Part shown: one piece after another, positions 1-64,000 of the stretch
Layout of the letters: each line of letters begins with the position of its first letter
Position numbering within the stretch: position 1 is the first letter of the stretch
From: Thermaerobacter marianensis DSM 12885
Lineage (GTDB): Bacteria; Bacillota; Sulfobacillia; Thermaerobacterales; Thermaerobacteraceae
Direction: 5' to 3'
Length of the DNA: 64,000 nt
Assembly: GCF_000184705.1 (NCBI RefSeq)
Contig: NC_014831.1
Location: 1,364,001 to 1,428,000, forward strand
Position numbers and translations under genes: made by a program
The notes under the pieces: generated by a model
What the model saw: only the letters and a program-made list of their open reading frames with translations
Told to the model about the DNA's origin: nothing
Databases searched by the model: none

Positions 1-580
1 GCCAGAACTCGCTGTAGGAACCGAACAGGTCCGGCCGCACCAGGCTGACCAGGCTGTAGAGCTCCGTCAGGTCGTTCTGAAGCGGCGTGGCCGAGAGCAG
101 GAGCAGGTACCGCGCCTGGAGCCCCCGGACGAAGGCGTGCACCTGGGTGTTCCGGTTCTTGAGCTTGTGGGCTTCGTCGACGATCACCAGGTCCCAGGGC
201 CGGGCCTGCAGCACCCGGCGCGGCTCGTCCCGCTTGGCCAGGTCGATGGAGATCACGATGCGCTCCGCCCGCCGGAGCGCGGCGCCCCGCGGGTTGACCG
301 CCAGGGTCAGGGCGAACTTGTCCCGGAACTCGGCGGCCCACTGGCTCACCAGGGGCGTGGGAACCAGGACCAGCACGCGGCGGATGCCGTGGCGGGCCAT
401 GAGCTCGCGGGTCACCAGCCCCGCCTCGACGGTTTTCCCGAGGCCCACCTCGTCGGCCAGGATCGCCCGGCCGTGGAGGTCTTCCACCACCCGCCGCGCG
501 GCCTCGACCTGGTACCCCAGATACTGCACGCCCTGGTGCTGCCACAGCCGGCGCAGGTCAGGCCAGCACTGGAGGGCCAT
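1..580 (-). CDS. SNF2/DEAD-type helicase, N-terminal part (cut by window edge)
   Basis: Only the first 193 residues lie in the window; the gene continues below base 1. They form the N-terminal half of a superfamily 2 helicase core. The Walker A-like motif DEVGLGKT is at residues 43-50, the Walker B box DEAH at 135-138 and motif III SATPLQN at 163-169. The DEVGLGKT and SATPLQN forms are typical of SNF2-like proteins such as RapA/HepA and phage- or defence-associated helicases, which use ATP to translocate on duplex DNA. The ATG at 580 follows a modest AAGGATG ribosome site. It lies 83 bp downstream of the LigD polymerase gene, so it may share that operon. The specific substrate cannot be told from this half. 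Confidence 0.85.
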   Translation of the reverse strand, partial: MALQCWPDLRRLWQHQGVQYLGYQVEAARRVVEDLHGRAILADEVGLGKTVEAGLVTRELMARHGIRRVLVLVPTPLVSQWAAEFRDKFALTLAVNPRGAALRRAERIVISIDLAKRDEPRRVLQARPWDLVIVDEAHKLKNRNTQVHAFVRGLQARYLLLLSATPLQNDLTELYSLVSLVRPDLFGSYSEFW

Positions 581-663
581 GGCCGTCACATCCTTTCCGG
601 ATCCAGGGGCCCTGGCACCGGGACGAACCGGCCGCCCCCGGCCGCGTTCCGGCCGGGCGGGGC

Positions 664-1614
664 CTAGACCGGGCTTGGCAGGGGGCGACCCGCCGCCACG
701 TCCAGCCCCAGCCGCCGGCAGGCCGGCGTCAGGGAGCGGCGGCCCGCCTCGGCCAATGCCCAGAGATCGCCCACCTGCTGCAGCCGTGCCGGGGCGGTGC
801 GCAAGGTAAAGGTGCCCGGGTCCACCCCCCGTTCCAGCTCGTCCCACGTCACCGGCATGGACACCGGCGCCCCGGGCCGCGGCCGCGGCCCGTAGACCGT
901 CACCAGCGTCTTGCCCAGCCCGTTCTGCAGGAAGTCCAGGTACACCGACGAGGGCGGCCGCTGCGCCACCGCCCGCACGGTGGTGACCAGGGCCGGCCGC
1001 AGCCGCTCCACCACCCCCGCCAGCCGGCGGGCGAACTCGGTGACCACGGGATAAGGATGCTCCGGAAGGATGGGGACGAACACGTGCAGCCCGGTGGCCC
1101 CGGAGGTCTTGGGGTACCCCTCCAGCTCCAGGGCCGCCAGCACCTGCCGGACCAGGAGGGCGACCTCCACGGCCATGGCGAAGGTGGCCCGCGGGCCGGG
1201 GTCGAGGTCGAACACCACCCAGTCCGGGCGGTGGGGATGGTGGATGGTGGACAGCCACGGGTGGATCTCGATGGCCGCCTGCTGGCCGAGCCAGGCCAGG
1301 GTGGCCGGTTCGTCCGCCAGGATGAACCGGATGCGGCGGCCCTCACGGGTGCGGTGGGGCCAGGTGCGCACCCAGGGCGGCGTGCCCGCGGGCGCGTCCT
1401 TCTGGTAGAAACCCGGGGCGCCGGCGCCGTCGGGATAACGCGTGCAGACCAGCGGCCGGTCCCGCAGGTGGGGCAGCAGGTAGGGCGCCACCTGGAGCAG
1501 GTAGCCGATGAAGTCGGCTTTGGTCAGGCCATCGCCGGGCCAGAGCACCCGGTCCAGGTGGGAGACCTCCAGCTCCCGGCCCGCCACCTGCACCCGCAGC
1601 CGCTCCTCGGCCAT
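664..1614 (-). CDS. LigD-type DNA polymerase/primase (NHEJ polymerase domain protein)
   Basis: A 316-residue protein matching the stand-alone polymerase domain of bacterial LigD, an archaeo-eukaryotic primase fold enzyme. It adds nucleotides to broken DNA ends held by Ku. Visible family marks are the N-terminal LDRVLWP segment, the CTRYPDG and FYQK motifs, and the catalytic aspartate pair in VFDLDPG near residue 133. The open frame reaches back to 1728, but the ATG at 1614 has a strong AGGAGG ribosome site and starts where the family does, so I use it. It is the last gene of a ku-ligase-polymerase set. In many bacteria polymerase and ligase are fused in one LigD protein; here they are separate, and no phosphoesterase domain is seen. 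The 279 bp before it hold no convincing gene. Confidence 0.9.
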   Translation of the reverse strand: MAEERLRVQVAGRELEVSHLDRVLWPGDGLTKADFIGYLLQVAPYLLPHLRDRPLVCTRYPDGAGAPGFYQKDAPAGTPPWVRTWPHRTREGRRIRFILADEPATLAWLGQQAAIEIHPWLSTIHHPHRPDWVVFDLDPGPRATFAMAVEVALLVRQVLAALELEGYPKTSGATGLHVFVPILPEHPYPVVTEFARRLAGVVERLRPALVTTVRAVAQRPPSSVYLDFLQNGLGKTLVTVYGPRPRPGAPVSMPVTWDELERGVDPGTFTLRTAPARLQQVGDLWALAEAGRRSLTPACRRLGLDVAAGRPLPSPV

Positions 1615-1893
1615 GCGCCTCCCTCCTGGCGGCGGCCGTCCGCCGCGGCGGCCATACGCCTTCCTCCCGCCCGGGCCTCCCTGCCATGCTCGGCGGAGGA
1701 CCCCCTCGTCCCGGGCCGGGGCCGGCACCCTGCTGTCGGCTGCTCCCGGCGCCGGCCGCCCGCCGGCACGGGCCGGGGCTTCCCTCGGCGCCCGGCGGCG
1801 GGGTCGGCCACCGGCTGCGGCGGCGGGCCATCCTGCAATGCCCCGGTGCCCGGGGCCGAAGCCGCGGACGCCCGGCGCGCGGATTCCCTGGCG

Positions 1894-2928
1894 TCACGCG
1901 CCGGGTGCGCCGGCCCGTGCCTCCGCAGGCAACCGGCAGGCGCGGGCGTCTTTGTCGTCACGCCAGCGCCGGAAGACGGGATGCCGCAGGTGGCCCTGGG
2001 GCGTCCACTCCAGGTAGGCCACCTCGCAGACCAGGTTGGGCTCGACCCACACCACGGGCTGGCCGCGGGCGCGGGCCGGCACCGTGACGAAGGGGCAGGT
2101 GGGCCGGGCCCGGAGCCGCCCCAGCAGGTGGCGGGCCTCTTCCCCACCGAGACCGGTGCTGACGTGCCCTACGTAGTGCAGCGCCCCGTCGGGTGCAAAG
2201 AGGCCGAGCAGCAGCGTTCCCACCCCCGCGGCGCGGCCGCCGGGGACCACGCCGCCCACCACGGCATCCACTTCCCGTTCCGCCTTGATCTTCTGCCAGT
2301 GGGCGGTGCGCCATCCCGGCAAATAGGGGCTGTCCAGGCGCTTGGCCACCACGCCCTCCAGGCCCTGGTCCCGGACGCGCCGGAAGAACGCCGCGCCGTC
2401 GCCCTCGACGCCGCGGGAGACGGCGACACCGGGAGCGGCCCCTTCCGGGAAGAGATCCTTCAGCCCCCGCACCCGCTCGGCCAGCGGCCGGCCAAGCCAC
2501 ACCGCTCCCGCCAGACCCAGCAGGTCGAAGAGCACCAGGAGCGCCGGGGCGATGGGTGCCGCCGCCGGGATCCGGGCGCCGCGGCCCACCCCGCCGGCCC
2601 GCTGCTGGAGGGCGGCGAAGGACGGGCGTCCATCCACCAGGGCGACGATCTCGGCGTCCAGGACGGCGGCCGCGGGGAGAAGACGGTGCACGCCGGCCAG
2701 TTCGGGGAAGAGCGGGGTCAGGTCATAGCCGTGGCGCGACTGGAGGAAGGTGCGGCCGGCACCGGGGTCGGCGAACACCAGGCAGCGATATCCGTCCCAC
2801 TTGATCTCGTACCGGTACGCGGGGGACGAGAAGGGGGCCGGCGCGCGGCGGGCCAGCATGGGCTGCAACCGGCCCGGCTGCCAGAGCTCGTCCCACGTCC
2901 GGGGGACCGGCGGTCCTCCACCGGGCAC
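1894..2928 (-). CDS. ATP-dependent DNA ligase, LigD ligase domain type
   Basis: A 344-residue ATP-dependent DNA ligase. The adenylation motif KWDG (in EIKWDGYR, around residue 42) carries the lysine that takes AMP. Further nucleotidyltransferase motifs follow: a DAEIVAL segment, LLVLFDLL, EGVVAKR and the WQKIKA motif. The C-terminal third is an OB-fold region. Such ligases seal ends during nonhomologous end joining. The GTG at 2928 is chosen because the GTG at 2937 abuts the GGAGGAGG ribosome site, while 2928 has normal spacing. It follows ku (82 bp gap) and precedes the polymerase gene. The start is uncertain by a few codons; the family call is firm. Confidence 0.9.
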   Translation of the reverse strand: MPGGGPPVPRTWDELWQPGRLQPMLARRAPAPFSSPAYRYEIKWDGYRCLVFADPGAGRTFLQSRHGYDLTPLFPELAGVHRLLPAAAVLDAEIVALVDGRPSFAALQQRAGGVGRGARIPAAAPIAPALLVLFDLLGLAGAVWLGRPLAERVRGLKDLFPEGAAPGVAVSRGVEGDGAAFFRRVRDQGLEGVVAKRLDSPYLPGWRTAHWQKIKAEREVDAVVGGVVPGGRAAGVGTLLLGLFAPDGALHYVGHVSTGLGGEEARHLLGRLRARPTCPFVTVPARARGQPVVWVEPNLVCEVAYLEWTPQGHLRHPVFRRWRDDKDARACRLPAEARAGAPGA

Positions 2929-3010
2929 GGGGGCCACCTCCTCCGAGCAGGCGGGTTGCCACCCTACGGGCCGGACGGATTCGCGCAGCGGCGCGCCCCG
3001 GGGCGACCGG

Positions 3011-4042
3011 CTACCGGGCCGGCGTCCCCACCTGGTCGCGCCGGGACTCCACCCGCTCCAGGCTGGCCCGCAGCGCCTCCATGAGATCGACGACCGGCGC
3101 CGGTTCCGGCGGGGTGACCACGGCCTCCCGTCCCTCGATCTTCCGCTCCACCACGGCCAGCAGGGCTTCGCGGTACCGGTCGCGGTACCGGGTGGGATCG
3201 AAGCGGGTCGTCAGCCGGTCGATCAGGTGGAGGGCCAGCTCCAGCTCGCGATCCGCGGTCGCGCCGGGGAGGAGCCCGCGGGCGTCGCCGCCGAACCCGC
3301 CGTACCCGTTCCCCGTCACCGGACCGGCAGGGCCGTCGCCGTAGGGCCCGGACGGGGTGCCCGCCCTCGTTCCCGTTCCAAAACCCGGGGCCTGGGCACC
3401 GGCCGCCGCCCCGTCCCGGCGCGCACCGGTCTCAGCCCCCGGGCCCGCTGCCGGGGTGGCGCCATTCGGCCCCGTCGCCGCCGGCTCCGGCGGGCCCAGG
3501 GCCGCGAAAGCCGGCAGCGCCTCCAGCGGCCGCACCTCGTCGGGGTACGCCATGGCCACCAGGGCCAGGGCCTGGTGGCGGACGGTCCGCAGGCACGCCA
3601 GGGTCTCCTTGTTGCGCAGGGCGACCTTGGCGACGGCCACGCACCGGCGCAGGTCCATGGCGCGGCGTAACAAGCGGTAGGCTTTCTCCCCGCCCTCCGC
3701 CGGCTCGAGGTAGTAGCTGCGCTGGAAGTAGATGGGGTCGATCTCCTCGCCGCGCACGAAGTCCAGGATCTCGATGGCGCGGGCCGTGGGCAGGGGCAGG
3801 CCGGCCAGGTCCTCGTCGGTGATCAGGACGAACCGGTCCGGAGCGTACTCGTAGCCGCGGGCCAGGTCCTCCGGCCGGACCTCCACGTCGCAGCGCGGGC
3901 ACCAGCGGCGGTAGCGGACGGGCGTGCCGCATAGCCGGTGCAACTGCCGGAAGTGCACCGACTTCTCGTCCACCGCCAGGTACATGCGGACCGGGATGTT
4001 GACCAAGCCAAAACTGACGACGCCCCGCCACAGGCTGCGCAC
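3011..4042 (-). CDS. ku: Ku DNA end-binding protein
   Basis: A bacterial Ku homologue of 343 residues. Ku forms a homodimeric ring around double-strand DNA ends and recruits LigD-type enzymes. The N-terminus LWRGVVSFGLVNIPVRMY is the family signature, followed by the core beta-barrel region (WCPRCDVEV, RGYEY, FVLITDEDL, IDPIYF, YYLEP) and the KVALRNKE segment. An Ala/Gly/Pro-rich stretch of roughly 80 residues sits between the core and the C-terminal helical part (ELALHLIDRLT). That stretch is unusual, since Ku normally has only a short linker there. GTG at 4042 follows a GAGAGGGGG ribosome site and matches the usual Ku start; the upstream ATG of the frame (4099) adds only low-complexity sequence. 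It heads the ku-ligase-polymerase set and lies downstream of ytfJ. Confidence 0.93.
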   Translation of the reverse strand: MRSLWRGVVSFGLVNIPVRMYLAVDEKSVHFRQLHRLCGTPVRYRRWCPRCDVEVRPEDLARGYEYAPDRFVLITDEDLAGLPLPTARAIEILDFVRGEEIDPIYFQRSYYLEPAEGGEKAYRLLRRAMDLRRCVAVAKVALRNKETLACLRTVRHQALALVAMAYPDEVRPLEALPAFAALGPPEPAATGPNGATPAAGPGAETGARRDGAAAGAQAPGFGTGTRAGTPSGPYGDGPAGPVTGNGYGGFGGDARGLLPGATADRELELALHLIDRLTTRFDPTRYRDRYREALLAVVERKIEGREAVVTPPEPAPVVDLMEALRASLERVESRRDQVGTPAR

Positions 4043-4150
4043 CGGCGGTCCCCCTCTCGACGCGGCCGGACCGCGGGGTGGCGGACCGGCCGCCCCCACC
4101 CCGGTGCAACCCCCGGCCGGGTGCCGGGCCGGAGATCCGCCGGCCGGTGT

Positions 4151-4777
4151 TCAATCCAGCGGCGCGCTCTCGTCGCCCACCCCTCCGGCGGGTCCCGTGG
4201 GCCGGTTCCGGGTCCCGGCGGGGCCCGCGGCGGTCGTGCCCGCCGCACCCGCCGCACCCGGGGTGACCCCGGTGGCCGGGGTGGCGGTCTTCGTACCGGC
4301 GGCGCCGCGGCCGCTAAGGTCCGGCGTTCCTGCCGCACCCCACGGGGCGCCGGCTCCGTTGCCGCCCCGGGACGCGGTGGCGGTGGTGGTGCCGTCCCGC
4401 CCGGCCCAGAAGCGGCGCACCCGGTCCAGCACCTCCGGCGCAGCGTCGATGACGCGATCGAGGAAGGCCCCCTCGGCCACGGGCAGCAGGCGGACCCGCC
4501 CCTGCCCCACCACCAGGAAGCCGACGGGCTGGACGCTGACGCCGGCACCGCTGCCGCCGGCGAAGGGCCACCCTGCGCCGCCGGTCTCGGTGGGCCGGGG
4601 CTCGCGCCCGTACTCGCCGCCGCCGGCCACAAAGCCCACCGAGACCCGGGACACGGGCACGATCACCGTCCCGTCTTGGGCTTCGACGGCGTCGCCGACC
4701 ACCGTGTTGACATCGACCATCTGCTTCAGGCTCTGCATGGCCGTCTCCATGAGGCCCTGGATGGGATGCTGGCTCAC
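4151..4777 (-). CDS. ytfJ: Spore protein YtfJ/GerW
   Basis: A 208-residue protein of the YtfJ/GerW family, known in Bacillus as a forespore-made protein needed for germination. The recognisable core is the first ~130 residues: HPIQGLMETAMQSLKQMV at the start, GTVIVPVSRVSVGFVAGGGEYG in the middle and a hydrophobic VSVQPVGFLVV segment. The last ~75 residues are a Gly/Ala/Thr/Pro-rich tail not usual in the family. GTG at 4777 lies behind a GGGGGG ribosome site. The neighbour upstream is a DUF2953 protein (YtfI-like), the same pair as in Bacillus. In Bacillus the gene is read by sigma-F; I saw no clear sigma-F site directly upstream here. Confidence 0.9.
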   Translation of the reverse strand: MSQHPIQGLMETAMQSLKQMVDVNTVVGDAVEAQDGTVIVPVSRVSVGFVAGGGEYGREPRPTETGGAGWPFAGGSGAGVSVQPVGFLVVGQGRVRLLPVAEGAFLDRVIDAAPEVLDRVRRFWAGRDGTTTATASRGGNGAGAPWGAAGTPDLSGRGAAGTKTATPATGVTPGAAGAAGTTAAGPAGTRNRPTGPAGGVGDESAPLD

Positions 4778-4899
4778 CTCGTGACCCCCCTACGCAAGGC
4801 CGCCGGTGCTCCCCGCGGTGCCCAGCCGCCCCGGGCGCCAGCGCGCTGGGGCTCCCGGCGGTGCCGGTCGGGCGGCCCTTCGCCGGCAAGGACACCCCG

Positions 4900-5643
4900 T
4901 CACCACGCCCCCGCCGCCGGCGGGCCGGCGATGGCGCCCTTTTGGTCCGGCCCTGGAGAACCGCGGCCGCGCCCTGTCGACCGGCGGCCGGGGGAGCGTA
5001 AGCCTTCCTCCGTTCGGTTGGGCCGGTGCGGAGTCCGCAGCGCGCGGGCGGCGCTCATAGCTTCCCATAGGGGGATCCGGGCTATGCAGTCCAAGTCCAG
5101 GGCCCAGGCGGGGCGGCCGAAGGCCGGTTCTACCCGGATGCGCCAGGCCATGGCCTGATGCCCCGCCGCCGCGGCGGCGGCACCGGCCAGGGCGCTCAGG
5201 CTGCCCGCCACCCAGGCGGTGGCGGCCGCGTCGGCCAGCCCGACGGCCAGGTGGAGGGACAGCTTCTGCACCCGCCACTCGCCCCCCGCCAGCAGGCGGA
5301 CGAGCCGGCGGGCGCGGGCGCTGGCGGTCAAGGGCCAGGGGGGCCCGGGCATCACCCGGCGCCGGTACAGGAGGGCGCGGCGGCGGGGCCAGGCCGGTGG
5401 GAGGCGCAAGGACCGGCGCAGCTGCAGGGGGCCGGGCGGCCGCCAGCCCACGCGATAGCGGTAGGTCAAGCACGGCCAGCCGGCCTCCAGGGTTGCCGTC
5501 AGCCGCCCGGCCCGCCAGCGCACCCGGAGGCGCAGGGGAAGCAGCGGCCGGTGCAGGAGCCAGCCGATGGACAGGATGGCGGCGACGGCCAGGACGGAGA
5601 CGAGGGCGGCGGGGATCGGGTCAAAGCCGGGGCGGCCCGTCAA
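4900..5643 (-). CDS. DUF2953 family membrane-associated protein (YtfI-like)
   Basis: A 247-residue protein with one N-terminal hydrophobic segment (about residues 10-28) and an Arg-rich body resembling DUF2953 proteins, including the LTYRYRV stretch and the paired beta-rich segment later on. The family has no established biochemical role. It is commonly encoded just before ytfJ in spore formers, as here (122 bp gap). The C-terminal ~55 residues are Arg/Gly/Pro-rich and poorly conserved. The TTG start at 5643 has a good GGAGG site 9 bases upstream. It lies 57 bp after scpB. Confidence 0.7.
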   Translation of the reverse strand: MTGRPGFDPIPAALVSVLAVAAILSIGWLLHRPLLPLRLRVRWRAGRLTATLEAGWPCLTYRYRVGWRPPGPLQLRRSLRLPPAWPRRRALLYRRRVMPGPPWPLTASARARRLVRLLAGGEWRVQKLSLHLAVGLADAAATAWVAGSLSALAGAAAAAAGHQAMAWRIRVEPAFGRPAWALDLDCIARIPLWEAMSAARALRTPHRPNRTEEGLRSPGRRSTGRGRGSPGPDQKGAIAGPPAAGAW

Positions 5644-5700
5644 GGGCGAGCACCTCCGGCGGCTAGGATGCCCCGGAAACGGGACCTCTTCCCAGGCGGG

Positions 5701-6411
5701 TCAGCTGCGGGCGGAATCCCCTTCGCCCGCCGGGGCTGCCGGCGGGGATGCGGGGGCCGAGCCGTCGTCCCCGGTCGCCTCAGGACCCGGGGCACCGGGC
5801 ACGGGACCCGCGGAGGGGCGCGCTTCGGCTTGGTTCCCGGAACCCGCGCCGGGCTCGACGGCGGCCGGGCCGGGTTCGGTCCCTGCGGCCGGGCCGGAGG
5901 GAAGCAGCGAGCCGGGCGGAGGCAGCTCGCTGAGGTCCTTGAGCCCGAACTGCTGCAGGAAGAGGGGCGTGGTGCCGTAGAGGATGGGCCGTCCCGGGGC
6001 TTCCTTGCGGCCCACCTCGCGGATCAGCCCCCGTTCCAGCAGGGTGCGCAACCCCGCGTCCGACTGGACACCGCGGATGGCTTCGATTTCCGCCCGGGTG
6101 ACGGGCTGGCGGTAGGCGATGATGGCCAGGGTCTCCAGGGCTGCACGGGAGAGGGCCTGGCGCCGCGGTTGCAGCAGCTCCTCCACGGCCCGGCTGTACT
6201 CCCGGCGGGTGACCAGCTGCCACCCGCCGGCGACCTCCACCAGCTCGATGCCGCGGCCCGGCGCGCGGCAGGCCTCGGCCAGCTCCAGCACGGCCTCCCT
6301 GACCACGGCCTCGCTGACGCCCAGGATCCGGGCCATGCGCGCCACGGTCAGCGGCTCCCCGGCTACGAACAGCAACGCCTCCACGGCGCCGCGGACCGGT
6401 TCCGCCGTCAA
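5701..6411 (-). CDS. scpB: Segregation and condensation protein B
   Basis: ScpB, a winged-helix partner of the SMC-ScpA condensin that compacts and segregates chromosomes. Residues 1-170 are the two winged-helix domains, with the family segments VEALLFVAGEPL, LETLAIIAYRQPVTRAEIE and ERGLIREVGRKEAPGRPILYGTT (partial motifs). The remaining ~65 residues are an Ala/Pro/Glu-rich tail. The start is a TTG whose last two bases overlap the scpA stop codon (TTGA overlap), so translation is probably coupled to scpA. Confidence 0.95.
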   Translation of the reverse strand: MTAEPVRGAVEALLFVAGEPLTVARMARILGVSEAVVREAVLELAEACRAPGRGIELVEVAGGWQLVTRREYSRAVEELLQPRRQALSRAALETLAIIAYRQPVTRAEIEAIRGVQSDAGLRTLLERGLIREVGRKEAPGRPILYGTTPLFLQQFGLKDLSELPPPGSLLPSGPAAGTEPGPAAVEPGAGSGNQAEARPSAGPVPGAPGPEATGDDGSAPASPPAAPAGEGDSARS

Positions 6412-7265
6412 GCCGGCGTCCCCCCCGCCGCGCCGGCGGCCGGATCGTCAGGACCCGCTCCCCGCTCCGCCCCGGGCGGGGCTTCCCGGTCCGCACCGGG
6501 ATCCGCTCCGTTCTCCGGTCCGGACCGGGCCGGTGCCCGGCCGCCATCCCCGGGATAGAGCACGATCTCCCCGAAGGTCCGGTCCTGGCGTACGCGCACG
6601 CGCCCCTGGCGGATCAGCTCGAGCAGGGCCAGGAAGGTGACCACCACCTCCATCCGCGTCGCCCGGCCGGAAAAGCAGGCCCGGAAGGTGACGGGGCCCC
6701 GGGTGGCGGCCAGCAGTCCCAGGATGGCGTCCATCTGCTGGGCCACCGTGATCGCTTCCGGTTCGACCACCACCTCGGGCGTCTCGCGGACGGCGGCGAG
6801 GACGGTGGCGAAGGCGCGGACCAGGTCGTCCAGGGTGACGCCCTCCAGACCCTGCAGCTCGCCGGCCAGCGGCGCCATGGCGTCGGCCAGGCGCGGGTAG
6901 CGGCCGCCGTACTGCTCCGCCAGCTCGCTCAGGTAGCGGGCGGCCTCCTTGTACTGCCGGTACTCCAGGAGACGCCGGACCAGTTCCTCCCGCGGGTCGG
7001 CCTCCTCCTCGGCCGTGGCGTCGTCTTCCCGCGGCTCCGGCGGCAGCAGCATGCGCGCCTTGATGTCGATGAGCTGGGCGGCCAGCACGACGAACTCGCT
7101 GGTCACCTCCAGGTCGAGCCGGCGCATGGCCTCCAGGTGCTCGAGGTACTGCTCGGTGATGCGGGCGATGGGGATGTCGTGGATGTCGATCTCCTGCTTC
7201 TCGATGAGCTGCAGCAACAGGTCCAGCGGTCCCTCGAACTGGTCCAGTCGAACGGTGTACGCCAT
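6408..7265 (-). CDS. scpA: Segregation and condensation protein A
   Basis: ScpA, the kleisin subunit bridging SMC heads. The N-terminal signature is FEGPLDLLLQLIEKQEIDIHDI, only partly quoted here as FEGPLDLLLQLIE. It is followed by the helical YLEHL and LVLAAQLIDIKARMLLP-type segments and a C-terminal winged helix near residues 190-240 (VTFLALLELIRQGRVRV). The last ~40 residues are Ala/Gly/Pro/Asp-rich, longer than usual. ATG at 7265 follows a GGGGAGG site. It shares a 4-nt overlap with scpB and follows the M50 protease gene by 46 bp, an arrangement common in Firmicutes. Confidence 0.95.
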   Translation of the reverse strand: MAYTVRLDQFEGPLDLLLQLIEKQEIDIHDIPIARITEQYLEHLEAMRRLDLEVTSEFVVLAAQLIDIKARMLLPPEPREDDATAEEEADPREELVRRLLEYRQYKEAARYLSELAEQYGGRYPRLADAMAPLAGELQGLEGVTLDDLVRAFATVLAAVRETPEVVVEPEAITVAQQMDAILGLLAATRGPVTFRACFSGRATRMEVVVTFLALLELIRQGRVRVRQDRTFGEIVLYPGDGGRAPARSGPENGADPGADREAPPGAERGAGPDDPAAGAAGGTPA

Positions 7266-7311
7266 ACCCGGTTCCTCCCCGCCCCCGGGAATCGCGCCTC
7301 CGGCGGCACGG

Positions 7312-7929
7312 TCAACGCCCGCCCGTCACCGCCGCGGCGGCGCCCGAAAGGCCCTCGAGGACCGCGGCGGCCGCCGGGAAGAGCACCACATCCAGGACGT
7401 TGGTGATCAAAAGCAGCATCACCAGCAGCCCGCCGTAGGGCTCCAGGGCGTCCAGCCAGCCGCCGCTGCGGCCGAGGAAGGCGCGCAGCACCCGGGAGCC
7501 GTCCAGCGGCGGGATCGGCATCAGGTTGAACACGGCGAGGTACACGTTGATGACCGCCACGTGCTGCACCGCCAGCCCCACCAGGCCCGCCGGCTGCCAC
7601 AGGTCCCACACGACGAAGGTAAGAAACGCCAGGACCAGGTTGGTCACGGGCCCTGCCGCCGCCACCAGCGCCATGCCGGCCAGCGGGTTGCGGAAATACC
7701 ACGGGTTGACGGGGACGGGTTTCGCCCATCCGAAGCCGAAGACCACCAGCAGCAGGGTGCCGACGGGATCGAGGTGGGCCAGCGGCTCCAAGGTCAGGCG
7801 GCCCGCCGCCCGGGGGGTGGGATCGCCCAGGCGGTCGGCCACCCGCGCGTGGGCGTACTCGTGCAGCACCAGCGCCAGGAGCAGCCCTGGCGCGGCGACC
7901 AGCAGTCCCAAGGGGTCGAACAGGGGCAC
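7312..7929 (-). CDS. Site-2 protease family (M50) membrane protein
   Basis: A roughly 205-residue polytopic membrane zinc protease of the M50 family (the short YwhC/Rip-like type). The zinc motif is HEYAH in the first membrane segment, with the third ligand in NLMPIPPLDGSR near the C-terminal part. Such enzymes cut substrate proteins within the membrane; the substrate is unknown. Of the possible starts, GTG at 7929 has a GGGGAG site with 8-base spacing and begins just before the first membrane helix; the TTG at 8019 would add about 30 poorly conserved residues. The gene sits immediately before scpA, a frequent linkage in Clostridia. It is distinct from SpoIVFB. Confidence 0.88.
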   Translation of the reverse strand: MPLFDPLGLLVAAPGLLLALVLHEYAHARVADRLGDPTPRAAGRLTLEPLAHLDPVGTLLLVVFGFGWAKPVPVNPWYFRNPLAGMALVAAAGPVTNLVLAFLTFVVWDLWQPAGLVGLAVQHVAVINVYLAVFNLMPIPPLDGSRVLRAFLGRSGGWLDALEPYGGLLVMLLLITNVLDVVLFPAAAAVLEGLSGAAAAVTGGR

Positions 7930-8195
7930 GGGCAACGCTCCCCGCTCCGGTCCGGCCCCGCATCCCGAACCTGGAAGAACCGGCAGGCCGGCCCGGCAGT
8001 CTGGCACGAGTCTAGCCAAGGGGCGGGCCGGGGGTCAAGGCGCCCGCGGGCCGGCACCCGTCGAGCGGGCCGGGCGGCGGCCCGCCCACAAGGCGCGCGG
8101 CAGGTCACCCGTCAAGGCGCCGTGGGCGGTGTGCCCATCATCGGGGAACTGCGGTCCCGTCGTGGCCGGGGGCGGGCGGGGCGGATCGGGTGCCC

Positions 8196-9785
8196 TTAGG
8201 CCGGCTGGGCACCGCCCGCCTCCTCCTCCCGCTCGGGGAGGGGCCGGGGGAAGGTCCGGTCGCGGGCGATCCGCACCGTCATGGGCTGCCGCAGCAGGAC
8301 CCTTGCCAGCACCCGCCCGTCGAAGGGCACCAACGGCCACAGGTAGGGGACGCCGAAGGACCGGGTGCCGAGCAGCAGGACAAAGGACGCCAGCAGGCCG
8401 AGGAGGAACCCGGGGATGCCCAGGGCACCCGCCAGGATCAGCAGCCCGACCCGCAGCAGGCGGAAGGCTTGGGCGAGCTCCACGCTGGGGGTCGCAAAGG
8501 TGCCCAGGGCCGCCAGGGCGATGTACAGAATGGCCTCGTTGGTGAAGAGGCCCACCTGCACGGCCAGCTGGCCGATGAGGACGGCGCCGATGATGCCCAG
8601 GGAGGTGGACAGCGCCTCGGGGGTGTGGATCAGCGCCAGGCGGATCAGCTCGATGCCCACCTCGCCGAGGATGAACTGCCACTCCAGGCCGATGCCCGCC
8701 GGTTGCCGCGGGCCGAGGATGCGCACCCACGCTGCGGGCAGCCCGCTCAATCGCTCCTTGTCCAACACCAGCGCCACCCACAGGGGCGGGCCAACCCACG
8801 ACAGGAGGACCCCGGCGTAGCGGATCAGCCGGGCCCAGGTCCCCACCGTGGCGTTCTCGTGGAATTCCTCGGCGTGCTGCAGGTGGTGGAACAGGGTGGT
8901 GGGCAGGATGATGGCCGAAGGACTCGTGTCCACCAGCACCAGGACGTGCCCCTCGATCAGGTGGACCGCGGCCACGTCGGGCCGCTCGGTGAAGCGGACC
9001 AGGGGGAACGGGTTCCACCACCGCCGGGGACCGACGAGATGTTCGACCACGGCCGATTCGGCCATGGGGATGGCGTCGGTGTCCACCTGCTTGAGCCGGT
9101 CGCGCACCACCCGGACCAGCTGGGGATTCGCCACGTCCTTGAGGTACACCAGGGCCACGTCGGTCTTCGACCGCCGCCCGACGTGCAGGATCTCCGCCCG
9201 GAACTGGGGATCCCGCAGGCGCCGCCGGATCAGCGCGGTATTGGACACCAAAGTCTCGGTGAACCCGTCGTGGGGCCCGCGCAGGACCTTCTCCAGGGCC
9301 GGCTCCTGGATGCCGCGGCTCGGATAGGTCCGGACGTCGATGATGAAGGCGTGGTCGAGGCCGTCCACCAGGAGGGCCACGGGCCCCATCAGGACCTTGT
9401 CGACCACCTGGTCCAGGGTCTCCGCCGGGTCGACCTCGATGAACCCCATGCCCTCAACGAAGACCTGGGTGAACCAGAGCCGCGCGTCTTCCTCGGCCGA
9501 CGGGTCGGGCTTGAACACCGCCAGCGCCTGCATGATGCGGAGCAGCACCTCGGCCTTGACCAGGCCGTCGATGCCCACCAGCACGGCGTCGCGGCCGGCG
9601 AAGCGGGACGGCTTGACCAGCACGTCGAAGGTCTCGCCGACCCCGAGGACGCGGCGGAGGATCTGGAGGTTTGCCTCAAGTTCCCGTCGGATGCGGTGCT
9701 TCTGTTCGCCGTGGTGGACGGCTTCGGTGGTGGCCTCCGCCATCCCGGCGGGTGCCGGCGCGGAGGAACCGGCCGGTGCGCGCAT
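8196..9785 (-). CDS. spoVAF: GerA-family spore germination protein, SpoVAF-like
   Basis: A 529-residue GerA-type A-subunit protein. An N-terminal soluble domain (about residues 40-300) is followed by five or six membrane segments (residues ~310-470). Conserved pieces include the DVLVKPSRF and DHAFIIDVRTYPSR segments, SRGIQEP and the VEHLVGPRRWWNPFPLVRFTERPD-type loop before the membrane part. Its place directly after spoVAE makes SpoVAF the best name; SpoVAF works with the dipicolinate channel and germinant signalling in the spore inner membrane. The ATG at 9785 follows a GGGAGGG site; the longer open frame upstream is out of register with real coding sequence. The family is certain, the SpoVAF subtype likely. 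Confidence 0.88.
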   Translation of the reverse strand: MRAPAGSSAPAPAGMAEATTEAVHHGEQKHRIRRELEANLQILRRVLGVGETFDVLVKPSRFAGRDAVLVGIDGLVKAEVLLRIMQALAVFKPDPSAEEDARLWFTQVFVEGMGFIEVDPAETLDQVVDKVLMGPVALLVDGLDHAFIIDVRTYPSRGIQEPALEKVLRGPHDGFTETLVSNTALIRRRLRDPQFRAEILHVGRRSKTDVALVYLKDVANPQLVRVVRDRLKQVDTDAIPMAESAVVEHLVGPRRWWNPFPLVRFTERPDVAAVHLIEGHVLVLVDTSPSAIILPTTLFHHLQHAEEFHENATVGTWARLIRYAGVLLSWVGPPLWVALVLDKERLSGLPAAWVRILGPRQPAGIGLEWQFILGEVGIELIRLALIHTPEALSTSLGIIGAVLIGQLAVQVGLFTNEAILYIALAALGTFATPSVELAQAFRLLRVGLLILAGALGIPGFLLGLLASFVLLLGTRSFGVPYLWPLVPFDGRVLARVLLRQPMTVRIARDRTFPRPLPEREEEAGGAQPA

Positions 9786-9844
9786 CGTCCGCCCTCCCTT
9801 CGCAGCCCGGCTCCGCGACCCGGATCGCGGCGCCGCCCTGCGGC

Positions 9845-10198
9845 CTAACCCTTGGGGTTGAACAGCAGCGCCGTCAGCAGGCCGCCCAGGACGGCCACCG
9901 TCAGGCCGAGGGCCGTGGCCGCCAGGCCGCCGGTCAGGATCCCCGCCAGCCCCTGGGGCGCCCCCTTCATGGCCCCCTCCACCAGGGCGAAGCCGAACCC
10001 CGGCAGGGGGATGGTCGCCCCGGCACCGGCCAGTTCCACCAGCGGCCGGTACACGCCGAGACCGCCGGCGATGGCGCCCAGCACCACGAAGAGCACCATC
10101 ACGTGCCCTTGGGTGAACCGGGGCGGCGTCAGATCCAGCACCAGCTGGGCCAGGGTGCAGAGCAGGCCGCCCACCACGAAGGCCCAGAAGTACGTCAC
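9845..10198 (-). CDS. spoVAE: Stage V sporulation protein AE (SpoVAEb type)
   Basis: A 117-residue, four-helix membrane protein of the SpoVAC/SpoVAE family. It contains the YRPLVELAGAGATIPLPGFG-type loop and the glycine-rich GFALVEGAMKG motif that mark SpoVAE. In spore formers the SpoVA proteins carry calcium dipicolinate through the inner forespore membrane. The GTG start at 10198 overlaps the spoVAD stop (GTGA), so the two are translationally coupled. Its length is nearly that of Bacillus SpoVAEb. No spoVAEa-like gene is seen. Confidence 0.93.
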   Translation of the reverse strand: MTYFWAFVVGGLLCTLAQLVLDLTPPRFTQGHVMVLFVVLGAIAGGLGVYRPLVELAGAGATIPLPGFGFALVEGAMKGAPQGLAGILTGGLAATALGLTVAVLGGLLTALLFNPKG

Positions 10199-11523
10199 GC
10201 CGGGTCCCCCCCACGGCCCCCCGGCCGGACTCCGGCGGCCGGTGAGCCGTTGCCGCCGTCGCCCGCACGCCCTGCCGCGGCAGCATCGTCGACCTCCAGG
10301 GCCACGGCGTGGGCCACCGTGGGCAGGGTGTCGCCCTGCTTGTAGGTGGTCGTGCTGTGCAGGCAACCCGTGCACACCAGCAGGACCCGGCGCAGGTCGC
10401 CCTGCTCCATGCGCCGGAGAAGATACCCCGCCGTGACCATGCCCGAGCAGGCGGTGCCGCTGCCGCCGGCGTAGACGCCCTGGGAGGCGTCATAGAGCAT
10501 GAGGCCGCAGTCGGCCAGCACGCCCTCGGCGTCATAGCCTTGCTCCCGCAACAGCTCCACCAGCAGCTGGTGACCGTAGCGAGCCAGGTCGCCGGTGACG
10601 ATCAGGTCGTAGTCGCCCGGCCGCCGGCCCGTATCCTGCAGGTGCTGGCGGATCGTATCGGCCGCCGCCGGCGCCATGGCCGACCCCATGTCGAAGGGGT
10701 CGGTCAGCCCCATGTCGATGACCCGGCCGAAGGTGGCGTGGGTCACCGCCACCGCCCGCCGCGGCCGGCCGCCGGCGCCGGGCCCCCGGGGGGCGCTGCC
10801 GGGCCGCCCCGCGGCCGGCTGGCCTGCCTTCCCCCCAGAGCCGCTCTCCGATCCCTGGGGGGACGCACCGGCAGGCCCGTTGGCGCTCTCCCACCCCTGG
10901 GGCAGCGGCGTTCCGGCGGCCGCCAGCACCGCCGCCGCCGCGCCCGTGGCCGTCCACTGGGACGTGGCCGGGCGCTGGTTGCCCAGCTCCGTAGGGAACC
11001 GGTACTGCCGCTCGGCGGTGTCGTGGTGGCTGGACGTGGTGCACAGCACCCGCGTGGCGTAGCCGGCGTCGGTGGCCATGGCGGCCAGCCCCAGGGAAGC
11101 CGCCCAGGTGGCGCAGGCGGCGAAGAGGCCCAGGAAGGGGATGTCCAGCTCGGCGGCGGTGAAGTTGGCGCACGTCAACTGGTTCATCAGGTCGCCGGCC
11201 AGCAGCAGGTCGATGTCCGCCGGCTCCAGGCCCGCCTTCTCCAGGGCCAGCACCGCCGCGTCCAGGCACATGCGGCGCTCCGCCCGCTCCCAGGAGCGCT
11301 CGCCCAGCAGCCGGTCGCGGTAGGTGCGGTCCCAATAGGCGCCCAGGGGCCCTTGCCCCTCCTTGGGACCGGCCACCGCCGCGGCGGCCACGATGCGCGG
11401 GCGGGTGCGGAAGACCAGGGTCTGCTGGCCCACCCGCCGGCCCGGATCCCGGCGTTCCGGTGCGGCCGGGCGCGGGCTGCGCCCCTTCTCCAGCATGCTC
11501 GCGACGGCGGTCAGCGACGCCAC
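10195..11523 (-). CDS. spoVAD: Stage V sporulation protein AD
   Basis: SpoVAD, the soluble thiolase-fold subunit that binds dipicolinic acid. Family segments include GPLGAYWD, DLLLAGDLMNQL, CTTSSHHDTAERQYRFPTE, the GRVIDMGLTDPFDMGSAMAPAA region and the GSGTACSG loop. At 442 residues it is about 100 longer than Bacillus SpoVAD. The extra comes from an Arg/Pro-rich N-terminal lead and a Gly/Ser/Pro-rich insert of ~45 residues between the AAAAVLAAAGTPLP segment and the VTHATFGRV strand. GTG at 11523 has a TGAGGGGGATG site. The 149 bp upstream separate it from spoVAC, and it overlaps spoVAE by 4 nt. Confidence 0.94.
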   Translation of the reverse strand: MASLTAVASMLEKGRSPRPAAPERRDPGRRVGQQTLVFRTRPRIVAAAAVAGPKEGQGPLGAYWDRTYRDRLLGERSWERAERRMCLDAAVLALEKAGLEPADIDLLLAGDLMNQLTCANFTAAELDIPFLGLFAACATWAASLGLAAMATDAGYATRVLCTTSSHHDTAERQYRFPTELGNQRPATSQWTATGAAAAVLAAAGTPLPQGWESANGPAGASPQGSESGSGGKAGQPAAGRPGSAPRGPGAGGRPRRAVAVTHATFGRVIDMGLTDPFDMGSAMAPAAADTIRQHLQDTGRRPGDYDLIVTGDLARYGHQLLVELLREQGYDAEGVLADCGLMLYDASQGVYAGGSGTACSGMVTAGYLLRRMEQGDLRRVLLVCTGCLHSTTTYKQGDTLPTVAHAVALEVDDAAAAGRAGDGGNGSPAAGVRPGGRGGDPA

Positions 11524-11672
11524 GTCCTCATCCCCCTCAGCCGGTGGCCGTCCGTGGTGGCGGGCCGGCCGATCGTGACCGCGGCGAACCGGGCCGTGCG
11601 CGGTACCGGCGCCGTGGGCGGCAGCAGCAAACCGCACGGGGCGGGCAGGCAGGACGACCCGACCCGGGGCCG

Positions 11673-12149
11673 TCACGGTGCCCCCACGGCGGCCCGGGCG
11701 CCGCCCAACAGCGTCACCAGTCCGGCCACCACCGTGGCCGCGGCCAGGCCGTACACGATCACCGGTCCCGCGATCTGGAACATCCGCGCCCCCAGACCTA
11801 GCACCCACCCTTCCCGCTTGAACTCCATGGCCGCCGAGCCGACGGAGTTGGCAAAGCCGGTGATCGGCAAGAACGCGCCCATTCCGCCCACCCGCCCCAG
11901 GTCGTCGTAGACCCCCAACCCGGTGAGCAGCAAGCCGATCAGGATGAACACCGCGGCCGTCCACGACGCGGCGTCCGTGGGCGGCAGCCCCGCTCCCTGC
12001 AACAGGTTCAGGACCACCTGCCCGGCGGTGGCGATGGTTCCTCCCACGAGAAACGCCATCAGCGCGTTGCGGGCGATGGGTTTGGGGGGCAGAACGCGGC
12101 GGACGGCCTGCTGGTACGCTTGGGTCTGCTGCTTGCTGGCCCTCGCCAT
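11673..12149 (-). CDS. spoVAC: Stage V sporulation protein AC
   Basis: A 158-residue SpoVAC membrane protein. In Bacillus it is a mechanosensitive channel-like component of the dipicolinate transport system. The signature includes NALMAFLVGGTI near the first helix, the GVYDDLGRVGGMGAFLPITGF loop (quoted in part as LGRVGGMGAFLPITGF) and FKREGWVLGLGARMF. Four membrane helices are predicted by eye. ATG at 12149 follows ACGGGGAA. It is preceded by a dodecin gene 33 bp upstream, most likely in the same transcript. In Bacillus spoVA is sigma-G dependent; the candidate sporulation promoter lies before the dodecin gene. Confidence 0.95.
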   Translation of the reverse strand: MARASKQQTQAYQQAVRRVLPPKPIARNALMAFLVGGTIATAGQVVLNLLQGAGLPPTDAASWTAAVFILIGLLLTGLGVYDDLGRVGGMGAFLPITGFANSVGSAAMEFKREGWVLGLGARMFQIAGPVIVYGLAAATVVAGLVTLLGGARAAVGAP

Positions 12150-12182
12150 GGACGTTCCCCGTGACGGCCGGCGCGGCGCCCC

Positions 12183-12404
12183 TCAGACGCCGCGCCGGCT
12201 GTTGTCGACCTTGAAGGCCACCTTGACGTTGGCCTTCCACTCGACGACCCGGCCGTTGTCGACGTTGGCCGTCAGGTTGCACACTTCCACGCCGGAGACG
12301 TTGTCCAGCGTCTTGCACGCCTCCGCGACGGCGTTGCTGACCGCATCGGTCCAGTCCTTCTTGGATTCGCCCACCAATTCGATCACCTTGACCACTTCCG
12401 CCAC
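12183..12404 (-). CDS. Dodecin family protein
   Basis: A 73-residue dodecin, a small beta-alpha-beta-beta protein that forms hollow 12-mers. The start VVKVIELVGESKKDW, the AVSNAVAEACKTL helix and the C-terminal WKANVKVAFKV strand match the family. The residue that is usually the flavin-stacking tryptophan (in a xWFEV motif of flavin dodecins) is Gly38 here (VSGVEV), as in a second dodecin subgroup, so flavin binding should not be assumed. GTG at 12404 has a GGAGGAGG site. It sits between sigF and spoVAC and downstream of a sigma-F-like promoter, which suggests forespore expression. Confidence 0.9.
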   Translation of the reverse strand: MAEVVKVIELVGESKKDWTDAVSNAVAEACKTLDNVSGVEVCNLTANVDNGRVVEWKANVKVAFKVDNSRRGV

Positions 12405-12754
12405 CGTGCATCCTCCTCCGTGGACGCCCGCGGGCGGCGCCGGGCGGGACGAACCCGGCCGCGCCGCGGCGCGCCGTTCTGTCCCGGGCGTCGGGCGATT
12501 CCGGTGCTAGCCTTCCCGGCCCCCGGGGGGCGTATGCTGGCGGGCCGCCGGGTGGCCGGAAAAGGGGCCGGGGGCGTGCCGCGCGCAGCGCCCCCGGCAG
12601 GGATGGCGGTCAAGGCGGAAGGCGGTACGCCAGGTGCACCGGCCGGCGGGCGCGCCGGCCCGTCAGGCGGTCTGGCGCCCGGGCCCGCGCTCCCGGTGGG
12701 ACCGCGGCCGCGCCGGCCCGGGTCCGGCCGCGGGGCCGGGCCCGGGCCGGGACC
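12405..12754. other. Intergenic region sigF to dodecin
   Basis: These 350 bp hold no convincing gene. They are extremely GC-rich with many short palindromes and contain one recognisable signal, the sigma-F-like promoter at 12508-12537 on the minus strand. No T-tailed terminator follows sigF. Confidence 0.6.
12508..12537 (-). promoter_or_regulatory. Candidate sigma-F/sigma-G promoter for dodecin-spoVA genes
   Basis: Read on the minus strand: GCATA, a 15-bp spacer, then GGGAAGGCTA. The known sigma-F pattern is GYATA, about 15 bp, GGNNANANTA; only one of the fixed -10 positions deviates. Transcription would start about 100 bases before the dodecin GTG at 12404. A second copy of the same pattern lies before dacF. 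This is a motif match by eye, not a demonstrated promoter. Confidence 0.5.
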
Positions 12755-13507
12755 CTAACGGCGAGCCGTGCGGGCGGCCTCGCCCGCCGCCGCCACGGAC
12801 GTGCCGCCCGCCAGCAGCTGGCGGAGCTGGCCCAGCGCCAGCTTCTCCAGGCGCGACACCTGGGGCTGGGAGAGGCCCACGGCGGCGGCTACCTCCGCCT
12901 GGGTCATGTCGCGGAAGAAGCGCAAGGTCACGATGGTCCGCAGCCGCGGCGGCAGCTGGGTCAGGGCCGCCCGCACCGCCACGGCGTCGCTCCAGTCCGG
13001 TTCCGCGGGCGCCGCCAGCCGCTGGCCGCGGGCCGAGGCGTCGGGATCGGACGAGAGGGGCTCGTCCAGGGACACGGGGACCTGGGAGGCCTCCAGCGCG
13101 AAGGTCACGTCGGCCACGTCGCACCCCAGCCGCTCCGCCACCGCGGCCGCGGGCGGCCGGTGCCCCAGCTCCTGCTCCATGGCCTCGGCCACGCGGCGGA
13201 TGGCGGCCACCCGCGCCCGCATGGCCCGGGTGAGGCCAGCCGGGTCGCTGGCCCGCAGCCAGCGCCGGATCTCCCCCAGGATGGCCGGGACGGCATAGGT
13301 GGAGAACTGGTACCCGCGGGCCGGGTCGAAGCCGTCGATGGCTTGCAGCAGGCCGATGGTGCCCGCCTGGACCAGATCGTCCATCTCATGGCCGAAACCG
13401 GCGAACCGCCGGGCCACGTGCCGGACCAGGGGCATGTGCAGGGCCACCAGGCGCTCCCGAGCTTCGGCATCGCCCCGGCGCGCCCGCGCCCACAACTCGG
13501 CTTCCAC
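12755..13507 (-). CDS. sigF: RNA polymerase sigma-F factor
   Basis: SpoIIAC, the forespore sigma factor, 250 residues. Region 2 is seen in the LVALHMPLVRHVARRF and DDLVQAGTIGLLQAIDGFDP segments (partial), with YQFSTYAVPAILGEIRRWLR adjacent (partly quoted). Region 3 runs to about residue 130, and region 4 ends in LPPRLRTIVTLRFFRDMTQ and a VGLSQPQVSRLEK helix-turn-helix. The GTG at 13507 lies 13 bp after the spoIIAB stop behind a GAGGGGG site. Gene order dacF-spoIIAA-spoIIAB-sigF is as in Bacillus. Longer frames upstream overlap spoIIAB and are rejected. Activity is held by SpoIIAB until release by SpoIIAA. Confidence 0.96.
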   Translation of the reverse strand: MEAELWARARRGDAEARERLVALHMPLVRHVARRFAGFGHEMDDLVQAGTIGLLQAIDGFDPARGYQFSTYAVPAILGEIRRWLRASDPAGLTRAMRARVAAIRRVAEAMEQELGHRPPAAAVAERLGCDVADVTFALEASQVPVSLDEPLSSDPDASARGQRLAAPAEPDWSDAVAVRAALTQLPPRLRTIVTLRFFRDMTQAEVAAAVGLSQPQVSRLEKLALGQLRQLLAGGTSVAAAGEAARTARR

Positions 13508-13520
13508 GGCCCTCGCCCCC

Positions 13521-14102
13521 TCAGCGGGAGGCGGCGGGGCCCGCCCGGCCCGTGCCCTCGCTCCGGCCCGCCGCGGCTTCCCGGTGGGAGGCGGCCGGGT
13601 CGCGGAGGCCCTCGCCGGGGTCGGCCGGCCCGGCCGCGGCGGCCGGTTCGTCCGGGAGGCGGGTCCCCTCCTGGGGCCGGGGCCGCTTGTACAGGCGCAC
13701 GACGGTGCCGGCACCGGGAACCGACTCCACGTCCACCTGGTCCATGAAGGCCTCCATGAAGGCGAACCCCATGCCCATGCGCTCGGGGTCCGTGGAGAAG
13801 GCGGGCTGGCGCGCCTGTTCGATGTCGGCGATGCCGCGGCCGCTGTCGGCGACCTCGACCCACAGGCGGTGGCCGTCGTGACCGGCGCGGACGGTCACCA
13901 CGCCCTGCCCGTGGCCGTATCCGTGAACCACGGCGTTGGTCACCGCTTCCGACACGGCGACCTTGATCTCCTCGAGCTCGCTCAGGGTGAAGGGCAGCTG
14001 GGCGGCGAAGGCGGCCACGGCAACCCGTGCCACCCCCACGTTTTCCGGCAGGCTGGGCAGGCGCAGTTCCAGCCAGCGGGGTTCGGCGGCGCGGCGGGCC
14101 AT
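13521..14102 (-). CDS. spoIIAB: Anti-sigma F factor SpoIIAB
   Basis: A GHKL-fold serine kinase that binds and silences sigma-F and phosphorylates SpoIIAA. The N box SEAVTNAVVHGY, the ATP-lid motif VADSGRGI and GMGFAFMEAF are clear within the first ~140 residues. The protein has 193 residues against about 146 in Bacillus; the extra ~50 residues are an Ala/Gly/Glu-rich C-terminal tail, which appears to be an organism-wide habit. ATG at 14102 has an AAGGAGG site 10 bases upstream. Confidence 0.95.
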   Translation of the reverse strand: MARRAAEPRWLELRLPSLPENVGVARVAVAAFAAQLPFTLSELEEIKVAVSEAVTNAVVHGYGHGQGVVTVRAGHDGHRLWVEVADSGRGIADIEQARQPAFSTDPERMGMGFAFMEAFMDQVDVESVPGAGTVVRLYKRPRPQEGTRLPDEPAAAAGPADPGEGLRDPAASHREAAAGRSEGTGRAGPAASR

Positions 14103-14182
14103 GGACCGGCCTTCCTCCTTCCGCTGCGGCGACGGCAGCGACGGCGCGGCGGGCGCCGGGGCGGGCAAGGCCTTGGGGCGGA

Positions 14183-14536
14183 TCATTCCCGGCCCACCCC
14201 CCGGGCGGCACCCAGGGCCGCCGGTTCGTCCGGATAGAGGGGGATCCTCTGCGGGAGGCCGGCCATCTGCAGCACGGCCCGCACGGGGGGCGGCGCCCCG
14301 ACGACACTGACCCGGGCGCCGTCTTCCCGGGCCCGCCGGTAACGGCCCAACAGGGCGCCCAGGCCCGAGCTGTCGATGAAGCCCACCTGCTGCAGGTTGA
14401 CCACCAGGTGGTCGTAGGCGCGCCGGCGGACGGCGCGCTCGATCGCGTGGCGGAAGACCTCGGCCCCGTGCTCGTCGAAGTCCCCCGCCAGCCGGGCGAT
14501 GAGGGTGCGTCCGGACCATTGCAGCTGGACCTGCAA
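14183..14536 (-). CDS. spoIIAA: Anti-sigma F factor antagonist SpoIIAA
   Basis: A 117-residue STAS-domain protein that frees sigma-F by binding SpoIIAB when unphosphorylated. The phosphorylation motif DSSGLG lies at residues 55-60, so the target serine is Ser56 or Ser57. The TTG at 14536 is preferred over the in-frame TTG at 14542, which lies too close to the TAGGAGG ribosome site; it gives exactly the Bacillus length. It is separated from dacF by ~170 bp and from spoIIAB by 80 bp. SpoIIE, the phosphatase that activates it, is not in this window. Confidence 0.94.
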   Translation of the reverse strand: MQVQLQWSGRTLIARLAGDFDEHGAEVFRHAIERAVRRRAYDHLVVNLQQVGFIDSSGLGALLGRYRRAREDGARVSVVGAPPPVRAVLQMAGLPQRIPLYPDEPAALGAARGVGRE

Positions 14537-14709
14537 CGGCAACGCCTCCTATCGCCCTCCCTCCCCGATTTCCCCGGACAACAGTTCGCCGCCGCGCCGG
14601 CCTTCCCTGCCGGGCCCGGCGGCGTCCGCGGGGCGCCTGGCCCAGGGTCGAACCGTCCCGTGCGGCTGCACGGTGGCCGGCGCGCGGCGACTTGAAGGCG
14701 CGATCCCTC

Positions 14710-16020
14710 CTAGCGCATGGGCCAGGTCCATCCGAACAGCCGCGCCAGCAGCGTGGGCGGGCCGGCCCGCTGGACCGCCTGGGCCGCCACCACCGGGGCG
14801 GCGGCGATCTCCTTGTCGCCGTCGCGGGCCACGATGCGGCCGACCCGCTGGCCGGGCACCACCGGCGCGGGCACCGGTTCGGCCACCTCCAGGGTCCAGC
14901 GCACCCGGCCGCCCTCCCCGTGGGGCACGGTGACGCCGAAGGCCTCTTCCACCGTCACCGGCACCTCCAGGCGCCGGCCCTCCGCCACCCGCACCGTCCG
15001 CAGCACCTGGCCCCGCTGGGCGATGGGAATGGAATCGAAGGAGGCGAAGGCCCAGTCCAGCAGGCGGCTGGCCTCGCGCCAGCGGGTGTTGCTGTCGGGC
15101 GACCCCAGGACGACGACGATGAACCGGTCGTCGCCCTTGCGCGCCGTGACCACCACCGACGGCCCCGACTCGTCGGTCAGCCCCGTCTTCAGGCCGTCCA
15201 CGCCCTCATACCAGGCCACCAGCTTGTTGGTGTTGGTCAGCCAGAACTCCCGGTCGGTCCCCTTGCGCAGCCAATCCTCCCAGATCGAGGTGTAGCGCAG
15301 GATCTCGGGGTGGTATTGGATCATGTAGCGGCTGAGAACGGCGATGTCGCGGGCACTCATGCGGTTGCCGGGCTGGTCCGTCAGCCCGTGGGGGTCGACG
15401 AAGCGGGTCCGGGTGAGCCCCAGTTCCTGGGCCCGCCGGTTCATCCGCTGGACGAACCGGCCCACGTCGCCGCTGATGTACTCCGCCAGGGCGACGCAGG
15501 CGTCGTTGGCCGACGCCACGGCCACGGCCTTGATCAGGTCCTCGACGGTGATGCGCTCGCCCACCTCCAGGAAGGCGGTGCTCCCCGGCGTCCCCTGGGC
15601 CCGGGGGCTGACGGTGACCTGATCCTGCAGCCGGATCTGCCCGGCCTGGATGGCCTCCAGGGTGAGGAGCAGGGTCATCAGCTTGCTGATGCTGGCCGGG
15701 TGGCGCGGCTCGTCGGCGTTCTTGGCCCAGAGGACGCGGCCGCTGGCCGCGTCCATCACCAGCAGCGCGGCGGATTGGGTGCGGAAGCCGGGGCCGGACG
15801 CCTGCCCCGGTTCGGCGGCGCCGGCGTCCGGGTCCGGTGCGGCATCGGGACCCTGGGCGGGCGCCGGCGTGGCGGCGGTCGCGGGCCGGACGGCGACACC
15901 GGCCAGGACACCCCAGAGGATCAAGCCGGTGGCGGCGAGGACCGCCAGGGCCCTCCCGGGACGTCCCCGCCCCACCTCTCCCGCCGGGCGCCGGTGCGTT
16001 ACGGGCCGCTGGCGCGGCAC
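14710..16020 (-). CDS. dacF: D-alanyl-D-alanine carboxypeptidase DacF (low-molecular-weight PBP)
   Basis: A class A DD-carboxypeptidase of about 436 residues that trims peptidoglycan pentapeptides and acts in forespore cortex or germ-wall formation. An N-terminal hydrophobic signal segment (residues ~25-48) is followed by the three active-site motifs: SISK (nucleophile Ser110, Lys113), SAN in SANDACVALAE and KTG in GLKTGLTDESG. A C-terminal beta-rich domain and an amphipathic end (LLARLFGWTWP) complete the family layout. GTG at 16020 is used because the alternative GTG at 16026 abuts the GAGGGG site. It heads the sigF operon region, and a sigma-F-like promoter lies just upstream, as expected from Bacillus. 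Confidence 0.94.
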   Translation of the reverse strand: MPRQRPVTHRRPAGEVGRGRPGRALAVLAATGLILWGVLAGVAVRPATAATPAPAQGPDAAPDPDAGAAEPGQASGPGFRTQSAALLVMDAASGRVLWAKNADEPRHPASISKLMTLLLTLEAIQAGQIRLQDQVTVSPRAQGTPGSTAFLEVGERITVEDLIKAVAVASANDACVALAEYISGDVGRFVQRMNRRAQELGLTRTRFVDPHGLTDQPGNRMSARDIAVLSRYMIQYHPEILRYTSIWEDWLRKGTDREFWLTNTNKLVAWYEGVDGLKTGLTDESGPSVVVTARKGDDRFIVVVLGSPDSNTRWREASRLLDWAFASFDSIPIAQRGQVLRTVRVAEGRRLEVPVTVEEAFGVTVPHGEGGRVRWTLEVAEPVPAPVVPGQRVGRIVARDGDKEIAAAPVVAAQAVQRAGPPTLLARLFGWTWPMR

Positions 16021-16070
16021 GGGCACCCCTCATCCCCCCTCGCGATGGCTCGCGCGTTCCTTCACGGAGG

Positions 16071-16099
16071 TAGGGTTGCCCGGCATCGGGACCCTATGC
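16071..16099 (-). promoter_or_regulatory. Candidate sigma-F promoter for dacF
   Basis: On the minus strand: GCATA, 14-bp spacer, GGCAACCCTA, the same pattern as the copy before the dodecin-spoVA genes, with the same single deviation at the third fixed -10 position. Transcription would start about 45-50 bases before the dacF start. In Bacillus dacF is a sigma-F gene, which supports the reading. Spacer length is one base shorter than usual. Confidence 0.5.
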
Positions 16100-16203
16100 G
16101 CACCCTGCCCGGCGCCGGCGGGGGCCGGTTCTACCGCGCAGGGTGCCCTTCGCGGGGGACGGTGCCCTCCAGGCGGGCGGAACGGAGGACGGCTGCCGAT
16201 GGA

Positions 16204-17850
16204 TCAGGGCTCCGGGCCCGCTTCGCCCTGGGCACCTGCGGTGATCAGGCCGTCCACCGCCCGGGTCACGGCGGTCACCAGGAGGCGGTCGTCACCGGGC
16301 AGCAGGGTGCGGGGGTCGAACCAGAGCAGGTCGTCCTGGATACGGGCGACCACCGGCGGCTCGCCGGCCCGCAGGGCGGCCGCCAGGGCCGAGACGGGGA
16401 TACCGGGCACCTCCAGGCCGACCAGGGTCGTGGGCCAGGGGACCTCCGGCAGGCTGCCGCCGCCGGCCTGGGAGTGGCCGGGCGCCAACACCACCCGGGC
16501 CCGGTCGCCCAGGGCGCGGCGCAGCCGGGCCGCCAGGCGCCGGGCGGCCCGGGCCAGTTCGTCCCCGGAGCGGGAGAGCATGGCCAGCACCGGCACGCGC
16601 CGGAAGGCGCCGGCCGGATCCAGGTAGAGGCGCAAGGTGGCCTCCAGGGCGGCCAGCACCAGCTTGTCGCAGCGCAGCGCCCGCATCAGGGGGTGGCGGC
16701 GCAGGCGGGCGACCAGGTCCGCCCGCCCGGCCACGATCCCGGCCTGGGGCCCGCCCAGCAGCTTGTCTCCGCTGAAGGTCACCAGGTCGGCCCCGGCCGC
16801 CAGGCTGCCCCGGACCGACGGCTCGGCGGCCAGGCCGCGGGCGCCGTCGCCCGCGGGAGGAACCAGCAAGCCGCTGCCGACGTCGTCCACCACGGGCAGG
16901 CCGTGGCGCCGTCCCAGGGCGACCAGGTCCTCCAGGGGGACGCTGGCGGTGAAGCCGACGATGCGGTAGTTGCTGGTGTGAACCCGGAGCAGCAGGGCGG
17001 TCTCCGGCCCGATGGCGGCCTCGTAGTCCGAGAGGCGCGTCTTGTTGGTGGTCCCCACCTCCACCAGGCGGGCACCGCTGGCCGCCAGGATCTCGGGGAT
17101 GCGGAAGGAGCCGCCGATCTCCACCAGCTGCCCGCGCGACACGATGACCTCCCGCCCCGCAGCCAGGACGGCCAGGACCAGGAACACGGCGGCCGCGTTG
17201 TTGTTGACCACCAGGGCGTCCTCGGCACCGGTGACGCGCCGCAGCAGGTGGCGGACGTGGTCGAGGCGGGAGCCGCGGCCGCCGGTGGCCGGGTCGTACT
17301 CCAGGGTCGAGTAGGCCCCCGCCACGTCGGCCACGGCGGCCACGGCCTCGGCCGCCAGCGGCGCCCGGCCCAGGTTGGTGTGCAGCACCACGCCCGTGGC
17401 GTTGATCACCCGGCGCAGCGAGGGGCGGGCCAGAGCCCGGAGCCGGGCGGCGGTGGCCAGGGCCAGTTGCTCCGGGGTACGGGGCTCCCCGCCTTCCAGG
17501 CGGCGCCGGCGCTCTTCGTCCAGGACCTGGCGAGCCGCCTCGGTCGCCCAGGCGGCGGCGACCGGCCGGGCGGCCTCCTGCTGCACGGCCGGGTGGGCCA
17601 GCAGGCGGTGGACTGCGGGCAGGCTGCGGAGGCGCTGCGCCGCCGCGCGGGCGGGCCGGTGGCCGCCGCCCGCCGGCGCCGCAGCCTTGCCAGGCCCGCC
17701 GGGCGCCTGGGCCGCCGCCGCGTCCTGCGGCCCTGCGGCGCCGCCGGCCCCGGTGTGCTGCCCGGCGCGGGCCGGCCGCGCGGCCGGCCCGCTCGCTCCC
17801 GGGGAGGGCGGTGTCCTGGGAGCCGGCTGTTCATCCCCCTGTTGCGGCAC
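16204..17850 (-). CDS. selA: L-seryl-tRNA(Sec) selenium transferase
   Basis: SelA, a PLP enzyme that converts seryl-tRNA(Sec) to selenocysteinyl-tRNA(Sec) using selenophosphate. Motifs: the RRVINATGVVLHTNLGRAPL segment (partial), YDPATGGRGSR, EDALVVNNNAAAVFL, the VVDDVGSG loop and the PLP lysine motif SGDKLLGGPQAG. At 548 residues it is longer than usual because the first ~85 residues are Ala/Pro/Gly-rich. The GTG at 17850 lies two bases after the xerD stop with an AGGAAGGGGG site, implying an xerD-selA transcript. Its position between xerD and dacF is unusual; Bacillus has deoB-punA there. No selD, selB or tRNA-Sec is seen in this window. Confidence 0.93.
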   Translation of the reverse strand: MPQQGDEQPAPRTPPSPGASGPAARPARAGQHTGAGGAAGPQDAAAAQAPGGPGKAAAPAGGGHRPARAAAQRLRSLPAVHRLLAHPAVQQEAARPVAAAWATEAARQVLDEERRRRLEGGEPRTPEQLALATAARLRALARPSLRRVINATGVVLHTNLGRAPLAAEAVAAVADVAGAYSTLEYDPATGGRGSRLDHVRHLLRRVTGAEDALVVNNNAAAVFLVLAVLAAGREVIVSRGQLVEIGGSFRIPEILAASGARLVEVGTTNKTRLSDYEAAIGPETALLLRVHTSNYRIVGFTASVPLEDLVALGRRHGLPVVDDVGSGLLVPPAGDGARGLAAEPSVRGSLAAGADLVTFSGDKLLGGPQAGIVAGRADLVARLRRHPLMRALRCDKLVLAALEATLRLYLDPAGAFRRVPVLAMLSRSGDELARAARRLAARLRRALGDRARVVLAPGHSQAGGGSLPEVPWPTTLVGLEVPGIPVSALAAALRAGEPPVVARIQDDLLWFDPRTLLPGDDRLLVTAVTRAVDGLITAGAQGEAGPEP

Positions 17851-17852
17851 CG

Positions 17853-19058
<1,206 letters not shown>

Positions 19059-19122
19059 GGCCGCCCCTCCCCGGCTCCTGCCGGCGCCCCGACGCCCGGT
19101 CACATTCCCGCCGGCGTACCCG

Positions 19123-19156
19123 AAGACGCACCCAGGTGCCCGCAAGACGTACCCAG
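19123..19156. repeat. Two-copy direct repeat upstream of xerD
   Basis: The 13-mer AAGACGYACCCAG occurs twice at 19123-19135 and 19144-19156, start-to-start distance 21 bp, or two helical turns. It lies 65-100 bp upstream of the xerD start on the template strand. It could be an operator pair or chance; no regulator is implied by the sequence. Confidence 0.4.
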
Positions 19157-19317
19157 AGATGCACGCCGCCGGCCGACCGGCAGGCCCGGCGGGGCGACGG
19201 ACCACACGCCGCCGACTCCGGCGGCGCGGTGGGGTCCCGGCCGGCGCCCGCGGTGCCCTTCCGGTCGACCGCGGCGAGAGGGCATCAGCGGCGCCCGCTG
19301 GGGTCCGGCGGAGGCGG

Positions 19318-20472
19318 TCACCGCCCGCCGGCCGCGCCCGAGGCGGTCTCGAGGCCCGCTTCCTCCAGCGGCGTGTACGGCAGGCGGTGCGCCTCCGCCA
19401 CCGCCCGGTAGGTCAGGTGGCCGCGATAGGTGTTGACGCCGCGGGCCAGGGCCGGGTCGCGGCGCACGGCCTCTTCCACGCCGTGCCGCGCCAGGTCCAG
19501 CACGTACGGCAGGGTCACGTTGGTCAGGGCCAGGGTCGACGTCCGGGGCACCGCGCCGGGCATGTTGGCCACGGCGTAGTGGACCACGCCGTACTTCTCG
19601 TAGGTCGGCGCGTCGTGGGTGGTCACCCGGTCGATGGTGGCGATGGAGCCGCCCTGGTCCACGGCCACGTCGATGATCACCGAGCCCGGCTTCATGGACC
19701 GGACCATCGCGTCCGTCACCAGGCGCGGCGCCCGGGCACCGGGGATGAGCACGGCGCCGATCAGCAGGTCCGCCCGCCGTACCGCCTGGGCGATGTTGTA
19801 CTCGTTGGACATCAGGGTGGTGATGCGCCCGCCGTAGACGTCGTCGAACCAGCGCAGGACCTCGGCCCGGACGTCCAGCACCGTCACCCGGGCGCCGAGG
19901 CCCAGGGCGATGCGGGCGGCGTTGCGGCCCACGGTGCCGCCGCCGATGATCACCACGTCGGCGGGCGGCACGCCGGGTACGCCTCCCAGCAGCACCCCGC
20001 GGCCGCCGTGGACCCGCTCCAGGAAGTGGGCGCCCACCTGGGGCGCCATGCGGCCGGCCACCTCGCTCATGGGGGTCAGGAGCGGCAGCGAGCCGTCGGC
20101 CCGTTGCACGGTCTCGTAGGCGATGGCGGTGACCCCGCGGTCCAGCAGGGCCCGGGTCAGCGGCTCGTCGGCGGCCAGGTGCAGGTAGGTGAACAGCGTG
20201 AGCCCCGGGCGGAAGAACCGGTATTCCTCGGGCAGGGGCTCCTTGACCTTGAGGATGAGATCCGCATGCTCCCAGACAGCGTCGGGGCTCGGGGCCAGCC
20301 GGGCGCCGGCGGCGGCGTAGTCGTCGTCGGTGAAGCCGCTGCCCTGGCCCGCCCCCTTTTCCACCACCACCGTGTGGCCCGCCTGGGTGAGGGCGTGGAC
20401 CCCTGCCGGCGTCAGGGCCACCCGGTTCTCGTTGCTCTTGATCTCCCGCGGTACGCCGATGACGACGGGCAT
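19318..20472 (-). CDS. ald: Alanine dehydrogenase
   Basis: A 384-residue NAD-dependent L-alanine dehydrogenase that deaminates alanine to pyruvate and ammonium; in Bacillus it feeds sporulating cells. Visible features are the N-terminal [18 protein letters not shown] motif (family signature), Lys75 in ILKVKEPLP, His98 in FTYLHLAAD, the Rossmann loop [15 protein letters not shown] and the DVAVDQGG segment with the catalytic Asp. ATG at 20472 has a GGGAGG site 9 bases upstream. It has its own strong sigma-A-type promoter ~200 bases upstream and lies next to spoIIM, as in Bacillus. Confidence 0.96.
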
Positions 20473-20796
20473 CCTGCTGCGCCTCCCGTTGGGCCGGGTG
20501 GCCGGCCCGCCGTACCCCTGCCCGGCCGGCGGGGCGCACCCGCCCTGACCTGCGGACGAACACGGGCCCCCGTCGCCACCCGGCCGGCCCCGCGCTCCCC
20601 GGATCCCCGGGAGGCCGCCGGGGCTCCCCGCTGGCACCGGGGGCGCCTCGGGCCCGTCCACGGCCTGATCGCGACGCGATGGTAGCACACCCAGGAGATA
20701 CCGACAAGGTAAGGGCCGCCTCGACCCGTGGCGGGCCAGCGGCAGAGGCGGCGGTGCCTGCGCCGGGTGTCCGGGCTCGGACCCACGGCACGAGCC
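20473..20796. other. Intergenic region spoIIM to ald
   Basis: 324 bp without a gene. The half nearest spoIIM carries the ald promoter (20679-20707). The remainder, the ~200-base ald leader, has GC-rich short hairpins but no riboswitch I recognise. Confidence 0.6.
20679..20707 (-). promoter_or_regulatory. Sigma-A-type promoter for ald
   Basis: On the minus strand TTGTCG, 17-bp spacer, TACCAT, with a TG one base upstream of the -10 (extended -10, TGCTACCAT). It stands out as an AT-rich patch in GC-rich surroundings. Transcription would begin near 20672, giving a leader of about 200 nt before ald. Confidence 0.7.
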
Positions 20797-21570
20797 TTAC
20801 AGGACGAACCGGTGCACCAGCTGGAGGAGAGCGGGCGCCACGGCCGCCTCCAGCCAGCCGGCGCCCAGGGCCAGGAGGGCCGCCACGGCGCCCAGCGCCA
20901 GGTACGGCGACCAGGGGGAAGCCAGGGAGGGCAGTCCCCGGCGCACCCGGCTCACCGCCACCTGACCGGCCAGGCGGGTGGCGGCCGCCGCCACCAGGAC
21001 CAGGGCAGGGACCTGCAGCAGGTTGGTCGGGAAGACGGCGGCCAGGGCGACGACGAGGCCCCGCCAGTGCCAGTGGGCCGCCATGGCGCCCACGGCGAAG
21101 CCCAGGCTGTAACCGTGCAGGAACAGCACCCCCAGGGTCACCGGCAGTCCCAGCACCAGGCACCCCGCCGCCCAGGCGACGGCCACCTGGCGCAGGTTGC
21201 CGCCCGTGGCGGATCCCCATGCCGGTCGGGCGACGCCGGGGGTTCCGTCACCCCCCGCGCCCGGCCCGGGCTCCGCCGCCCCCGCCCCGCCGGATGCGCG
21301 GCCGGATCCCCCGGTCCCTTCCCCGGGGGCGGCGGGATCCCCGGCGCCCACCCCCTCCGGCCGGGGGCCGGCGCCTTCGCCGGCGCCGGCCGCGGTGGCC
21401 ACCAGGTAGTCCAGATACTGCCCCACCTGGACCTGCTGGCCGGGATCCAGCTGGGCGACGCGGAGGGCGCCGGTCACGATACCGGCGGTCAGGATCAACG
21501 TCGCCAGCAGCAGGGGCGCCTGGTGCTGGCGCAGGATGGTGGCGAAGGCCCGGGGCAGGTACTCCAGCAT
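20797..21570 (-). CDS. spoIIM: Stage II sporulation protein M
   Basis: SpoIIM, an integral membrane protein of the engulfment complex with SpoIID and SpoIIP. Five or six hydrophobic segments are visible, starting at about residue 18. Family-type pieces are the first helix after an N-terminal cytoplasmic stretch, the FLHGYSLGFAVG segment and the VFPTNLLQVPALVL loop. Between the first and second membrane segments lies a Gly/Ala/Pro-rich insert of about 60 residues on the outer side that Bacillus SpoIIM lacks. ATG at 21570 follows a GGGAGG site. It is neighbour to ald and xerD as in other spore formers. Confidence 0.92.
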   Translation of the reverse strand: MLEYLPRAFATILRQHQAPLLLATLILTAGIVTGALRVAQLDPGQQVQVGQYLDYLVATAAGAGEGAGPRPEGVGAGDPAAPGEGTGGSGRASGGAGAAEPGPGAGGDGTPGVARPAWGSATGGNLRQVAVAWAAGCLVLGLPVTLGVLFLHGYSLGFAVGAMAAHWHWRGLVVALAAVFPTNLLQVPALVLVAAAATRLAGQVAVSRVRRGLPSLASPWSPYLALGAVAALLALGAGWLEAAVAPALLQLVHRFVL

Positions 21571-21645
21571 GGACGAGCCATCCTCCCGCGCCGTCCGGCC
21601 GCCGGGCCGACTCCCGCCGTCCGTCGGGCGGCCATCCCTACCACC

Positions 21646-22200
21646 CTATGCCGGTGCGGGGCCGTCCATGTGGTTCAAGAGGCCACCCCGCTCCAGCACC
21701 AGCAGGCCGAGCAACGTCTTGGCGTCCAGAATCTCCCCCCGCTCCGCCATGGCCAGGGCCTCGGCCAGCGGCACCGCCCGCACCTCGATGGCCTCGTCGG
21801 GGTCGGGGTGGCGCTGGCCGGGCTCCAGGTCCTGGGCCAGGAAGATCCACTTGTGCTCGCTGGTGTAGCCGGGGGAGGCGAAGCACCGGGCCAGAAGGCG
21901 CCAGGTGCGGGCCCGCAGTCCCGTCTCCTCCTCCAGTTCCCGCTGGGCCCCGGCCAGGGGGTCTTCGCCAGGCTCCCGGCGCCCGGCGGGCAGTTCCCAC
22001 AGTTCCTGGCCTGCGGGCAGGCGATACTGCCGGACCAGGACGACCTCCCGGGCCGCGGTCACGGCGGCCACCACCACGCTGCCGGGGTGATCGATCCAGT
22101 CCCGCTGGGCCTCCCGGCCGTCGTCCAGGCGGACGGCGCTGCGGCGCAGCTGGAAGACCCGGCCGGTCCACAGGGTCTCGGTGTGCAGCGGTGTCTCCAA
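21646..22200 (-). CDS. NUDIX hydrolase, ADP-ribose pyrophosphatase type
   Basis: A 184-residue NUDIX protein. The box GRREPGEDPLAGAQRELEEETGL (first 20 residues read GRREPGEDPLAGAQRELEEE) binds the metal, and the adjacent VRQYRLPAGQELWELPAG segment is typical of ADP-ribose pyrophosphatases. The TTG start at 22200 with an AAAGGGG site gives the usual length; the ATG at 22335 would add low-complexity residues from another frame context. In Bacillus the related nudF (yqkG) also sits in this neighbourhood near spoIIM, which supports the ADP-ribose call. Confidence 0.88.
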   Translation of the reverse strand: METPLHTETLWTGRVFQLRRSAVRLDDGREAQRDWIDHPGSVVVAAVTAAREVVLVRQYRLPAGQELWELPAGRREPGEDPLAGAQRELEEETGLRARTWRLLARCFASPGYTSEHKWIFLAQDLEPGQRHPDPDEAIEVRAVPLAEALAMAERGEILDAKTLLGLLVLERGGLLNHMDGPAPA

Positions 22201-22217
22201 AGCAGGTCCCCTTTCGT

Positions 22218-23255
22218 CTAGCGGCGGGCCAGGGCCGCCGCCAGGATGCCGGCCGCCAGGCCGGCATGGAAAAAGGGCGGGTCCGCCACCAAATCCCGGC
22301 CCATGCTGACGACCTCCATGGCCTGGCGGCGCCACCAGCGGGCGGCCGCGGCCGTGGCCACCTGCACCGGCACGACGCCGGACCCCGCCGCCAGCCGGCT
22401 CAGGGACCGGGCGGCCGCAGCCGGCAGGGGGCGCGGCAGGGCGAGCCAGACCGGCACCGCCAGCACCCCCAGCACGCCAGCGGTGTGGTGGCTCAGACCC
22501 CGGTGGCGCGGCCGCCGGTCGGCGGCGCTGAGCCGCGGAACCAGGATGGGACGGCCGCCCAGGGCGTGGGCCAGGGTCAGCGTCCAGGCCTGGTCGAGGC
22601 CGGAGTGCCCCAGGGTCTCGCCCGTTCCCAGGATCCCCGGCCCCATGGCCACCACGGCCAGGGCGGCCCCCCGGGCGCGGGCGATGAGCAAGGCCGACGC
22701 CAGGTGAGCGGCCTCGTCGTCACCCCCGAAGGCCTGGCCGGCGGTGATGACGCGCCCGACCCATCCCCGGGCCCGCAGCCGGTCCAGCAACCGGCTCACC
22801 GCCGCCGGCAGGGCGCCGCCGTCGGTCATCACGTACGCCGCGGCGGGGCCGCCCCCGGCCCAGTGCCATCCCGCCAGGACGGCCGCCACCTGGCTGTGGA
22901 GTTCCGCGGCGACGACCGGCATCCCCGCCAGTCCTGCCGGGAGGGGCGCCAGGGCTTCTTCCGCCGCCGGCACGCGCACCTGGGCGGGGGTGTAGCGAAG
23001 CTTCATGGCTTCGCCCCGGCCCGGGGGCGGCACGCGGCCGGGGATGGCGATGACGAAGTCCCACCCGCCCGTCCCTAGGCCCAGGTCGACGGCCGTGGTG
23101 TTGAGCCAGACCCGGTCACCCGGTCTCGCCACCCCCACCAGGTCCGGGAAGGCGATGGCCCGCCGCCACTGGCCGTCCACCTGGACCAGCAGTTCCTGCC
23201 GGTGGGGCGCGGCGGACAACACCCGCTCCACCTGTCCCCAGCGGGCGTGGAGCAC
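22218..23255 (-). CDS. DUF3866 family protein
   Basis: A 345-residue protein of the DUF3866 family found in Firmicutes and actinobacteria, without known function. It shows a beta-rich N-terminal part (LVQVDGQWRRAIAFPDLVG, quoted in part), a KLRYTPAQ motif, the VAAELHSQVAAVLA and YVMTDGGALPAA segments, and a glycine-rich VAMGPGILGTGETLGHSG loop that looks like a ligand-binding turn. The GTG at 23255 is chosen over 23264, which abuts the GGGAGG site. It lies 17 bp upstream of the NUDIX gene, a linkage seen in other Firmicutes. Confidence 0.75.
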   Translation of the reverse strand: MLHARWGQVERVLSAAPHRQELLVQVDGQWRRAIAFPDLVGVARPGDRVWLNTTAVDLGLGTGGWDFVIAIPGRVPPPGRGEAMKLRYTPAQVRVPAAEEALAPLPAGLAGMPVVAAELHSQVAAVLAGWHWAGGGPAAAYVMTDGGALPAAVSRLLDRLRARGWVGRVITAGQAFGGDDEAAHLASALLIARARGAALAVVAMGPGILGTGETLGHSGLDQAWTLTLAHALGGRPILVPRLSAADRRPRHRGLSHHTAGVLGVLAVPVWLALPRPLPAAAARSLSRLAAGSGVVPVQVATAAAARWWRRQAMEVVSMGRDLVADPPFFHAGLAAGILAAALARR

Positions 23256-23303
23256 CCCCTTCACCTCCCGCGGCGGCGAGCCGGGCCCGCCGGGGCGTGC
23301 GGC

Positions 23304-24386
23304 CTACCGGTGCCCGGGGTCTTGGCCGTCGCCGGCCGGTTCATCGAAGTAGAGTTCGGGATCGCCGTCGTCCTCGTCGGCGGTCACCGCGGCTTCCTGA
23401 ACCGCCTCCAGGTTCAGCGGCGCCTCCTCCCCTGCCTCGCCCGCCGCAGGCTCCCGGCCGCCATCGCTCCGCCCCGGCCCCAGGTCATCCCCCGTCCCGG
23501 CCCCGCCGGCTACCGGATCCGGTGCATCCGGCGCGGCGGCCCGGGCCGCGGCCTCCGCCGCCGCCCGCTCGGCGGCCATCTGGGCTTGCATCTGCCGGCC
23601 CAGTTCCAGCAGCCGGTAGACCGGCGACTGGCGGACCCGCCGGTCCCGCATCTCCAGGAGCTGCTCGTAGACCTGGCGGAATACCCGGGCGGCCGCTTCC
23701 ACCACCTCGCTGCCCATGGGGGCCGCGCCGGCCAGGTAGGTAGGCTCTCCGGTGCGCAGGTTCGGCAGGGCGAAAAGGCCCGCCAGCAGCTCCTGCCCAC
23801 CCACCGTGACCAGCTCGGCGTCGACCAGCTCCAGATCCCGCTCGGGAGCCAGGAGCAGCGGCCGCAGCGCCTCCAGCACGGCCGTCAGGGCCGTCAAGGC
23901 CTGCTGCCTGCGCCGGGAGCCGCCGCTGGCCGCGCCCTGCCAGCGGGCGGTCTCGTCCCGCGGGTCGCGGAAGGTGACCTCGATGTGGGTCTTTCCGGTG
24001 ACCGCGTCGGTCTGGGTGACGAAGCCGGCCAGCTCCGGCCGCACCGGCTCCCGTAGCGGGCCCAGGCCGCGAACCTGGGCGACGCTGACCTTCTTGTGGT
24101 CCAGCCGCAGGCCGAAGCGGGCCTGCAGGGCGCTCTCGATGTCCCGAACGATCTGCTTGGCGCCGCGGTCCACGGTGGCCAGCACGTGGACCGTCTGGAT
24201 GGCGCCCCAGTCGTTGACCGACAGCCGCACGGCCAGCACGCCGGGCAGCCGGGACAGCAGGTCCTCGATGTCCGAACGGCGGACCGCCGGCCTCACCGTC
24301 CCCGGCCGGGCCGTCCCGCGGGATCCCGTCCCCGGTCGCGGGCCGCTCGCCCGGGTACCGCCCACGGCCGGTGGTTCTGCTGCCAT
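23304..24386 (-). CDS. Conserved protein of unknown function with N-terminal IHVLA/VRDIESAL-type domain
   Basis: I do not recognise a characterised family. About 360 residues. After a disordered lead (residues 1-36), residues ~37-100 form a compact alpha-beta segment: DIEDLLSRLPGVLAVRLSVN, then TVHVLATVDRGAKQIVRDIE and ALQARFGLRLDHKKVSVAQV. I recall similar segments in uncharacterised proteins of several Gram-positive lineages, but cannot search. A middle beta-rich region includes THIEVTFRDPRDE and a GSEVVEAAARVFRQVYEQL helix. The C-terminal ~100 residues are Ala/Gly/Asp/Glu-rich. The ATG at 24386 follows AAGGGGG. It lies between the Leu-dehydrogenase gene and the DUF3866 gene. Confidence 0.7.
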   Translation of the reverse strand: MAAEPPAVGGTRASGPRPGTGSRGTARPGTVRPAVRRSDIEDLLSRLPGVLAVRLSVNDWGAIQTVHVLATVDRGAKQIVRDIESALQARFGLRLDHKKVSVAQVRGLGPLREPVRPELAGFVTQTDAVTGKTHIEVTFRDPRDETARWQGAASGGSRRRQQALTALTAVLEALRPLLLAPERDLELVDAELVTVGGQELLAGLFALPNLRTGEPTYLAGAAPMGSEVVEAAARVFRQVYEQLLEMRDRRVRQSPVYRLLELGRQMQAQMAAERAAAEAAARAAAPDAPDPVAGGAGTGDDLGPGRSDGGREPAAGEAGEEAPLNLEAVQEAAVTADEDDGDPELYFDEPAGDGQDPGHR

Positions 24387-24491
24387 CCCCACGCCCCCTT
24401 CCCTGGGTCCCCATCCTGTGCTGTAGCCCGTCGGGCCCCATGTCCCGGTTCCGCCGCGCGGTGCACGCGGTCCGGTCCCGTGGGTTCGGCG

Positions 24492-25565
24492 TCAACGGCT
24501 CCGCGACGGCATGTGCAGGCGGCGCAACTGGGCGATGTCCCGGATCCGCTGCTCCGCCAGGCGGTCGGCGGCCTCCGCCGTGGTGATCCCCTGCTCCCGC
24601 GCCACGGTCAGGATGGCCTTGACCTTGTCGTAGATGGTCGCGACCCGGGCGAAGGCCCGGTCGCGGTCGTAGCCGCCGGGTGCATACTCGTCGGCCACGT
24701 GGATCACGCCGCCGCCGTTGATCACGTAGTCCGGGGCGTAGAGGATCCCGCGGCGGGCCAGTTCCTCCCCGTGGCGGGGTTCGGCCAGCTGGTTGTTGGC
24801 GGAGCCGGCGACGATGCGGCACCGGAGCCGCGGGATGGTCTGGTCGTTGAGGATCGCCCCCAGGGCGCAGGGGGCGAAGACGTCGCACTCCACGTCATAG
24901 ATGGCCTCGGGCGATACGACCTGGGCACCGAACTCCCGCGCCGCCCGCCGGGCCCGCTCCGGATCGACGTCGGTGACCACCAGCCGGGCCCCGGCCTCGT
25001 GCAACAGCCGGGCCAGGTGGTAGCCCACGTGGCCCATGCCCTGGATGGCCACCACGCGGCCCTGGAAGGATTCGTCGCCGAAGACCTCGCCCAGGCACGC
25101 CTTCATCCCCCGGAAGACGCCATAGGCCGTGGCCGGGGAGGGATCGCCGCTGCGGCCCGGCAGGCCCACCACGTGGGGCGTCTCCATGGCGACGTAGGCC
25201 ATGTCGTCGGTGCCGGTGCCCACGTCTTCGGCGGTGATGTAGCGGCCGCCCAGGGAGTCGACGAACTGGCCGAAGGCGCGGAAGAGCATCTCCGACTTGT
25301 CGCGCCGCGGGTCGCCGATGATCACGCTCTTGCCGCCGCCGAAGTTGAGCCCCATGGCGGCGTTCTTGTAGGTCATGCCGCGGGCCAGGCGCAGGGCGTC
25401 GACGATGGCCTCCTCTTCCGATGCGTAGGGCCACATCCGGCAACCGCCCAGGGCGGGACCCAGGGTGGTGTCGTGGATGGCGATGATCGCCTTGAGCCCC
25501 GTGGCCCGGTCGTAGCAGAAGACCACCTGCTCGTGGCCCATGGCCTCCAGCTTGTCGAACACCAA
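24492..25565 (-). CDS. Leucine/phenylalanine/valine dehydrogenase family protein (paralogue 1)
   Basis: A 357-residue NAD-dependent amino-acid dehydrogenase, closest in motif to leucine dehydrogenase. The catalytic lysines are present in MTYKNAA and in the signature LNFGGGKSVIIGDP, and the catalytic Asp in AEDVGTGTDDM. The dinucleotide fold follows with QGMGHVGYHLARLL and VTDVDPERAR. The enzyme interconverts branched-chain amino acids and 2-oxo acids. The TTG start at 25565 has an AAAGGAG site 8 bases upstream. It lies 33 bp after a clearly related paralogue, so the two look like a tandem duplication in one transcript. Confidence 0.9.
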   Translation of the reverse strand: MVFDKLEAMGHEQVVFCYDRATGLKAIIAIHDTTLGPALGGCRMWPYASEEEAIVDALRLARGMTYKNAAMGLNFGGGKSVIIGDPRRDKSEMLFRAFGQFVDSLGGRYITAEDVGTGTDDMAYVAMETPHVVGLPGRSGDPSPATAYGVFRGMKACLGEVFGDESFQGRVVAIQGMGHVGYHLARLLHEAGARLVVTDVDPERARRAAREFGAQVVSPEAIYDVECDVFAPCALGAILNDQTIPRLRCRIVAGSANNQLAEPRHGEELARRGILYAPDYVINGGGVIHVADEYAPGGYDRDRAFARVATIYDKVKAILTVAREQGITTAEAADRLAEQRIRDIAQLRRLHMPSRSR

Positions 25566-25598
25566 GGCTCTCGCTCCTTTGCCCGTTTCCCGTACCGC

Positions 25599-26711
25599 TC
25601 AGGCGCCGGCCGCCCGGTCGCCGGCGGCCCCAGCCGGCCCCGGCCGGTAGAAGGTCCGCAGCGTCGCCGCCCCGGCCAGCCGCCGCCGCACCATCCACTC
25701 CGCCGCCTCCAGGGTGGTGATGGAGCGCTCCCGGGCCACGCGAAAAATGGCCCGCAGCATGGGGCCGATGGCCGCGGTCTTCCGCATCACCCGGTCCCGG
25801 TCGAAGCCGTGCAGCTCGTCGGCCACCTGGATCAGGCCGCCGGCGTTGATCACGTAATCGGGAGCATAGAGGATCTGCCGTTCCTGGAGGGCGGCGGCAT
25901 GGCGCGGCTCCGCCAGCTGGTTGTTGGCCGCCCCCGCCACCACCCGGCAACGCAACCGGGGAACGGTCTCGTCGTTGATCACCCCACCCAGGGCGCAGGG
26001 TGCGAAGACGTCGCACGGCTGGTCGTAGATGGCGTCCGGCTCCACCACCCGAGCGCCGTGTTGCCGGGCCACCGCCCGGGCGCGGGCGGGATCCACGTCG
26101 GTCACGGTCACCTCGGCCCCCGTCTCGGCCAGCCGGCGCACCAGCTTGCTCCCCACCTTGCCGCAGCCCTGGACCGCTACCCGGCGGCCCTTGAGGTCGC
26201 CGTCCCCGTAGACTTCCTCCAGGCAGGCCTGGATGCCGACGAAGACCCCGTAGGCGGTGGTCTCCGAGCTGTCGCCGCTGCCGCCGTAGGCCTGCGGCAG
26301 GCCTACCAGGTACGGCGTCGCCTGGCGGGCGGCGACGAAGTCCTCCGGATCCGTCCCGGCGTCGGTGCCGGTGATCACCAGCCCGCCCAGGGTATGGACG
26401 AACCGGCCCAAGGCGCGGAAGAGCACCTCGCTCTTGTCCCGCCCCGGGTCGCCCCAGACGACCACCTTGGCTCCGCCGTAGTTGACGCCCGCCAGGGCCG
26501 ACTTGGCGGTCATGCCCTGGCTGAGGCGCAGGGCGTCAAAGACCGCCTCCTCTTCGCTGGCGTAGGGCCACATGCGGCATCCGCCCAGCCCCGGTCCCAG
26601 CGTGGTGTCGTGGATGGCCATGATGGCCTTGAGCCCCGCTGCCGGCTCGTAGCAGAACACCAGCTGGCGATGGCCGCCGGCCGCCATGGCCGCGAAGATG
26701 GACACGCGCAT
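25599..26711 (-). CDS. Leucine/phenylalanine/valine dehydrogenase family protein (paralogue 2)
   Basis: About 370 residues, strongly similar throughout to the downstream paralogue, for example in LKAIMAIHDTTLGPGLGGCRMW and PRLRCRVVAGAANNQLAEPRH (quoted in part). The catalytic residues are kept: Lys in MTAKSALAG, Lys in VNYGGAKVVVWGDP and Asp in GTDAGTDPEDF. The surroundings differ (GGAK instead of GGGK, TDAGT instead of EDVGT), which points to another substrate preference. The start is either ATG 26711 or GTG 26705; the GGGGGG site fits 26705 better, changing only two residues. Its specific amino acid cannot be told from sequence alone. Confidence 0.88.
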   Translation of the reverse strand: MRVSIFAAMAAGGHRQLVFCYEPAAGLKAIMAIHDTTLGPGLGGCRMWPYASEEEAVFDALRLSQGMTAKSALAGVNYGGAKVVVWGDPGRDKSEVLFRALGRFVHTLGGLVITGTDAGTDPEDFVAARQATPYLVGLPQAYGGSGDSSETTAYGVFVGIQACLEEVYGDGDLKGRRVAVQGCGKVGSKLVRRLAETGAEVTVTDVDPARARAVARQHGARVVEPDAIYDQPCDVFAPCALGGVINDETVPRLRCRVVAGAANNQLAEPRHAAALQERQILYAPDYVINAGGLIQVADELHGFDRDRVMRKTAAIGPMLRAIFRVARERSITTLEAAEWMVRRRLAGAATLRTFYRPGPAGAAGDRAAGA

Positions 26712-26870
26712 CCCCCCGTGACGTCTCCCCCGGGTGTTCCCCTCGACAGGATATGGGCCGCCGTGGCGATAGGCGCTCGCCCCGCCAGCCCCGGGCCGGA
26801 AGCGCGGGAGAGGCCCGGCAGGGCCTTCGACCCCGTTCGTCAAGCGGCGCGTACCATATCCCAGTCAAGA

Positions 26871-27872
26871 TTACTCCTTTGCCCAGGAAGATCCTTGTGG
26901 GACGGCGGGCGCGTGGGGGCGCGTGCCCAGGCGATCGAGCCAGCGCAAGGGCGGCAGGGCGTCGATGATCCGGCTGAGGGACGCGAACTCGCCCAGCAGG
27001 TGCAGGGCGATGAGCCCCGCCAGGACAGGCAGGTGGGCCGCCGGGGGGACGAACGCGGCCACCGCCCAGCCGAGGGCGGCACCGAGGGCGTTGCTGCCGG
27101 CATCCCCCAGCATGGCCCGTTCTTCCAGGTCGAGGGGAAGCAGGACCAGGGCCGCCACGGCCAGGGGCAGCAGGGCGAGGGCGGCCGCAGGGGCCAGGGC
27201 GGCCAGGCAAAGCCAGGTGGCGAAGAAGGCCTTGAGGGCCCGGCCGGGGCGCCGGTCCAGCAGATTCATCCCGCCAGCCGCGCCGGCCAGCAGGGCGGCG
27301 GCGATCAACCGCGGGCCGGCGCCGGGTGCCGGGGCGGGGACCAGGACCCAGGCCACAAGGGGAAGGGCCGCCAGCTTGAGGCGCCCGCCGGTCCAGGCGG
27401 CGCCGGGGGCCAGGTGGCCCCGCCAGCCGCGGACGGGCTCGTCCAGCAGGTCGTCCACCAGGCCGACCAGGGCCGTGGCGGCGACCAGGGCCAGGAGAGA
27501 CGGCGCCGCGGCGAACAGGAGCGCCAGAGGGGCCGGCGTGCGCCCGCCGGCGAAAGCGTTGCTCCGCCCGGCGAGGACGGGTTCGGCCGGGGTGACGGGT
27601 CCGGGGACCGGGAGGGAGGCCAAGGCGGTGCCGCCGGCGGCGGGGCCCCCGCCGGCAACGGTGCCGGCCAGGACCGCCCCCAGGGCGGCAGCGGCCAGGG
27701 GCCCGGCCAGAAGGGCCACCCCCAGCCCGGTCACCACCGGCCGGCCGCGATAGTTGGGGCGGACCAGCCGGGCCCGCTGGAGCCGCTGCCCGGTGGCCGC
27801 TGCCAGCATGGCCGTCGCCGCCGCCCCCAGCACCAGGGCGGCCAGCAGCGCCCCGCCCTCTGCCGGCGTCAT
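26871..27872 (-). CDS. MraY/WecA-like glycosyl-1-phosphate transferase family membrane protein
   Basis: A 333-residue polytopic membrane protein resembling the MraY/WecA (glycosyltransferase 4) family, which transfers sugar-1-phosphates to polyprenyl phosphate. Signs are the RPNYRGRPVVTGLG segment near the second helix, the acidic pair in ALVGLVDDLLDE, NLLDRRPGRALKAF and the late AMLGDAGSNALGAALG motif. An Ala/Gly/Pro-rich insert occupies residues ~70-110. The ATG at 27872 overlaps the stop of the GT2 gene (ATGA). Together with GT2, SteA and SteB it suggests an envelope polysaccharide or lipid-linked sugar step, but the substrate is unknown. Confidence 0.8.
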   Translation of the reverse strand: MTPAEGGALLAALVLGAAATAMLAAATGQRLQRARLVRPNYRGRPVVTGLGVALLAGPLAAAALGAVLAGTVAGGGPAAGGTALASLPVPGPVTPAEPVLAGRSNAFAGGRTPAPLALLFAAAPSLLALVAATALVGLVDDLLDEPVRGWRGHLAPGAAWTGGRLKLAALPLVAWVLVPAPAPGAGPRLIAAALLAGAAGGMNLLDRRPGRALKAFFATWLCLAALAPAAALALLPLAVAALVLLPLDLEERAMLGDAGSNALGAALGWAVAAFVPPAAHLPVLAGLIALHLLGEFASLSRIIDALPPLRWLDRLGTRPHAPAVPQGSSWAKE

Positions 27873-28648
27873 GGCGCCACCGCCCTCCGGGGCCCGACGG
27901 GCCGGCCGCTGCGGCGGTGGTAGCCGGCCAGGGTCCGGGCCACATGCCAGAGCTGGTGGCCGCGGTGGACCAGCCCGGACAGGGTCCACCCCGTGACCCG
28001 GTGGGCGATGGCCAGGGGCACCTCCACCACCTCCAGCCCGGCACGCAGGGCGGTCAGGGTCAGCGCCACCTCGATGCCCCACCCCGGCGGGACCGGGTCG
28101 AGCAGGTCGACGATCTCCCGCCGCAGCACCCGCTGGCCCGAGAGGGGGGCCGCCAGCACCCGGCCCCCGAGCCGTGCCACGCCCCAACGGGCCAGCGCGA
28201 CGGCGGCGCCGAAACCGTTGCGGCCGGGGCGCCGGGGCGGGGCGGCGATCAGCATGTCCCCGGCCCCGGCCAGAGCCTGGTCCACCAGCGCGGCCAGGTT
28301 GCGAGCCGATGGCCCCAGGTCGGCGTCGGCGAAGAGCAGCCATGGCGCCGTGGTACAGGCCGCCCCGGCCATCAGGGCCCGCCCCTTGCCGCAGCGCTGG
28401 GAAAGCCGCACCACCCGGGCGCCGGCGGCCCGGGCCGCCGCCGCCGTCCCATCGGTGGACCCGTCGTCCACCACCCACACAGCGACCACGCGGGGGCAAG
28501 CGGCCAGGGCCTCCACCGTGGCCGCCACCGACGCCGCTTCGTTGAACGCGGGGACGACGGCTTCCACGGCCGCCGCCGGCCCGGTGCCGGCGCCGCCCGT
28601 CGCCGTCCCCCGGCCTGCCCGCCCGGCCGTCTCCCGCCGGTCCGTCAC
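27869..28648 (-). CDS. Family 2 glycosyltransferase
   Basis: A 259-residue GT2 enzyme. The nucleotide-binding start VEAVVPAFNEAASVAATVEAL (20 residues quoted: VEAVVPAFNEAASVAATVEA) is followed by VVDDGSTDGT and the metal motif FADADLGPS, with the acceptor-side region PLSGQRVLRREIVDLLDPVP further on. It lacks the long C-terminal membrane part of dolichol-phosphate mannose synthases, but the LVHRGHQLWHVARTL end may associate with the membrane. GTG at 28648 has GGAGG 7 bases upstream and overlaps the steB stop (GTGA). It belongs to the steA-steB-GT2-MraY-like operon. Confidence 0.88.
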   Translation of the reverse strand: MTDRRETAGRAGRGTATGGAGTGPAAAVEAVVPAFNEAASVAATVEALAACPRVVAVWVVDDGSTDGTAAAARAAGARVVRLSQRCGKGRALMAGAACTTAPWLLFADADLGPSARNLAALVDQALAGAGDMLIAAPPRRPGRNGFGAAVALARWGVARLGGRVLAAPLSGQRVLRREIVDLLDPVPPGWGIEVALTLTALRAGLEVVEVPLAIAHRVTGWTLSGLVHRGHQLWHVARTLAGYHRRSGRPVGPRRAVAP

Positions 28649-29517
28649 GGCGCACCTCCCTCCAGGGCCTGCAGCCGGTCGCCTTGCCCGGCCAGGGTGA
28701 GGATCAGCGTCACCTTGCCGGCCGCCGATCCGGCCTCCACCAGCGGCACCCCGGCCCCGGCGTAGACGGCCGCCTGGGGTGCCCCCGGCGGTGCCAAGCC
28801 CGCGACCGTCATCCCCGCCTTGTTCAGGTCCTCCAGCAGCGGTGGCAGGACCGCCTCGGGCCCACCCCCCGCGGCGTGGACCACCACCACGGCGTCGGGG
28901 CGGGCGGGCCCGTCGCCGGGGGGCGGGGTCCACCATAGGCCGCCCACGGCGGCCAGGCCTTCCACCTGGGCCGGGGCATTGACCCCCGCCGGCGCCCCCA
29001 GCGCCTCCACCAGGGTGCCGGCCACCGCCCGGGCCAGGCGCTGGGGTCCCGCACCCGGCATGCCCAGGGCCGCCGCCGCCACCTCCGGCCAGCGGTCATC
29101 CAGCCGGGCCAGGCCGGGGTCGACCACCAGCCGCGCGCCGGGGCGGGCGGCCGCCGCCTGCAGGAGTCGACCGGCCTCTTGGGCCAGGGGGGCGCCGGCG
29201 TCACCCAGGATCACCAGGGCGACGCGGCGGCCGCTCAGCCGCCCCTCCACCGCCAGGGACGCCAGGGCCTGTTCCGCCTGGCCGTACCGGGCCAGCTCGG
29301 CGCTCAGGCGCCGGTTCTCGCGGCGCAAGACCGCCGTGTCCCGGCGCAGCGCGGCGAAGTCCTCCTCCAGGGAGCGGATCAGGGCCTGCTGGCGCTCCAG
29401 CAGGGCCCGGTCGTCCAGCATGCCGGCCCCGATGAAGATGCCGACGCCCAGGGCCAGGAACACCGCCATCAAGGTCAGCAGGTGATAGCGCAGTCCCAGG
29501 GGGCCTGCCCGTCCCAC
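28645..29517 (-). CDS. steB: SteB/MctB family membrane-anchored coiled-coil protein
   Basis: A 290-residue protein of the family called copper transporter MctB in mycobacteria and SteB in corynebacteria. The start YHLLTLMAVFLALGVGIFIGAG is a single N-terminal membrane anchor (20 quoted: YHLLTLMAVFLALGVGIFIG). A coiled coil follows over about residues 38-80 (RALLERQQALIRSLEEDF and onward), then an extracytoplasmic alpha-beta domain. In Corynebacterium SteA and SteB act at the division site. Here steB lies directly after steA, which repeats that pairing. The copper-transport name rests on mycobacterial work and should not be assumed. GTG at 29517 has a GGAGGAGG site. Confidence 0.85.
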   Translation of the reverse strand: MGRAGPLGLRYHLLTLMAVFLALGVGIFIGAGMLDDRALLERQQALIRSLEEDFAALRRDTAVLRRENRRLSAELARYGQAEQALASLAVEGRLSGRRVALVILGDAGAPLAQEAGRLLQAAAARPGARLVVDPGLARLDDRWPEVAAAALGMPGAGPQRLARAVAGTLVEALGAPAGVNAPAQVEGLAAVGGLWWTPPPGDGPARPDAVVVVHAAGGGPEAVLPPLLEDLNKAGMTVAGLAPPGAPQAAVYAGAGVPLVEAGSAAGKVTLILTLAGQGDRLQALEGGAP

Positions 29518-29562
29518 GCCGATGCCTCCTCCATCCTTTGTCCTCCGTCCCGTTGCACCGGC

Positions 29563-30684
29563 TCACCAGCCAAGGGCCACCCGGACGCGGAGCCACACCA
29601 GCTCCAGCCACGTTCGCAACCACGGCGAGACGGCCACCGCCGCCGCCACGGGAACCAGGGCGGCCACCACCAGGTGGAGCAAGTGGCGCCCCGTCACCCG
29701 GGACCGGTAGAGCCGGCTGACGCCCTTGGCGTCCACCAGGTGGGTGCCCACCTTCAGCCGGACCAGCAGCGTGCTGGCCATGCCCGCCCGGCCCTTGTCC
29801 AGGAAGTCCACCAGGTTGGTGTGGGTGCCCACGGCCACCAGCAGGTCGGCCCCGGCCTGGTAAGCCAGCAGCATGGCGGCGTCCTCGCTGGTCCCCGGCG
29901 CCGCGAAGCAGGCCGCCGGGAGGCCCAGGGCCCGCAACCGTTCCTCGCCCGGCGCCCGGCCGTCGGGGTAGGCGTGCACCACCAGCTCCGCCCCGCAGCG
30001 CAGGGCCCGGTCGGACACGCTGTCCATGTCACCGATGATCAGGTCGGGCCGGTAACCCTCGGCCAGCAAGGCGTCGGCGCCGCCGTCGATGCCCACCAGG
30101 ACCGGCCGCACCTCCTCGATGTAGGGCCGGATGGCCGCCAGGTCGTCCCGGTAGGCCGGCCCACGGGCCACCAGCAGCACGGGACGGCCTTGGAGGCGCG
30201 TGCGCAGCGGCGGCAGCTCCCACCGGCCCAGGATCAGGTCCCGCTCCCGGCGCGCCCACTCCAGGGTGTTCTCGAGGAACCGCGCCAGCTCCAGGTCCAG
30301 GTTGGCCCGCGCCTGGGCCAGGCGGTCCTCCACCCGCTGGCGGGTCAGCGGCGTGCCCCGCGCCACCAGCCGGTCGCCGCTCCAGATGGTGCCGTCTTCC
30401 ACCCGCAGGGGGTCGCCGTCGCGCACCCGGTCCAGCAACTCGTCGCCGAGGCCATCCACCACCGGAATCCCGGCTTCCAGCAGGCACGCGGCACCCGCGG
30501 CGGGATAGCGGCCGGACAGGGTTTCCTCGGCGTTGAGCACCGCCCGGACCCCGGCGTCCACCAGGGAGCGCGCGGCCACCTCGTCCATGTCCCGGTGGGC
30601 CACCACGGCGATATCGCCCGGCCGTAAGCGCCGCACCAGGCGCTTGGTGCGCCGGTCGACCCGCGCCGTGCCGGTCACTCGCAT
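29563..30684 (-). CDS. steA: SteA-like cytokinetic ring protein (thiamine pyrophosphokinase-fold)
   Basis: A 373-residue SteA homologue. The N-terminal half (residues ~1-165) holds the RVDRRTKRLVRRLRPGDIAVV and HRDMDEVAARSL segments. The middle is a thiamine-pyrophosphokinase-like domain with GIDGGADALL and DLIIGDMDSVSD. The sequence ends with GTHTNLVDFLDKGRAGMAST and a C-terminal membrane helix near residues 340-360. In Corynebacterium the protein localises to the division ring with SteB; enzymatic kinase activity is not shown. ATG at 30684 is used, as the ATG at 30693 abuts the GGGAGG site. It is the first gene downstream of the spo0A terminator, and I found no clear promoter for it. Confidence 0.88.
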   Translation of the reverse strand: MRVTGTARVDRRTKRLVRRLRPGDIAVVAHRDMDEVAARSLVDAGVRAVLNAEETLSGRYPAAGAACLLEAGIPVVDGLGDELLDRVRDGDPLRVEDGTIWSGDRLVARGTPLTRQRVEDRLAQARANLDLELARFLENTLEWARRERDLILGRWELPPLRTRLQGRPVLLVARGPAYRDDLAAIRPYIEEVRPVLVGIDGGADALLAEGYRPDLIIGDMDSVSDRALRCGAELVVHAYPDGRAPGEERLRALGLPAACFAAPGTSEDAAMLLAYQAGADLLVAVGTHTNLVDFLDKGRAGMASTLLVRLKVGTHLVDAKGVSRLYRSRVTGRHLLHLVVAALVPVAAAVAVSPWLRTWLELVWLRVRVALGW

Positions 30685-30731
30685 GGCTGCCATCCTCCCG
30701 GCTCCCGGTTGAGAAGTTTTCCAAACCGCCC

Positions 30732-30775
30732 AAAAAGAAAACCCTCCGGCGGCGCCGGGCGGGCGCGCCGGAGGG
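30732..30775 (-). terminator. Rho-independent terminator after spo0A
   Basis: On the minus strand a 10-bp perfect stem (CCCTCCGGCG / CGCCGGAGGG) is followed directly by TTTTCTTTTT. It lies about 20 bases after the spo0A stop codon. It is the best T-tailed terminator in the window. Confidence 0.93.
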
Positions 30776-30795
30776 CGGGGCCTGACAGGCTGCGG

Positions 30796-31608
30796 TCACT
30801 TCATGTCCATGCGCAGCCGGTCGGCCACCATGGCGATGAATTCGGAGTTGGTGGGCTTGCCGCGGTCGGCGTGCACGGTGTGGCCGAAGAGCCGGTTCAC
30901 CACGTCCATGTTGCCGCGGTTCCAGGCCACCTCGATGGCATGGCGGATGGCCCGTTCCACCCGGCTCGGGGTCGTGTCGTACTTGACGGCGATGGCGGGG
31001 TAGAGCTCCTTGGTCACCGCGCCCAGCAGCTCCACCCGGTGGACCACGCGCAGGATCGCTTCCCGCAGGTAGAAGTAACCCTTGATGTGAGCGGGGATGC
31101 CAATCTGGTGGAGCAGGTTCGTCACCTCGACCTCCAGGTTGCGGTCGCGGGTGGGAGCGGCGGCGCGCCGGACCGCGCGGGTGGACGATCCGGCCACCTG
31201 GCGGATCCGGTCGGCCAGCACGTCCAGGTCGAAAGGCTTCAAAACGAAGTAACTGGCCCCCAGTTCTGCCACGCGGCGGCTGACGGCTTCTTGCCCGAAG
31301 GCGGTCAGCATGACCACCTGGGGGCGGCGAGGCAGGTTCATGGTGGCCAGGGTTTCCAGCACCCCGATGCCGTCCAGGTGGGGCATGATCACGTCCAGCA
31401 GTACCACGTCGGGAGCGGCCGACTGGATGCGCTCCACGACTTCCTGCCCGTCGTGGGCGATGCCGACCAGTTCCATGTCAGGCTGCCGTTCCAGGTAGTC
31501 GGCCAGCAGTTCACAAAATTCCCGGTTGTCGTCGGCGATGAGGACACGGATGGGTGTTGCCGAGGCGGCGGGGGTGGGCTCGGCAACGGCGGTTGCGGCC
31601 TGCACCAT
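30796..31608 (-). CDS. spo0A: Stage 0 sporulation protein A, master response regulator
   Basis: Spo0A, the phosphorelay-fed transcription factor that starts sporulation. The receiver domain (residues ~19-140) has the acidic pocket Asp26/Asp27, the phosphoacceptor Asp72 in LLDVIMP, MLTAFG and VLKPFD. A linker leads to the DNA-binding domain (residues ~160-270) with [12 protein letters not shown], the recognition helix region [15 protein letters not shown] and the end [17 protein letters not shown] at 31608 has an AAAGGAGG site 9 bases upstream and gives 270 residues. It follows spoIVB by 46 bp, as in Bacillus. Two 0A-box-like 7-mers lie ~90-105 bp upstream. Confidence 0.98.
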
Positions 31609-31654
31609 GCGCGTGCTGCCTCCTTTGCTCCCCGGGATCCCCCCATCGTGTTTG

Positions 31655-33148
31655 TCAGGCACTGTGGCAACTCCTGCCGTCACCAGGGGAAAACTCTTCG
31701 ACGATATCCGACATCCGGAACGGCGTGTCTCGACGGGAAGTTGCATCTACAGCGAAACTTCGTGGGCCGTTCCGATTCGTGCGTGGCCCCGAGACGCCAG
31801 CGGCCGGGACCCCCGGAGGAGCCCCGGCCGGCAAGGCGGGTCCTGTCGCGACGGGAGCCGGTTCGTCCAGCCCCGCCGCCTCCACCATCCGCTCCGCCAG
31901 CACGCCGTAACCACGGGTCGTGTCGTTGACGAACACGTGGGTCACCGCCCCGACGAGCCGGCCGTCCTGAAGGATGGGGCTGCCGCTCATCCCCTGGACG
32001 ATGCCGCCGGTGCGGGCGAGCAGGTCGCGATCCGTCACCCGGAGCACCAGGTCCCGCCCGTCCCCTGCCGCGGTCACCCGCTGGATCTCCACATCGAAGA
32101 TCTCCGGTGTCTCGCCGTCCACCACCGTGATGATCTGGGCCGGTCCCGGACGGACCTCCGCGGCCGTCGCCACGGGCACGGAGCGGACCACCGGACCCGG
32201 CCGGGGTTCGTCCAGCAGACGGCCGGCGATGCCCACCGGGGTGTTGCGGTCGATGGTCCCCAGGGCCCGGGCGCCGGGGGCGACGAAGCCGATCTTCTCG
32301 CCCGGATCGCCCCGCCGCGAAGGTTCCACGGCGGTGATGCGGGCGGGGAGGATCCGACCCTCCCCCACGGGCAACGGCACCTGGGTCTCCGGATCCGCCA
32401 CCACGTGGCCGAGAGCGGCGTACCGGCCGCTGTCCGGGTGGTAGAAGGTCAGCGTTCCCACCCCCGCCACCCGGTCGCGCACCCAGATGCCGATGGCGAA
32501 CCGCTGCTGGTCGCGGTTGTAGACGGGGTTCAGGCTGCGGCGGAAGACTTGCTCGCCGCGCCGGACCTCCAGTTCCACCGCCCTGCCCTGGCGACCCGCC
32601 CGGTCGATGAGCTCGACGACCTCGGCATCGCTGTCCACCGCTTCGCCGTCGACCCGCAGGATCAGGTCGCCGGGTCGCAGGCCCGCCTGGCGCGCCGGGT
32701 CCACGGTGCGGCCGTCGTCCAGGGGCACCGGCGCGTAGTCCACCACCAGGACGCCCCGGGCCTGGACCATGACCCCCACGGCCTGGCCCCCGGGGATCAC
32801 CTCCACCCGGGGGACGACCTCCACGGTCACCGGGCGCAGGGGCATCCAGCCGAACAGGCTCATCTCGAGGCGTGCCACCCCCGGCCGCAGGCCCTCCAGG
32901 CTCAGCGGCAGCCGGGTGGTGGAACCGGCCGGACCGCGGGGACCGCCCACGTCCAGCACGCCGGGCGGATCCGCCCGCACGGCCACGGGCAACGGCAGGC
33001 CCGGCCCCAGTTGCCGCACCGCGTCGGGCGTGAGCCGGACGTGAGGGGGAATCGCCACCTGCCAGTGCACGAGCAGCACCGCGACCAGCACGGCCAGGAC
33101 CGCACCGCAGACCCCGGCCTTCCGGACTCGCGCTGGGTGCAAGGGCAT
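31655..33148 (-). CDS. spoIVB: SpoIVB serine protease (stage IV sporulation protein B)
   Basis: SpoIVB is the S55 serine protease, secreted from the forespore, that signals pro-sigma-K processing. Features: one N-terminal membrane/signal segment (residues ~12-28), a PDZ domain (about 150-230, with [16 protein letters not shown]) and the peptidase domain with the histidine in YAALGHVV and the serine in [11 protein letters not shown]. The 497-residue product ends with a tail of ~55 residues not seen in Bacillus, coded by the DNA that also holds the spo0A control region. ATG at 33148 follows AAGGAGGGG closely, so an in-frame TTG two codons later is possible. The order recN-spoIVB-spo0A is as in Bacillus. 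Confidence 0.95.
31697..31713 (-). promoter_or_regulatory. Candidate tandem 0A boxes upstream of spo0A
   Basis: On the minus strand TGTCGGA and CGTCGAA lie in the same orientation 10 bp apart, each matching the 0A box TGTCGAA in 6 of 7 bases. Known Spo0A dimers bind tandem boxes at this spacing. They overlap the 3' end of spoIVB and lie 90-105 bp before the spo0A start. Inferred, not demonstrated. Confidence 0.45.
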
Positions 33149-33628
33149 CCCCTCCTTGGCATGGAGGGACCCCGTCCCCGCGCGCGGCCGGGCATCTCGC
33201 CCATGCGCTCTCGCCCGGGCCGTCACGGCGGCCCCGCCCGCGGGGCCATGGCCGGGGGGGACCCGCCCCGGAACGGCACGCCGCTCTTCGGGACCGGCGC
33301 TCCGATCCCGGAGGACGGCCTGTCAAGGAACAGGACCTCGGCGGCCGGCCCGGAGGACACTCCGCCCGGACCACCGCCAAGGGTAGTTTCGGGCGCGCCC
33401 GAGGGCGCCATGTTACGGAAAGGTTGCAAGGCGTGCCAGATGGTCACCCGCACTGCCACCCTGCCGCGGGCACCCGACGGGACGCTCGCCACGGACGGCG
33501 GGCGGCCCCGCCGGCAGGATGAGGGGGTAAACAGAGCGGGGAAGGAACGGGTGGCTCAACCGGCGCGGCGGGGCGCGCGCGGAGCGCGGCGCGATCCGGC
33601 GCGAGAACAAGAGCAGCCCGACGCGGGT
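33149..33628. other. Intergenic region recN to spoIVB
   Basis: 480 bp without a supported gene. On the minus strand it holds TGGCAC-17-TAACAT, a weak sigma-A-like candidate (33413-33438 region), a perfect TTGACA without a partner -10 (33321-33326) and the palindrome TCGGGCGCGCCCGA at 33389-33402. No clear sigma-G site for spoIVB was found. Confidence 0.5.
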
Positions 33629-35359
33629 TCAGCCCGCCCGCCGGGCATCCCGGGCGCGCTCCAGGAGCAGCCGCGCCGCGTCCGTCCCCTGCTGGCCCGG
33701 GCCGGTGCCCAGCATGCGCGCTAGCTCGCGCAGCCGGTCGTCGCCCGTCAGCAGCCGGATGCGGGTGCGGGTGCGGCCGCCCCGGGTCTCCTTGCTCACG
33801 GCCAGGTGCCGGTCGGCCAGGGCGCTGATGGGCGCCAGGTGGGTGACGCACAGGACCTGGCGCGTGCGGGCCAGCAGCGCCAGCCGCTGGCCGACGGCCC
33901 AGGCCGTCTCGCCGCCGACGCCGGTGTCCACCTCGTCGAAGATCACCGTGGGCACCTCGCCGGCGGCCACGTGCAGGCTGCGCAGGGCCAGCATCACCCG
34001 GGACCGCTCGCCGCCCGACGCCGCGCGCGCCAGCGGCCGCGGCGGCTCGCCTGGATTGGGGGCCAGGAGGAACTCGACCCGGTCGACGCCCTTTTCGGTC
34101 AACCGCACCGGCCCGCCCGGCCAGGGGACGCCGGCGGGATCGGGCACGGTGGTGAAGGCCACGGAGAGGCTGGCACCGGGCATGCCGAGGGCCGCCAGCA
34201 CGGGGCGGAGGTCCTCCGCCAGCCGTTCCGCGGCGCGCCGGCGCGCCTCATGCAACTGGCAGGCCAGTTCACCCGCTTCTTCCAGGATGCGTCGCCGCTC
34301 CGCCTCCAGCGCGGCCACCTGTTCCTCCGCACCCTCGAGCTCCGCCAGGCGCCGGGCGACCTGCTGGCGGTAGGCCAGGATCTCGTCCACGGAATCGCCG
34401 TATTTGCGCTTGAGGTCTTGCAGCCGCGCCAGGCGCTCTTCCACCTGGGCCAGGGCCGCCGGATCGTGCTCCACGGCCTCCGCCCGGGCCCGCACGTCCC
34501 GCGCGGCCTCCTCCACCTCGTATTCCAGCCCGCGCACGCGCTGGGCCAGGTCCTGCAGGTCGGGATCGATGGCCGCGGCGTCCTCCAGGGCCCGGGCCGC
34601 CGCGGCCAGCCGGTCCGCGGCGGACGACCCGGCGGCGTACAGCATCTCGTAGGCGTCGCCCAGCTGGCGGGCCAGGCGCTCGGCGCCCGCCAGCCGCTGC
34701 CGGCGCGCTGCCAGTTCCTCCTCCTCGCCGGGTGCCAGGCGTGCCTGGTCGATCTCGTCCATCTGGAAACGAAGCAGGTCCAGCTCCCGCTGGCGCTCCC
34801 GCGGGTCCGCCGCCAGGGCGCGCAGCCGTGCCGCCACGGACCGCAGCGCCGCGACCCGTTCCGCCAGGCGGGCGCGCAGCCCGGCGACCGCGTCCCCCGC
34901 CAGGGCGTCCAGCCACTCCAGCTGTTTGTCGGGGTCGAGCAGCGTCTGGTTGTCGCCCTGACCGTGGACCTCCACCAGCAGCGACCCCACCTGCCGCAGC
35001 AGGGAGGTGGTCACGGGCCGCCCGTTGATGCGCGCGGTGCTGCGCCCCGCCCGGGTGATCTCCCGGCTCAGGATCAGCCGGCCGTCGTCGTCGGGCGCCA
35101 GGCCGGCCTCCTCCAGCAAGGCCGCCAGCGCGGGAGGCGGCCCCGGATCCAGGACGAACACGGCGTCGACCCGGCCGGCGGGCGCCCCCTCGCGGACCCG
35201 GTCGGGGCTGGCCCGCTCGCCCAGGGCCAGGCTGAGGGCGTCGATGAGGATGGACTTGCCCGCACCCGTCTCGCCGGTCAGCAGGTTCAGACCGGGGCCG
35301 AACTCGACCTGGGCCGCATCGATCAGGGCGATGTTCTCGATCACCAGTTCTGCCAGCAC
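33629..35359 (-). CDS. recN: DNA repair protein RecN
   Basis: RecN, an SMC-like ATPase acting early at double-strand breaks. The N-terminal head starts ELVIENIALIDAAQVEF with Walker A GETGAGKS. Two coiled-coil arms span residues ~150-360. The C-terminal head carries the signature ARAASGGERSRVMLALR, Walker B TVIFDEVDTGVGG and the QVLCVTHLAPISALADRHL segment (partial). GTG at 35359 has the GGGAGG site; the GTG at 35374 lacks one. Length 576 residues, normal. It lies between argR and spoIVB as in Bacillus. Confidence 0.97.
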   Translation of the reverse strand: MLAELVIENIALIDAAQVEFGPGLNLLTGETGAGKSILIDALSLALGERASPDRVREGAPAGRVDAVFVLDPGPPPALAALLEEAGLAPDDDGRLILSREITRAGRSTARINGRPVTTSLLRQVGSLLVEVHGQGDNQTLLDPDKQLEWLDALAGDAVAGLRARLAERVAALRSVAARLRALAADPRERQRELDLLRFQMDEIDQARLAPGEEEELAARRQRLAGAERLARQLGDAYEMLYAAGSSAADRLAAAARALEDAAAIDPDLQDLAQRVRGLEYEVEEAARDVRARAEAVEHDPAALAQVEERLARLQDLKRKYGDSVDEILAYRQQVARRLAELEGAEEQVAALEAERRRILEEAGELACQLHEARRRAAERLAEDLRPVLAALGMPGASLSVAFTTVPDPAGVPWPGGPVRLTEKGVDRVEFLLAPNPGEPPRPLARAASGGERSRVMLALRSLHVAAGEVPTVIFDEVDTGVGGETAWAVGQRLALLARTRQVLCVTHLAPISALADRHLAVSKETRGGRTRTRIRLLTGDDRLRELARMLGTGPGQQGTDAARLLLERARDARRAG

Positions 35360-35451
35360 CCGGTTCCCTCCCACCCTTATTCCCCGGCTCCCGGCGCGTT
35401 GGGCCCCGCCGCGGCGAACATCGCCCGCCGGCTGCCGCGCCGGCGCGGGGG

Positions 35452-35898
35452 CTAGCGGGCCAGCTCCCGGAACCGGTCGGCCACCAGCGGGGCCATCTCC
35501 CGGGACCGCACCACCACCAGCACGGTGTTGTCCCCTGCCACGGTCCCCACGATCTCCGGCCAGCCCAGCTGGTCGATGGCCTCGCCCGCTGCCGCCGCCG
35601 TGCCCCGCAAGGTCTTGACCACCACCAGGTTCTCGCTGGTGTCGATGTCCAGCAGCGATTCGCGGAAGAGCCGCCGCAGCCGCTCGCGCCCGCCCGGCGC
35701 CGCATCGGGCAGCGCGTAGCAGTAGCGGCCGTCGCCGGTGGGCGTCTTGATCAGGCCAAGCTCCTTGATGTCCCGGGACACCGTGGCCTGGGTCGCCGGC
35801 AGGCCGCGGCGTTCCAGCTCCCGGACCAGTTCCTCCTGGGTCTCGACGGGCATGGCCTGGATGATCTCCAGGATCAGGCGCTGCCGCTTGGACTTCAC
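35452..35898 (-). CDS. argR: Arginine repressor ArgR/AhrC
   Basis: A 148-residue hexameric arginine-sensing repressor. The N-terminal winged helix (RQRLILEIIQAMPVETQEEL and ATQATVSRDIKELGL) binds ARG operators. The C-terminal domain with GTVAGDNTVLVVV binds arginine; it has the Gly-Asp-Asn core of that site. GTG at 35898 overlaps the nadK stop (GTGA) behind a GGAGGAGGGG site. nadK-argR-recN is the standard order in spore formers. Confidence 0.97.
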   Translation of the reverse strand: MKSKRQRLILEIIQAMPVETQEELVRELERRGLPATQATVSRDIKELGLIKTPTGDGRYCYALPDAAPGGRERLRRLFRESLLDIDTSENLVVVKTLRGTAAAAGEAIDQLGWPEIVGTVAGDNTVLVVVRSREMAPLVADRFRELAR

Positions 35899-36899
35899 CG
35901 GCGCCCCCCTCCTCCGGGCGTCGTGAAGAGCTTGGCCCGCAGCACGTCGTAGAAGGGCCAGGGGCGGCGCCGCACCAGCCGCAGGGTACGCCCGCCGAGC
36001 CCGGCCTCCAGCACCCCGCCGGAGGGCAGCGGCCGCGCCTCCTGGCCGTCGGCGGTCACGAAGGCCTCGCCTTCCAGCAGCTCCACCGCGACCCGGCGCG
36101 ACGGCGCCACGAGGAAGGGCCGGACGGCGAGGCTGAAGGAACTCAGGGGCACCACCACCAGGCACTCCAGATCCGGCGGCACCGCCGGGCCGCCGGCCGC
36201 CAGGGCGTAGGCCGTCGAGCCGGTCGCCGTCGCCACCACCACGCCGTCGCCCGCCACCTCGGCCGCCAGCTGGCCGTCGACCCGGATCCGCAGGCGCAAC
36301 AGGCGCGCCGTCCCGCCGCTGCGCACCGCCAGATCGTTGACGGCCCACCACGCGTCACGGCCGGCGGTTCCCTCCAGCAGGCGACGCTCGTCCAGGACGA
36401 ACCGGCCCGCCAGCACCTGGGGCAGGGCCTCCCAGACCTCCTCGGGTCCCATCTCGGCCAGGAAGCCTACCCGTCCCAGATTCACGCCCAGCAGCGGAAT
36501 GCCCGGCGGAACCACCCGGGCGGCCCTCAGCAGCGTGCCGTCGCCCCCCAGCGAGACCACGATCCCCGGACCGCCGGGCAGGTCGCCGGGGCCACCCGGC
36601 CCCAGGACCCCAGGCCCCGCCCCGCCCTTCATCCCGCCTTGGGCCGGGCCCGAAGCCGGTGGCCCGGACAGTTCGACGGCGGTCACCCCGCGGCCGGCCA
36701 GCCACCGCCGGAGCTGCTCGGCCAGCGCCCGGCCGGCCGCCTTGGTGGCGAAAAGACCCACCCATGCCACAGGCTGGCCGGTGGCGGGGTTCCCCCCGGC
36801 ATCCCGGCCGGCCGGGCCGGTCGCCTCGCCGGCATGGCCCGCGGCGGCCCGGTCCTCGCCGGTCGGGGCGTCGTCCCGTATTCCATAATATCCCATCAT
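35895..36899 (-). CDS. nadK: NAD kinase
   Basis: A 334-residue NAD kinase (PpnK) that makes NADP. The motifs are SLGGDGTLLRAARV with the GGDG loop, PLLGVNLGRVGFLAEM, VNDLAVRSG and the ATATGSTAYALAAGG loop. The early part, residues ~15-90, carries a Gly/Pro-rich insert not usual in the family. ATG at 36899 is chosen; the codon before it in the frame is preceded by no good ribosome site. An 8-codon leader frame with a good AAGGGGAAGG site ends at this ATG, so initiation may be coupled. It overlaps argR by 4 nt. Confidence 0.93.
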   Translation of the reverse strand: MMGYYGIRDDAPTGEDRAAAGHAGEATGPAGRDAGGNPATGQPVAWVGLFATKAAGRALAEQLRRWLAGRGVTAVELSGPPASGPAQGGMKGGAGPGVLGPGGPGDLPGGPGIVVSLGGDGTLLRAARVVPPGIPLLGVNLGRVGFLAEMGPEEVWEALPQVLAGRFVLDERRLLEGTAGRDAWWAVNDLAVRSGGTARLLRLRIRVDGQLAAEVAGDGVVVATATGSTAYALAAGGPAVPPDLECLVVVPLSSFSLAVRPFLVAPSRRVAVELLEGEAFVTADGQEARPLPSGGVLEAGLGGRTLRLVRRRPWPFYDVLRAKLFTTPGGGGRR

Positions 36900-36922
36900 C
36901 GCCGGATCCCGTCGTCCACCAT
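36896..36922 (-). CDS. Possible 8-codon leader peptide of nadK
   Basis: ATG GTG ... CGA TGA encodes MVDDGIRR. It follows AAGGGGAAGG with 8-base spacing, and its TGA overlaps the nadK ATG in an ATGA arrangement. nadK itself has no good ribosome site, so reinitiation from this frame would explain its translation. It is very short and could be chance. Confidence 0.35.
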   Translation of the reverse strand: MVDDGIRR

Positions 36923-37335
36923 TTTCGAATCCTTCCCCTTGGGGTTCCCCTGCACGAAGAGGCCGGTTCCGCTGCCCCGGCGCAGGGACTCCGGTACGCC
37001 CGGAACGCCCCCCAGGCGCCGGCCGGGAACCCGGCACAGCATGGTGCCAGGGCCGTACAAGACGGCTCCAGCCGCGGGAAGTCCCCGGTCCCCCCTGCCG
37101 CGTTCGTCCCGTCGTGGTCGCTCCCGTGCCCGTCCGCGCCCGTCGGCGCCGCGTTCCCGCCTGCTTGGTTTCGCTTCCGCCCGTGCCAATCCTTGCGTTG
37201 TGCTATCATGGGGCTGTCCTGGCTGGCGGGGCGTGCCATGCACGCCCCGCCGCCGCGGGGAGCGCCGGCCCGGTCCGGGCGCCCGCCGCGCCCGGCGGCC
37301 GGCACCGGACTCTATTTTCCACGAGGTGAAGCGGG
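36900..37335. other. Divergent intergenic region nadK / isocitrate dehydrogenase
   Basis: 436 bp between diverging genes. On the plus strand it holds an extended -10 candidate at 37201-37209. On the minus strand it holds the possible nadK leader frame near 36896-36922. The middle (about 36960-37150) shows nothing else I can support. Confidence 0.55.
37201..37209 (+). promoter_or_regulatory. Candidate extended -10 promoter for isocitrate dehydrogenase
   Basis: TGCTATCAT on the plus strand matches the extended -10 pattern TGNTATAAT with one change. No good -35 hexamer lies at 16-18 bp. Transcription would start near 37216, leaving a leader of about 120 nt before the ATG at 37336. Confidence 0.45.
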
Positions 37336-38343
37336 ATGGCCAAACACCGGGTGACCCTGATCCCCGGGGACGGGACGGGGCCGGAGCTGGCGGAAGCCAT
37401 GCTGACCGTGCTGGACGCCACCGGCGTCGACATCGAGTGGGAACGGGTGGACGCCGGTGCCGACGTCATGGAGAAGTACGGGACGCCGCTGCCGGAGCAC
37501 GTGCTGGAGTCGGTCCGGAAGAACAAGGTGGCCATCAAGGGGCCGATCACCACCCCGGTGGGCAGCGGCTTCCGCAGCGTCAACGTCGCCCTGCGCAAGG
37601 AGCTGGACCTCTACGCCAACCTGCGGCCCGCCAAGACCTACCGCGGCGTGAAGTCGCGCTACGAGAACATCGACCTGGTGGTGGTCCGGGAGAACACCGA
37701 GGACCTCTACGCCGGCGTCGAGCACAAGGTGGGCGACGACGCCGCCGAGAGCATCAAGATCATCACCCGCAAGGCGAGCCGCCGCATCGTCGAGTTTGCC
37801 TTCCGCTACGCGCGGCAGAACGGCCGCCGCAAGGTCACCGCGGTGCACAAGGCCAACATCATGAAGTTCACCGACGGCCTCTTCCTCGAGGTGGCCCGGG
37901 AAGTGGCCCAGGAGTACCCCGACATCGAGTTCGAGGACCGCATCGTCGACAACATGGCGATGCAGCTGGTGATGAAGCCCGAGCTGTACGACGTGCTGGT
38001 CATGCCCAACCTTTACGGGGACATCCTCTCCGACCTGTGCGCGGGCCTGATCGGCGGGCTCGGCATCGCGCCCGGCGCCAACATGGGCGACGAGTATGCC
38101 GTCTTCGAGCCCATCCACGGCAGCGCCCCCAAGTACGCCGGCCAGAACAAGGTCAACCCCACGGCCCTGATCCTGTCCGCGGTGATGATGTTGCGGTACC
38201 TGGGCGAGACGGAAGCCGCCGACCGCGTGGAACGGGCCGTCGCCGAGGTGATCGCCGAGGGCAAGACGGTGACCTACGACCTGGGCGGCACGGCGGGCAC
38301 CCAGGAGATGGCGCGGGCCATCGCCGAGCGGGTCCGCGGCTGA
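37336..38343 (+). CDS. Isocitrate dehydrogenase, isocitrate/isopropylmalate dehydrogenase family
   Basis: The only plus-strand gene in the window, 335 residues. It oxidatively decarboxylates isocitrate to 2-oxoglutarate, probably with NAD. The dinucleotide start [10 protein letters not shown], the substrate serine region [18 protein letters not shown] (typical of IDH rather than isopropylmalate dehydrogenase), [12 protein letters not shown], the metal aspartates in [12 protein letters not shown] and [17 protein letters not shown] are visible. ATG at 37336 follows GAGGTGAAG. Homoisocitrate dehydrogenase is a less likely alternative. It converges on the M20 peptidase gene and splits the tlyA-nadK order found elsewhere. 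Confidence 0.92.
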
Positions 38344-38352
38344 GGGGAAGGA

Positions 38353-38383
38353 CGGGGACGGCAGCCAGCGGGCTGCCGCCCCG
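38353..38383. terminator. Candidate bidirectional terminator hairpin
   Basis: CGGCAG/CTGCCG with an outer CGGGG/CCCCG arm and one bulged A forms about 11 paired bases between the convergent isocitrate dehydrogenase and M20 peptidase genes. No T tract follows on either strand, so termination is inferred from position and stem. Confidence 0.5.
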
Positions 38384-38458
38384 ACCCTTCGCGCCCGGTA
38401 CTTCCCGGTACTCCTCGGTAGGCCCCGGCGTCTTCCCGCACAGCGCGATCCCCGCCTT

Positions 38459-39931
38459 TTACGGGCGGTCCTGCCGGCCTCCAGCGCCGTCCTGCGCGGC
38501 CAGCGGCCGCAAGCTCAGATCGAGGATCAGCGCCGCCAGCAGCGCCGCCCGGCGCGGAAGCTCGTCCAGTTCCACATGCTCGTCCCGGGCGTGGGCCCCG
38601 TCGCCCGTGGCCCCCAGGCCGTCAAGGGTGGGAATCCCCAGGGCGGAGGTGAAGTTGCCGTCGCTGGCACCGCCCACGGCCGTTCCCTCCACCTTCATGC
38701 CCAGCCACTCCCCCACCGCCTGGGCACGGCGGAAGAGGGCTTGATTGGCCGGGGTGAACTCCATGGGCGGCCGGTTGAACCCGCCGACCATCCGTACCCG
38801 GGCGGCGGGGTTCACCGGCTCCCATCGCCGGAAGAGCGCCTCCAGGCGCCGGGCCTCCGCCATGGAGGTGACCCGCACGTCCACCTCGGCCTCGGCCCGG
38901 CCGGCCACCACGTTGGGCCGCATGCCGCCCCGGACCACGCCCACGTTCACCGTGGTCCCGCGTCCGGGATCGGTCAGGGCGTGCAGGCGGAGGACCTGGC
39001 GGGCCAGTTCCTCCACGGCGCTGACGCCCCGCTCCGGGTCGTTGCCCGCATGGGCCTCTCGCCCCTCCACCTCCAGCCGGAAGTCGCCGGTCCCCTTGCG
39101 GGCCGTCTTGAGCCGCCCTCCCGCCGCCGGCTCGAGCACCAGCACCGCCTGGTGGCGGGGGGCCAGCTCTTCGATCAGGGCCCGGGAGGTGGTGCTGCCC
39201 GTCTCCTCGTCGGAGGTCAGGAGGAAGGTGACGGGCGGCAGCACGGCGGCGGCAGCGGCGGCGGTCGGCGCGGCGGATGGGTCCGCCCCCTCCCGTCGCT
39301 CCCCTTCGGGTCGAGGTGCCCGCCTCCCGGCCACCGCCGCCAGCGCCTCCAGGGCCGCCAGCCCGATGACGATGCCGGCCTTCATGTCGAAGCTGCCAGG
39401 CCCGTAACCGCGGGTGCCCTCCCGCCGGAAGGGCCGGCGCACCGCCTCGCCCGGGGGCCACACCGTGTCGTAGTGGGCCAGCAGCAACACGCCCCGCCTC
39501 CCGCCGGCGGCCGGTGGCTCGTCCGGGGCCTCCCCCCGGGGCGAGCCGGACGCAGACCCGGACATCGAGCCGGAGGCGCCGCCTGCGGTCCCGCGGACCC
39601 CAGGAGCGTGATCACCCGGTGACACGGTGGGGGGCGTGAAGAACCGCGCCACCAGGTGATCGCCGGCCTGGCGCTGGCGCACCCGGTCCACCCGGGCTCC
39701 CCGGCGGGCCAGTTCCTCCTCCAGGAAAGCGGCCATCTCGTCCAGCAGCGGCTTGTGGTCACTGGGGGAATCCCGGTTGACCAGATCCGCCAGCAGCCCG
39801 GTCATGGCCTCCTGCCGGGAAGCCAGCACGCGCGCCATGTCCCGGGCGAGGCGGGACGCCACCTCCAGCGCAGGGGACGGCGCCGGTGCGGCACCGTCCG
39901 GAACACCCCATCCGGGAACGTCGACGCCCAC
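38459..39931 (-). CDS. M20 family metallopeptidase (glutamate carboxypeptidase-like)
   Basis: A 490-residue di-zinc exopeptidase of the M20 family, similar to carboxypeptidase G2. Metal and catalytic motifs are LLLAHYDTVWPPGE (His, Asp), GPGSFDMKAG (bridging Asp), LTSDEETGS (Glu pair) and the later VLVLEPAAGG and SDGNFTSALGIP. The dimerisation domain lies near residues 280-390. Two Ala/Gly/Ser/Pro-rich inserts (about residues 110-145 and 205-235) lengthen it. GTG at 39931 lies 3 bp after the dapA-like stop, so the two form an operon. Substrate unknown. Confidence 0.88.
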   Translation of the reverse strand: MGVDVPGWGVPDGAAPAPSPALEVASRLARDMARVLASRQEAMTGLLADLVNRDSPSDHKPLLDEMAAFLEEELARRGARVDRVRQRQAGDHLVARFFTPPTVSPGDHAPGVRGTAGGASGSMSGSASGSPRGEAPDEPPAAGGRRGVLLLAHYDTVWPPGEAVRRPFRREGTRGYGPGSFDMKAGIVIGLAALEALAAVAGRRAPRPEGERREGADPSAAPTAAAAAAVLPPVTFLLTSDEETGSTTSRALIEELAPRHQAVLVLEPAAGGRLKTARKGTGDFRLEVEGREAHAGNDPERGVSAVEELARQVLRLHALTDPGRGTTVNVGVVRGGMRPNVVAGRAEAEVDVRVTSMAEARRLEALFRRWEPVNPAARVRMVGGFNRPPMEFTPANQALFRRAQAVGEWLGMKVEGTAVGGASDGNFTSALGIPTLDGLGATGDGAHARDEHVELDELPRRAALLAALILDLSLRPLAAQDGAGGRQDRP

Positions 39932-39934
39932 GCC

Positions 39935-40831
39935 TCAACACCCCAAGAAGCGCTGCTCCCGCAGCAGCAGCCGCAGCCGGTCCAGGTCCTCCTCACCGGG
40001 CCGGACCAGTGGCCGCCGCGGGTAGCCGCCCCGGTAGCCCAGCAGGTCCAGCACGGCCTTCATGGCGCCCAGGCCCATGCGGGCCACCACCTCGTCCACC
40101 GCCGCCACCCGGCGGTAGACCTCCGCCGCCTCGGCCCAGCGGCCGGCCCGGGCGTGCTCATACACCTCGCAGCACTCGTAGGGGGCGATGTTGGCCGTGG
40201 CCAGGATGCCCCCCGCCGCCCCGGCCGCCAGCCCGGCCAGCAGCGCCGTGGTCGACCCCACGAACACCTGGAATCCGGGCCCGCCCTCGCGCAGGAAGGC
40301 GATGGTCTGGGCCGGCTGGCCCGTGCTGTCCTTGATGCCGGCCACGTTGGGGTGGGACGCCAGCTCCGCCACCACGCCCGGGGTGATCTGGACGCCGGTG
40401 TTCTGGGGGATGTGGTAGAGGATCACCGGCACCGGCGAGGCGTCGGCCACGGCGGTGAAGTAGTCGATCAGCGCGTCGCTGTCGATCTTGGCCTTGTAGT
40501 AGAACGGCGGCCAGACCAGCAGGGCGGCGGCGCCGGCGTCGGCGGCGCGGCGTGCCTGTTCCACCGCCACGCGGGTCGCATGCCCGCCCACCCCGGCGAT
40601 CACCGGCCGGTCGTCGACCCGGGCGGCCCGCACCACCGTCTCGATCACGCGGCCGCGCTCATCGTCGCTGAGATGGACGAACTCGCCGGTGGTGCCCAGG
40701 GCCACGTAGCCACGCAGCGGCGTCTGGCCGTAGAGCTGCACGTTGAAGGCCAGGGCCTCCAGGTCCACGTCCTCGTCTTCGGTAAAGGGCGTGACCAGGG
40801 GCGCCCAGATGCCGCGAAGATCCAGGGCCAC
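39935..40831 (-). CDS. Dihydrodipicolinate synthase/N-acetylneuraminate lyase family protein
   Basis: A 298-residue TIM-barrel aldolase. The Schiff-base lysine is in VAGIKDSTG, the catalytic Tyr in VILYHIPQNTG, and GTTGEF lies near residue 45. The family includes DapA (lysine and dipicolinate synthesis), sugar-acid aldolases and HOGA. Pairing with a peptidase rather than dap genes leaves the substrate open. If it were DapA it would serve dipicolinate synthesis for the spore, but paralogues elsewhere in the genome are likely. GTG at 40831 has a GGAGG site; the long upstream extension of the frame is low-complexity and rejected. Confidence 0.88.
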   Translation of the reverse strand: MALDLRGIWAPLVTPFTEDEDVDLEALAFNVQLYGQTPLRGYVALGTTGEFVHLSDDERGRVIETVVRAARVDDRPVIAGVGGHATRVAVEQARRAADAGAAALLVWPPFYYKAKIDSDALIDYFTAVADASPVPVILYHIPQNTGVQITPGVVAELASHPNVAGIKDSTGQPAQTIAFLREGGPGFQVFVGSTTALLAGLAAGAAGGILATANIAPYECCEVYEHARAGRWAEAAEVYRRVAAVDEVVARMGLGAMKAVLDLLGYRGGYPRRPLVRPGEEDLDRLRLLLREQRFLGC

Positions 40832-41047
40832 CCTCCCACCTCCTGCCAGGGGTTCCCCACATGGATGCATGGGATCCGGCCTCGGTCCGGCCGGGAACCG
40901 GATGCGCCTTGTTTCCATTCCGGGAGGCCCGGTCCCTTCCCGGCATGGGGGACCGGGCCAGCCCACCGGGACCCGTCACCGTCCGTCCGCGCGGACACCG
41001 GGAAGGCCGTCCGGACCGCCCGGTGACCGCAGCACGCCGCGGGGTGG

Positions 41048-41953
41048 CTAGCGCACCAGCGCGCCGATGCACCGGCGGCGGGCGTCACCGTCCAGGGCCG
41101 GGCGGTCCTGCAGGGCCGCCACCAGGGGCTGGCCCCCCTCGCCGCGCCCGCCCGCGGCCCCCTCGCCCTCCCGCTGGCCGTCTCCGCCACCGCCCGGGCC
41201 GGCCCTGCCCGGCGCCCGCCAAAGGGCCAGGAACTCGCGGTTGCCGTCCGCGCCGCGGATGGGCGAGGCCGTCAGACCCAGCAGCGTGAGGCCGAGCTGG
41301 TCGGCTGCCGCCGTCACGTCCTCCAGCACGCGCCGGTGGACGGCCGGGTCGCGGACCACCCCGCCCTTGCCCACGTCGGCCGGGCCCGCCTCGAACTGGG
41401 GCTTGACCAGGGCCACCACGCCGCCGCCCGGCGCCAGGACGCCCAGGGCCGCGGGCAGGATGAGGCGCAGCGAGATGAAGGAGACGTCGACCGTCACCAG
41501 GTGGACGGGCTCGGCCAGATCCGACGGCGCCAGGTACCGGGCGTTGACCCGCTCCATCACCACGACCCGCGGGTCCTGGCGCAGCCGCCAGGCCAGCTGG
41601 CCGTAGCCCACGTCGATGGCGTAGACCTTGCGGGCCCCGTGCTGCAGCAGGCAGTCGGTGAAGCCGCCGGTGGAGGCCCCGATGTCGGCGCAGACGGCCC
41701 CCTGCACGGCCCCGGTCAGGTTGAAGGTTCGCAGGGCGTGCTCCAGCTTGAGGCCACCGCGGCTGACGTAGGGGATGGGGTCGCCGGCCACCTCGATCTG
41801 GGCGCCGGGATCCACCGTGGCCCCCGCCTTGTCGACCACCCGGCCGTCCACCCGCACCCGCCCGGCCAGGATGGCCGCCCGAGCCCGGCTCCGGCTGTCG
41901 AACCACCCGCGTTCTACCAGCAGGACGTCCAGGCGCGTTCCCTTCCGGCTCAC
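41048..41953 (-). CDS. tlyA: TlyA family rRNA (2'-O)-methyltransferase/hemolysin-like protein
   Basis: A 301-residue TlyA protein (YqxC of Bacillus). The N-terminal S4 RNA-binding domain (residues ~5-65) has LDVLLVERGWFDSRSRARAA. The FtsJ-type methyltransferase domain has the SAM motif DIGASTGGFTDCLL and YAIDVGYGQLAW, then VTVDVSFISLR. It is related to 2'-O-ribose methylation of rRNA in mycobacteria; the exact site here is unknown. The C-terminal ~40 residues are Gly/Ala-rich. GTG at 41953 lies 28 bp after dxs. Confidence 0.93.
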   Translation of the reverse strand: MSRKGTRLDVLLVERGWFDSRSRARAAILAGRVRVDGRVVDKAGATVDPGAQIEVAGDPIPYVSRGGLKLEHALRTFNLTGAVQGAVCADIGASTGGFTDCLLQHGARKVYAIDVGYGQLAWRLRQDPRVVVMERVNARYLAPSDLAEPVHLVTVDVSFISLRLILPAALGVLAPGGGVVALVKPQFEAGPADVGKGGVVRDPAVHRRVLEDVTAAADQLGLTLLGLTASPIRGADGNREFLALWRAPGRAGPGGGGDGQREGEGAAGGRGEGGQPLVAALQDRPALDGDARRRCIGALVR

Positions 41954-41981
41954 GCCGTCTCACCTGCCTGCCCGGTACCCC

Positions 41982-43898
41982 TCATCCGCCCGCCCGCCGC
42001 CGGACCGGGGCGGCAGCGTCCAGGACCTCCCGCGCCGCCTGGGCGATCCCTTCGGGGGTGAGGCCGAAGAGGGCCCGGAAGTGGGCGGGGTCGCCGTGTT
42101 CCACCACCCGGTCCGGCACCCCCAGGCAGCGGATGCGGGCCTTGAGGCCCCGGCGCGCGGCCATCTCCAGCACCGCGCTGCCGAAGCCCCCGGCCAGCAT
42201 GTGTTCCTCCACGGTGACGGCGTGGCCGGTGGTCGCCAGCAGGTCGGCCAGCAGCTCCTCGTCCAGGGGCTTGGCGAACCGGGCGTTGACCACGGCGGCG
42301 TCGATGCCTTCCCGGGCCAGGAGGCTGGCGGCCGCCAGGGCGGCGTAGGCCAGGGGCCCGTAGGCGATGAGGGCCACGTCGCGGCCCGCGCGCAGGAGCT
42401 CGGCCCGCCCGACGGGAAGAACCCGCGGCTCCTCCAGGGGCACGCCGATGCCGGTGCCCCGCGGCCAGCGGATGGCCACCGGTCCCTGTTCGTAGGCCAC
42501 GGCGGTCTTCAGCATGTGGCGCAGCTCGTTTTCGTCCTTCGGCGCCATGAGGACGTACCCCGGCAGGGGGCGCAGGTAGGCGATGTCATAGAGCCCCTGG
42601 TGGGTCTCGCCGTCGGCGCCGACGATGCCCGCCCGGTCGATGGCGAAGATGACGGGCAGCCGCTGCAGCCCCACGTCGTGGACCGCCTGGTCGAAGGCCC
42701 GCTGAAGGAAGGTGGAGTAGATGGCCACCACGGGCCGGAAGCCGCCCAGAGCGAGCCCGGCGGCGAAGGTGACGGCGTGCTGCTCGGCGATGCCCACGTC
42801 GAAGGACCGCTCGGGGAAGGTCCGGGCGAAGGTGGCCACGCCGGTGCCGTCGGGCATGGCCGCGGTGATCGCCACCAGGCGGGGGTCCTCCCGCGCCAGC
42901 TCGACCAGGGTGCGGGCGAACACGGCGGTATAGGCCGGCGGCTCGCCGGGCCGGCGGGGCTCCATCTTGCCCGTCGCCGGGTTGAAGGGCTTGGGGCCGT
43001 GCCAGGTCCAGGGATCGCCCTCGGCCGGCGCATAGCCCTTGCCCTTCTGGGTGATGACGTGGATCAGCACCGGCCCGCGCATCGCCTTGGCGCTCTCCAG
43101 GACCCGGATCAGGTCGCGCAGGCGGTAGCCGTCCACCGGCCCGAGGTAGCGGAGGCCCAGGGCCTCGAACAGCATGCCCGGGACCACCAGGTACTTGAGA
43201 CTGTCCTTGAAGCGCTGGACCCAGCGCAAGGCCTGAGGCCCGACCCGCGGGAGCTGCTCCAGCATCCGCTCCAGCTCCGCGCGCATCCGGGTATAGGCCG
43301 GATCGGTGCGGATCTGGGTGAGGTAGCGGGAGAGGCCGCCCACGTTGGGGGCGATGGACATGGAGTTGTCGTTGAGGACGACGATCAGGTCCGTGCCCAG
43401 GTGGCCTGCGTGATTCATCGCCTCGAAGGCCATGCCCGCCGTCAGGGCACCGTCGCCGATGACGGCCACCACGTGGTGCTTCTCGCCGCGCAGGTCGCGG
43501 GCGCGGGCCAGGCCGACGGCGTGGGAGATGGAGGTGCCGGCGTGGCCCGCCTCCACCACGTCGTGGGGGCTCTCCTCCCGTTTCAGAAAGCCGCTGATGC
43601 CGCCGGTCTGGCGCAAGGTGTGGAACCGGTGGAACCGGCCGGTGACCAGCTTGTGGGGGTAGGCCTGGTGGCCGGTATCCCAGACGATCTTGTCGCGGGG
43701 GCTGTCGAAGACCTTGTGCAGGGCCAGGGTGAGCTCCACCACGCCCAGGCTGGCCCCCAGGTGGCCGCCCTGGCGGGCCACCGTATCGATGATGACCCGC
43801 CGGATCTCTGCCGCCAGTTGGACCAGCTGGCCCTCGTCCATCCCCTTCAAGTCTTGCGGTCTCTGGAGCCGCGGCAGGATCTCGGCCAGCGTCCTCAC
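41982..43898 (-). CDS. dxs: 1-deoxy-D-xylulose-5-phosphate synthase
   Basis: DXS, the thiamine-diphosphate enzyme that starts the non-mevalonate isoprenoid pathway from pyruvate and glyceraldehyde 3-phosphate. At 638 residues it is normal length. Motifs: [18 protein letters not shown], the thiamine-binding [17 protein letters not shown], the transketolase pyrimidine part with [15 protein letters not shown] and [15 protein letters not shown]. The GTG start overlaps the stop of the OapA-like gene (GTGA). It belongs downstream of the OLE RNA locus, as in other OLE-bearing Firmicutes. Confidence 0.98.
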
Positions 43899-44653
43899 CC
43901 CTTGGGCACGGTGCGCGCGGGCACGCTGCGGCTGGGGGCGGCGGGCCGGGACGCGTCCCGGGCGGGTTGGGTCGCACCCCCGGCCGCGGAGGGGGCCGCA
44001 CCCCCGGCGGCGGGCTGGGCGACGGCGCGGGTCGAACGGCGGCCGGCGGGCACCCGGGCCCGGCGCCGGCTCCGGCGCGGTGCCGGATAGAGGCGCAGCC
44101 GGGTCCAGCGTTCGATGGCCTCCAGCAGGCGCCCCAGGGCCAGGAGCACGCGCCGGTGCTCGCGCAAGGCGAAACCCTTGCCGGCGGCCTTGGCCCCGAC
44201 CATCAGCCCCGCCACCAGGGCCAGCACCACCGGCGCCACCACCAGATGGGTGCCCCGGCCGTCCAGCCACTGCCCGAGGCGCAGGGCCACCGCCGCCCCC
44301 GCTGCGCCGGACAGGGTTCCGGCCACGTCGCCGACCACGTCGTTGGCGAAGGCGGCGACCCGGTCGGCGTTGCGGACCAGCCCCAGGGCCGCGCGGGCCC
44401 CGGCCTTGCGTTTGGCCGCCATGGCGTGGAAGGGCGCCTCGTCGGCCGCCGCGGCGGCCACGCCGATGATGTCGAAGACCACGCCTAGCGCAATGATGGC
44501 CGCCACGATGAGAACGGCCAGCGGCAGGTTGAGCGCCCGTACGGCGGATTCCGACAGGGGAGACGTGAACAGCGCCACCGCGAAGGTCAAGAAGCCCAGC
44601 CCCACGCCCCGCTTCCACCCCGGGGTGTACCGTGAGGCCTGACCGCGCGCCAA
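43895..44653 (-). CDS. oapA: OapA-like OLE-associated membrane protein
   Basis: A 252-residue membrane protein with four hydrophobic segments (about residues 17-36, 43-66, 106-128 and 137-158). Position, encoded directly between the OLE-like noncoding RNA and dxs, and sequence pattern fit OapA, the protein that binds OLE RNA and anchors it at the membrane. A DxxxD motif, reported as important in OapA, is seen as DVVGD at residues 105-109. Around it are the conserved-looking [14 protein letters not shown] and [15 protein letters not shown] segments. The last ~60 residues are an Arg/Ala/Pro-rich basic tail. TTG at 44653 has GGAGGG 7 bases upstream; longer frames run into the RNA and are rejected. 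Confidence 0.85.
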
Positions 44654-44737
44654 TCCGATCCCTCCAGCGAACCCAGGATTCGGGGGACAAAGGGCGGCCG
44701 AAAGCTCGCGAAAGCTCACGCTGACATGTTCAAGCAT

Positions 44738-44760
44738 AAAAGGGCTGCGGGTGGCAGCCC
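44738..44760 (-). terminator. Terminator hairpin at the 3' end of the OLE-like RNA
   Basis: Minus strand GGGCTGC, a 5-base loop, GCAGCCC, then TTTTAT. It ends 85 bases before the oapA-like start, so it would define the RNA 3' end, with downstream genes expressed by read-through. Confidence 0.75.
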
Positions 44761-45364
44761 GCTGAGTAAACGTTGCGGCTTGAGGTCTAGCAGGATTTCC
44801 CGCTGGCCGACCGGGCCGTCGCCGGCCCGGCGGTTTCCCTTTGCGCAGCCAGCCTGCCGCGTCGCCGCCGGCAGGGCTAGATTGCCACTTAGCGCGCACT
44901 GTAATCCCCAGCGGGCCTTCCCCAACGGGAAACAGCCTAGGGGTTTTCCCCGGCGGCGCCCCGTGCTTCCTAGCCCGTTTAGCAGGCAGGGTTTCAGGGC
45001 AAGCCGCCCGGCCGGGGGCCCGCCGGCGCGGACGGCCGTCTCGCCACCTCCACCCTGCCCACGCAGGGCAGGCTACGCTGCACACGGTCATCCCGCATGC
45101 AGGTTCATACCCCATGCCGTAGCCATCCCGGTTCCGGTCCTGCCACGGCCATGGGCCTCCGCGGGGTCAGGGTCAACGCCTGCATGCCGTTGCAGATCGC
45201 CCCGGCCCCTTAACTCCCAGCAGCGACCCCCGACTGGGCGTCGGCAGCCGCCACCAGGAACTTCATCGATGTGCCCATACGGCGGATTTTTAGGCCCGCC
45301 TTCAGAAGCACGGGTGCCGACTAGGATACTGCGCCACCCGCAGTCAAAACTTGAACCTTTCAAG
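44738..45364 (-). ncRNA. OLE RNA (ornate, large, extremophilic RNA), predicted
   Basis: About 630 nt of structured, noncoding, less GC-rich sequence between ispA and an oapA-like gene followed by dxs, the known location of OLE RNA in extremophilic Firmicutes. Size and gene context match the family. Stems seen on the RNA strand include CTTGAA/TTCAAG (45350-45364), ACTGCG/CGCAGT (45328-45344), CCGAC/GTCGG (45230-45244), CCTGCCC/GGGCAGG (45054-45072), CCTGCC/GGCAGG (44853-44875), CCGGGCC/GGCCCGG (44811-44830) and the 3' terminator hairpin. All reading frames are broken. The 5' end is uncertain and could reach 45615. OLE RNA forms a membrane ribonucleoprotein with OapA linked to stress and magnesium tolerance. 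The identification rests on context and architecture; a covariance search was not possible. Confidence 0.78.
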
Positions 45365-45694
45365 GATCGTCCGGCCCGTCGCGGCCCGCGCCGACGGGCC
45401 GGCACCGCGGCGGTATCAAGGCCGGCCCATCCAAAGGTCAGCCAAGATCAATCTTACCGTGGCACCCCGCCCCGGTCGAACCCCGTGGCCGGCTCCCGCG
45501 CCGGATCCGGCGGCGATCCGGCGCCCTCCCGGGCGGTGGACCCGGCAAAAAGGCGCCCGCCGGCCTCCGCCCGCCTTCGTCGCCCCCATCTCGCCGCCGC
45601 CGTCACGGCAACCGGCGGTCTAGCATAGCAGCGCGGTGCGGCCCTCGCAAGGTACTTCGCGCCCACGGGATACAGATCCTGCCATCGCCGAGCT
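45365..45694. other. Leader region between ispA and the OLE-like RNA
   Basis: 330 bp without a gene. It contains the sigma-A-type promoter at 45622-45650 and AT-richer patches such as AAGATTGATCTT (a perfect palindrome, near 45440-45451), and may include the 5' part or precursor of the RNA. Confidence 0.55.
45622..45650 (-). promoter_or_regulatory. Sigma-A-type promoter upstream of the OLE-like RNA
   Basis: Minus strand TTGCGA, 17-bp spacer, TATGCT, with TG one base before the -10 (TGCTATGCT, extended -10). Transcription would start near 45615, giving the RNA, oapA, dxs and tlyA their own start independent of ispA. Confidence 0.7.
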
Positions 45695-46621
45695 TCAACG
45701 CCGCCGCTCCAGCAGGCTCCGCGCCAGCCACGCCAGCAAGGCGGCCCGGTCGCCCAGGGGGTCCAGGCTGGCCACGGCGCGCTCCGTCGCCTCGGCGGCC
45801 AGCCGGCGCGCCCGCTCCAGGCCTACCAGGCCCGGTACCGTCACCTTGCCCCGACGCGCGTCGCTGCCCACCGGCTTGCCCAGTTCGGCCTCGTCGCCCG
45901 TCACGTCCAGGATGTCGTCCACGATCTGGAACGCCTCGCCAAAGGCGGTGGCGTAGGCGGTCAGCGCCTCCAGCTCCCCCTCCCCGGCGCCCGCCAGCCG
46001 CGCGCCCATGCGTACGCAGGCACGGAAGAGCGCGCCCGTCTTGCGCCGGTGGATGGACTGCAGCCGCGCCAGGTCCAGGGGCGCGCCCTGGACGGCATCC
46101 AGGTCGTCCACCTGCCCGCCGATGAGCCCCGCCGTGCCGGCGGCGCGGGCCAGTTCTTCCGCCACGGCCAGGGCGACGGCGGGATCGGCTCCCCAGCGCG
46201 GCAGGCCCGCCAGGACCTCGAAGGCAAGGGTCAACAGGGCGTCCCCGGCCAGGATCGCCATGGCTTCCCCGAACACCACGTGGTTGGCCGGCTGGCCGCG
46301 GCGCATGGCGTCATCGTCCATGGCCGGCAGGTCGTCGTGGATCAGGGAGTAGGTGTGGACCAGTTCCACCGCCGCTGCGGCGCGCCGGACGGCCGGCGTC
46401 ACCGCCTCCGGGCCCCCGACGCACCGGGCCGCGGCCATCACCAGCACCGGGCGCAACAGCTTCCCGCCGGCCAGTGCGCTGTAGCGCATGGCTTCGTGGA
46501 TGCGGGCGGGCGGGACGTCCGGGCCCGGCAGCACCTCTTCCAGGGCCCGGCGCGCGCCCGCGGCCAGGGCCTCGAACTCCGCCCGCCAATCGCCCGCCGC
46601 CCCGCGGCCGTCGGCCGTCAC
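45695..46621 (-). CDS. ispA: Polyprenyl (farnesyl) diphosphate synthase
   Basis: A 308-residue short-chain trans-prenyl diphosphate synthase. The first Asp-rich motif is HDDLPAMDDD (residues ~95-104), the second QIVDDILDVTGD; GGKLLRPVLV binds the diphosphate. The residues before the first motif (LVHTYSLIHDD) fit farnesyl/geranyl synthases as in Bacillus IspA (YqiD). GTG at 46621 overlaps the xseB stop (GTGA). It ends the nusB-folD-xseAB-ispA run; the OLE-like RNA follows. Confidence 0.95.
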   Translation of the reverse strand: MTADGRGAAGDWRAEFEALAAGARRALEEVLPGPDVPPARIHEAMRYSALAGGKLLRPVLVMAAARCVGGPEAVTPAVRRAAAAVELVHTYSLIHDDLPAMDDDAMRRGQPANHVVFGEAMAILAGDALLTLAFEVLAGLPRWGADPAVALAVAEELARAAGTAGLIGGQVDDLDAVQGAPLDLARLQSIHRRKTGALFRACVRMGARLAGAGEGELEALTAYATAFGEAFQIVDDILDVTGDEAELGKPVGSDARRGKVTVPGLVGLERARRLAAEATERAVASLDPLGDRAALLAWLARSLLERRR

Positions 46622-47094
46622 GGGGTCTCGCCTCCCTCCGCGGCCCGGACCAGTTCCGGCGCGGGGACCAAGCGGGGCTCCCCGTCTTCGTCCTCGAGCA
46701 GCCACTGGATGGTCCGTTCCATGGCGTCCAGGTGCCGGTAGCACCGGCGCACCAGCCCGATCCCCCGCTGGAACAGCTCCAGCGAGCGGTCCAGGCTCGC
46801 CTCGCCCGACTCCAGCTCCCGGACGATGCGCTCCAGTTCTTCCAACATCGCCTCGAAGCTCGCCCCACCGGTCCCCGAGGCCCCTGCCGCCGGCGCGGCG
46901 GCCGCCGCGGAGGTGGCCGCCGCCGCCGCGTGCGGCGGGGGCGCGGGCGGCGCCGGGGTCCCCTGTTCAGCCGGGCTTCCCGAAGCCGCCGGGTCCGCCG
47001 GGTACGGGGACAGGACCGCTCCCGGGACCGCCGGGGGCGCCGCTGCATCCGGGGGCACGGCCTCATTCACCGTCCTGGGCTTCCTTGCTTCCAT
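46618..47094 (-). CDS. xseB: Exodeoxyribonuclease VII small subunit
   Basis: The XseB core is residues ~79-140: SFEAMLEELERIVRELESGE (20 quoted), DRSLELFQRGIGLVRRC. It binds XseA to form exonuclease VII, which degrades single-stranded DNA. The preceding ~78 residues are Ala/Pro-rich; normal XseB has 60-80 residues in all. The ATG at 47094 has a strong GGGAGGAAGG site, which argues that the extension is really translated. It overlaps xseA by 28 nt. Confidence 0.88.
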   Translation of the reverse strand: MEARKPRTVNEAVPPDAAAPPAVPGAVLSPYPADPAASGSPAEQGTPAPPAPPPHAAAAATSAAAAAPAAGASGTGGASFEAMLEELERIVRELESGEASLDRSLELFQRGIGLVRRCYRHLDAMERTIQWLLEDEDGEPRLVPAPELVRAAEGGETP

Positions 47095-48446
47095 GTCCCT
47101 TCCTCCCGGTTGGAGGGTGTCGCCGGGGTGGTCTCCTCCGCCGCCACCCCGGCAGCGCCGGGGTGGACGGCCCGGACCTCCGCCTCCAGGCGGCCCCGCG
47201 CCAGCAGCACTTCGATGGCCTGTCCCGGGGTGACGGCGGTCGCGTCGGTCAGCACGCGGCCCTCCGCGTCGCGGGTGATGCTGTAGCCCCGGCGCAACAC
47301 GGCCAGGGGACTTAGGGCCTCCAGCCGGCCGGCCAGCCCCTCCAGCCGCCGGCGCTCGCCGGCGACGCGCCATACCGCGGCCCGGGTCAGGTCCTGCTGC
47401 AGCTCGCGCAGCCGCTGGCGCCAGGCCTGCACTTGCTGCGCGGGGTGGCGCAGCCCGGGCCGCCGGGCCAGTTCGTCCAGCCGCTGGCGGGCCTGTTCCA
47501 GGCGGCGCCGGACGGCACCCTCCAGCCGCCCGGCCAGCTCCGCCAGGCGCGCCTCGAGGCGCCCCAGTTCCGGCACCGCCAGGGCGGCCGCCGCCGAGGG
47601 GGTGGGCGCCCGGACGTCCGCGGCCAGGTCGCACAGCGTGACGTCGATCTCGTGGCCGACGGCGGAGACCACCGGGATGCGGCTGGAGGCCACCGCCCGG
47701 ACCACGACCTCCTCGTTGAAGGTCCACAGGTCTTCCCGGGCACCGCCACCCCGTCCGACGATGAGCACGTCCGCCCCGCCCCAGCGGTTGAAGCGCGCGA
47801 TGGCCGCCGCGATGGCCTCTGCCGCCCCCTCCCCCTGCACGGGCACCGGGGCCACCACCACGCGGAGCCGCGGGTGGCGGCCCAGCGCGACGCGGAGGAT
47901 GTCGCGCAGGGCGGCTCCGTCGGCCGAGGTGACGACGCCGATGCAGCGGGGGAAGGGGGGCAGCGGCCGCTTGCGCTGGGGGTCGAACAGGCCCTCCCGG
48001 GCCAGCCGCCGGCGGCGCTGCTCCAGGGCCAGGTACAGGGCGCCCAGGCCCGCCGGTTCCAGGGCGTCCACGTAGAGCTGATAGGTGCCTGCCGGCTCGT
48101 AGACGCCGACCCGGCCCTGGGCGATGACCTCCATCCCGTCTTCCGGTGTGAAGGTCAGGTGGCGGGCGGCGCTGCGGAACATCACGCAACGCAGGGTGGC
48201 GCCCTCGTCCTGGAGGGTGAAGTAGAGGTGGCCGGAGGAGTGGCGCTTGCAGCTGTTGATCTCGCCCCGCACCCAGACCTGGCGCAGGCGGGCGTCGGTC
48301 TCCAGGCGCTGCCGGATCCGGGCGGTCAACTCCGACACGGTGAGGACCGGGGCGGGGGCGCCCGCCGCCCAGGGGGTGTCGAAGGCGCCGGACGATGCGG
48401 GTTGCGCCGGCCCGGCGGACGCGCCGAAGCCTCCCATGGACGTCAC
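47067..48446 (-). CDS. xseA: Exodeoxyribonuclease VII large subunit
   Basis: XseA, 459 residues. An OB-fold DNA-binding N-terminus (VLTVSELTARIRQRLE, VWVRGEINSCKRHSSGHLYF in part) is followed by the catalytic domain with CIGVVTSADGAALRDI, LIVGRGGGAREDLWTFNEE and VSAVGHEIDVTLCDLAADVRAPTPSAAA (partial). A coiled coil and a short C-terminal domain (RGYSITRDAEGRVL) end it. GTG at 48446 overlaps the folD stop by 4 nt and has a GGGGGAGG site. Confidence 0.97.
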   Translation of the reverse strand: MTSMGGFGASAGPAQPASSGAFDTPWAAGAPAPVLTVSELTARIRQRLETDARLRQVWVRGEINSCKRHSSGHLYFTLQDEGATLRCVMFRSAARHLTFTPEDGMEVIAQGRVGVYEPAGTYQLYVDALEPAGLGALYLALEQRRRRLAREGLFDPQRKRPLPPFPRCIGVVTSADGAALRDILRVALGRHPRLRVVVAPVPVQGEGAAEAIAAAIARFNRWGGADVLIVGRGGGAREDLWTFNEEVVVRAVASSRIPVVSAVGHEIDVTLCDLAADVRAPTPSAAAALAVPELGRLEARLAELAGRLEGAVRRRLEQARQRLDELARRPGLRHPAQQVQAWRQRLRELQQDLTRAAVWRVAGERRRLEGLAGRLEALSPLAVLRRGYSITRDAEGRVLTDATAVTPGQAIEVLLARGRLEAEVRAVHPGAAGVAAEETTPATPSNREEGTWKQGSPGR

Positions 48447-49351
48447 GCCTTCGCCTCCCCCAGCGGCAACCAGGCCGAGAGGCTGTCCGGCCACCGCTCC
48501 TCCGCCCGCGCCCAGGCCGCTTCCACCGTGTTGGCCAGCAGCATGGCCACGGTCATCGGGCCCACGCCGCCGGGCACCGGCGTCACGCCGGCCGCCACCT
48601 GGGCCACCTCCGCCGTGCGCACGTCGCCGGTGACGCGCCCGTCGACCCGGTTGATCCCCACGTCGACGACCGCCGCGCCGGGGGCGATGTGCTCCGCGCC
48701 GATCAGGCCGGGCCGCCCCGCGGCCACCACGACGATCTCCGCCTCCCGCGTGGTCCGGGCCAGGTCGGGGGTGCGGGAGTGGCACACGGTCACGGTGGCG
48801 TCCGCCAGGAGCAACAGGCCGGCCATGGGCCGGCCGACGATGGGGCTCCGTCCCACCACCACCGCCCGGCGGCCGGCGGGCGCGACGCCGTACGCCCGAA
48901 GCAACAGCAGGATGCCCAGCGGCGTGCAGGGGACCAGGCGCGGCCGCCCCCGCCACAGGGCCCCGGTGTTGACGGGGTGGAACCCGTCCACGTCCCGGAC
49001 GGGGTCGACCTCCGCCAGCACGGCCTCGTAGTCGATGCCGCCGGGCACCGGCCATTGGACCAGGATGCCGTCCAAATCGGGCCGGGTGTTGAGCCGCCGC
49101 ACCAGGGCCACCAGTTCCGCCTGGGAGGTCCGCGCCGGCAGGTGGTGGACCTCGGAGTAGATCCCGGCCTCCCGGCAGGCCCGGGCCTTGTTCCCGACAT
49201 AGAGCCTGGAGGCGGGGTCGTCGCCCACCAGCACCGCCGCCAGCCCGGGCGGCCGGCCGAAGCGGCGCCGGAACCCGGCCGCGCGCTCGGCCACCGCCGC
49301 CCGGACCCGGGCCGCCAGGCTGCGTCCTTCCCAAAGTCGCTCCCCGGTCAC
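48443..49351 (-). CDS. folD: Bifunctional methylenetetrahydrofolate dehydrogenase/cyclohydrolase
   Basis: FolD, 302 residues, interconverts 5,10-methylene-, methenyl- and 10-formyl-tetrahydrofolate with NADP. The active-site segment is YVGNKARACREAGI with the conserved Tyr and Lys; GILVQWPVPGGID, VVVGRSPIVGRPMAGLLL and TPVPGGVGPMTVAMLL are family signatures. GTG at 49351 overlaps nusB by 4 nt and has an AGGGAGGGAG site. The nusB-folD-xseA order is as in Bacillus. Confidence 0.97.
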   Translation of the reverse strand: MTGERLWEGRSLAARVRAAVAERAAGFRRRFGRPPGLAAVLVGDDPASRLYVGNKARACREAGIYSEVHHLPARTSQAELVALVRRLNTRPDLDGILVQWPVPGGIDYEAVLAEVDPVRDVDGFHPVNTGALWRGRPRLVPCTPLGILLLLRAYGVAPAGRRAVVVGRSPIVGRPMAGLLLLADATVTVCHSRTPDLARTTREAEIVVVAAGRPGLIGAEHIAPGAAVVDVGINRVDGRVTGDVRTAEVAQVAAGVTPVPGGVGPMTVAMLLANTVEAAWARAEERWPDSLSAWLPLGEAKA

Positions 49352-50061
49352 CGGCGGCTCTCCCTCCCTGGACCTCTTCCCGCCGCTTCCTGGACGCCGG
49401 CGGGGGCCTTTGGCTGCAGGGTCACCGGTGGGGGCGTGGCACCGTTGGGTTCCGCAGCGCCGGCGGAGGATGCCGGCCCGGTGGCGGCCGGCGGGGCTTG
49501 GCCGGCGGGAACCGCGGCCGTACGCTCCTCTGCCGGTGCCTCGGGGGATGCCGCCGGCGCTACCGGCGTCCGGCCGGTGGTCTCCGGGGCGGCGGCAGGC
49601 GCCACGCCTCCGCTGCCGGTCGCCAGGCCGCGGTCCCGGGCCAGCTGGCCCAGGATCCCGTTGACGAAGCGGGCCGCGTCCTCGCTGCTGTAGCGCTTGG
49701 CCAGCTCCACCGCCTCGTTGATGGCCACGGGCGGCGGCACGTCGGGGCGGCCGGCGTAGAGGAGCTCGTAGATGCCCAGCCGCAGGACGTTGCGGTCGAC
49801 CCGGGCCAGGCGCTCCAGGTCCCAGTCGCGGGCGTACCGGGCGATGAGCCCGTCGATGTCCAGCCGGCGGCGGGTGACGCCCCGGCACAGCTCCGCGGCA
49901 AAGGCCAGGACCTCCTCGCCCGGATCGTACTCGCCGGCGGCCCATTCCAGGCCCGCCTCCAGCGGGTTGCCGGCCGCCTCCCACTGGAACAGGACCTGCA
50001 GCGCGATCTCCCGGCCGCGCCGCCGCGGCCCGCCCAGCCTCCCGCCGTTGCCTCCGTCCAA
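49348..50061 (-). CDS. nusB: Transcription antitermination factor NusB
   Basis: NusB, which binds boxA RNA with S10 for rRNA antitermination. The all-helical core is residues ~15-145 (GREIALQVLFQWE, RVDRNVLRLGIYELLY, AINEAVELAKRYSSEDAARFVNGIL in part). The remaining ~90 residues are an Ala/Pro/Thr-rich tail; usual NusB is 130-160 residues. The TTG start at 50061 follows GGAGGTGACG at a long 12-base spacing, so the exact start is less certain. Confidence 0.93.
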   Translation of the reverse strand: MDGGNGGRLGGPRRRGREIALQVLFQWEAAGNPLEAGLEWAAGEYDPGEEVLAFAAELCRGVTRRRLDIDGLIARYARDWDLERLARVDRNVLRLGIYELLYAGRPDVPPPVAINEAVELAKRYSSEDAARFVNGILGQLARDRGLATGSGGVAPAAAPETTGRTPVAPAASPEAPAEERTAAVPAGQAPPAATGPASSAGAAEPNGATPPPVTLQPKAPAGVQEAAGRGPGRESRR

Positions 50062-50171
50062 CGCGTCCCGTCACCTCCAGCCGGAGGCCTGTCCTGCGGC
50101 GATCCGGCCGCCGGTGGCGGCGGCGTGCCGCGCCCTCCCGATCCCGGACCCGTCAGGGTGACGTCGCGGGC

Positions 50172-50399
50172 TTAGGCCCGCCGGCTCCACCGCTTCCACC
50201 AGCGGTCCCAGGCCTCCGGCCACTCCCAGTCGCCCTCGTCGACCCGGGCGCCGAGCTGCAGGCCGACCCATGCCAGGGCCACTGCCAGCAGGGTCCACCC
50301 CAGGCCGAGCCACTTGACCAGCAGGGCGATGAGGACCCCCGCCGCGGCGCCGGTGATCTTGCCGGCATGGCGCTGCCAGAACCCCCGGCTCTCCTCCAC
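50172..50399 (-). CDS. DUF2273 family small membrane protein
   Basis: A 75-residue protein with two hydrophobic segments (about residues 16-31 and 34-49), beginning RGFWQRHAGKITGAAAG. DUF2273 proteins are usually encoded with AmaP and Asp23, as here. Their role is presumed to be in the Asp23 membrane complex, but this is not shown. The C-terminus is Trp/Arg-rich (WEWPEAWDRWWKRW). GTG at 50399 with GGGAGG; it begins 17 bp after amaP stops. Confidence 0.8.
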   Translation of the reverse strand: MEESRGFWQRHAGKITGAAAGVLIALLVKWLGLGWTLLAVALAWVGLQLGARVDEGDWEWPEAWDRWWKRWSRRA

Positions 50400-50416
50400 G
50401 CCCCACCGCCTCCCGG

Positions 50417-50959
50417 TCACTCCGCCCGCCGGCGCCGCTCGCCGGCGAACCGCTCCACCACCACCCGGACCTCCGTCACCCGGGCGCCGACGATGGTCTC
50501 CACCGTCTCCCGCAGCCGCGCCTGCAGCTGGGGCGCCACGTCGGGGATGGGATGGTCGGGCAGCACCTCGGCCCGCACCCACAGGCGGATGCCATCCCGG
50601 ACGGCCCGCACCCGGGGCCGGACCTCCCGTACGCCCGCCACCTGGAGCCCGGTGCGCCGGGCCAGTTCCTCCACCGCGGACAGGGCGGTGCGGACCTCGC
50701 CCAGTTCCGTAGCCGCCGAGAGGGCATCCCGCCGGCGGGGGCGCAGGGCGTGGTAGGTGACGTGGAGGCCGCTCAGGACGAACGCCAGCCCCAGGCCGGC
50801 CGTGAACCACGCCGGCTCTTCCCCGGCCGCCGGCGGCCAGGCGGGGATGCCCGCCCCCGGCAGGAGGCGGCCGCCCAGGGCACCGGCGACCATCACCGCG
50901 CCGACGACGGCCAGAACCAGCGAGTTCAGCACTGCCAGCACCGCATTCCAAGGGGCCAT
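50417..50959 (-). CDS. amaP: Alkaline shock response membrane anchor protein AmaP
   Basis: A 180-residue AmaP-like protein. Two N-terminal membrane helices (about residues 5-28 and 50-70) precede an Asp23-like cytoplasmic domain. The family segment LSAATELGEVRTALSAVEEL and the RPRVRAVRDGIRLWVRAEV strand are visible. In Staphylococcus AmaP tethers Asp23 to the membrane. ATG at 50959 has an AAGGGGG site. It lies between asp23 and the DUF2273 gene. Confidence 0.85.
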   Translation of the reverse strand: MAPWNAVLAVLNSLVLAVVGAVMVAGALGGRLLPGAGIPAWPPAAGEEPAWFTAGLGLAFVLSGLHVTYHALRPRRRDALSAATELGEVRTALSAVEELARRTGLQVAGVREVRPRVRAVRDGIRLWVRAEVLPDHPIPDVAPQLQARLRETVETIVGARVTEVRVVVERFAGERRRRAE

Positions 50960-51101
50960 GGGCCGCCCCCTTCCCCGGGTGTGGCGCGGCGGGGTTCCGC
51001 GGCGGGACGGTGTCTCCTACGGGACGGCAGCCTCCGGGACGGGAACGTCCCGCGCCGCGGCGACCTCCGGCGGGCGGTGGCGGCACGGCGATGCCCGGGC
51101 G

Positions 51102-51509
51102 CTACTTCGCCCGGGCCTCCACTTCCCGCTGGGTCTCGGGAAACGCCACTCCCTGGATGTGGATGTTCACGCTGCGCACCCGCAGGCCCGTCATGGTTTC
51201 GACGGCCCGCTTGACGTTGTCCTGTACCCGTTCGGCCACCTGGGGGATGCGGACCCCGTAGTGGACGATCATGAACAGGTCGATGGTGCACTCCCGCTCG
51301 CCGACCTCGACCTTGACGCCCTTGCCGAGGTTCTTCCAGCCCAGCATCTCGGAGAGGCCGCCCACCAGGCCGCCGCTGGCCATCCCTGCCACGCCGTCGA
51401 TCTCCATGGCGGCGATCCCGGCAATGACGCTGACGACCTCGCTGGCGATGCGGATGTGGCCACCGTCGTCCTCGCCTGGCAGAGGGAGGAATTCGCCCTG
51501 CTCTTCCAT
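51102..51509 (-). CDS. Asp23/Gls24 family envelope stress protein
   Basis: A 135-residue Asp23/Gls24 (YqhY-like) protein. Core features: GHIRIASEVVSVIAGIAAMEIDGVAGM (20 quoted: IRIASEVVSVIAGIAAMEID), GVKVEVGERECTIDLFMIVHYG in part and VNIHIQGVAF. In Bacillus yqhY, next to nusB, is linked to acetyl-CoA carboxylase control; accBC, normally adjacent, is absent here. ATG at 51509 lies 10 bases after GGGAGG. A TATAAT element and two large hairpins lie upstream. Confidence 0.93.
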   Translation of the reverse strand: MEEQGEFLPLPGEDDGGHIRIASEVVSVIAGIAAMEIDGVAGMASGGLVGGLSEMLGWKNLGKGVKVEVGERECTIDLFMIVHYGVRIPQVAERVQDNVKRAVETMTGLRVRSVNIHIQGVAFPETQREVEARAK

Positions 51510-51566
51510 CGACGCCACACCTCCCGCGCCGCGCGGGCCGGCTCCGGGAACCGCCGCGACGCTGAC

Positions 51567-51572
51567 ATTATA
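51567..51572 (-). promoter_or_regulatory. Candidate -10 element for the asp23-nusB operon
   Basis: A perfect TATAAT on the minus strand, 58 bases before the asp23 ATG and immediately after a hairpin arm. The best -35 is TGGCCG at 18 bp, weak and inside the hairpin. An AT hexamer in such GC-rich DNA is suggestive. Confidence 0.45.
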
Positions 51573-51575
51573 CAG

Positions 51576-51615
51576 TGGCCGCGGCAACCGCGGCCAGCCG
51601 CGGTTGCCGCGGCCA
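51576..51615. repeat. Perfect 18-bp inverted repeat (hairpin), spoIIIAH-asp23
   Basis: Arms at 51576-51593 and 51598-51615 are perfectly complementary with a 4-base CCAG loop. It probably ends spoIIIA transcription although no T tract follows. Confidence 0.85.
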
Positions 51616-51623
51616 AGCAAGGC

Positions 51624-51658
51624 CCGGCGGCCGCCCGGCCCGGCCGGGCGGCCGCCGG
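51624..51658. repeat. Perfect 17-bp inverted repeat directly after spoIIIAH
   Basis: Arms of up to 17 bp meet around base 51641 with virtually no loop (realistic stem ~15 bp). It starts 9 bases after the spoIIIAH stop, just before the second hairpin. Candidate GC-only terminator. Confidence 0.8.
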
Positions 51659-51666
51659 CCTCCCTC

Positions 51667-52290
51667 TCAGCTGTTGCGGGTGACGATGCGGATGCCCTCA
51701 TACCCGATGCCCGTCACCTGCCGGACGATGTCAGCGATGCGGGCCGCGTCGGCCTGGGCAAAGCGGTCCGCCTTCACCACCACGATGGCCGCCTGGTCGT
51801 AGACGAACACCACGGCGTCTTCGTAACCCTTGCTGCGGATCAGCTGCTCGATCTGCTGCTCCACGCCCTGGCGCTGGGTCAGCTGGACCAGGGCCTGCTG
51901 GGCCTGCTCGCGGGCGCTGGCGCTGGCGTTGGGGTCGCTGGCGATGGCCTGGAGCTGCTCGACCTGCCGGTCGTAGATCGCCGTGCGCTGGACCCGCAGC
52001 TCGGCGAAGCTCCCCGCCTCCGCGCCGGGCGCCGTCCCCTCCAATGCCGCCCAACCGGCCTCGCCCGCGGCGGTGCCGCCGGGCAGGGTGCCCATGTCCG
52101 CTCCGGTGCCCTCGGGGCCGGCGGTGCCGGTACCCTGCTGGTCGAAGCCGACGGTGCCCGTGCTGCCGTCGTAGAGGGCGCTCTGGTGGTTGAAATCGTC
52201 CCACTTGGCGGCGATGTAGGCGAAGACCACCGCCACCACCACCAGGAAGACCAGGAACCTTGCCGGCGAGCCGGCTTGCACCTTGCTCAT
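51667..52290 (-). CDS. spoIIIAH: Stage III sporulation protein AH
   Basis: SpoIIIAH, the mother-cell membrane protein that meets SpoIIQ across the intermembrane space to form the feeding-tube channel. One N-terminal membrane segment (residues ~11-28), an Ala/Gly/Thr-rich stalk (40-95) and a C-terminal ring-building domain (about 100-205) with EQAQQALVQLTQRQGVEQQI and IVVVKADRFAQADAARIADI. ATG at 52290 with an AAGGGGG site. Last gene of spoIIIA; followed by two hairpins. Confidence 0.94.
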   Translation of the reverse strand: MSKVQAGSPARFLVFLVVVAVVFAYIAAKWDDFNHQSALYDGSTGTVGFDQQGTGTAGPEGTGADMGTLPGGTAAGEAGWAALEGTAPGAEAGSFAELRVQRTAIYDRQVEQLQAIASDPNASASAREQAQQALVQLTQRQGVEQQIEQLIRSKGYEDAVVFVYDQAAIVVVKADRFAQADAARIADIVRQVTGIGYEGIRIVTRNS

Positions 52291-52382
52291 CTTCGGACCC
52301 CCTTATCGCCAAACTGGTCCGGCCACGCCGGGTCCCGCGTCGGGGTGAGGCCCGGGCCGGGCGCGGGCTTTGAGGCTGTGCC

Positions 52383-53018
52383 TTACGGGCTCGCACCGGC
52401 GCCGGGCCGTCCGGCCAGGACCATCACCCGGTGCAGGGGCAGGTGCAGGTAGGTGGCCACCGCCTCGGTCAGGGCGGCGCGCACCGCGGGGTTGGCAGCC
52501 CCTTCGGCCACCACCAGCACCCCGGCGATCTCCACCGCATCCACCTGGCTGATCAGCGCCTCGTCGTTCCCCCCTCCCAGGAGCAGCTGGCGCTCGTCCC
52601 GCTGCTCGGTGGTCGTCCGGCGGCCACCCCCGGAGTCCTGCTCCTCGGTGCGGCGCTCGGTGGACACCTGGTCGGACGCGTACTGGTACCGGGGGCCCCG
52701 GGCCAGGTGAACCTCCACCTGCACCCGGCCCGCCCCCTCCACGGCCGACAGGATGGCCTCCATCCGGGCCGCCAGCTGGGCGGCCATGGGTTCCAGGGGA
52801 TCCACGGCCGCCGCCGTGGCGGGGGCGACCGTGGGCCGGGAGGGCGCCACCGCGGGCCCGGCCGGCCGGTGCTCCGGCCGGAGCTGGCCCGCCAGCAGCA
52901 GCGCCACGCCCACCACCAGGGCGGCGGCGAGCAGCAGCTGCTGCCGCCGGCGGGGGTCGCGCCAGTCCGTGGTCAGGGCCAGCCAGGCCTTGCCGCCCTC
53001 ACCGCGTTCCACCGGCAT
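52383..53018 (-). CDS. spoIIIAG: Stage III sporulation protein AG
   Basis: SpoIIIAG, 211 residues, a ring-forming channel protein. One membrane helix (about residues 28-45), then a ring-building domain related to secretion-system rings: AILSAVEGAGRVQVEVHLA, a long beta-hairpin region rich in Glu/Arg/Thr, and VEIAGVLVVAEGAANPAVRA. ATG at 53018 overlaps spoIIIAF by 20 nt behind GGAGGGAGG. Confidence 0.94.
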   Translation of the reverse strand: MPVERGEGGKAWLALTTDWRDPRRRQQLLLAAALVVGVALLLAGQLRPEHRPAGPAVAPSRPTVAPATAAAVDPLEPMAAQLAARMEAILSAVEGAGRVQVEVHLARGPRYQYASDQVSTERRTEEQDSGGGRRTTTEQRDERQLLLGGGNDEALISQVDAVEIAGVLVVAEGAANPAVRAALTEAVATYLHLPLHRVMVLAGRPGAGASP

Positions 53019-53910
53019 CACCTCCCTCCACGGCTTCCACCCACACGACCCGGACCGCCGTCGGATCCAGGTCCAGGCGGGCGGCCAGCGCCTGGCGCAC
53101 CCGCCCCTCCAGCACCCGGCGCGTTCCCGCGGGCAGCATGACCTCCCTCTCGGCCCCGGCCGCCGGTGCGGTACCGGAACCCCCGGTCGCACCGGATCCG
53201 CCCAACGTCCCGGCGCCCCCGGACCCGCGCGCCCTGCCGGCCCCGGCCGCGGCTCCGCCGGCGGGGCCGATGGGGCCGATGCGCACGGGCTCCACCGGCT
53301 GGATGGACGGGCCGGGTGCCGCCTGGGGCGAGAACCCACCGGCGGGCGGCGCTTCCGCCGCGGGTCCGGTCCCCGGGGCCGCCCCGTTGCCACCGGCTGA
53401 GACGCCCCCCGGGACCGCCCCGCTGCCGCCGGCAGGCACCACCACCCGGGCAGGCAGGTGGATCGTCACGCCCGTCACGGCACCCCACCGGGGCGAGGAA
53501 GGATCCGCCACCAGGTCCAGGTCGATGGCCAGGGGCTCCATGCCGGCCGCCGCCCTCACCTCCTCCCGGACCAGCGCCACCAGCCGCTGGCGGTGCACCT
53601 CGAGGGCCAGGCTACGGGTGCGGTCCCGGGCTGCTTCCAGGAGGGCGTCGTTCACCCCGCCCTGCGAACCGCCCCCAGCCCAGGCTCCGGCGGCGGCCGC
53701 CTCCAGGGCCCGCTGCCAGGCGGGCACCAGGTCTGCCGGCTCGCTGTTCAGCCAGGCCAGGACGGGCCGGATGATGGCCAGCAGCACCAGCAGGCCCAGC
53801 ACCACCTGCACGTAGCGGCGCACGGCCCCCGCGGGCAGGGCCAGTTCCACCACCCCGGTCAGGATCAGCACCAGCACCACCTGGCGGATCCACTCGCCCA
53901 GCGCGCCCAT
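52999..53910 (-). CDS. spoIIIAF: Stage III sporulation protein AF
   Basis: SpoIIIAF, two N-terminal membrane helices (residues ~6-28 and 33-52: VVLGLLVLLAIIRPVLAWL) and a C-terminal extracytoplasmic domain. At 303 residues it is about 100 longer than Bacillus SpoIIIAF. Residues ~160-255 are a Gly/Ala/Pro/Ser-rich insert that splits the domain before the last conserved segment (VRQALAARLDLDPTAVRVVWVE in part). Confidence 0.9.
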   Translation of the reverse strand: MGALGEWIRQVVLVLILTGVVELALPAGAVRRYVQVVLGLLVLLAIIRPVLAWLNSEPADLVPAWQRALEAAAAGAWAGGGSQGGVNDALLEAARDRTRSLALEVHRQRLVALVREEVRAAAGMEPLAIDLDLVADPSSPRWGAVTGVTIHLPARVVVPAGGSGAVPGGVSAGGNGAAPGTGPAAEAPPAGGFSPQAAPGPSIQPVEPVRIGPIGPAGGAAAGAGRARGSGGAGTLGGSGATGGSGTAPAAGAEREVMLPAGTRRVLEGRVRQALAARLDLDPTAVRVVWVEAVEGGDAGGTR

Positions 53911-53920
53911 GCCGGCCCTC

Positions 53921-55393
53921 CTAGCGCATCATCACGGCGGCGTTGCCGGCGGCCAGCATCACCGCCAGCACGATGAAGAACATCAGCCCGACCACGGCGG
54001 TGGCCGCCCCCACCAGCACCAGGTGGTCGCCCATGGACTGCAGGGCGCCCGTGACGTGGCCCGGCCCCACGGGCTGGATGGCTGCCGCCACCAGGCGATA
54101 GACGAAGACCAGGGCCACCAGCTTCAGCAGCGGGAAGGCGACCAGGGCGAAGACGGCCAGCAGCCCCAGCAGGTTGACGGCGTTCTTCAGCAGCAGCGAC
54201 GAGGTCACGACCAGCTCGACGGAATCGGCCAGCATCCCCCCGACCACGGGCACGAAGGCACCCACCAGGTACTTGGCGGTGCGCAGGGCGATGCCGTCCG
54301 CCACGGTGCCCGCCGCCCCCTGGATCGCCACCACGGCCAGGAACACCGTGCCGGCCAGTCCCAGGATCAGCAGGGCCGCCTGGCGCAGCAGCCGGGACAG
54401 CCCCGACAGGGAGGTCCCCACAGGGAAGTGACCGGCGATGTCCACCACCGCGGCCAGGAAGATCAGCGGCAGCACCCACTGGCCGATGATCACGCTGGTG
54501 GAGTGGGCGGTGGCCACCACCAGTGGGTGCAGGATGCCCGCCGTGGCCAGGGCGCCCGTGCTGGCCATCAGCGTCAGAAGAACCGGCAGGCTGGCCAGCA
54601 GGAAGTCGACCAGCCCCTGGATGGCTTGCTGGCTGATGGCCAGGGCGTCGCGGAAGCTCACCAGGGCCAGGGCGATCGGGGCCAGGTAGGTGACGGCGTA
54701 GGCCGCCCGGGCGACGGCCTCGTTGTCAAAGGCGTTCTCGATGGCCTGCAGGACGGCCAGCAGCACCGCCAGCACCAGCAGGCGCAGCAGCAGGCCGCCG
54801 TTGGTGATCACCTCGCCCGCCAGGGCGCGGAGCAGGGCACCGAAGAGGTCGCCGGCGTCCCAGGGCAGTTCTCCCTGGCGCAGGGCCTTGAGGGTGTGCT
54901 CCCAGTCCAGGCCGGGAAGGGCCTCCCCCACCTGCTGGCGGACCCGATCCAGAGCTTCCAGGAAGCTCCCCGCCCCCTCGGTCTCCTCCCACTGCCGCTT
55001 GGTCAGCTGTTCCAGGTCGACGGCCGCCGCGACCCCCGCCCCGGGGGCCGCCGTCCTGTCCCAGCCGGCTGCAGAGCCTGGAGCCGCCACCGGGTACCCC
55101 GCAGCATGGGCAGCCGCCGCCGGCGCAGCGGCCGGCATCATGGGCTCCCCGGGGCCCGCCTTGGCCGCCGGGACGGCGGCGGTGGCTCCGGCCGGGACCG
55201 CCGTGCCCGGAAGGAAGGGCACGATCATGAGGGCCAGGGCGGCGACGACGATCCGGCTCACCGGCCGGGTTCGACCGGACCGGCGGGAGCCGTCCCGGGC
55301 CACGCCCCGGGCCCGGAACCCGGCGCCGGCGGGTTCCACGGCCGCCCCGGCCCCGTGGATCGGCTGCGCCTCCTTTCCCGTCCCGGCCGCCAC
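53921..55393 (-). CDS. spoIIIAE: Stage III sporulation protein AE
   Basis: SpoIIIAE, the polytopic core membrane protein of the channel. A signal-like segment (SRIVVAALALMIVPFLPGT) is followed by a linker and about eight membrane helices from residue ~200. Family segments: FLEALDRVRQQVGEALPGLDW, HPLVVATAHSTSVIIGQWVLP (in part) and VGAFVPVVGGMLADSVELVV. Of several starts GTG 55393 has the best spaced GGGGAGG site; this adds ~45 residues before the signal and gives 490 residues against ~400 in Bacillus. The 265 bp before it show no gene, an unusual gap in this operon. Confidence 0.9.
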   Translation of the reverse strand: MAAGTGKEAQPIHGAGAAVEPAGAGFRARGVARDGSRRSGRTRPVSRIVVAALALMIVPFLPGTAVPAGATAAVPAAKAGPGEPMMPAAAPAAAAHAAGYPVAAPGSAAGWDRTAAPGAGVAAAVDLEQLTKRQWEETEGAGSFLEALDRVRQQVGEALPGLDWEHTLKALRQGELPWDAGDLFGALLRALAGEVITNGGLLLRLLVLAVLLAVLQAIENAFDNEAVARAAYAVTYLAPIALALVSFRDALAISQQAIQGLVDFLLASLPVLLTLMASTGALATAGILHPLVVATAHSTSVIIGQWVLPLIFLAAVVDIAGHFPVGTSLSGLSRLLRQAALLILGLAGTVFLAVVAIQGAAGTVADGIALRTAKYLVGAFVPVVGGMLADSVELVVTSSLLLKNAVNLLGLLAVFALVAFPLLKLVALVFVYRLVAAAIQPVGPGHVTGALQSMGDHLVLVGAATAVVGLMFFIVLAVMLAAGNAAVMMR

Positions 55394-55658
55394 GCCGTCC
55401 ACCTCCCCTATCGCCCTTCGCCCGCCGGAAGGCCCGCCGGCCCTTGCGCCCGGCTTCCGGGGGCCCGCCGGTCCTCGCCGGTTCTGCCACCCGTGCCGCC
55501 GGCACCGGCCCGCGGCGCCCGGTTCGACCCGCACCCGGGCCCCCAGCCGGCCGCCGGACCACCGGCACCGGTCCGGCCGGCGGCGCTGCCGGGACCGGAG
55601 GCCACCGGCCGCCGGTGCCGCCCGCCGCCTGCCCCTCATGCCCTCCGCCGCCGGCGGC

Positions 55659-56048
55659 CTACGCCGGCAGCAGCCCGACCAGCAGTTCCAGCACCGCCAT
55701 GAGGATGGGGACCGCCAGCAGCAGGATCACCACCTTGCCCGCCAGCTCGACCTTGGCTGCCAGGGCCGACTCCCCGGCGTCGCGGCACAGCTGGGCGCCG
55801 AACTCGGCCAGGTACGCCACCCCGACGATCTTGAGCAGCGTCGCGGTGTAGCGGGTATCCAGGTTGGCCCGGTCCGCCACCTGCTCCAGGATCCGGACGA
55901 TGGCCGCGATGTCGTCCACCAGCAGGAGGAACACGGCCACGGCGGTCACGACGCTGAGCAGCACCGCCCACTCGGGCCGGGCCTGCCGCAGCAGCACCAG
56001 CAGGACGCTGGCCACCAGGGCGATGCCGACTACCTGGGCGATGGTCAT
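55659..56048 (-). CDS. spoIIIAD: Stage III sporulation protein AD
   Basis: SpoIIIAD, a 129-residue membrane protein with three or four helices, starting TIAQVVGIALVASVLLVLLR. The LLKIVGVAYLAEFGAQLCRDAGE segment (20 quoted: LLKIVGVAYLAEFGAQLCRD) is the family signature. ATG at 56048 follows spoIIIAC by 5 bp without a strong ribosome site, so coupling is likely. Confidence 0.94.
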   Translation of the reverse strand: MTIAQVVGIALVASVLLVLLRQARPEWAVLLSVVTAVAVFLLLVDDIAAIVRILEQVADRANLDTRYTATLLKIVGVAYLAEFGAQLCRDAGESALAAKVELAGKVVILLLAVPILMAVLELLVGLLPA

Positions 56049-56053
56049 GGCTC

Positions 56054-56254
56054 TCAGCCCAGATCGAAGAGATTTTGAATGGTCTCGAACAGCTCGACGA
56101 TGACCTGGACCGTCATCCACAGCACCACCGCCAACCCGGCCAGCAGGACGGTGAAGGCGTACTCCTCCCGGCCCGCCGTCTTGAGCAGGGTGTAGATCAC
56201 GGTGACGATGATGCCGATGCCGGCCAGCCGGAGGATCAGGTTGGGGTCGATCAC
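56054..56254 (-). CDS. spoIIIAC: Stage III sporulation protein AC
   Basis: SpoIIIAC, 66 residues, two membrane helices; starts IDPNLILRLAGIGIIVTVIY, ends VELFETIQNLFDLG. Length and sequence fit the family closely. GTG at 56254, 25 bp after spoIIIAB. Confidence 0.95.
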   Translation of the reverse strand: MIDPNLILRLAGIGIIVTVIYTLLKTAGREEYAFTVLLAGLAVVLWMTVQVIVELFETIQNLFDLG

Positions 56255-56279
56255 CGCCAGGCCTCCTCCCCTCCCGCCG

Positions 56280-56795
56280 CTAGAGCAGCAGCAGCCCGAT
56301 GAAGGCGCCCGCCAGGAGGCCGCCGTACCGGTAGATCCGGCCCCAGCGCTGGTCCAGGTCCCGGGCCACCGCCTCCGCCGCCTCCAGCCGGGCCATGGCC
56401 AGCCGCAAGTGACGAACCTGGTCGTCCCGGTCGGTGGCGCCGAGGTAAGGCCCGACGGCCCGCAGGATCGCCCGGTCGTCCGGGGTCAGGCCGCCGGTCC
56501 GGACCGCCGCCGCCACCGCCTCGTCCCATGCCGCCGCCGCTCCCAGGGACCGGGGCGGGGCCAGGCGGGCCGCCGCCGTCCGGAACAGGGTGGCCGCCGG
56601 GTCCGGGTAGAACCCGGCGATGCGGGCGAAGGCCTCGGGGAGGGGGACGGCCCCGAAGGCGATCTCGCTTTCCAGGGCCTGCAGGGCGGTGCGCAAGATC
56701 CGCAGGTCGCCCGGCCGGCGCCCGAGCTCGGTGGCCCGCTGCCAGCCCCAGGCCGAGCACGCGGTCACGACCAGGACGAAACCCACCCATCCCAT
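56280..56795 (-). CDS. spoIIIAB: Stage III sporulation protein AB
   Basis: SpoIIIAB, 171 residues, exactly the Bacillus length when started at ATG 56795 (GGAGGTGGG site, 9-base spacing). It has an N-terminal membrane segment, the ALQALESEIAFGAVPLPEAF motif (20 quoted) and a C-terminal membrane segment (YRYGGLLAGAFIGLLLL). Its fold resembles type II secretion GspF-like helical domains. The 140 bp before it carry only weakly coding sequence. Confidence 0.94.
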   Translation of the reverse strand: MGWVGFVLVVTACSAWGWQRATELGRRPGDLRILRTALQALESEIAFGAVPLPEAFARIAGFYPDPAATLFRTAAARLAPPRSLGAAAAWDEAVAAAVRTGGLTPDDRAILRAVGPYLGATDRDDQVRHLRLAMARLEAAEAVARDLDQRWGRIYRYGGLLAGAFIGLLLL

Positions 56796-56935
56796 GGCAC
56801 CCACCTCCGGGCCGCGGCGGGATCCCCCCCACCGGCGCGATTCCGCCATGCGCCGGGCTGCCCGGCACATCCCGGGGACGGGGCACCGGCACGCGGCGGG
56901 CACCGCGACCGGTCCCCGCCGCTCCCGGGGGTCCG

Positions 56936-58111
56936 TCACGGCCGGCCGTCCGGCCCGGTGCCGCCGTCGTCCGGCGGGCCCACGCGCCGGGGGACACCGG
57001 GTAGCGGCACCCAGCGGCCGCCGGCGCCACGGGCGTAGACCGCCGCCGGGGTCCCCGGCTGGGGCCAGCGGTCCAGGACCACCAGCCGTGCAAAGGCACC
57101 GGTGGCCTCCAGGGCCCGGAGCTGGCGCCGTCCCGCCAGGTCGGCGGGGCCGCGGGCGTGGGCCGTGGCCACCACCGTCACCCCCGCACGGACGGCGTCC
57201 GCCACCGCCACGGCATCCCCCGGGCCGCCCAGCTCGTCGGTGATCAGCACCTCTGGTGACAGAGCCCGCAGGGCGAGGACGATGCCTGCCTGCTTCGGGC
57301 AGTGCTCGAGCACCGCCGTGCGCGGCCCCAGGTCAAAGGCGCCGCCGGCCGCCAGCTCGCCGCGCTCGTCCACCACCGCGACCCGCTGGGCGGTGAGCCG
57401 CCCCGGCAGGCCGGTACCGGCCAGGCGGGCCAGGTCCCGCAGCAGCGTGGTCTTGCCGCTGGCCGGCGGGCCGAGGAGCAACGTGCTGGCCAGCCGAGGG
57501 CCGGCCCGGCCGCGTTCGACCAGCCAGGGCAGCAGGGGGGCCGCGCACCCTTCCACGGCCCGGGCCCGGCGGATCACCAGGCCCCGCACGCGGCGGAACC
57601 GCTCGATGCGCCCGCCCTCCACCTGCACCTCCCCGGCCAGCCCCACCCGGTGGCCGCCGGGCAGGGTGAGGAAGCCCTGCCGTGCCTGCTCCTGCACGGC
57701 GTACCAGGAGCTGGCCGTCATGCGCTCCAGGCATGCCGCCACCTCCGCCGCCGTCACCGCCGGGGCGCGGCGGGGTTCCGCCACCAGCCGGCCGGCTTCG
57801 TCCACGAAGCCCTCCCCGCCGGCCAGGAGGAGCCACAGGGGGTGACCGGCCGTGATCCGCAGCTCGTCGATCCGGTCCCGCAGGAGCGGGTCCAGGCGCT
57901 CCAGGCGCCGGGCGAGGCTGGGTGCAAGGCACTGCACCAGGGCTGCCCACGGACCCTCCCCGCATGCCCCCGGTTCCCTCAACGGCGGCGCGGAGCGGCC
58001 CGGTCCGGCGGGTGACGTCCCGCCGTCGGGGGCCGGACCGCCCACCGGCCGGTCGTGGGCCGGAGGATACGCCGGGTGCTGCCGTGGGATGCCGTTGCCG
58101 GGCGTGGCCAT
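56936..58111 (-). CDS. spoIIIAA: Stage III sporulation protein AA (secretion-type ATPase)
   Basis: SpoIIIAA, the ATPase of the spoIIIA channel, related to secretion ATPases. Walker A is GPPASGKTTLLRDL, Walker B VLITDELGG; DELRITAGHPLWL and QGFLTLPGGHRVGLAGEV are family segments. 391 residues, with an ~50-residue Pro/Gly-rich lead and a C-terminal extension compared with Bacillus (~307). ATG at 58111 follows GGGGGCACGCCC. A possible sigma-E promoter lies just upstream. Confidence 0.94.
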   Translation of the reverse strand: MATPGNGIPRQHPAYPPAHDRPVGGPAPDGGTSPAGPGRSAPPLREPGACGEGPWAALVQCLAPSLARRLERLDPLLRDRIDELRITAGHPLWLLLAGGEGFVDEAGRLVAEPRRAPAVTAAEVAACLERMTASSWYAVQEQARQGFLTLPGGHRVGLAGEVQVEGGRIERFRRVRGLVIRRARAVEGCAAPLLPWLVERGRAGPRLASTLLLGPPASGKTTLLRDLARLAGTGLPGRLTAQRVAVVDERGELAAGGAFDLGPRTAVLEHCPKQAGIVLALRALSPEVLITDELGGPGDAVAVADAVRAGVTVVATAHARGPADLAGRRQLRALEATGAFARLVVLDRWPQPGTPAAVYARGAGGRWVPLPGVPRRVGPPDDGGTGPDGRP

Positions 58112-58141
58112 GGGCGTGCCCCCTGTCCAACCTCGTTCCCA

Positions 58142-58169
58142 GGTATATGAGGGGCTTGACCGCTTTAAC
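58142..58169 (-). promoter_or_regulatory. Possible sigma-E promoter of spoIIIA
   Basis: Minus strand GTTAAA, 14 bp, CATATACC. The -10 keeps 6 of 8 positions of the sigma-E pattern CATACAHT; the -35 is poor. It is the only AT-rich patch in the 295 bp before spoIIIAA, whose Bacillus counterpart is sigma-E controlled. Confidence 0.35.
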
Positions 58170-58406
58170 ACCCTGGGGGACAGGTCGCGTGCAACCCGGG
58201 CGGACGGCGGGGGCCGCGGGAAGGGCGGTGGCGGTGAGAACGGCGGCGGCACCGCTGCGAACAACGAATGCGCCCAGGCCTTCGGCCTGGGCGTAGCGCG
58301 CTCATCCTGGCCGCGGCTGGTGCCTCCCCGTGGTGGAGGCACCGGCGAGGGGCCGGGTGGGCGGGATCCGTCTGGGCCCCGCGCACCTGTCGGGGATCCG
58401 GCCGCT

Positions 58407-59246
58407 TCAGAAGGGGGCCACCGGAGCGGGGGCGGAACTGGTGGCGGGACCGGTGGGGGCGGGGCGGCCGGGCTCCGCCATCTGACCGGCTGCCCCGTCG
58501 CCGGCGGGGCGGCCGGCCGTACCCTGCCGCTCCGCCGTCAGGGGATCCTCCTGCTCGTCGGGATCGGCATCGGGCAGGAAGTCGTGGACGATCTCGCCGC
58601 AGTTGGGGCATTCCCACTCGAACTCGTTCTCGCCGTCCTCGGGCGCGCGGTCGAACTCTAGCTGATCCCGCGCCACGGCGTAGGTGGTGCCGCAGTGGGG
58701 GCATTCGAGGAGCAGACCGTCCACCAGTTCTTCCTGCTGCTTGCCCCGCTGCCGGCGGGAGCCGGTCCGGTACTGGCCGGCAGCACGCCTGCGGCCCGCG
58801 GCGCCGCTAGCCGGTCCGCCGTCTTCCTTCCCGCCGCCGGCCCTCCCGCCGGCCTCGCCCGCCCCCCGGGTGGGGATGCCGGATTCGAAGACCACGGCGC
58901 CCTCGAAATCGGCCGGTGCCGCCTCATCCCGGTCCCCGTCCCCGTCCTCGGCGCCGGCCCACGCCTCGCCGTCGTCCAGCGGCTCTTCCTCACCCCAGAG
59001 GTCGTCGGCCTGGCCGTCGTCCTCGCCGTTGACCGCTTCCTCCAGGTCGAACAGGTCCTGGTCCAGCTCGTCCAGATACTCGGCCAGCTCCGCCAGCCGG
59101 CTGTCCAGCCGCTCCATCTCCTCGGCCATGGCGTCCAGCACGTCGATGATGCCGGCCAGCACCCGCCCCTCCGGTGTGTGGGCGGCGACGTCGATTCCCG
59201 CCGCTAGGCCGTTCAGGTAGGCCACGCGCTGCCGCAACCGGCCCAT
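58407..59246 (-). CDS. CD1247-like protein with C-terminal zinc ribbon
   Basis: A 279-residue protein of the family with a CD1247 N-terminal domain, usually found next to spoIIIAA in Clostridia. Residues 1-75 form the conserved helical segment (RVAYLNGLAAGIDVAAHT, ILDVLDAMAEEMERLDSRL-type coiled coil). An acidic Gly/Ala-rich linker leads to a zinc ribbon with CPHCG and CPNCG (about residues 185-220). The function is unknown. ATG at 59246 follows AAAGGGGGG. A perfect 17-bp hairpin lies 65 bases upstream. Confidence 0.82.
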   Translation of the reverse strand: MGRLRQRVAYLNGLAAGIDVAAHTPEGRVLAGIIDVLDAMAEEMERLDSRLAELAEYLDELDQDLFDLEEAVNGEDDGQADDLWGEEEPLDDGEAWAGAEDGDGDRDEAAPADFEGAVVFESGIPTRGAGEAGGRAGGGKEDGGPASGAAGRRRAAGQYRTGSRRQRGKQQEELVDGLLLECPHCGTTYAVARDQLEFDRAPEDGENEFEWECPNCGEIVHDFLPDADPDEQEDPLTAERQGTAGRPAGDGAAGQMAEPGRPAPTGPATSSAPAPVAPF

Positions 59247-59311
59247 GGCTTCGCCCCCCTTTGCGACTTCGCGGTACCCCGGCGTGTCGCACCCCTGTCC
59301 TTACAAATGTG

Positions 59312-59350
59312 CCCGGGGGGCGGGCGCGGTAGTCGCGCCCGCCCCCCGGG
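59312..59350. repeat. Perfect 17-bp inverted repeat between efp and the CD1247-like gene
   Basis: Arms at 59312-59328 and 59334-59350 with a 5-base loop. After it the minus strand reads CACATTTG, a short weak T run. It is a likely terminator for the gcv-apt-efp operon or a control hairpin in the leader of the next gene. Confidence 0.85.
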
Positions 59351-59527
59351 CCGGTTCGTCCGGTCCCACCGGGCGGCGGACCGGCGAGCGGCTCCGGACG
59401 GGAGAACCGCGGGAGCCGGTGCGAAGTGCCGGGTCGGTGAGGCGTCGGGTCCGGTGCACCGGTAGGAGCCGTGCGCCGGCGGGGCCGCCGCGGCGGTGGG
59501 GCGCCGCCGCGCCTCACCGGGCCGCGG

Positions 59528-60088
59528 TCAGGATACCCGCTCCACGTACTCGCCGGTCCGGGTGTCGACCCGGATCACGTCGCCGGCGTTGACGAACAAC
59601 GGCACCTGCACCACAGCCCCCGTCTCCAGCTTCGCGGGCTTGGAACCGCCCTGGGCCGTGTCGCCGCGGACGCCGGGCTCGGTCTCCACCACCTTGAGGT
59701 CGACCGCCGTGGGCAGCTCGACTCCCAGGGTCTTGTCGCCGGTCTGCAGCAGCTTGACGACCATGCCTTCCTTCAGGAACTGCACCGCGTCGCCCAGCTG
59801 GTCGGCGCCCAGCCCCACCTGGTCGTAGGTCTCCGTGTCCATGAAGAAGTACTGGCCGTCGGCGTCGTACAGGTACTGCATCTCGCGCTTCTCGATGTGG
59901 GCCAGGGGGAAGCGCTCGTCGGGACGGAAGGTCCGGTTCACCGTCGCGCCGGTCTCCAGGTTCTTGATCTTGGCGCGCACGAAGGCCTGGCCGCGGCCGG
60001 GCTTGACGTGCTGGAACTCCAGCACCTGGTGCACCTGCCCGTCGATGATCACGGCCACGCCGTTCTTGAAGTCGCCCGCTTCGATCAC
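59528..60088 (-). CDS. efp: Translation elongation factor P
   Basis: EF-P, 186 residues, relieves ribosome stalling at polyproline. The three beta-barrel domains are clear ([50 protein letters not shown] in part). The tip residue that contacts the P-site tRNA is Arg32 (KPGRGQ) rather than the lysine common in Firmicutes. GTG at 60088 has a GGAAGGAGG site. It lies 28 bp after the M24 peptidase, as efp follows yqhT in Bacillus. Confidence 0.97.
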
Positions 60089-60116
60089 GACGCAAGCCTC
60101 CTTCCTGCAAGGGCCG

Positions 60117-61235
60117 TCAGGCCACGCCGACCTCCAGCAGGTCCTTGCTCACCCGGGTGAGTATCTCGGCGCCGTCCTCGGTGACCACCACCAGGTCCTC
60201 GATGCGGACGCCGCCCCACCCGGGGATGTAGATGCCCGGCTCCACCGTCACCACCATGCCGGGTTCCAGCCGCTCGTCCTCGGCCAAGGCGGAGAGGCGC
60301 GGCCCCTCGTGGACCTCCAGGCCGACGCCGTGGCCCGTGGCGTGGCCGAAGCGGTCGCCGTACCCCGCGGCCTCGATCACCTGCCGGGCGGCGCGGTCGA
60401 CCTCGGCGCCCAGCACGCCCGGCCGGATCGCTTCCAGGGCCCGCCGCTGGGCCTCCAGCACCACCTGATAGACTTCCCGGTGCCGCGGCGTGGCGCGGCC
60501 CACCACCACCGTGCGGGTGCAATCGGAGCAGTACCCGCCCACCACCGCCCCGTAGTCCAAGGTGACGAACTGGCCCGCCTCCAGGGGATGCGGTCCTGGC
60601 TGGCCGTGGGGCAAGGCGGAGCGCGGCCCCGACACCACGATCAGGTCGAAGGCCGCCGCCGTGGCGCCGCGCCGGCGCATGGCGAACTCCAGCTCCAGCG
60701 CCACCTGGCGCTCCGCCATCCCCGGCCGCAGCCCCGCCAGGACCTCCAGCAGGGCCTCGTCGGCGATACGCGCCGCCTGGCGGATGAGGGCCAGCTCCGC
60801 CTCGTCCTTGACCCGGCGCAGCTGCTCGACCCAGCCGCCGATCCCCACCAGCTCCAAGGATTCGGGCAGGGCGGCCCGCATGCGCTGCCACTCGCCGTAC
60901 CGCACGTGCTCTGCCTCGAAGCCCAGCCGGCGGACCTCCAGCTCCTGCAGCCGCCGCGCCAGGTGGGGGTAGAGCTGGGCCTCGTGGCGCACCACGGTGT
61001 AGCCCGGGGCCTCCTGGGCCGCCTGATCCAGGTAGCGGAAGTCGGTCCAGAGCTCGGCCTCCCGGGCGGTGATGAGCAGCCAGCCCGAGCTGCCGGAGAA
61101 CCCGCTCAGGTACCGCCGGTTGGCCGGGGCGCTGATCCACAGCGCGTCGAGCCCTTCGGCGGCCATACGCTGGCGAAGGCGGGCCAGGCGCTGGGACGTC
61201 TGGGCGGCCCGGTCGGCGGTGACGCTCAAAGCCAT
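60117..61235 (-). CDS. Xaa-Pro aminopeptidase (M24 family)
   Basis: A 372-residue M24B peptidase that removes N-terminal residues before proline. Metal ligands: the Asp pair in [17 protein letters not shown], His in [16 protein letters not shown], Glu in VTVEPGIY and Glu in VRIEDLV. The N-terminal creatinase domain spans residues 15-140. ATG at 61235 follows CAGGAGGCG. It corresponds to YqhT of Bacillus, encoded just before efp. Confidence 0.96.
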
Positions 61236-61273
61236 GATGGTTCGCCTCCTGGGATCGTGACTCCTTTCAACAC

Positions 61274-61918
61274 TCAGGCGGGCAGCACGACCCGCACCGG
61301 CCGGTCGCCCAGCCGCCGGCGCCCGGCGAGGGCCGCGATCTCGATCAGATAGGCAAAGCCCGCCACGCGGCCGCCCAGCTGCTCCACCAGAGCGGCGGCG
61401 GCGGCGCTGGTGCCGCCGGTGGCCAGCACGTCGTCCACGATCAGCACCCGGTCCCCCGGTGCGACGGCGTCCCGGTGCACCTCGATGGCCGCCTCGCCGT
61501 ACTCGAGCTGGTAATCCTGGCGGGCCACCGCCAGGGGCAGCTTACCCGGCTTCCGCGCCGGGACGAACCCCTTGCCCAGCCGCACGGCCAGGGGCGCGCC
61601 TAGCAGGAAGCCCCGCGCCTCGATGGCCAGGATCCGGTCGAACTCGATGCCGGCGACGGCGCCGGCCAGGGCGTCGATGGCCTGCCGGAAGGCCGGCCCG
61701 TGGCCGAGGAGGGGCGTGATGTCCAGGAAGGTCACGCCCGGCACGGGGTAGTCGGGCACCTGGCGGATCCAGGCCCGCAGGCCCTCCGCACCGCCCGCCG
61801 TTCCCCCGGGCCCGGCGGCCCCGCCGGGGCCCGCGCCGGCGGCACCGCCGCGTTCGTCCGGCCCGCCCGGCACCGGCCCTCGGAGCCCGGGGTCCGCGAT
61901 ATGGAAAGCGCTGGCCAT
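61274..61918 (-). CDS. apt: Adenine phosphoribosyltransferase
   Basis: Apt makes AMP from adenine and PRPP. The PRPP-binding motif is VLIVDDVLATGGTSAAAAAL; VTFLDITPLLGHGPAF and FVPARKPGKLPL are family segments. The 214 residues include a Gly/Ala-rich N-terminal lead of ~45 residues; normal Apt is ~170. The GGAGGGG site directly before ATG 61918 suggests the lead is translated. Its location between gcvPB and the M24 peptidase is unusual; apt is more often beside recJ/relA. Confidence 0.93.
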   Translation of the reverse strand: MASAFHIADPGLRGPVPGGPDERGGAAGAGPGGAAGPGGTAGGAEGLRAWIRQVPDYPVPGVTFLDITPLLGHGPAFRQAIDALAGAVAGIEFDRILAIEARGFLLGAPLAVRLGKGFVPARKPGKLPLAVARQDYQLEYGEAAIEVHRDAVAPGDRVLIVDDVLATGGTSAAAAALVEQLGGRVAGFAYLIEIAALAGRRRLGDRPVRVVLPA

Positions 61919-61924
61919 GGGCCC

Positions 61925-63589
61925 TCACCCCTCCCCGTCCGGCCGCCATCGCAACACGGGCCGGCGCGCCGCCAGGGCCTCGTCCAGGCGGCCCACCGGC
62001 GTGGTGTGGGGCGCCTGGCGCACCACGTCGGGTTCCTCCTCGGCCTCCCGGGCGATGCGCCGCATCACCGCCACGAAGCGGTCCAGGGTCTCCTTGCTCT
62101 CGGTCTCCGTCGGCTCGATCATCAGTGCCTCCTCGACGATCAGCGGGAAGTAGATGGTCGGCGGGTGGATGCCGAAGTCCAGCAGCCGCTTCGCCACGTC
62201 GAGGGCGCGGATTCCCGTGCGCTCCCGGAGGTTGGACGCCGAGAGGACGAACTCGTGCATGCAGGTGCGGTCATAGGGCAGCCGGTAGAGGCCGGCCAGC
62301 TGCCGCATGACGTAGTTGGCGTTGAGCACCGCATCCTCGCTGACCCGGCGCAGTCCCTCGGCCCCCAGGGCGCGGATGTAGGCGTACGCCCGCACCAGGA
62401 CGGCGAAGTTGCCGTAGAAGGAGCGCATCCGCCCGATGGCCTGGGGCCGGTCGTGGTCCAGGTAGAACCGGCCCGTGGCCGGGTCCCGCTCCACCAGGGG
62501 GGCGGGCAGGAAGGGGACCAGCTCCTCCTTCACCCCCACGGGCCCGGCACCGGGCCCGCCGCCCCCGTGGGGCGTGGAGAAGGTCTTGTGCAGGTTGAAG
62601 TGGACCACGTCGAAGCCCATGTCGCCCGGCCGGGAGATGCCCAGGATGGCGTTGGCGTTGGCGCCGTCGTAGTAAAGGAGCCCGCCCGCTGCGTGGACCA
62701 TCTCGGCGATGCGGTGGATGTTCTCGTCGAACAGCCCCAGGGTGTTGGGGTTGGTCAGCATGAGGGCAGCCACGTCCTCGTCCAGCACCGCTTCGAGGGC
62801 CTTGAGGTCCACGCCGCCGCGGGCGTCGGACGGCACCTCCACCACCTTGTACCCCGCCATGGCGGCCGTGGCCGGGTTCGTCCCGTGGGCCGAGTCGGGC
62901 ACGATGACCTTGTACCGGTGCCCCTGGCCCCGGGAGCGGTGGTAGGCGCGGATCAAGAGGATCCCCGTCAGCTCGCCGTGGGCGCCGGCCGCCGGCTGCA
63001 GGGTGGCGCGGGCCATGCCGCCGATCTCGCACAGGGCCCGCTCCAGGTCGTACATGAGGCGCAGGGCGCCCTGGGCCAGCTCGTCGGGCACGTAGGGGTG
63101 CAGGTCGGCAAAGCCCGGCAGCGCCGCCACCCGCTCGTTGACCTTGGGGTTGTACTTCATGGTGCACGAGCCCAGCGGGTAGAAGCCCGTGTCCACGGCA
63201 TGGTTCATCTGGCTGAGGCGCGTGTAGTGGCGAACCAGGTCGACCTCCGCCACCTCGGGCAGGGCCGGCGGGTCGCGGCGCAGCAGCTCCGCCGGCACCC
63301 GCTCCTCCACCGGACGAACCGGCACGTCGGGCGCGGGCCAGCGCACGCCACCGCGGCCCGGGCGGCTATAGGCGAAGATCAGGGGCTCGGGCTCGGCGCC
63401 CACAGGGGCGGGCTCGTCCCTCCGGCCGGGCGCGGCTGCCGAACCGGCACCCGCATCCAGGCTCGCCACCGGCCCCTCGCCCTTGGTCTGGGGCGCAGCG
63501 GGCACGCCCTCGGCGGCCCGGGCGCCCACAGGCACGCCGGCCGGCGCCTGGCCGTCGCCCGGCCGGCCGCCTTCGCGGTCGACGCTCAT
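61925..63589 (-). CDS. gcvPB: Glycine dehydrogenase (aminomethyl-transferring) subunit 2
   Basis: The C-terminal half of the P-protein of the glycine cleavage system, with PLP. Motifs: [14 protein letters not shown], the [16 protein letters not shown] loop, the PLP lysine in [20 protein letters not shown] and [15 protein letters not shown]. 554 residues, of which the first ~70 are Ala/Gly/Pro-rich. ATG at 63589 overlaps the gcvPA stop (ATGA), so the two subunits are coupled. Confidence 0.96.
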
Positions 63590-64000
63590 GCCGTCACCCC
63601 CCACGCCGCCACCAGGCCGTCCATCTGCTCCCGCGTCCGCCGCTCCGTCACCGCCACCAGCAGCTGCCCCCGGCGCTCGCGCTCCCAGCGGCCCAGGTCG
63701 GGCCCCACCAGATAGCCGGCCTCCAGGGCCGCTGCGGCGGGGTCGAAGCCGGGCCGGTCGCAGGCCACCACGAACTCCTTGAAGAAGGACGCCCGGAAGA
63801 CCCGCCGGAAGCCGGGCAGCGCCTCGATCCGTTCCGCCAGGTAGTGGGCCTTGTGCAGGCAGAGCTCGCCCAGCTGCCGCAGGCCGCGGGGCCCCAGGGC
63901 CGCCAGGTGGATCGTGGCCGCGAGGGCCATCAGGCTATGGTTCGTGCAGATGTTGGACGTGGCCCGGTCGCGCCGGATGTGCTGCTCCCGGGTCTGGAGG
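63586..64000 (-). CDS. gcvPA: Glycine dehydrogenase subunit 1, C-terminal part (cut by window edge)
   Basis: The C-terminal ~137 residues of GcvPA; the gene starts beyond base 64000. The first residues inside the window read [20 protein letters not shown], the expected conserved segment, followed by [20 protein letters not shown] and the [13 protein letters not shown] strand. With gcvPB it forms the alpha2beta2 P-protein. gcvT and gcvH presumably lie upstream, outside the window. Confidence 0.95.

Follow-up and report, generated by a model that had tools for sequence, protein, structure and literature searches.

A steA-steB cassette with two putative sugar-transferase genes behind spo0A in Thermaerobacter marianensis, and its conservation in Bacillota and Actinomycetota

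The window analyzed here, a stretch of 64,000 nucleotides from Thermaerobacter marianensis DSM 12885 (NC_014831.1, positions 1,364,001 to 1,428,000), carries a run of four genes behind spo0A. A preliminary description had named these genes as steA, steB, a GT2 glycosyltransferase gene and a MraY-like gene, and all four were found in place on the minus strand. The features of the locus, in window positions, are as follows.

33629..35374, minus strand: recN (PF02463), a flank common to the actinobacterial version of the block
31655..33226, minus strand: spoIVB, upstream neighbour (TIGR02860, 398.3 bits)
30796..31746, minus strand: spo0A, upstream neighbour (TIGR02875, 391.6 bits)
30732..30775, minus strand: terminator-like hairpin with T run, between spo0A and steA
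29563..30693, minus strand: steA, 376 aa (NF040608, 526.7 bits, cut-off 150; PF12555, 61.5 bits)
28645..29517, minus strand: steB, 290 aa, GTG start (PF11382, 84.6 bits, cut-off 25.6)
27869..28648, minus strand: GT2 glycosyltransferase, 259 aa, GTG start (PF00535, 76.4 bits)
26871..27872, minus strand: MraY-like membrane protein, here MraYl, 333 aa (family alignment and predicted model)
22218..23264, minus strand: presumed DUF3866-type gene, next in the conserved downstream block at most Bacillota loci (by gene order)
21646..22335, minus strand: Nudix hydrolase (Nudix matches below cut-off), in the downstream block common with Actinomycetota (by gene order)

The search model for the DUF3866-type gene was built from the window protein. 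Overlaps of 4 nt had been described in the operon; they were confirmed at steB/GT2 (GTGA) and GT2/MraYl (ATGA), and at those two junctions only, as steA and steB are spaced by 45 nt. The description of an operon-like cassette is supported.

SteA-SteB (Rv1697-Rv1698; Cg1603-Cg1604) is the RipA activator of Corynebacterium and Mycobacterium. Activation of RipA by SteB and stabilization of Corynebacterium glutamicum SteA by UDP or GDP have been reported (PMC9897464, PMC12977500), and one study in mycobacteria found that MctB/SteB is not required for separation (PMC12338722). The window SteA matched the solved SteA chain 9hmy (E 6.7e-77) and has the layout of a cytoplasmic protein with a TPK-like nucleotide pocket and a C-terminal membrane helix; the pocket residues DGGAD, GDMDS and TSED, which it carries, were invariant in all 19 aligned Bacillota SteA. 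SteB has an N-terminal membrane helix, a coiled coil and an extracytoplasmic domain. When the window SteB alone was used as a phmmer query, no solved SteB was matched, but the family profile, helped by the actinobacterial rows within it, did match solved SteB. Moreover, the predicted SteB model (pLDDT 86.7) aligned with five solved SteB entries at Z 16.1-17.6 (8au6, Z 17.6, rmsd 4.7 over 215; 9hle, Z 16.8, rmsd 3.3 over 229), with the next unrelated row at Z 10.3. The locus thus resembles that of Corynebacterium and Mycobacterium in both protein families, by profiles and solved structures, and in having the two genes adjacent and behind recN. It differs in that GT2 and MraYl come after them, in that recN is separated from steA by spoIVB and spo0A, and in that a RipA-type coiled-coil NlpC/P60 protein was not found in the T. 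marianensis genome, where the sole NlpC/P60 protein found shows, by eye, no obvious coiled coil.

The GT2 protein passes the gathering score of PF00535, and the residues D108 and D110 (DxD), as well as SGQR, are invariant in its family alignment. Its best profile and solved-structure sequence matches were to AglJ, GpgS and dolichol-phosphate sugar synthase-like enzymes. However, the nearest named models, AglJ and GpgS, were both far below their cut-offs (glucosyl-3-phosphoglycerate synthase / AglJ, 57.4 and 62.2 bits versus equivalog cut-offs of 262 / 325); the protein carries its own SGQR and HR..Q signature.

MraYl scored below the gathering score of 27 against PF00953 (Glycos_transf_4), at 22.7 bits, or 19.2 bits when scanned as a longer open frame. 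Its predicted model (pLDDT 85.5), however, aligned with MraY 9zno at Z 21.2 (rmsd 3.6 over 246) and with DPAGT1 6bw6 at Z 20.9, the next unrelated row being at Z 4.8. Residues D140, D141, D206 and D257 were invariant in all 32 aligned MraYl, and the profile-PDB alignment equates D140, D141 and D257 with the MraY-type aspartate triad (DD + D). N203, R208, R211 and K214 were also invariant across two phyla. MraYl thus shares with MraY, WecA and DPAGT1 the fold (Z about 21) and the three catalytic aspartates, whereas its loops differ. In loop C, DGLDG is replaced by D-x-R-P-G-R, so that an invariant RPGR-type motif takes the uridine pocket position; in loop D, Phe-Met-Gly-Asp becomes Met-Leu-Gly-Asp; and the loop E histidine motif, found in the MraY and the WecA-like protein of the same genome, is missing. 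The MraY uracil pocket (G194, L195, D196 and F262 in Aquifex aeolicus MraY) is likewise absent, those four positions in MraYl being L (R in the window protein), R, P and M. On these motifs we reject MraYl as a second MraY; a normal MraY and a normal WecA-like protein are encoded separately in the genome. We conclude that MraYl belongs to the polyprenyl-phosphate phosphotransferase (MraY/WecA/DPAGT1) fold as a member of its own kind, in which the catalytic aspartates are kept. In an MraYl tree the window protein fell on the actinobacterial side and one other protein (L110) on the Bacillota side; branches were long, and the placement was not counted as evidence.

Given that MraYl has neither the histidine loop nor the uridine pocket, and ends before the equivalent of the last helix of MraY, it might have no catalytic activity and instead act as a lipid-binding or scaffold paralogue that retains polyprenyl phosphate or SteB at the septum, with GT2 modifying something unrelated. 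We regard this as unlikely, because invariance of the four catalytic-site aspartates, of N203 and of the charged R208, R211 and K214 across two phyla would be unusual for a dead enzyme.

The distribution of the genes was assessed in 299 sampled Bacillota genomes. SteA was over cut-off in 188 of them, which corrects a published hint of a restricted, sporulation-linked occurrence of SteAB in this phylum. SteA and MraYl were both present in 185 genomes, discordant in 3 and 1, and both absent from 110 (phi 0.97); for SteA and GT2 the counts were 184, 4 and 3, and 108 (phi 0.95), whereas phi for SteA and Spo0A was 0.43, all these values being inflated by shared descent. Among the places listed (150 of 188 for SteA and 150 of 186 for MraYl), 132 genomes had both; SteA and MraYl lay on one contig in 129, always on the same strand, and on different contigs in 3, which were left out of the distances. 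In 129/129 same-contig cases MraYl was located 0.66-2.75 kb downstream of SteA. Among 29 named Bacillota-side loci with 3.5 kb or more downstream (a set that includes L064, labelled Armatimonadetes), 27 showed the order steA-steB-GT2-MraYl; loci with too little downstream sequence were set aside, 7 of 36 on the Bacillota side and 11 of 44 in Actinomycetota. This recurrence is far beyond chance, and the refuting case named in the preliminary description, that the order occurs in this genome only, clearly fails. We reject a chance neighbourhood in view of the order (129/129) and the co-occurrence. SteB was present in all 32 tested genomes, a chosen rather than random set that combined 22 with a short gap between SteA and MraYl and 10 more, and lay away from the operon in 16 of them; in 6 genomes whose operon is without GT2, the gene was found elsewhere. 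These data show that the four genes are inherited together, mostly as one operon-like run. Against this, two genomes (L111, L141) had MraYl beside recN without SteA.

A related block was found in Actinomycetota, where the order is tlyA-recN-steA-steB-MraYl. In 197 Actinomycetota genomes, SteA and MraYl were both present in 81, discordant in 6 and 2, and both absent from 108 (phi 0.92, again inflated by shared descent). In the testable named loci of this phylum, recN was upstream of SteA in 36/36 and GT2 was missing at the spot in 32/33. In deep lineages, extra GT-B, GT2 and PMT_2 genes lie between SteB and MraYl. Of 32 testable Actinomycetota loci, 30 had a MurJ-family gene no further than 2.5 kb from MraYl; none was seen in 32 Bacillota stretches, the window included. 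As the MurJ model also matches overlapping wrong frames in GC-rich loci, eight frames were checked with Pfam, and PF03023 was confirmed in 8/8. The neighbour shares PF03023 above cut-off with the MurJ lipid II flippase, but reached 167 bits against an equivalog cut-off of 235.6 (2/2 scanned), and is a divergent paralogue. That a MurJ-like flippase gene adjoins MraYl also speaks against the scaffold explanation.

Since conservation in both phyla extends to the wider block tlyA-recN-...-nudix-xerD, the cassette could reflect neighbourhood only, with housekeeping genes, from recN through nudix to xerD, retained in their ancestral arrangement and SteAB and the sugar enzymes unlinked in function. 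This seems improbable to us: the genes share presence and absence, beyond order (phi 0.95-0.97), SteB and GT2 are kept even when moved elsewhere, and in five Bacillota genomes of four families (G115, G169, G261, G282 and G290) SteA, MraYl and GT2 are all absent, while other members of these families keep them.

The position behind spo0A has been described before. A 2026 study reported steAB behind spo0A in Clostridia and suggested a sporulation role (PMC12977500), and the preliminary description proposed a role at the asymmetric septum. According to this explanation, SteAB, GT2 and MraYl would form a sporulation-specific module acting at that septum under Spo0A. Consistent with it, of the 85 cases among listed places in which the two genes share contig and strand, 74 have steA at 0-600 bp downstream of spo0A (the 99 Spo0A places compared came from genomes whose SteA was also listed, and 14 genomes with the two on different contigs were left out), and Spo0A was matched in 183 of the 188 SteA genomes. 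However, 5 SteA genomes had no Spo0A match over cut-off, SteA was absent from 74 of 257 Spo0A genomes, and Bacillus subtilis, one of 14 control genomes, had no SteA match. The cassette is kept where spo0A has been lost (L133, L135 and L043), the reverse loss is also seen in some Bacillota, and spo0A was at none of the 36 Actinomycetota loci. No excess of Spo0A boxes was found upstream of steA (exact, 0/28; one mismatch, 7/28 versus 11.0 expected). A terminator-like structure was detected in 26 of 28 usable spo0A-steA gaps, 2 of 30 being too short, compared with 9.1 expected from shuffles; owing to the high GC content of the region, the window gap had a fold z-score of only -1.6. A scan for sigma-70-type promoters over 24-36 kb of the window gave no site. 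To judge from the predicted terminator in the 102-nt gap, spo0A and steA are probably separate transcription units; hence steA is directly behind spo0A in position, but probably not in transcription. As the cassette tracks itself and not Spo0A (phi 0.97 versus 0.43), and either can be lost alone, we reject a sporulation-specific role and consider it very improbable. A septal envelope function, by contrast, is supported by SteA and SteB homology, without the special role at the asymmetric septum.

In our best explanation, which we give about an even chance of being right, steA, steB, GT2 and MraYl constitute one ancient module that serves to mature the septal wall and to separate daughter cells. 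MraYl would transfer a phospho-sugar, or a comparable group, onto polyprenyl phosphate, from a donor that is presumably not UDP-MurNAc-pentapeptide. GT2, which most resembles polyprenyl-phosphate-sugar synthases, may make or extend the polyprenyl-linked sugar, and a flippase (in actinobacteria, perhaps the MurJ-like neighbour) would move it outwards. SteA, which in Corynebacterium binds UDP or GDP in its pocket, could relay how this pathway stands, by way of SteB, to a peptidoglycan hydrolase with a coiled coil. The place behind spo0A would then be ancestral gene order, not a sign of sporulation function. Weighing against this module are the Actinomycetota loci without GT2, the genomes that have SteAB without MraYl or MraYl without SteA, the failure to find a RipA-type NlpC/P60 partner in the T. 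marianensis genome, and the separation of mycobacteria without MctB/SteB in one study.

The near-perfect co-occurrence, the independence from spo0A and the altered nucleotide pocket of MraYl are new, and in the literature found there was no mention of GT2 and MraYl beside steAB. Given that SteAB is a cell-separation switch in mycobacteria and corynebacteria, naming two enzymes inherited with it in Bacillota almost without exception makes the question of what SteA senses directly testable. MraYl, which is also present in most SteA-bearing actinobacteria, represents an unstudied family of MraY fold with a rebuilt nucleotide pocket in two phyla. More speculatively, and with a low likelihood in our estimate, SteA may be the cytoplasmic reader of a septal lipid-linked glycan pathway: its pocket would be filled by a nucleotide from GT2 or MraYl (UDP, GDP or UMP), and SteB would then unlock a coiled-coil wall hydrolase only once the septal glycan is made. 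Such a checkpoint would predate the Bacillota-Actinomycetota split, and in Mycobacteriales the switch would have been retained while the glycan enzymes were lost. In Mycobacteriales-like genomes (L138-L140), SteAB is kept and MraYl is absent, which indicates that SteAB can work without MraYl. In the T. marianensis genome, one coiled-coil M23 protein (L159) was found, as a candidate hydrolase partner only.

Read 5′ to 3′ on the minus strand of the window, genes for Dxs, TlyA, NadK, ArgR, RecN, SpoIVB and Spo0A precede that for SteA, and those for SteB, a glycosyltransferase (GT2), an MraY-like membrane protein (MraYl), two Glu/Leu/Phe/Val-type dehydrogenases and further genes follow it, and after them Nudix, SpoIIM-like, alanine-dehydrogenase-like and XerD-like genes. 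Several of these names, and also 'DUF3866' below, are presumptive and were assigned without a family scan.

30732-30775: hairpin with T run, between spo0A and steA
29563-30693, minus strand: steA, open frame with start and stop codons
28645-29517, minus strand: steB, open frame with start and stop codons
27869-28648, minus strand: GT2, open frame with start and stop codons
26871-27872, minus strand: MraYl, open frame with start and stop codons

The spo0A-steA gap measures 102 nt and the steA-steB gap 45 nt; steB and GT2 overlap by GTGA, and GT2 and MraYl by ATGA. The first two genes of this cassette do encode SteA and SteB: SteA scored 526.7 bits against NF040608 and matched solved SteA at E 6.7e-77, and SteB scored 84.6 bits against PF11382, its predicted model resembling solved SteB from C. 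glutamicum and M. tuberculosis at Z 16.1-17.6, against 10.3 for the next unrelated row. The two dehydrogenase genes of the Glu/Leu/Phe/Val type stand in tandem at 24492-26843, immediately 3′ of MraYl; one such gene also lies 3′ of MraYl in L133, from a genome of the window's class without Spo0A.

A SteA alignment scan gave 80 named loci, 36 Bacillota-side (one labelled Armatimonadetes) and 44 from Actinomycetota. Among the 29 of 36 Bacillota-side loci with at least 3.5 kb downstream, GT2 and MraYl were each found 3′ of SteA in 29/29 and SteB in 27/29. The complete order was present in 27/29. The steA-steB-GT2-MraYl operon of the preliminary description was read correctly, and is far more general than was known there. 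Co-occurrence was measured in 299 genomes drawn from Bacillota, with presence defined by the family's own cut-off for SteA (188 genomes) and Spo0A (257), by 1e-20 for MraYl (186) and by 1e-45 for GT2 (187). The co-occurrence coefficient phi, uncorrected for shared descent, was 0.97 for SteA/MraYl (both, 185; SteA only, 3; MraYl only, 1; neither, 110), 0.95 for SteA/GT2 (184, 4, 3 and 108, in the same order) and 0.43 for SteA/Spo0A (183, 5, 74 and 37). Moreover, five genomes from four families (G115, G169, G261, G282 and G290) had no SteA, MraYl or GT2, all retained by other members of their families; Spo0A was kept in 3 of the 5. Both places were listed for SteA and MraYl in 132 genomes; leaving out 3 with the genes on different contigs, in 129/129 MraYl shared the strand of SteA and lay 0.66-2.75 kb 3′ of it. 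These data show that steA, steB, GT2 and MraYl form one co-inherited module.

Members of the cassette were also found relocated. Among 32 chosen genomes (22 with a short SteA-MraYl gap and 10 others), SteB was present in all 32; in 16 it lay elsewhere and SteA-GT2-MraYl were contiguous. GT2 lay elsewhere in six genomes with a SteA-SteB-MraYl operon. Because these members were relocated yet retained, a functional link is better supported than by order alone. In the scanned stretches around relocated SteB (L144-L155), coaE and genes for a lytic transglycosylase, a QRPTase-like protein and a solute-binding protein recurred, so that at those loci SteB has a wall-lysis enzyme next to it.

Where Spo0A and SteA shared contig and strand (85 cases), the distance from Spo0A down to SteA was 0-600 bp in 74 and 0.9-21 kb in the other 11. 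L133 reads ArgR-RecN-SteA-SteB-GT2-MraYl, SpoIVB and Spo0A being missing there, and its genome gave no Spo0A match over cut-off; L135 retains SpoIVB and lacks Spo0A. Peptostreptococcus canis (L043), of a genus not known to sporulate, has RecN-SteA-SteB-GT2-MraYl, and B. subtilis, a control genome, gave no SteA match. Natural deletions go both ways, and the presence of the cassette does not depend on spo0A. Of 30 loci with spo0A and steA, 28 had gaps long enough for comparison, and 26 of these carried a hairpin and T run (9.1 expected from dinucleotide shuffles). Spo0A-box-like sites 5′ of steA were not in excess, whether exact (0/28; 0.4 expected) or with one mismatch (7/28; 11.0 expected), the consensus being that of B. 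subtilis. Given the terminator-like structure and the lack of Spo0A-box excess, the cassette is probably its own transcription unit. Its association with spo0A is genuine, yet looks ancestral.

In Actinomycetota, downstream counts rest on the 33 of 44 loci with 3.5 kb downstream. SteB followed SteA in 33/33 and MraYl in 32/33; GT2 was absent from the spot in 32/33. Upstream of SteA, RecN was found in 36/36 testable loci and Spo0A in 0/36. In 197 genomes, SteA and MraYl were both present in 81, SteA only in 6, MraYl only in 2 and neither in 108 (phi 0.92). Lineages that look deep-branching (L112-L115, L122) carry SteA-SteB-GT2, other glycosyltransferases, then MraYl, PyrG, M20, DUF3866 and Nudix. 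In L138-L140, SteAB is present and MraYl absent, in the order TlyA-RecN-SteA-SteB-PyrG-Nudix-XerD, which is the one known from M. tuberculosis. In the SteA tree, Actinomycetota sequences formed one side of a branch (99/92), as expected under vertical descent. The cassette is probably old. The long order tlyA-recN-steA-steB-...-nudix-xerD is common to both phyla (window 17853-43000; loci L031-L110), with spoIVB, spo0A and SpoIIM seen in it on the Bacillota side only. Two large actinobacterial genomes (L111, L141) have a low-scoring MraYl immediately behind RecN and no SteAB there. A Cellulomonas genome (G300, the source of L099) holds a strong GT2-family match (E 3e-67; C5:5664-6362) that falls within an open frame of 667 residues.

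The AlphaFold2 model of MraYl (pLDDT 85.5) aligned with MraY 9zno at Z 21.2 (rmsd 3.6 over 246) and with DPAGT1 6bw6 at Z 20.9 (next unrelated row, 4.8). With residue roles taken from PMC6606608, a profile-PDB alignment showed that MraYl, like MraY, retains the catalytic DD and D (D140, D141, D257) and the equivalents of N190/D193 (N203, D206). As modelled, MraYl thus has this fold and the catalytic-site aspartates. Unlike in MraY, uracil-pocket G194, L195, D196 and F262 are replaced by L, R, P and M, the L being R in the window protein, which reads NLLDRRPGRALK and MLGD there; R208, P209, R211, K214 and M254 of MraYl are invariant in 32/32 aligned rows. Since the same genome encodes elsewhere an MraY-type protein (DGLDG, FMGD, HHH) and a WecA-type protein (DGLDG, FMGD, HLHH), MraYl is, by its motifs, a third, distinct class. 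For the window GT2, the nearest models were AglJ and glucosyl-3-phosphoglycerate synthase, both far under cut-off, and the nearest solved chains GpgS and dolichol-phosphate mannose synthase; its family has its own signature, SGQR, invariant in 23/23 aligned.

The association of spo0A with steAB is already in print (PMC12977500, mBio 2026), where the section in question, which also treats C. glutamicum SteA, mentions no GT2 or MraY-like genes. Nor was any report of sugar genes beside SteAB or spo0A found in the searched literature, mostly without subscription papers. The novel element is that SteA is almost perfectly coupled to two sugar-lipid enzymes, both uncharacterised: to each of them across Bacillota, and to MraYl across Actinomycetota. 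In the literature, SteA and SteB are described in Corynebacterium (PMC6705760), SteB (Cg1604) activates RipA (PMC9897464) and lifts autoinhibition of a coiled-coil hydrolase, SteA bears a phosphonucleotide pocket, and mycobacterial SteA acts on MtrB without SteB (PMC12338722). MraYl and GT2 may load polyprenyl phosphate with sugars for a septum-made envelope component, and SteA-SteB would couple wall splitting to this step. As for the hydrolase partner in this genome, its only NlpC/P60 protein found has no obvious coiled coil; L159, a coiled-coil M23 protein, is a candidate.

The genes around MraYl in Actinomycetota suggest that the product is a glycan carried on a lipid. In 30/32 testable loci, a gene of the MurJ family lay within 2.5 kb 3′ of MraYl; the assignment was Pfam-confirmed in 8/8 checked, and 2/2 scanned fell under the MurJ equivalog cut-off. 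None of the 32 Bacillota stretches, which include the window, showed a MurJ. In the Actinomycetota loci a GT-B glycosyltransferase usually follows, and a PMT_2-type protein is added in some lineages. In L074 (12210-14775), the divergent MurJ-family flippase gene is directly 3′ of MraYl, as it is in the other 29 of these 30 Actinomycetota loci. A protein of ~770 residues without a Pfam match occurs in the same block of several Actinomycetota (L113, 11128-13422; L105, 15710-18040).

Follow-up and report, generated by a model that had tools for sequence, protein, structure and literature searches.

OLE RNA is a large structured RNA of many spore-forming bacteria and is part of a membrane-bound stress complex (PMC9723947, PMC11332333, PMC12265935). 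In Halalkalibacterium halodurans, the protein partners of the RNA and the membrane localization of the complex are known, and cells that lose the complex become sensitive to cold, alcohols, and Mg2+ (PMC9723947, PMC11332333, PMC12265935). Features of the family include an abundant RNA of about 600 nt at the membrane and an oapA gene that usually lies next to it. About 25% of OLE RNA positions are over 97% conserved (PMC12265935), and an OLE RNA homodimer from Clostridium acetobutylicum has been described by cryo-EM (PMC12286853). The partner OapA has a weak relation to the CNNM domain of Mg2+ transporters and to the CNNM/DUF21 domain of MpfA (PMC11332333). A 2024 survey of GTDB R08-RS214 gave 2,822 Bacillota OLE hits, obtained with the same kind of search as that used here (PMC11332333).

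We analyzed a 64,000-nt stretch of the Thermaerobacter marianensis genome (the window; positions 1364001 to 1428000 of its one contig, which is 2,844,696 bp long). Strain 7p75a of this species has a 2,844,696-bp chromosome of 72.5% GC, grows at 50 to 80°C, is strictly aerobic, and forms rare terminal spores (PMC3035304). A first-pass annotation of the window had predicted an OLE RNA at 44738 to 45615 and had proposed a covariance-model search. When the window was scanned with all Rfam families, OLE (RF01071) was the sole match, on the minus strand at 45353 to 44735 (model positions 1 to 616 of 616, 444.7 bits, E = 2.7e-127), almost 400 bits above the gathering score of 50 for this family. The genome contains one copy, and OLE was also detected in all three sampled Thermaerobacter relatives (424 to 448 bits). 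The 619-nt block at 44735 to 45353 is thereby confirmed as a complete copy of OLE RNA. The span originally proposed fits the predicted primary transcript but overstates the conserved RNA, which covers just 0.62 kb and is preceded by approximately 260 nt of unconserved sequence. We treat the presence of OLE in T. marianensis as a confirmation and not a discovery, real but expected, because the GTDB-wide survey, which searched in a comparable way, is expected to cover this species and very probably already counted this copy (PMC11332333). No paper naming Thermaerobacter and OLE RNA together was found in the searchable literature.

The T. marianensis OLE resembles that of H. halodurans in its full-length fold, conserved single-stranded blocks, kink-turn strands, adjoining oapA gene, and the presence of OapA, OapB, and OapC. 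It differs in its host, which is GC-rich, thermophilic, and aerobic, and in having a predicted nonconserved leader of approximately 260 nt and a T-tailed hairpin that overlaps the closing stem. With the variant 1 and variant 2 OLEs of the TANB77 and RF39 clades (PMC11332333) it has a conserved core in common; however, these variants shorten or lack P7 to P9 and mostly occur without OapB and OapC, whereas the T. marianensis RNA is full length and both genes are present. OLEs from other genera of its class exhibit the same fold and gene order. In most of these, unlike in Thermaerobacter, an extended −10 element precedes the RNA by a median of 34 nt, and the closing stem is not overlapped by a T-tailed hairpin.

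To examine the fold, we aligned 77 OLE sequences from the class with MAFFT and projected the Rfam structure onto the alignment through the T. marianensis row. Standard pairs accounted for 85.8% of cells, compared to 40 to 46% when the partners were slid by 1 to 3 bases. Of 157 pairs, 127 showed compensatory changes, as did 1753 cells; in shuffles, the means were 97 pairs and 678 cells and the maxima 104 and 751. These shuffles overstate significance because the 77 sequences are related to one another; the slid-partner control is free of this kinship fault. The fold is therefore conserved across the class. Pairing was weakest in two helices, at 46% of cells for 45038-45023/45015-45001 and 59% for 45047-45043/45000-44997; these are the places of greatest variation among the relatives. 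At the level of whole stems, P12.2/P13, the OapB-binding region, pairs well in the alignment. Both strands of the OapC kink turn, a site defined previously (PMC9723947), were identified, intact in sequence, on the minus strand: the 5′ strand AUC-GAU-GAAG at 45261 to 45270 and the 3′ strand GUUAAGG at 45208 to 45214. The C-G pair of the C helix beside the bulge is kept in 68 of the 77 sequences. Across the class set, conservation reaches at least 97% at 143 of 619 positions, of which 98 are unpaired; the T. marianensis RNA deviates from the 90% consensus just once, at 44981.

The RNA of T. marianensis is 68.0% GC. In 300-nt windows, GC content is 65 to 71% over the RNA versus 70 to 80% in the surrounding genes, so the block does have the lower GC content noted in the first-pass annotation, by a real but modest margin. 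The same annotation had expected a GC-rich representative to be of special help in comparative work. This holds only in part: OLEs of 54 to 74% GC are common in the class, and at 85 of 101 genomes, the class is in itself a good covariation set.

The neighboring genes, identified by family matches, place the RNA in the expected slot between ispA and an OapA-like gene followed by dxs and tlyA. All are on the minus strand: ispA, encoding farnesyl diphosphate synthase (45695 to 46621; NF045485, 327.7 bits); oapA, encoding a 252-residue membrane protein (43895 to 44653; TTG start preceded by GGAGGG); dxs (41982 to 43898; GTG start; TIGR00204, 851 bits); and tlyA (41048 to 41953; TIGR00478, 248.6 bits). 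The GTG start of dxs overlaps the TGA stop of oapA at 43895 to 43898, an arrangement that suggests possible translational coupling of the two genes. The order ispA-OLE-oapA-dxs is common across the class, being complete in 19 of 36 flanked loci within the sequence examined. At four of the 36 (L004, L009, L016, and L021), OLE has ispA and dxs on either side, with oapA located at a separate place in the genome. The RNA-OapA pair survives such separation: among genomes of the same families, for example, G046 has OLE at C1:428729 and oapA at C1:65836.

The sequence matches indicate that T. marianensis encodes all three established OLE partners. OapA shares 37% identity with its Halalkalibacter wakoensis counterpart (BLASTP, E = 3e-43). 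PF01595 (CNNM/DUF21) was weakly detected in 24 of 33 OapA sequences of the class (best E = 2.9e-6), and the T. marianensis protein alone scored below the cutoff (E = 0.014). A profile built from the 33 class members gave no meaningful hit in the PDB; the single T. marianensis sequence matched 7m1t, a CBS-domain “hemolysin” chain, weakly (E = 0.057). Because a KOW (PF00467) search for OapB returned just L24 and NusG, OapB was then located by its position between map and infA. This 105-residue protein, encoded on the minus strand (G000:C1, 2737998 to 2738315), matches PDB entry 7k9b, “OLE-associated protein B” (E = 8e-15). OapC is the YbxF homolog (L032, 1498 to 1752) and matches the YbxF structures 3v7e and 4lck (E = 4e-16). 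For structural studies, this OLE copy may yield a particle of greater stability, its host growing at 50 to 80°C and encoding the three partners in a single small genome. A published melting point of 65°C belongs to GOLLD and ROOL and was not applied to the OLE dimer.

Across the class, OLE and OapA are tightly linked. The OapA profile detected the protein in 84 of 101 genomes, all of them OLE positive; OapA is thus present in 84 of 85 OLE-positive and 0 of 16 OLE-negative genomes (Fisher’s P = 1e-17). In the single exception, G096, the OLE is partial and is separated from the end of its contig by no more than about 50 bases, and the missing oapA may therefore reflect an assembly gap. In G083, which belongs to the same family as T. 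marianensis, neither OLE nor OapA was detected; this assembly consists of 580 contigs and is 91% complete, and the absence is either a loss or a gap. Of the 16 OLE-negative genomes, 10 contained the MpfA-type domain CorC_HlyC, compared with 21 of the 85 OLE-positive genomes (Fisher’s P = 0.006). These counts agree with the published anticorrelation with OLE but are not independent evidence, since 7 of the 10 OLE-negative carriers come from one family. All seven sampled genomes of family f8 (G006, G032, G049, G062, G071, G087, and G094) lack OLE and OapA and carry an MpfA-type CorC_HlyC, a clean clade-wide replacement pattern. The CorC_HlyC match is absent from T. marianensis and present in its three sampled congeners.

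The first-pass annotation had also assigned the RNA its own extended −10 promoter. A default consensus scan of the block found no promoter because the −35/−10 pair matches the consensus at 8 of 12 positions and the threshold was 9. With a model trained on related ole promoters, however, a predicted sigma-A promoter at 45622 to 45650 on the minus strand (TTGCGA at 45650 to 45645, a 17-nt spacer, and the extended −10 element TGCTATGCT at 45630 to 45622) scored 15.7, a value reached by 0 of 300 shuffles. Transcription from this site is predicted to start near 45615, the outer coordinate given in the first-pass annotation. In most relatives, an extended −10 element, TGNTATAAT, is located close before OLE, with scores at or above the 2% shuffle level in 48 of 76 sequences. 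Among non-Thermaerobacter loci with long flanks, 27 of 30 have the promoter within 100 nt of OLE, the median distance being 34 nt, whereas the highest-scoring site in each of the four Thermaerobacter genomes lies 163 to 268 nt upstream (268 nt in T. marianensis). The predicted 5′ leader of about 260 nt (45354 to 45615, minus strand) is not conserved within the genus: its identity to the congeners is 48 to 50%, versus 93 to 94% for the OLE core.

At the other end of the RNA, the 3′ domain is closed by a long-range stem in which 44917-44907 pairs with 44766-44756. This 11-bp stem is paired in 95% of cells of the 77 sequences, has compensatory changes in 10 pairs, and has a calculated energy of −21.1 kcal/mol as a duplex. 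The T-tailed hairpin noted in the first-pass annotation is present here: a terminator-like hairpin, GGGCTGC-CACCC-GCAGCCC (44760 to 44742, −13.0 kcal/mol), is followed by TTTT, the whole element occupying 44738 to 44760 on the minus strand. Because the hairpin and the closing stem share 44760 to 44756, both cannot form completely. All four Thermaerobacter genomes retain the hairpin, with a single mismatch, a few wobble pairs, and one pair changed from U-A to C-G; four sequences are too few for proof of conservation. We rejected such a hairpin as a general OLE feature: any T-tailed hairpin occurred in 12 of 77 sequences (2.7 expected from shuffles), and one at the closing stem was restricted to Thermaerobacter and a few others.

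We found no published description of either genus-specific feature, the distant promoter or the T-tailed hairpin over the closing stem, and the transcript ends in Thermaerobacter are the only place where this locus might add, in a small way, to what is known. One conceivable but improbable interpretation is that Thermaerobacter has rebuilt the ends of the OLE transcript, with a distant promoter, a leader of approximately 150 to 260 nt, and a terminator hairpin incompatible with the outer part of the closing stem, such that OLE folding would select between termination and read-through into oapA-dxs. If so, this would constitute an attenuator-like link between the RNA and the gene for its partner OapA, perhaps involving the bound proteins.

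The prediction of an OLE RNA is upheld by the full-length RF01071 match, the covariation, the adjoining oapA, the cooccurrence of OLE with OapA, and the OapB and OapC genes. We consider it almost certain that the block is an ole gene. By analogy with H. halodurans, ole would have its own sigma-A promoter within the ispA-oapA-dxs cluster and be transcribed from it on the minus strand. Its product would fold into the large OLE structure and bind OapA (encoded by the gene that follows), OapB, which is of KOW type, and OapC/YbxF, which binds kink turns. The ribonucleoprotein so formed would assemble at the cell membrane and help against stresses such as cold, alcohols, and high Mg2+. It is from H. 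halodurans that the assignment of transcript start and end, membrane assembly, and stress role in T. marianensis is carried over, and the phenotypes may not transfer, since T. marianensis is strictly aerobic and grows at 50 to 80°C. There is no evidence against the OLE identity of the block; a departure from most relatives is the predicted promoter 268 nt from the conserved RNA.

That departure could mean that the gene is no longer expressed or functional in T. marianensis, given that the close promoter of most relatives is missing. However, the strongly conserved positions are retained with a single exception, every partner gene is intact, and further upstream there is a good promoter-like site, which makes a silent gene very unlikely. 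Slightly less probable still is a protein-coding origin of the sequence. The block had been described as free of open frames, which is incorrect as stated: a 300-residue frame on the plus strand (44726 to 45628) spans it, and the OapA frame on the minus strand stays open up to 45115, so that either an antisense protein or a long N-terminal extension of OapA could be envisaged. Neither frame shows any sign of coding. Long open frames are usual by chance at approximately 70% GC. The sequence is instead held by RNA pairing, and the compensatory changes at most of its pairs make coding very unlikely. In addition, the longest antisense runs of T. marianensis (206, 112, and 76 residues) match those of its three Thermaerobacter relatives (79/191/118, 79/191/118, and 128/123/116 residues; frames not aligned base by base) in neither frame nor length, and similarity among the OapA homologs of relatives begins only at about the TTG start used. 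A long noncoding stretch within a dense gene cluster might also be a degraded insertion element or an intergenic remnant with chance stems. The full-length Rfam match, the single genome copy, the 93 to 94% identity within the genus compared with about 49% for the DNA just upstream, and the conserved position in the class refute this explanation, to which we assign a negligible likelihood.

At 20 of 20 loci of OapA relatives from other Bacillota records, including Halobacillus, Moorella, Halalkalibacter, and Paenibacillus, OLE was located just upstream. No viral OLE was detected; a conserved OLE 16-mer occurred in seven IMG/VR contigs, with no Rfam OLE match in the stretches examined. A contig filed under an Acetobacteraceae metagenome-assembled genome (L133, 1 to 467) carries an OLE that is truncated where the contig ends and is followed by OapA; it is probably a misbinned Bacillota contig.
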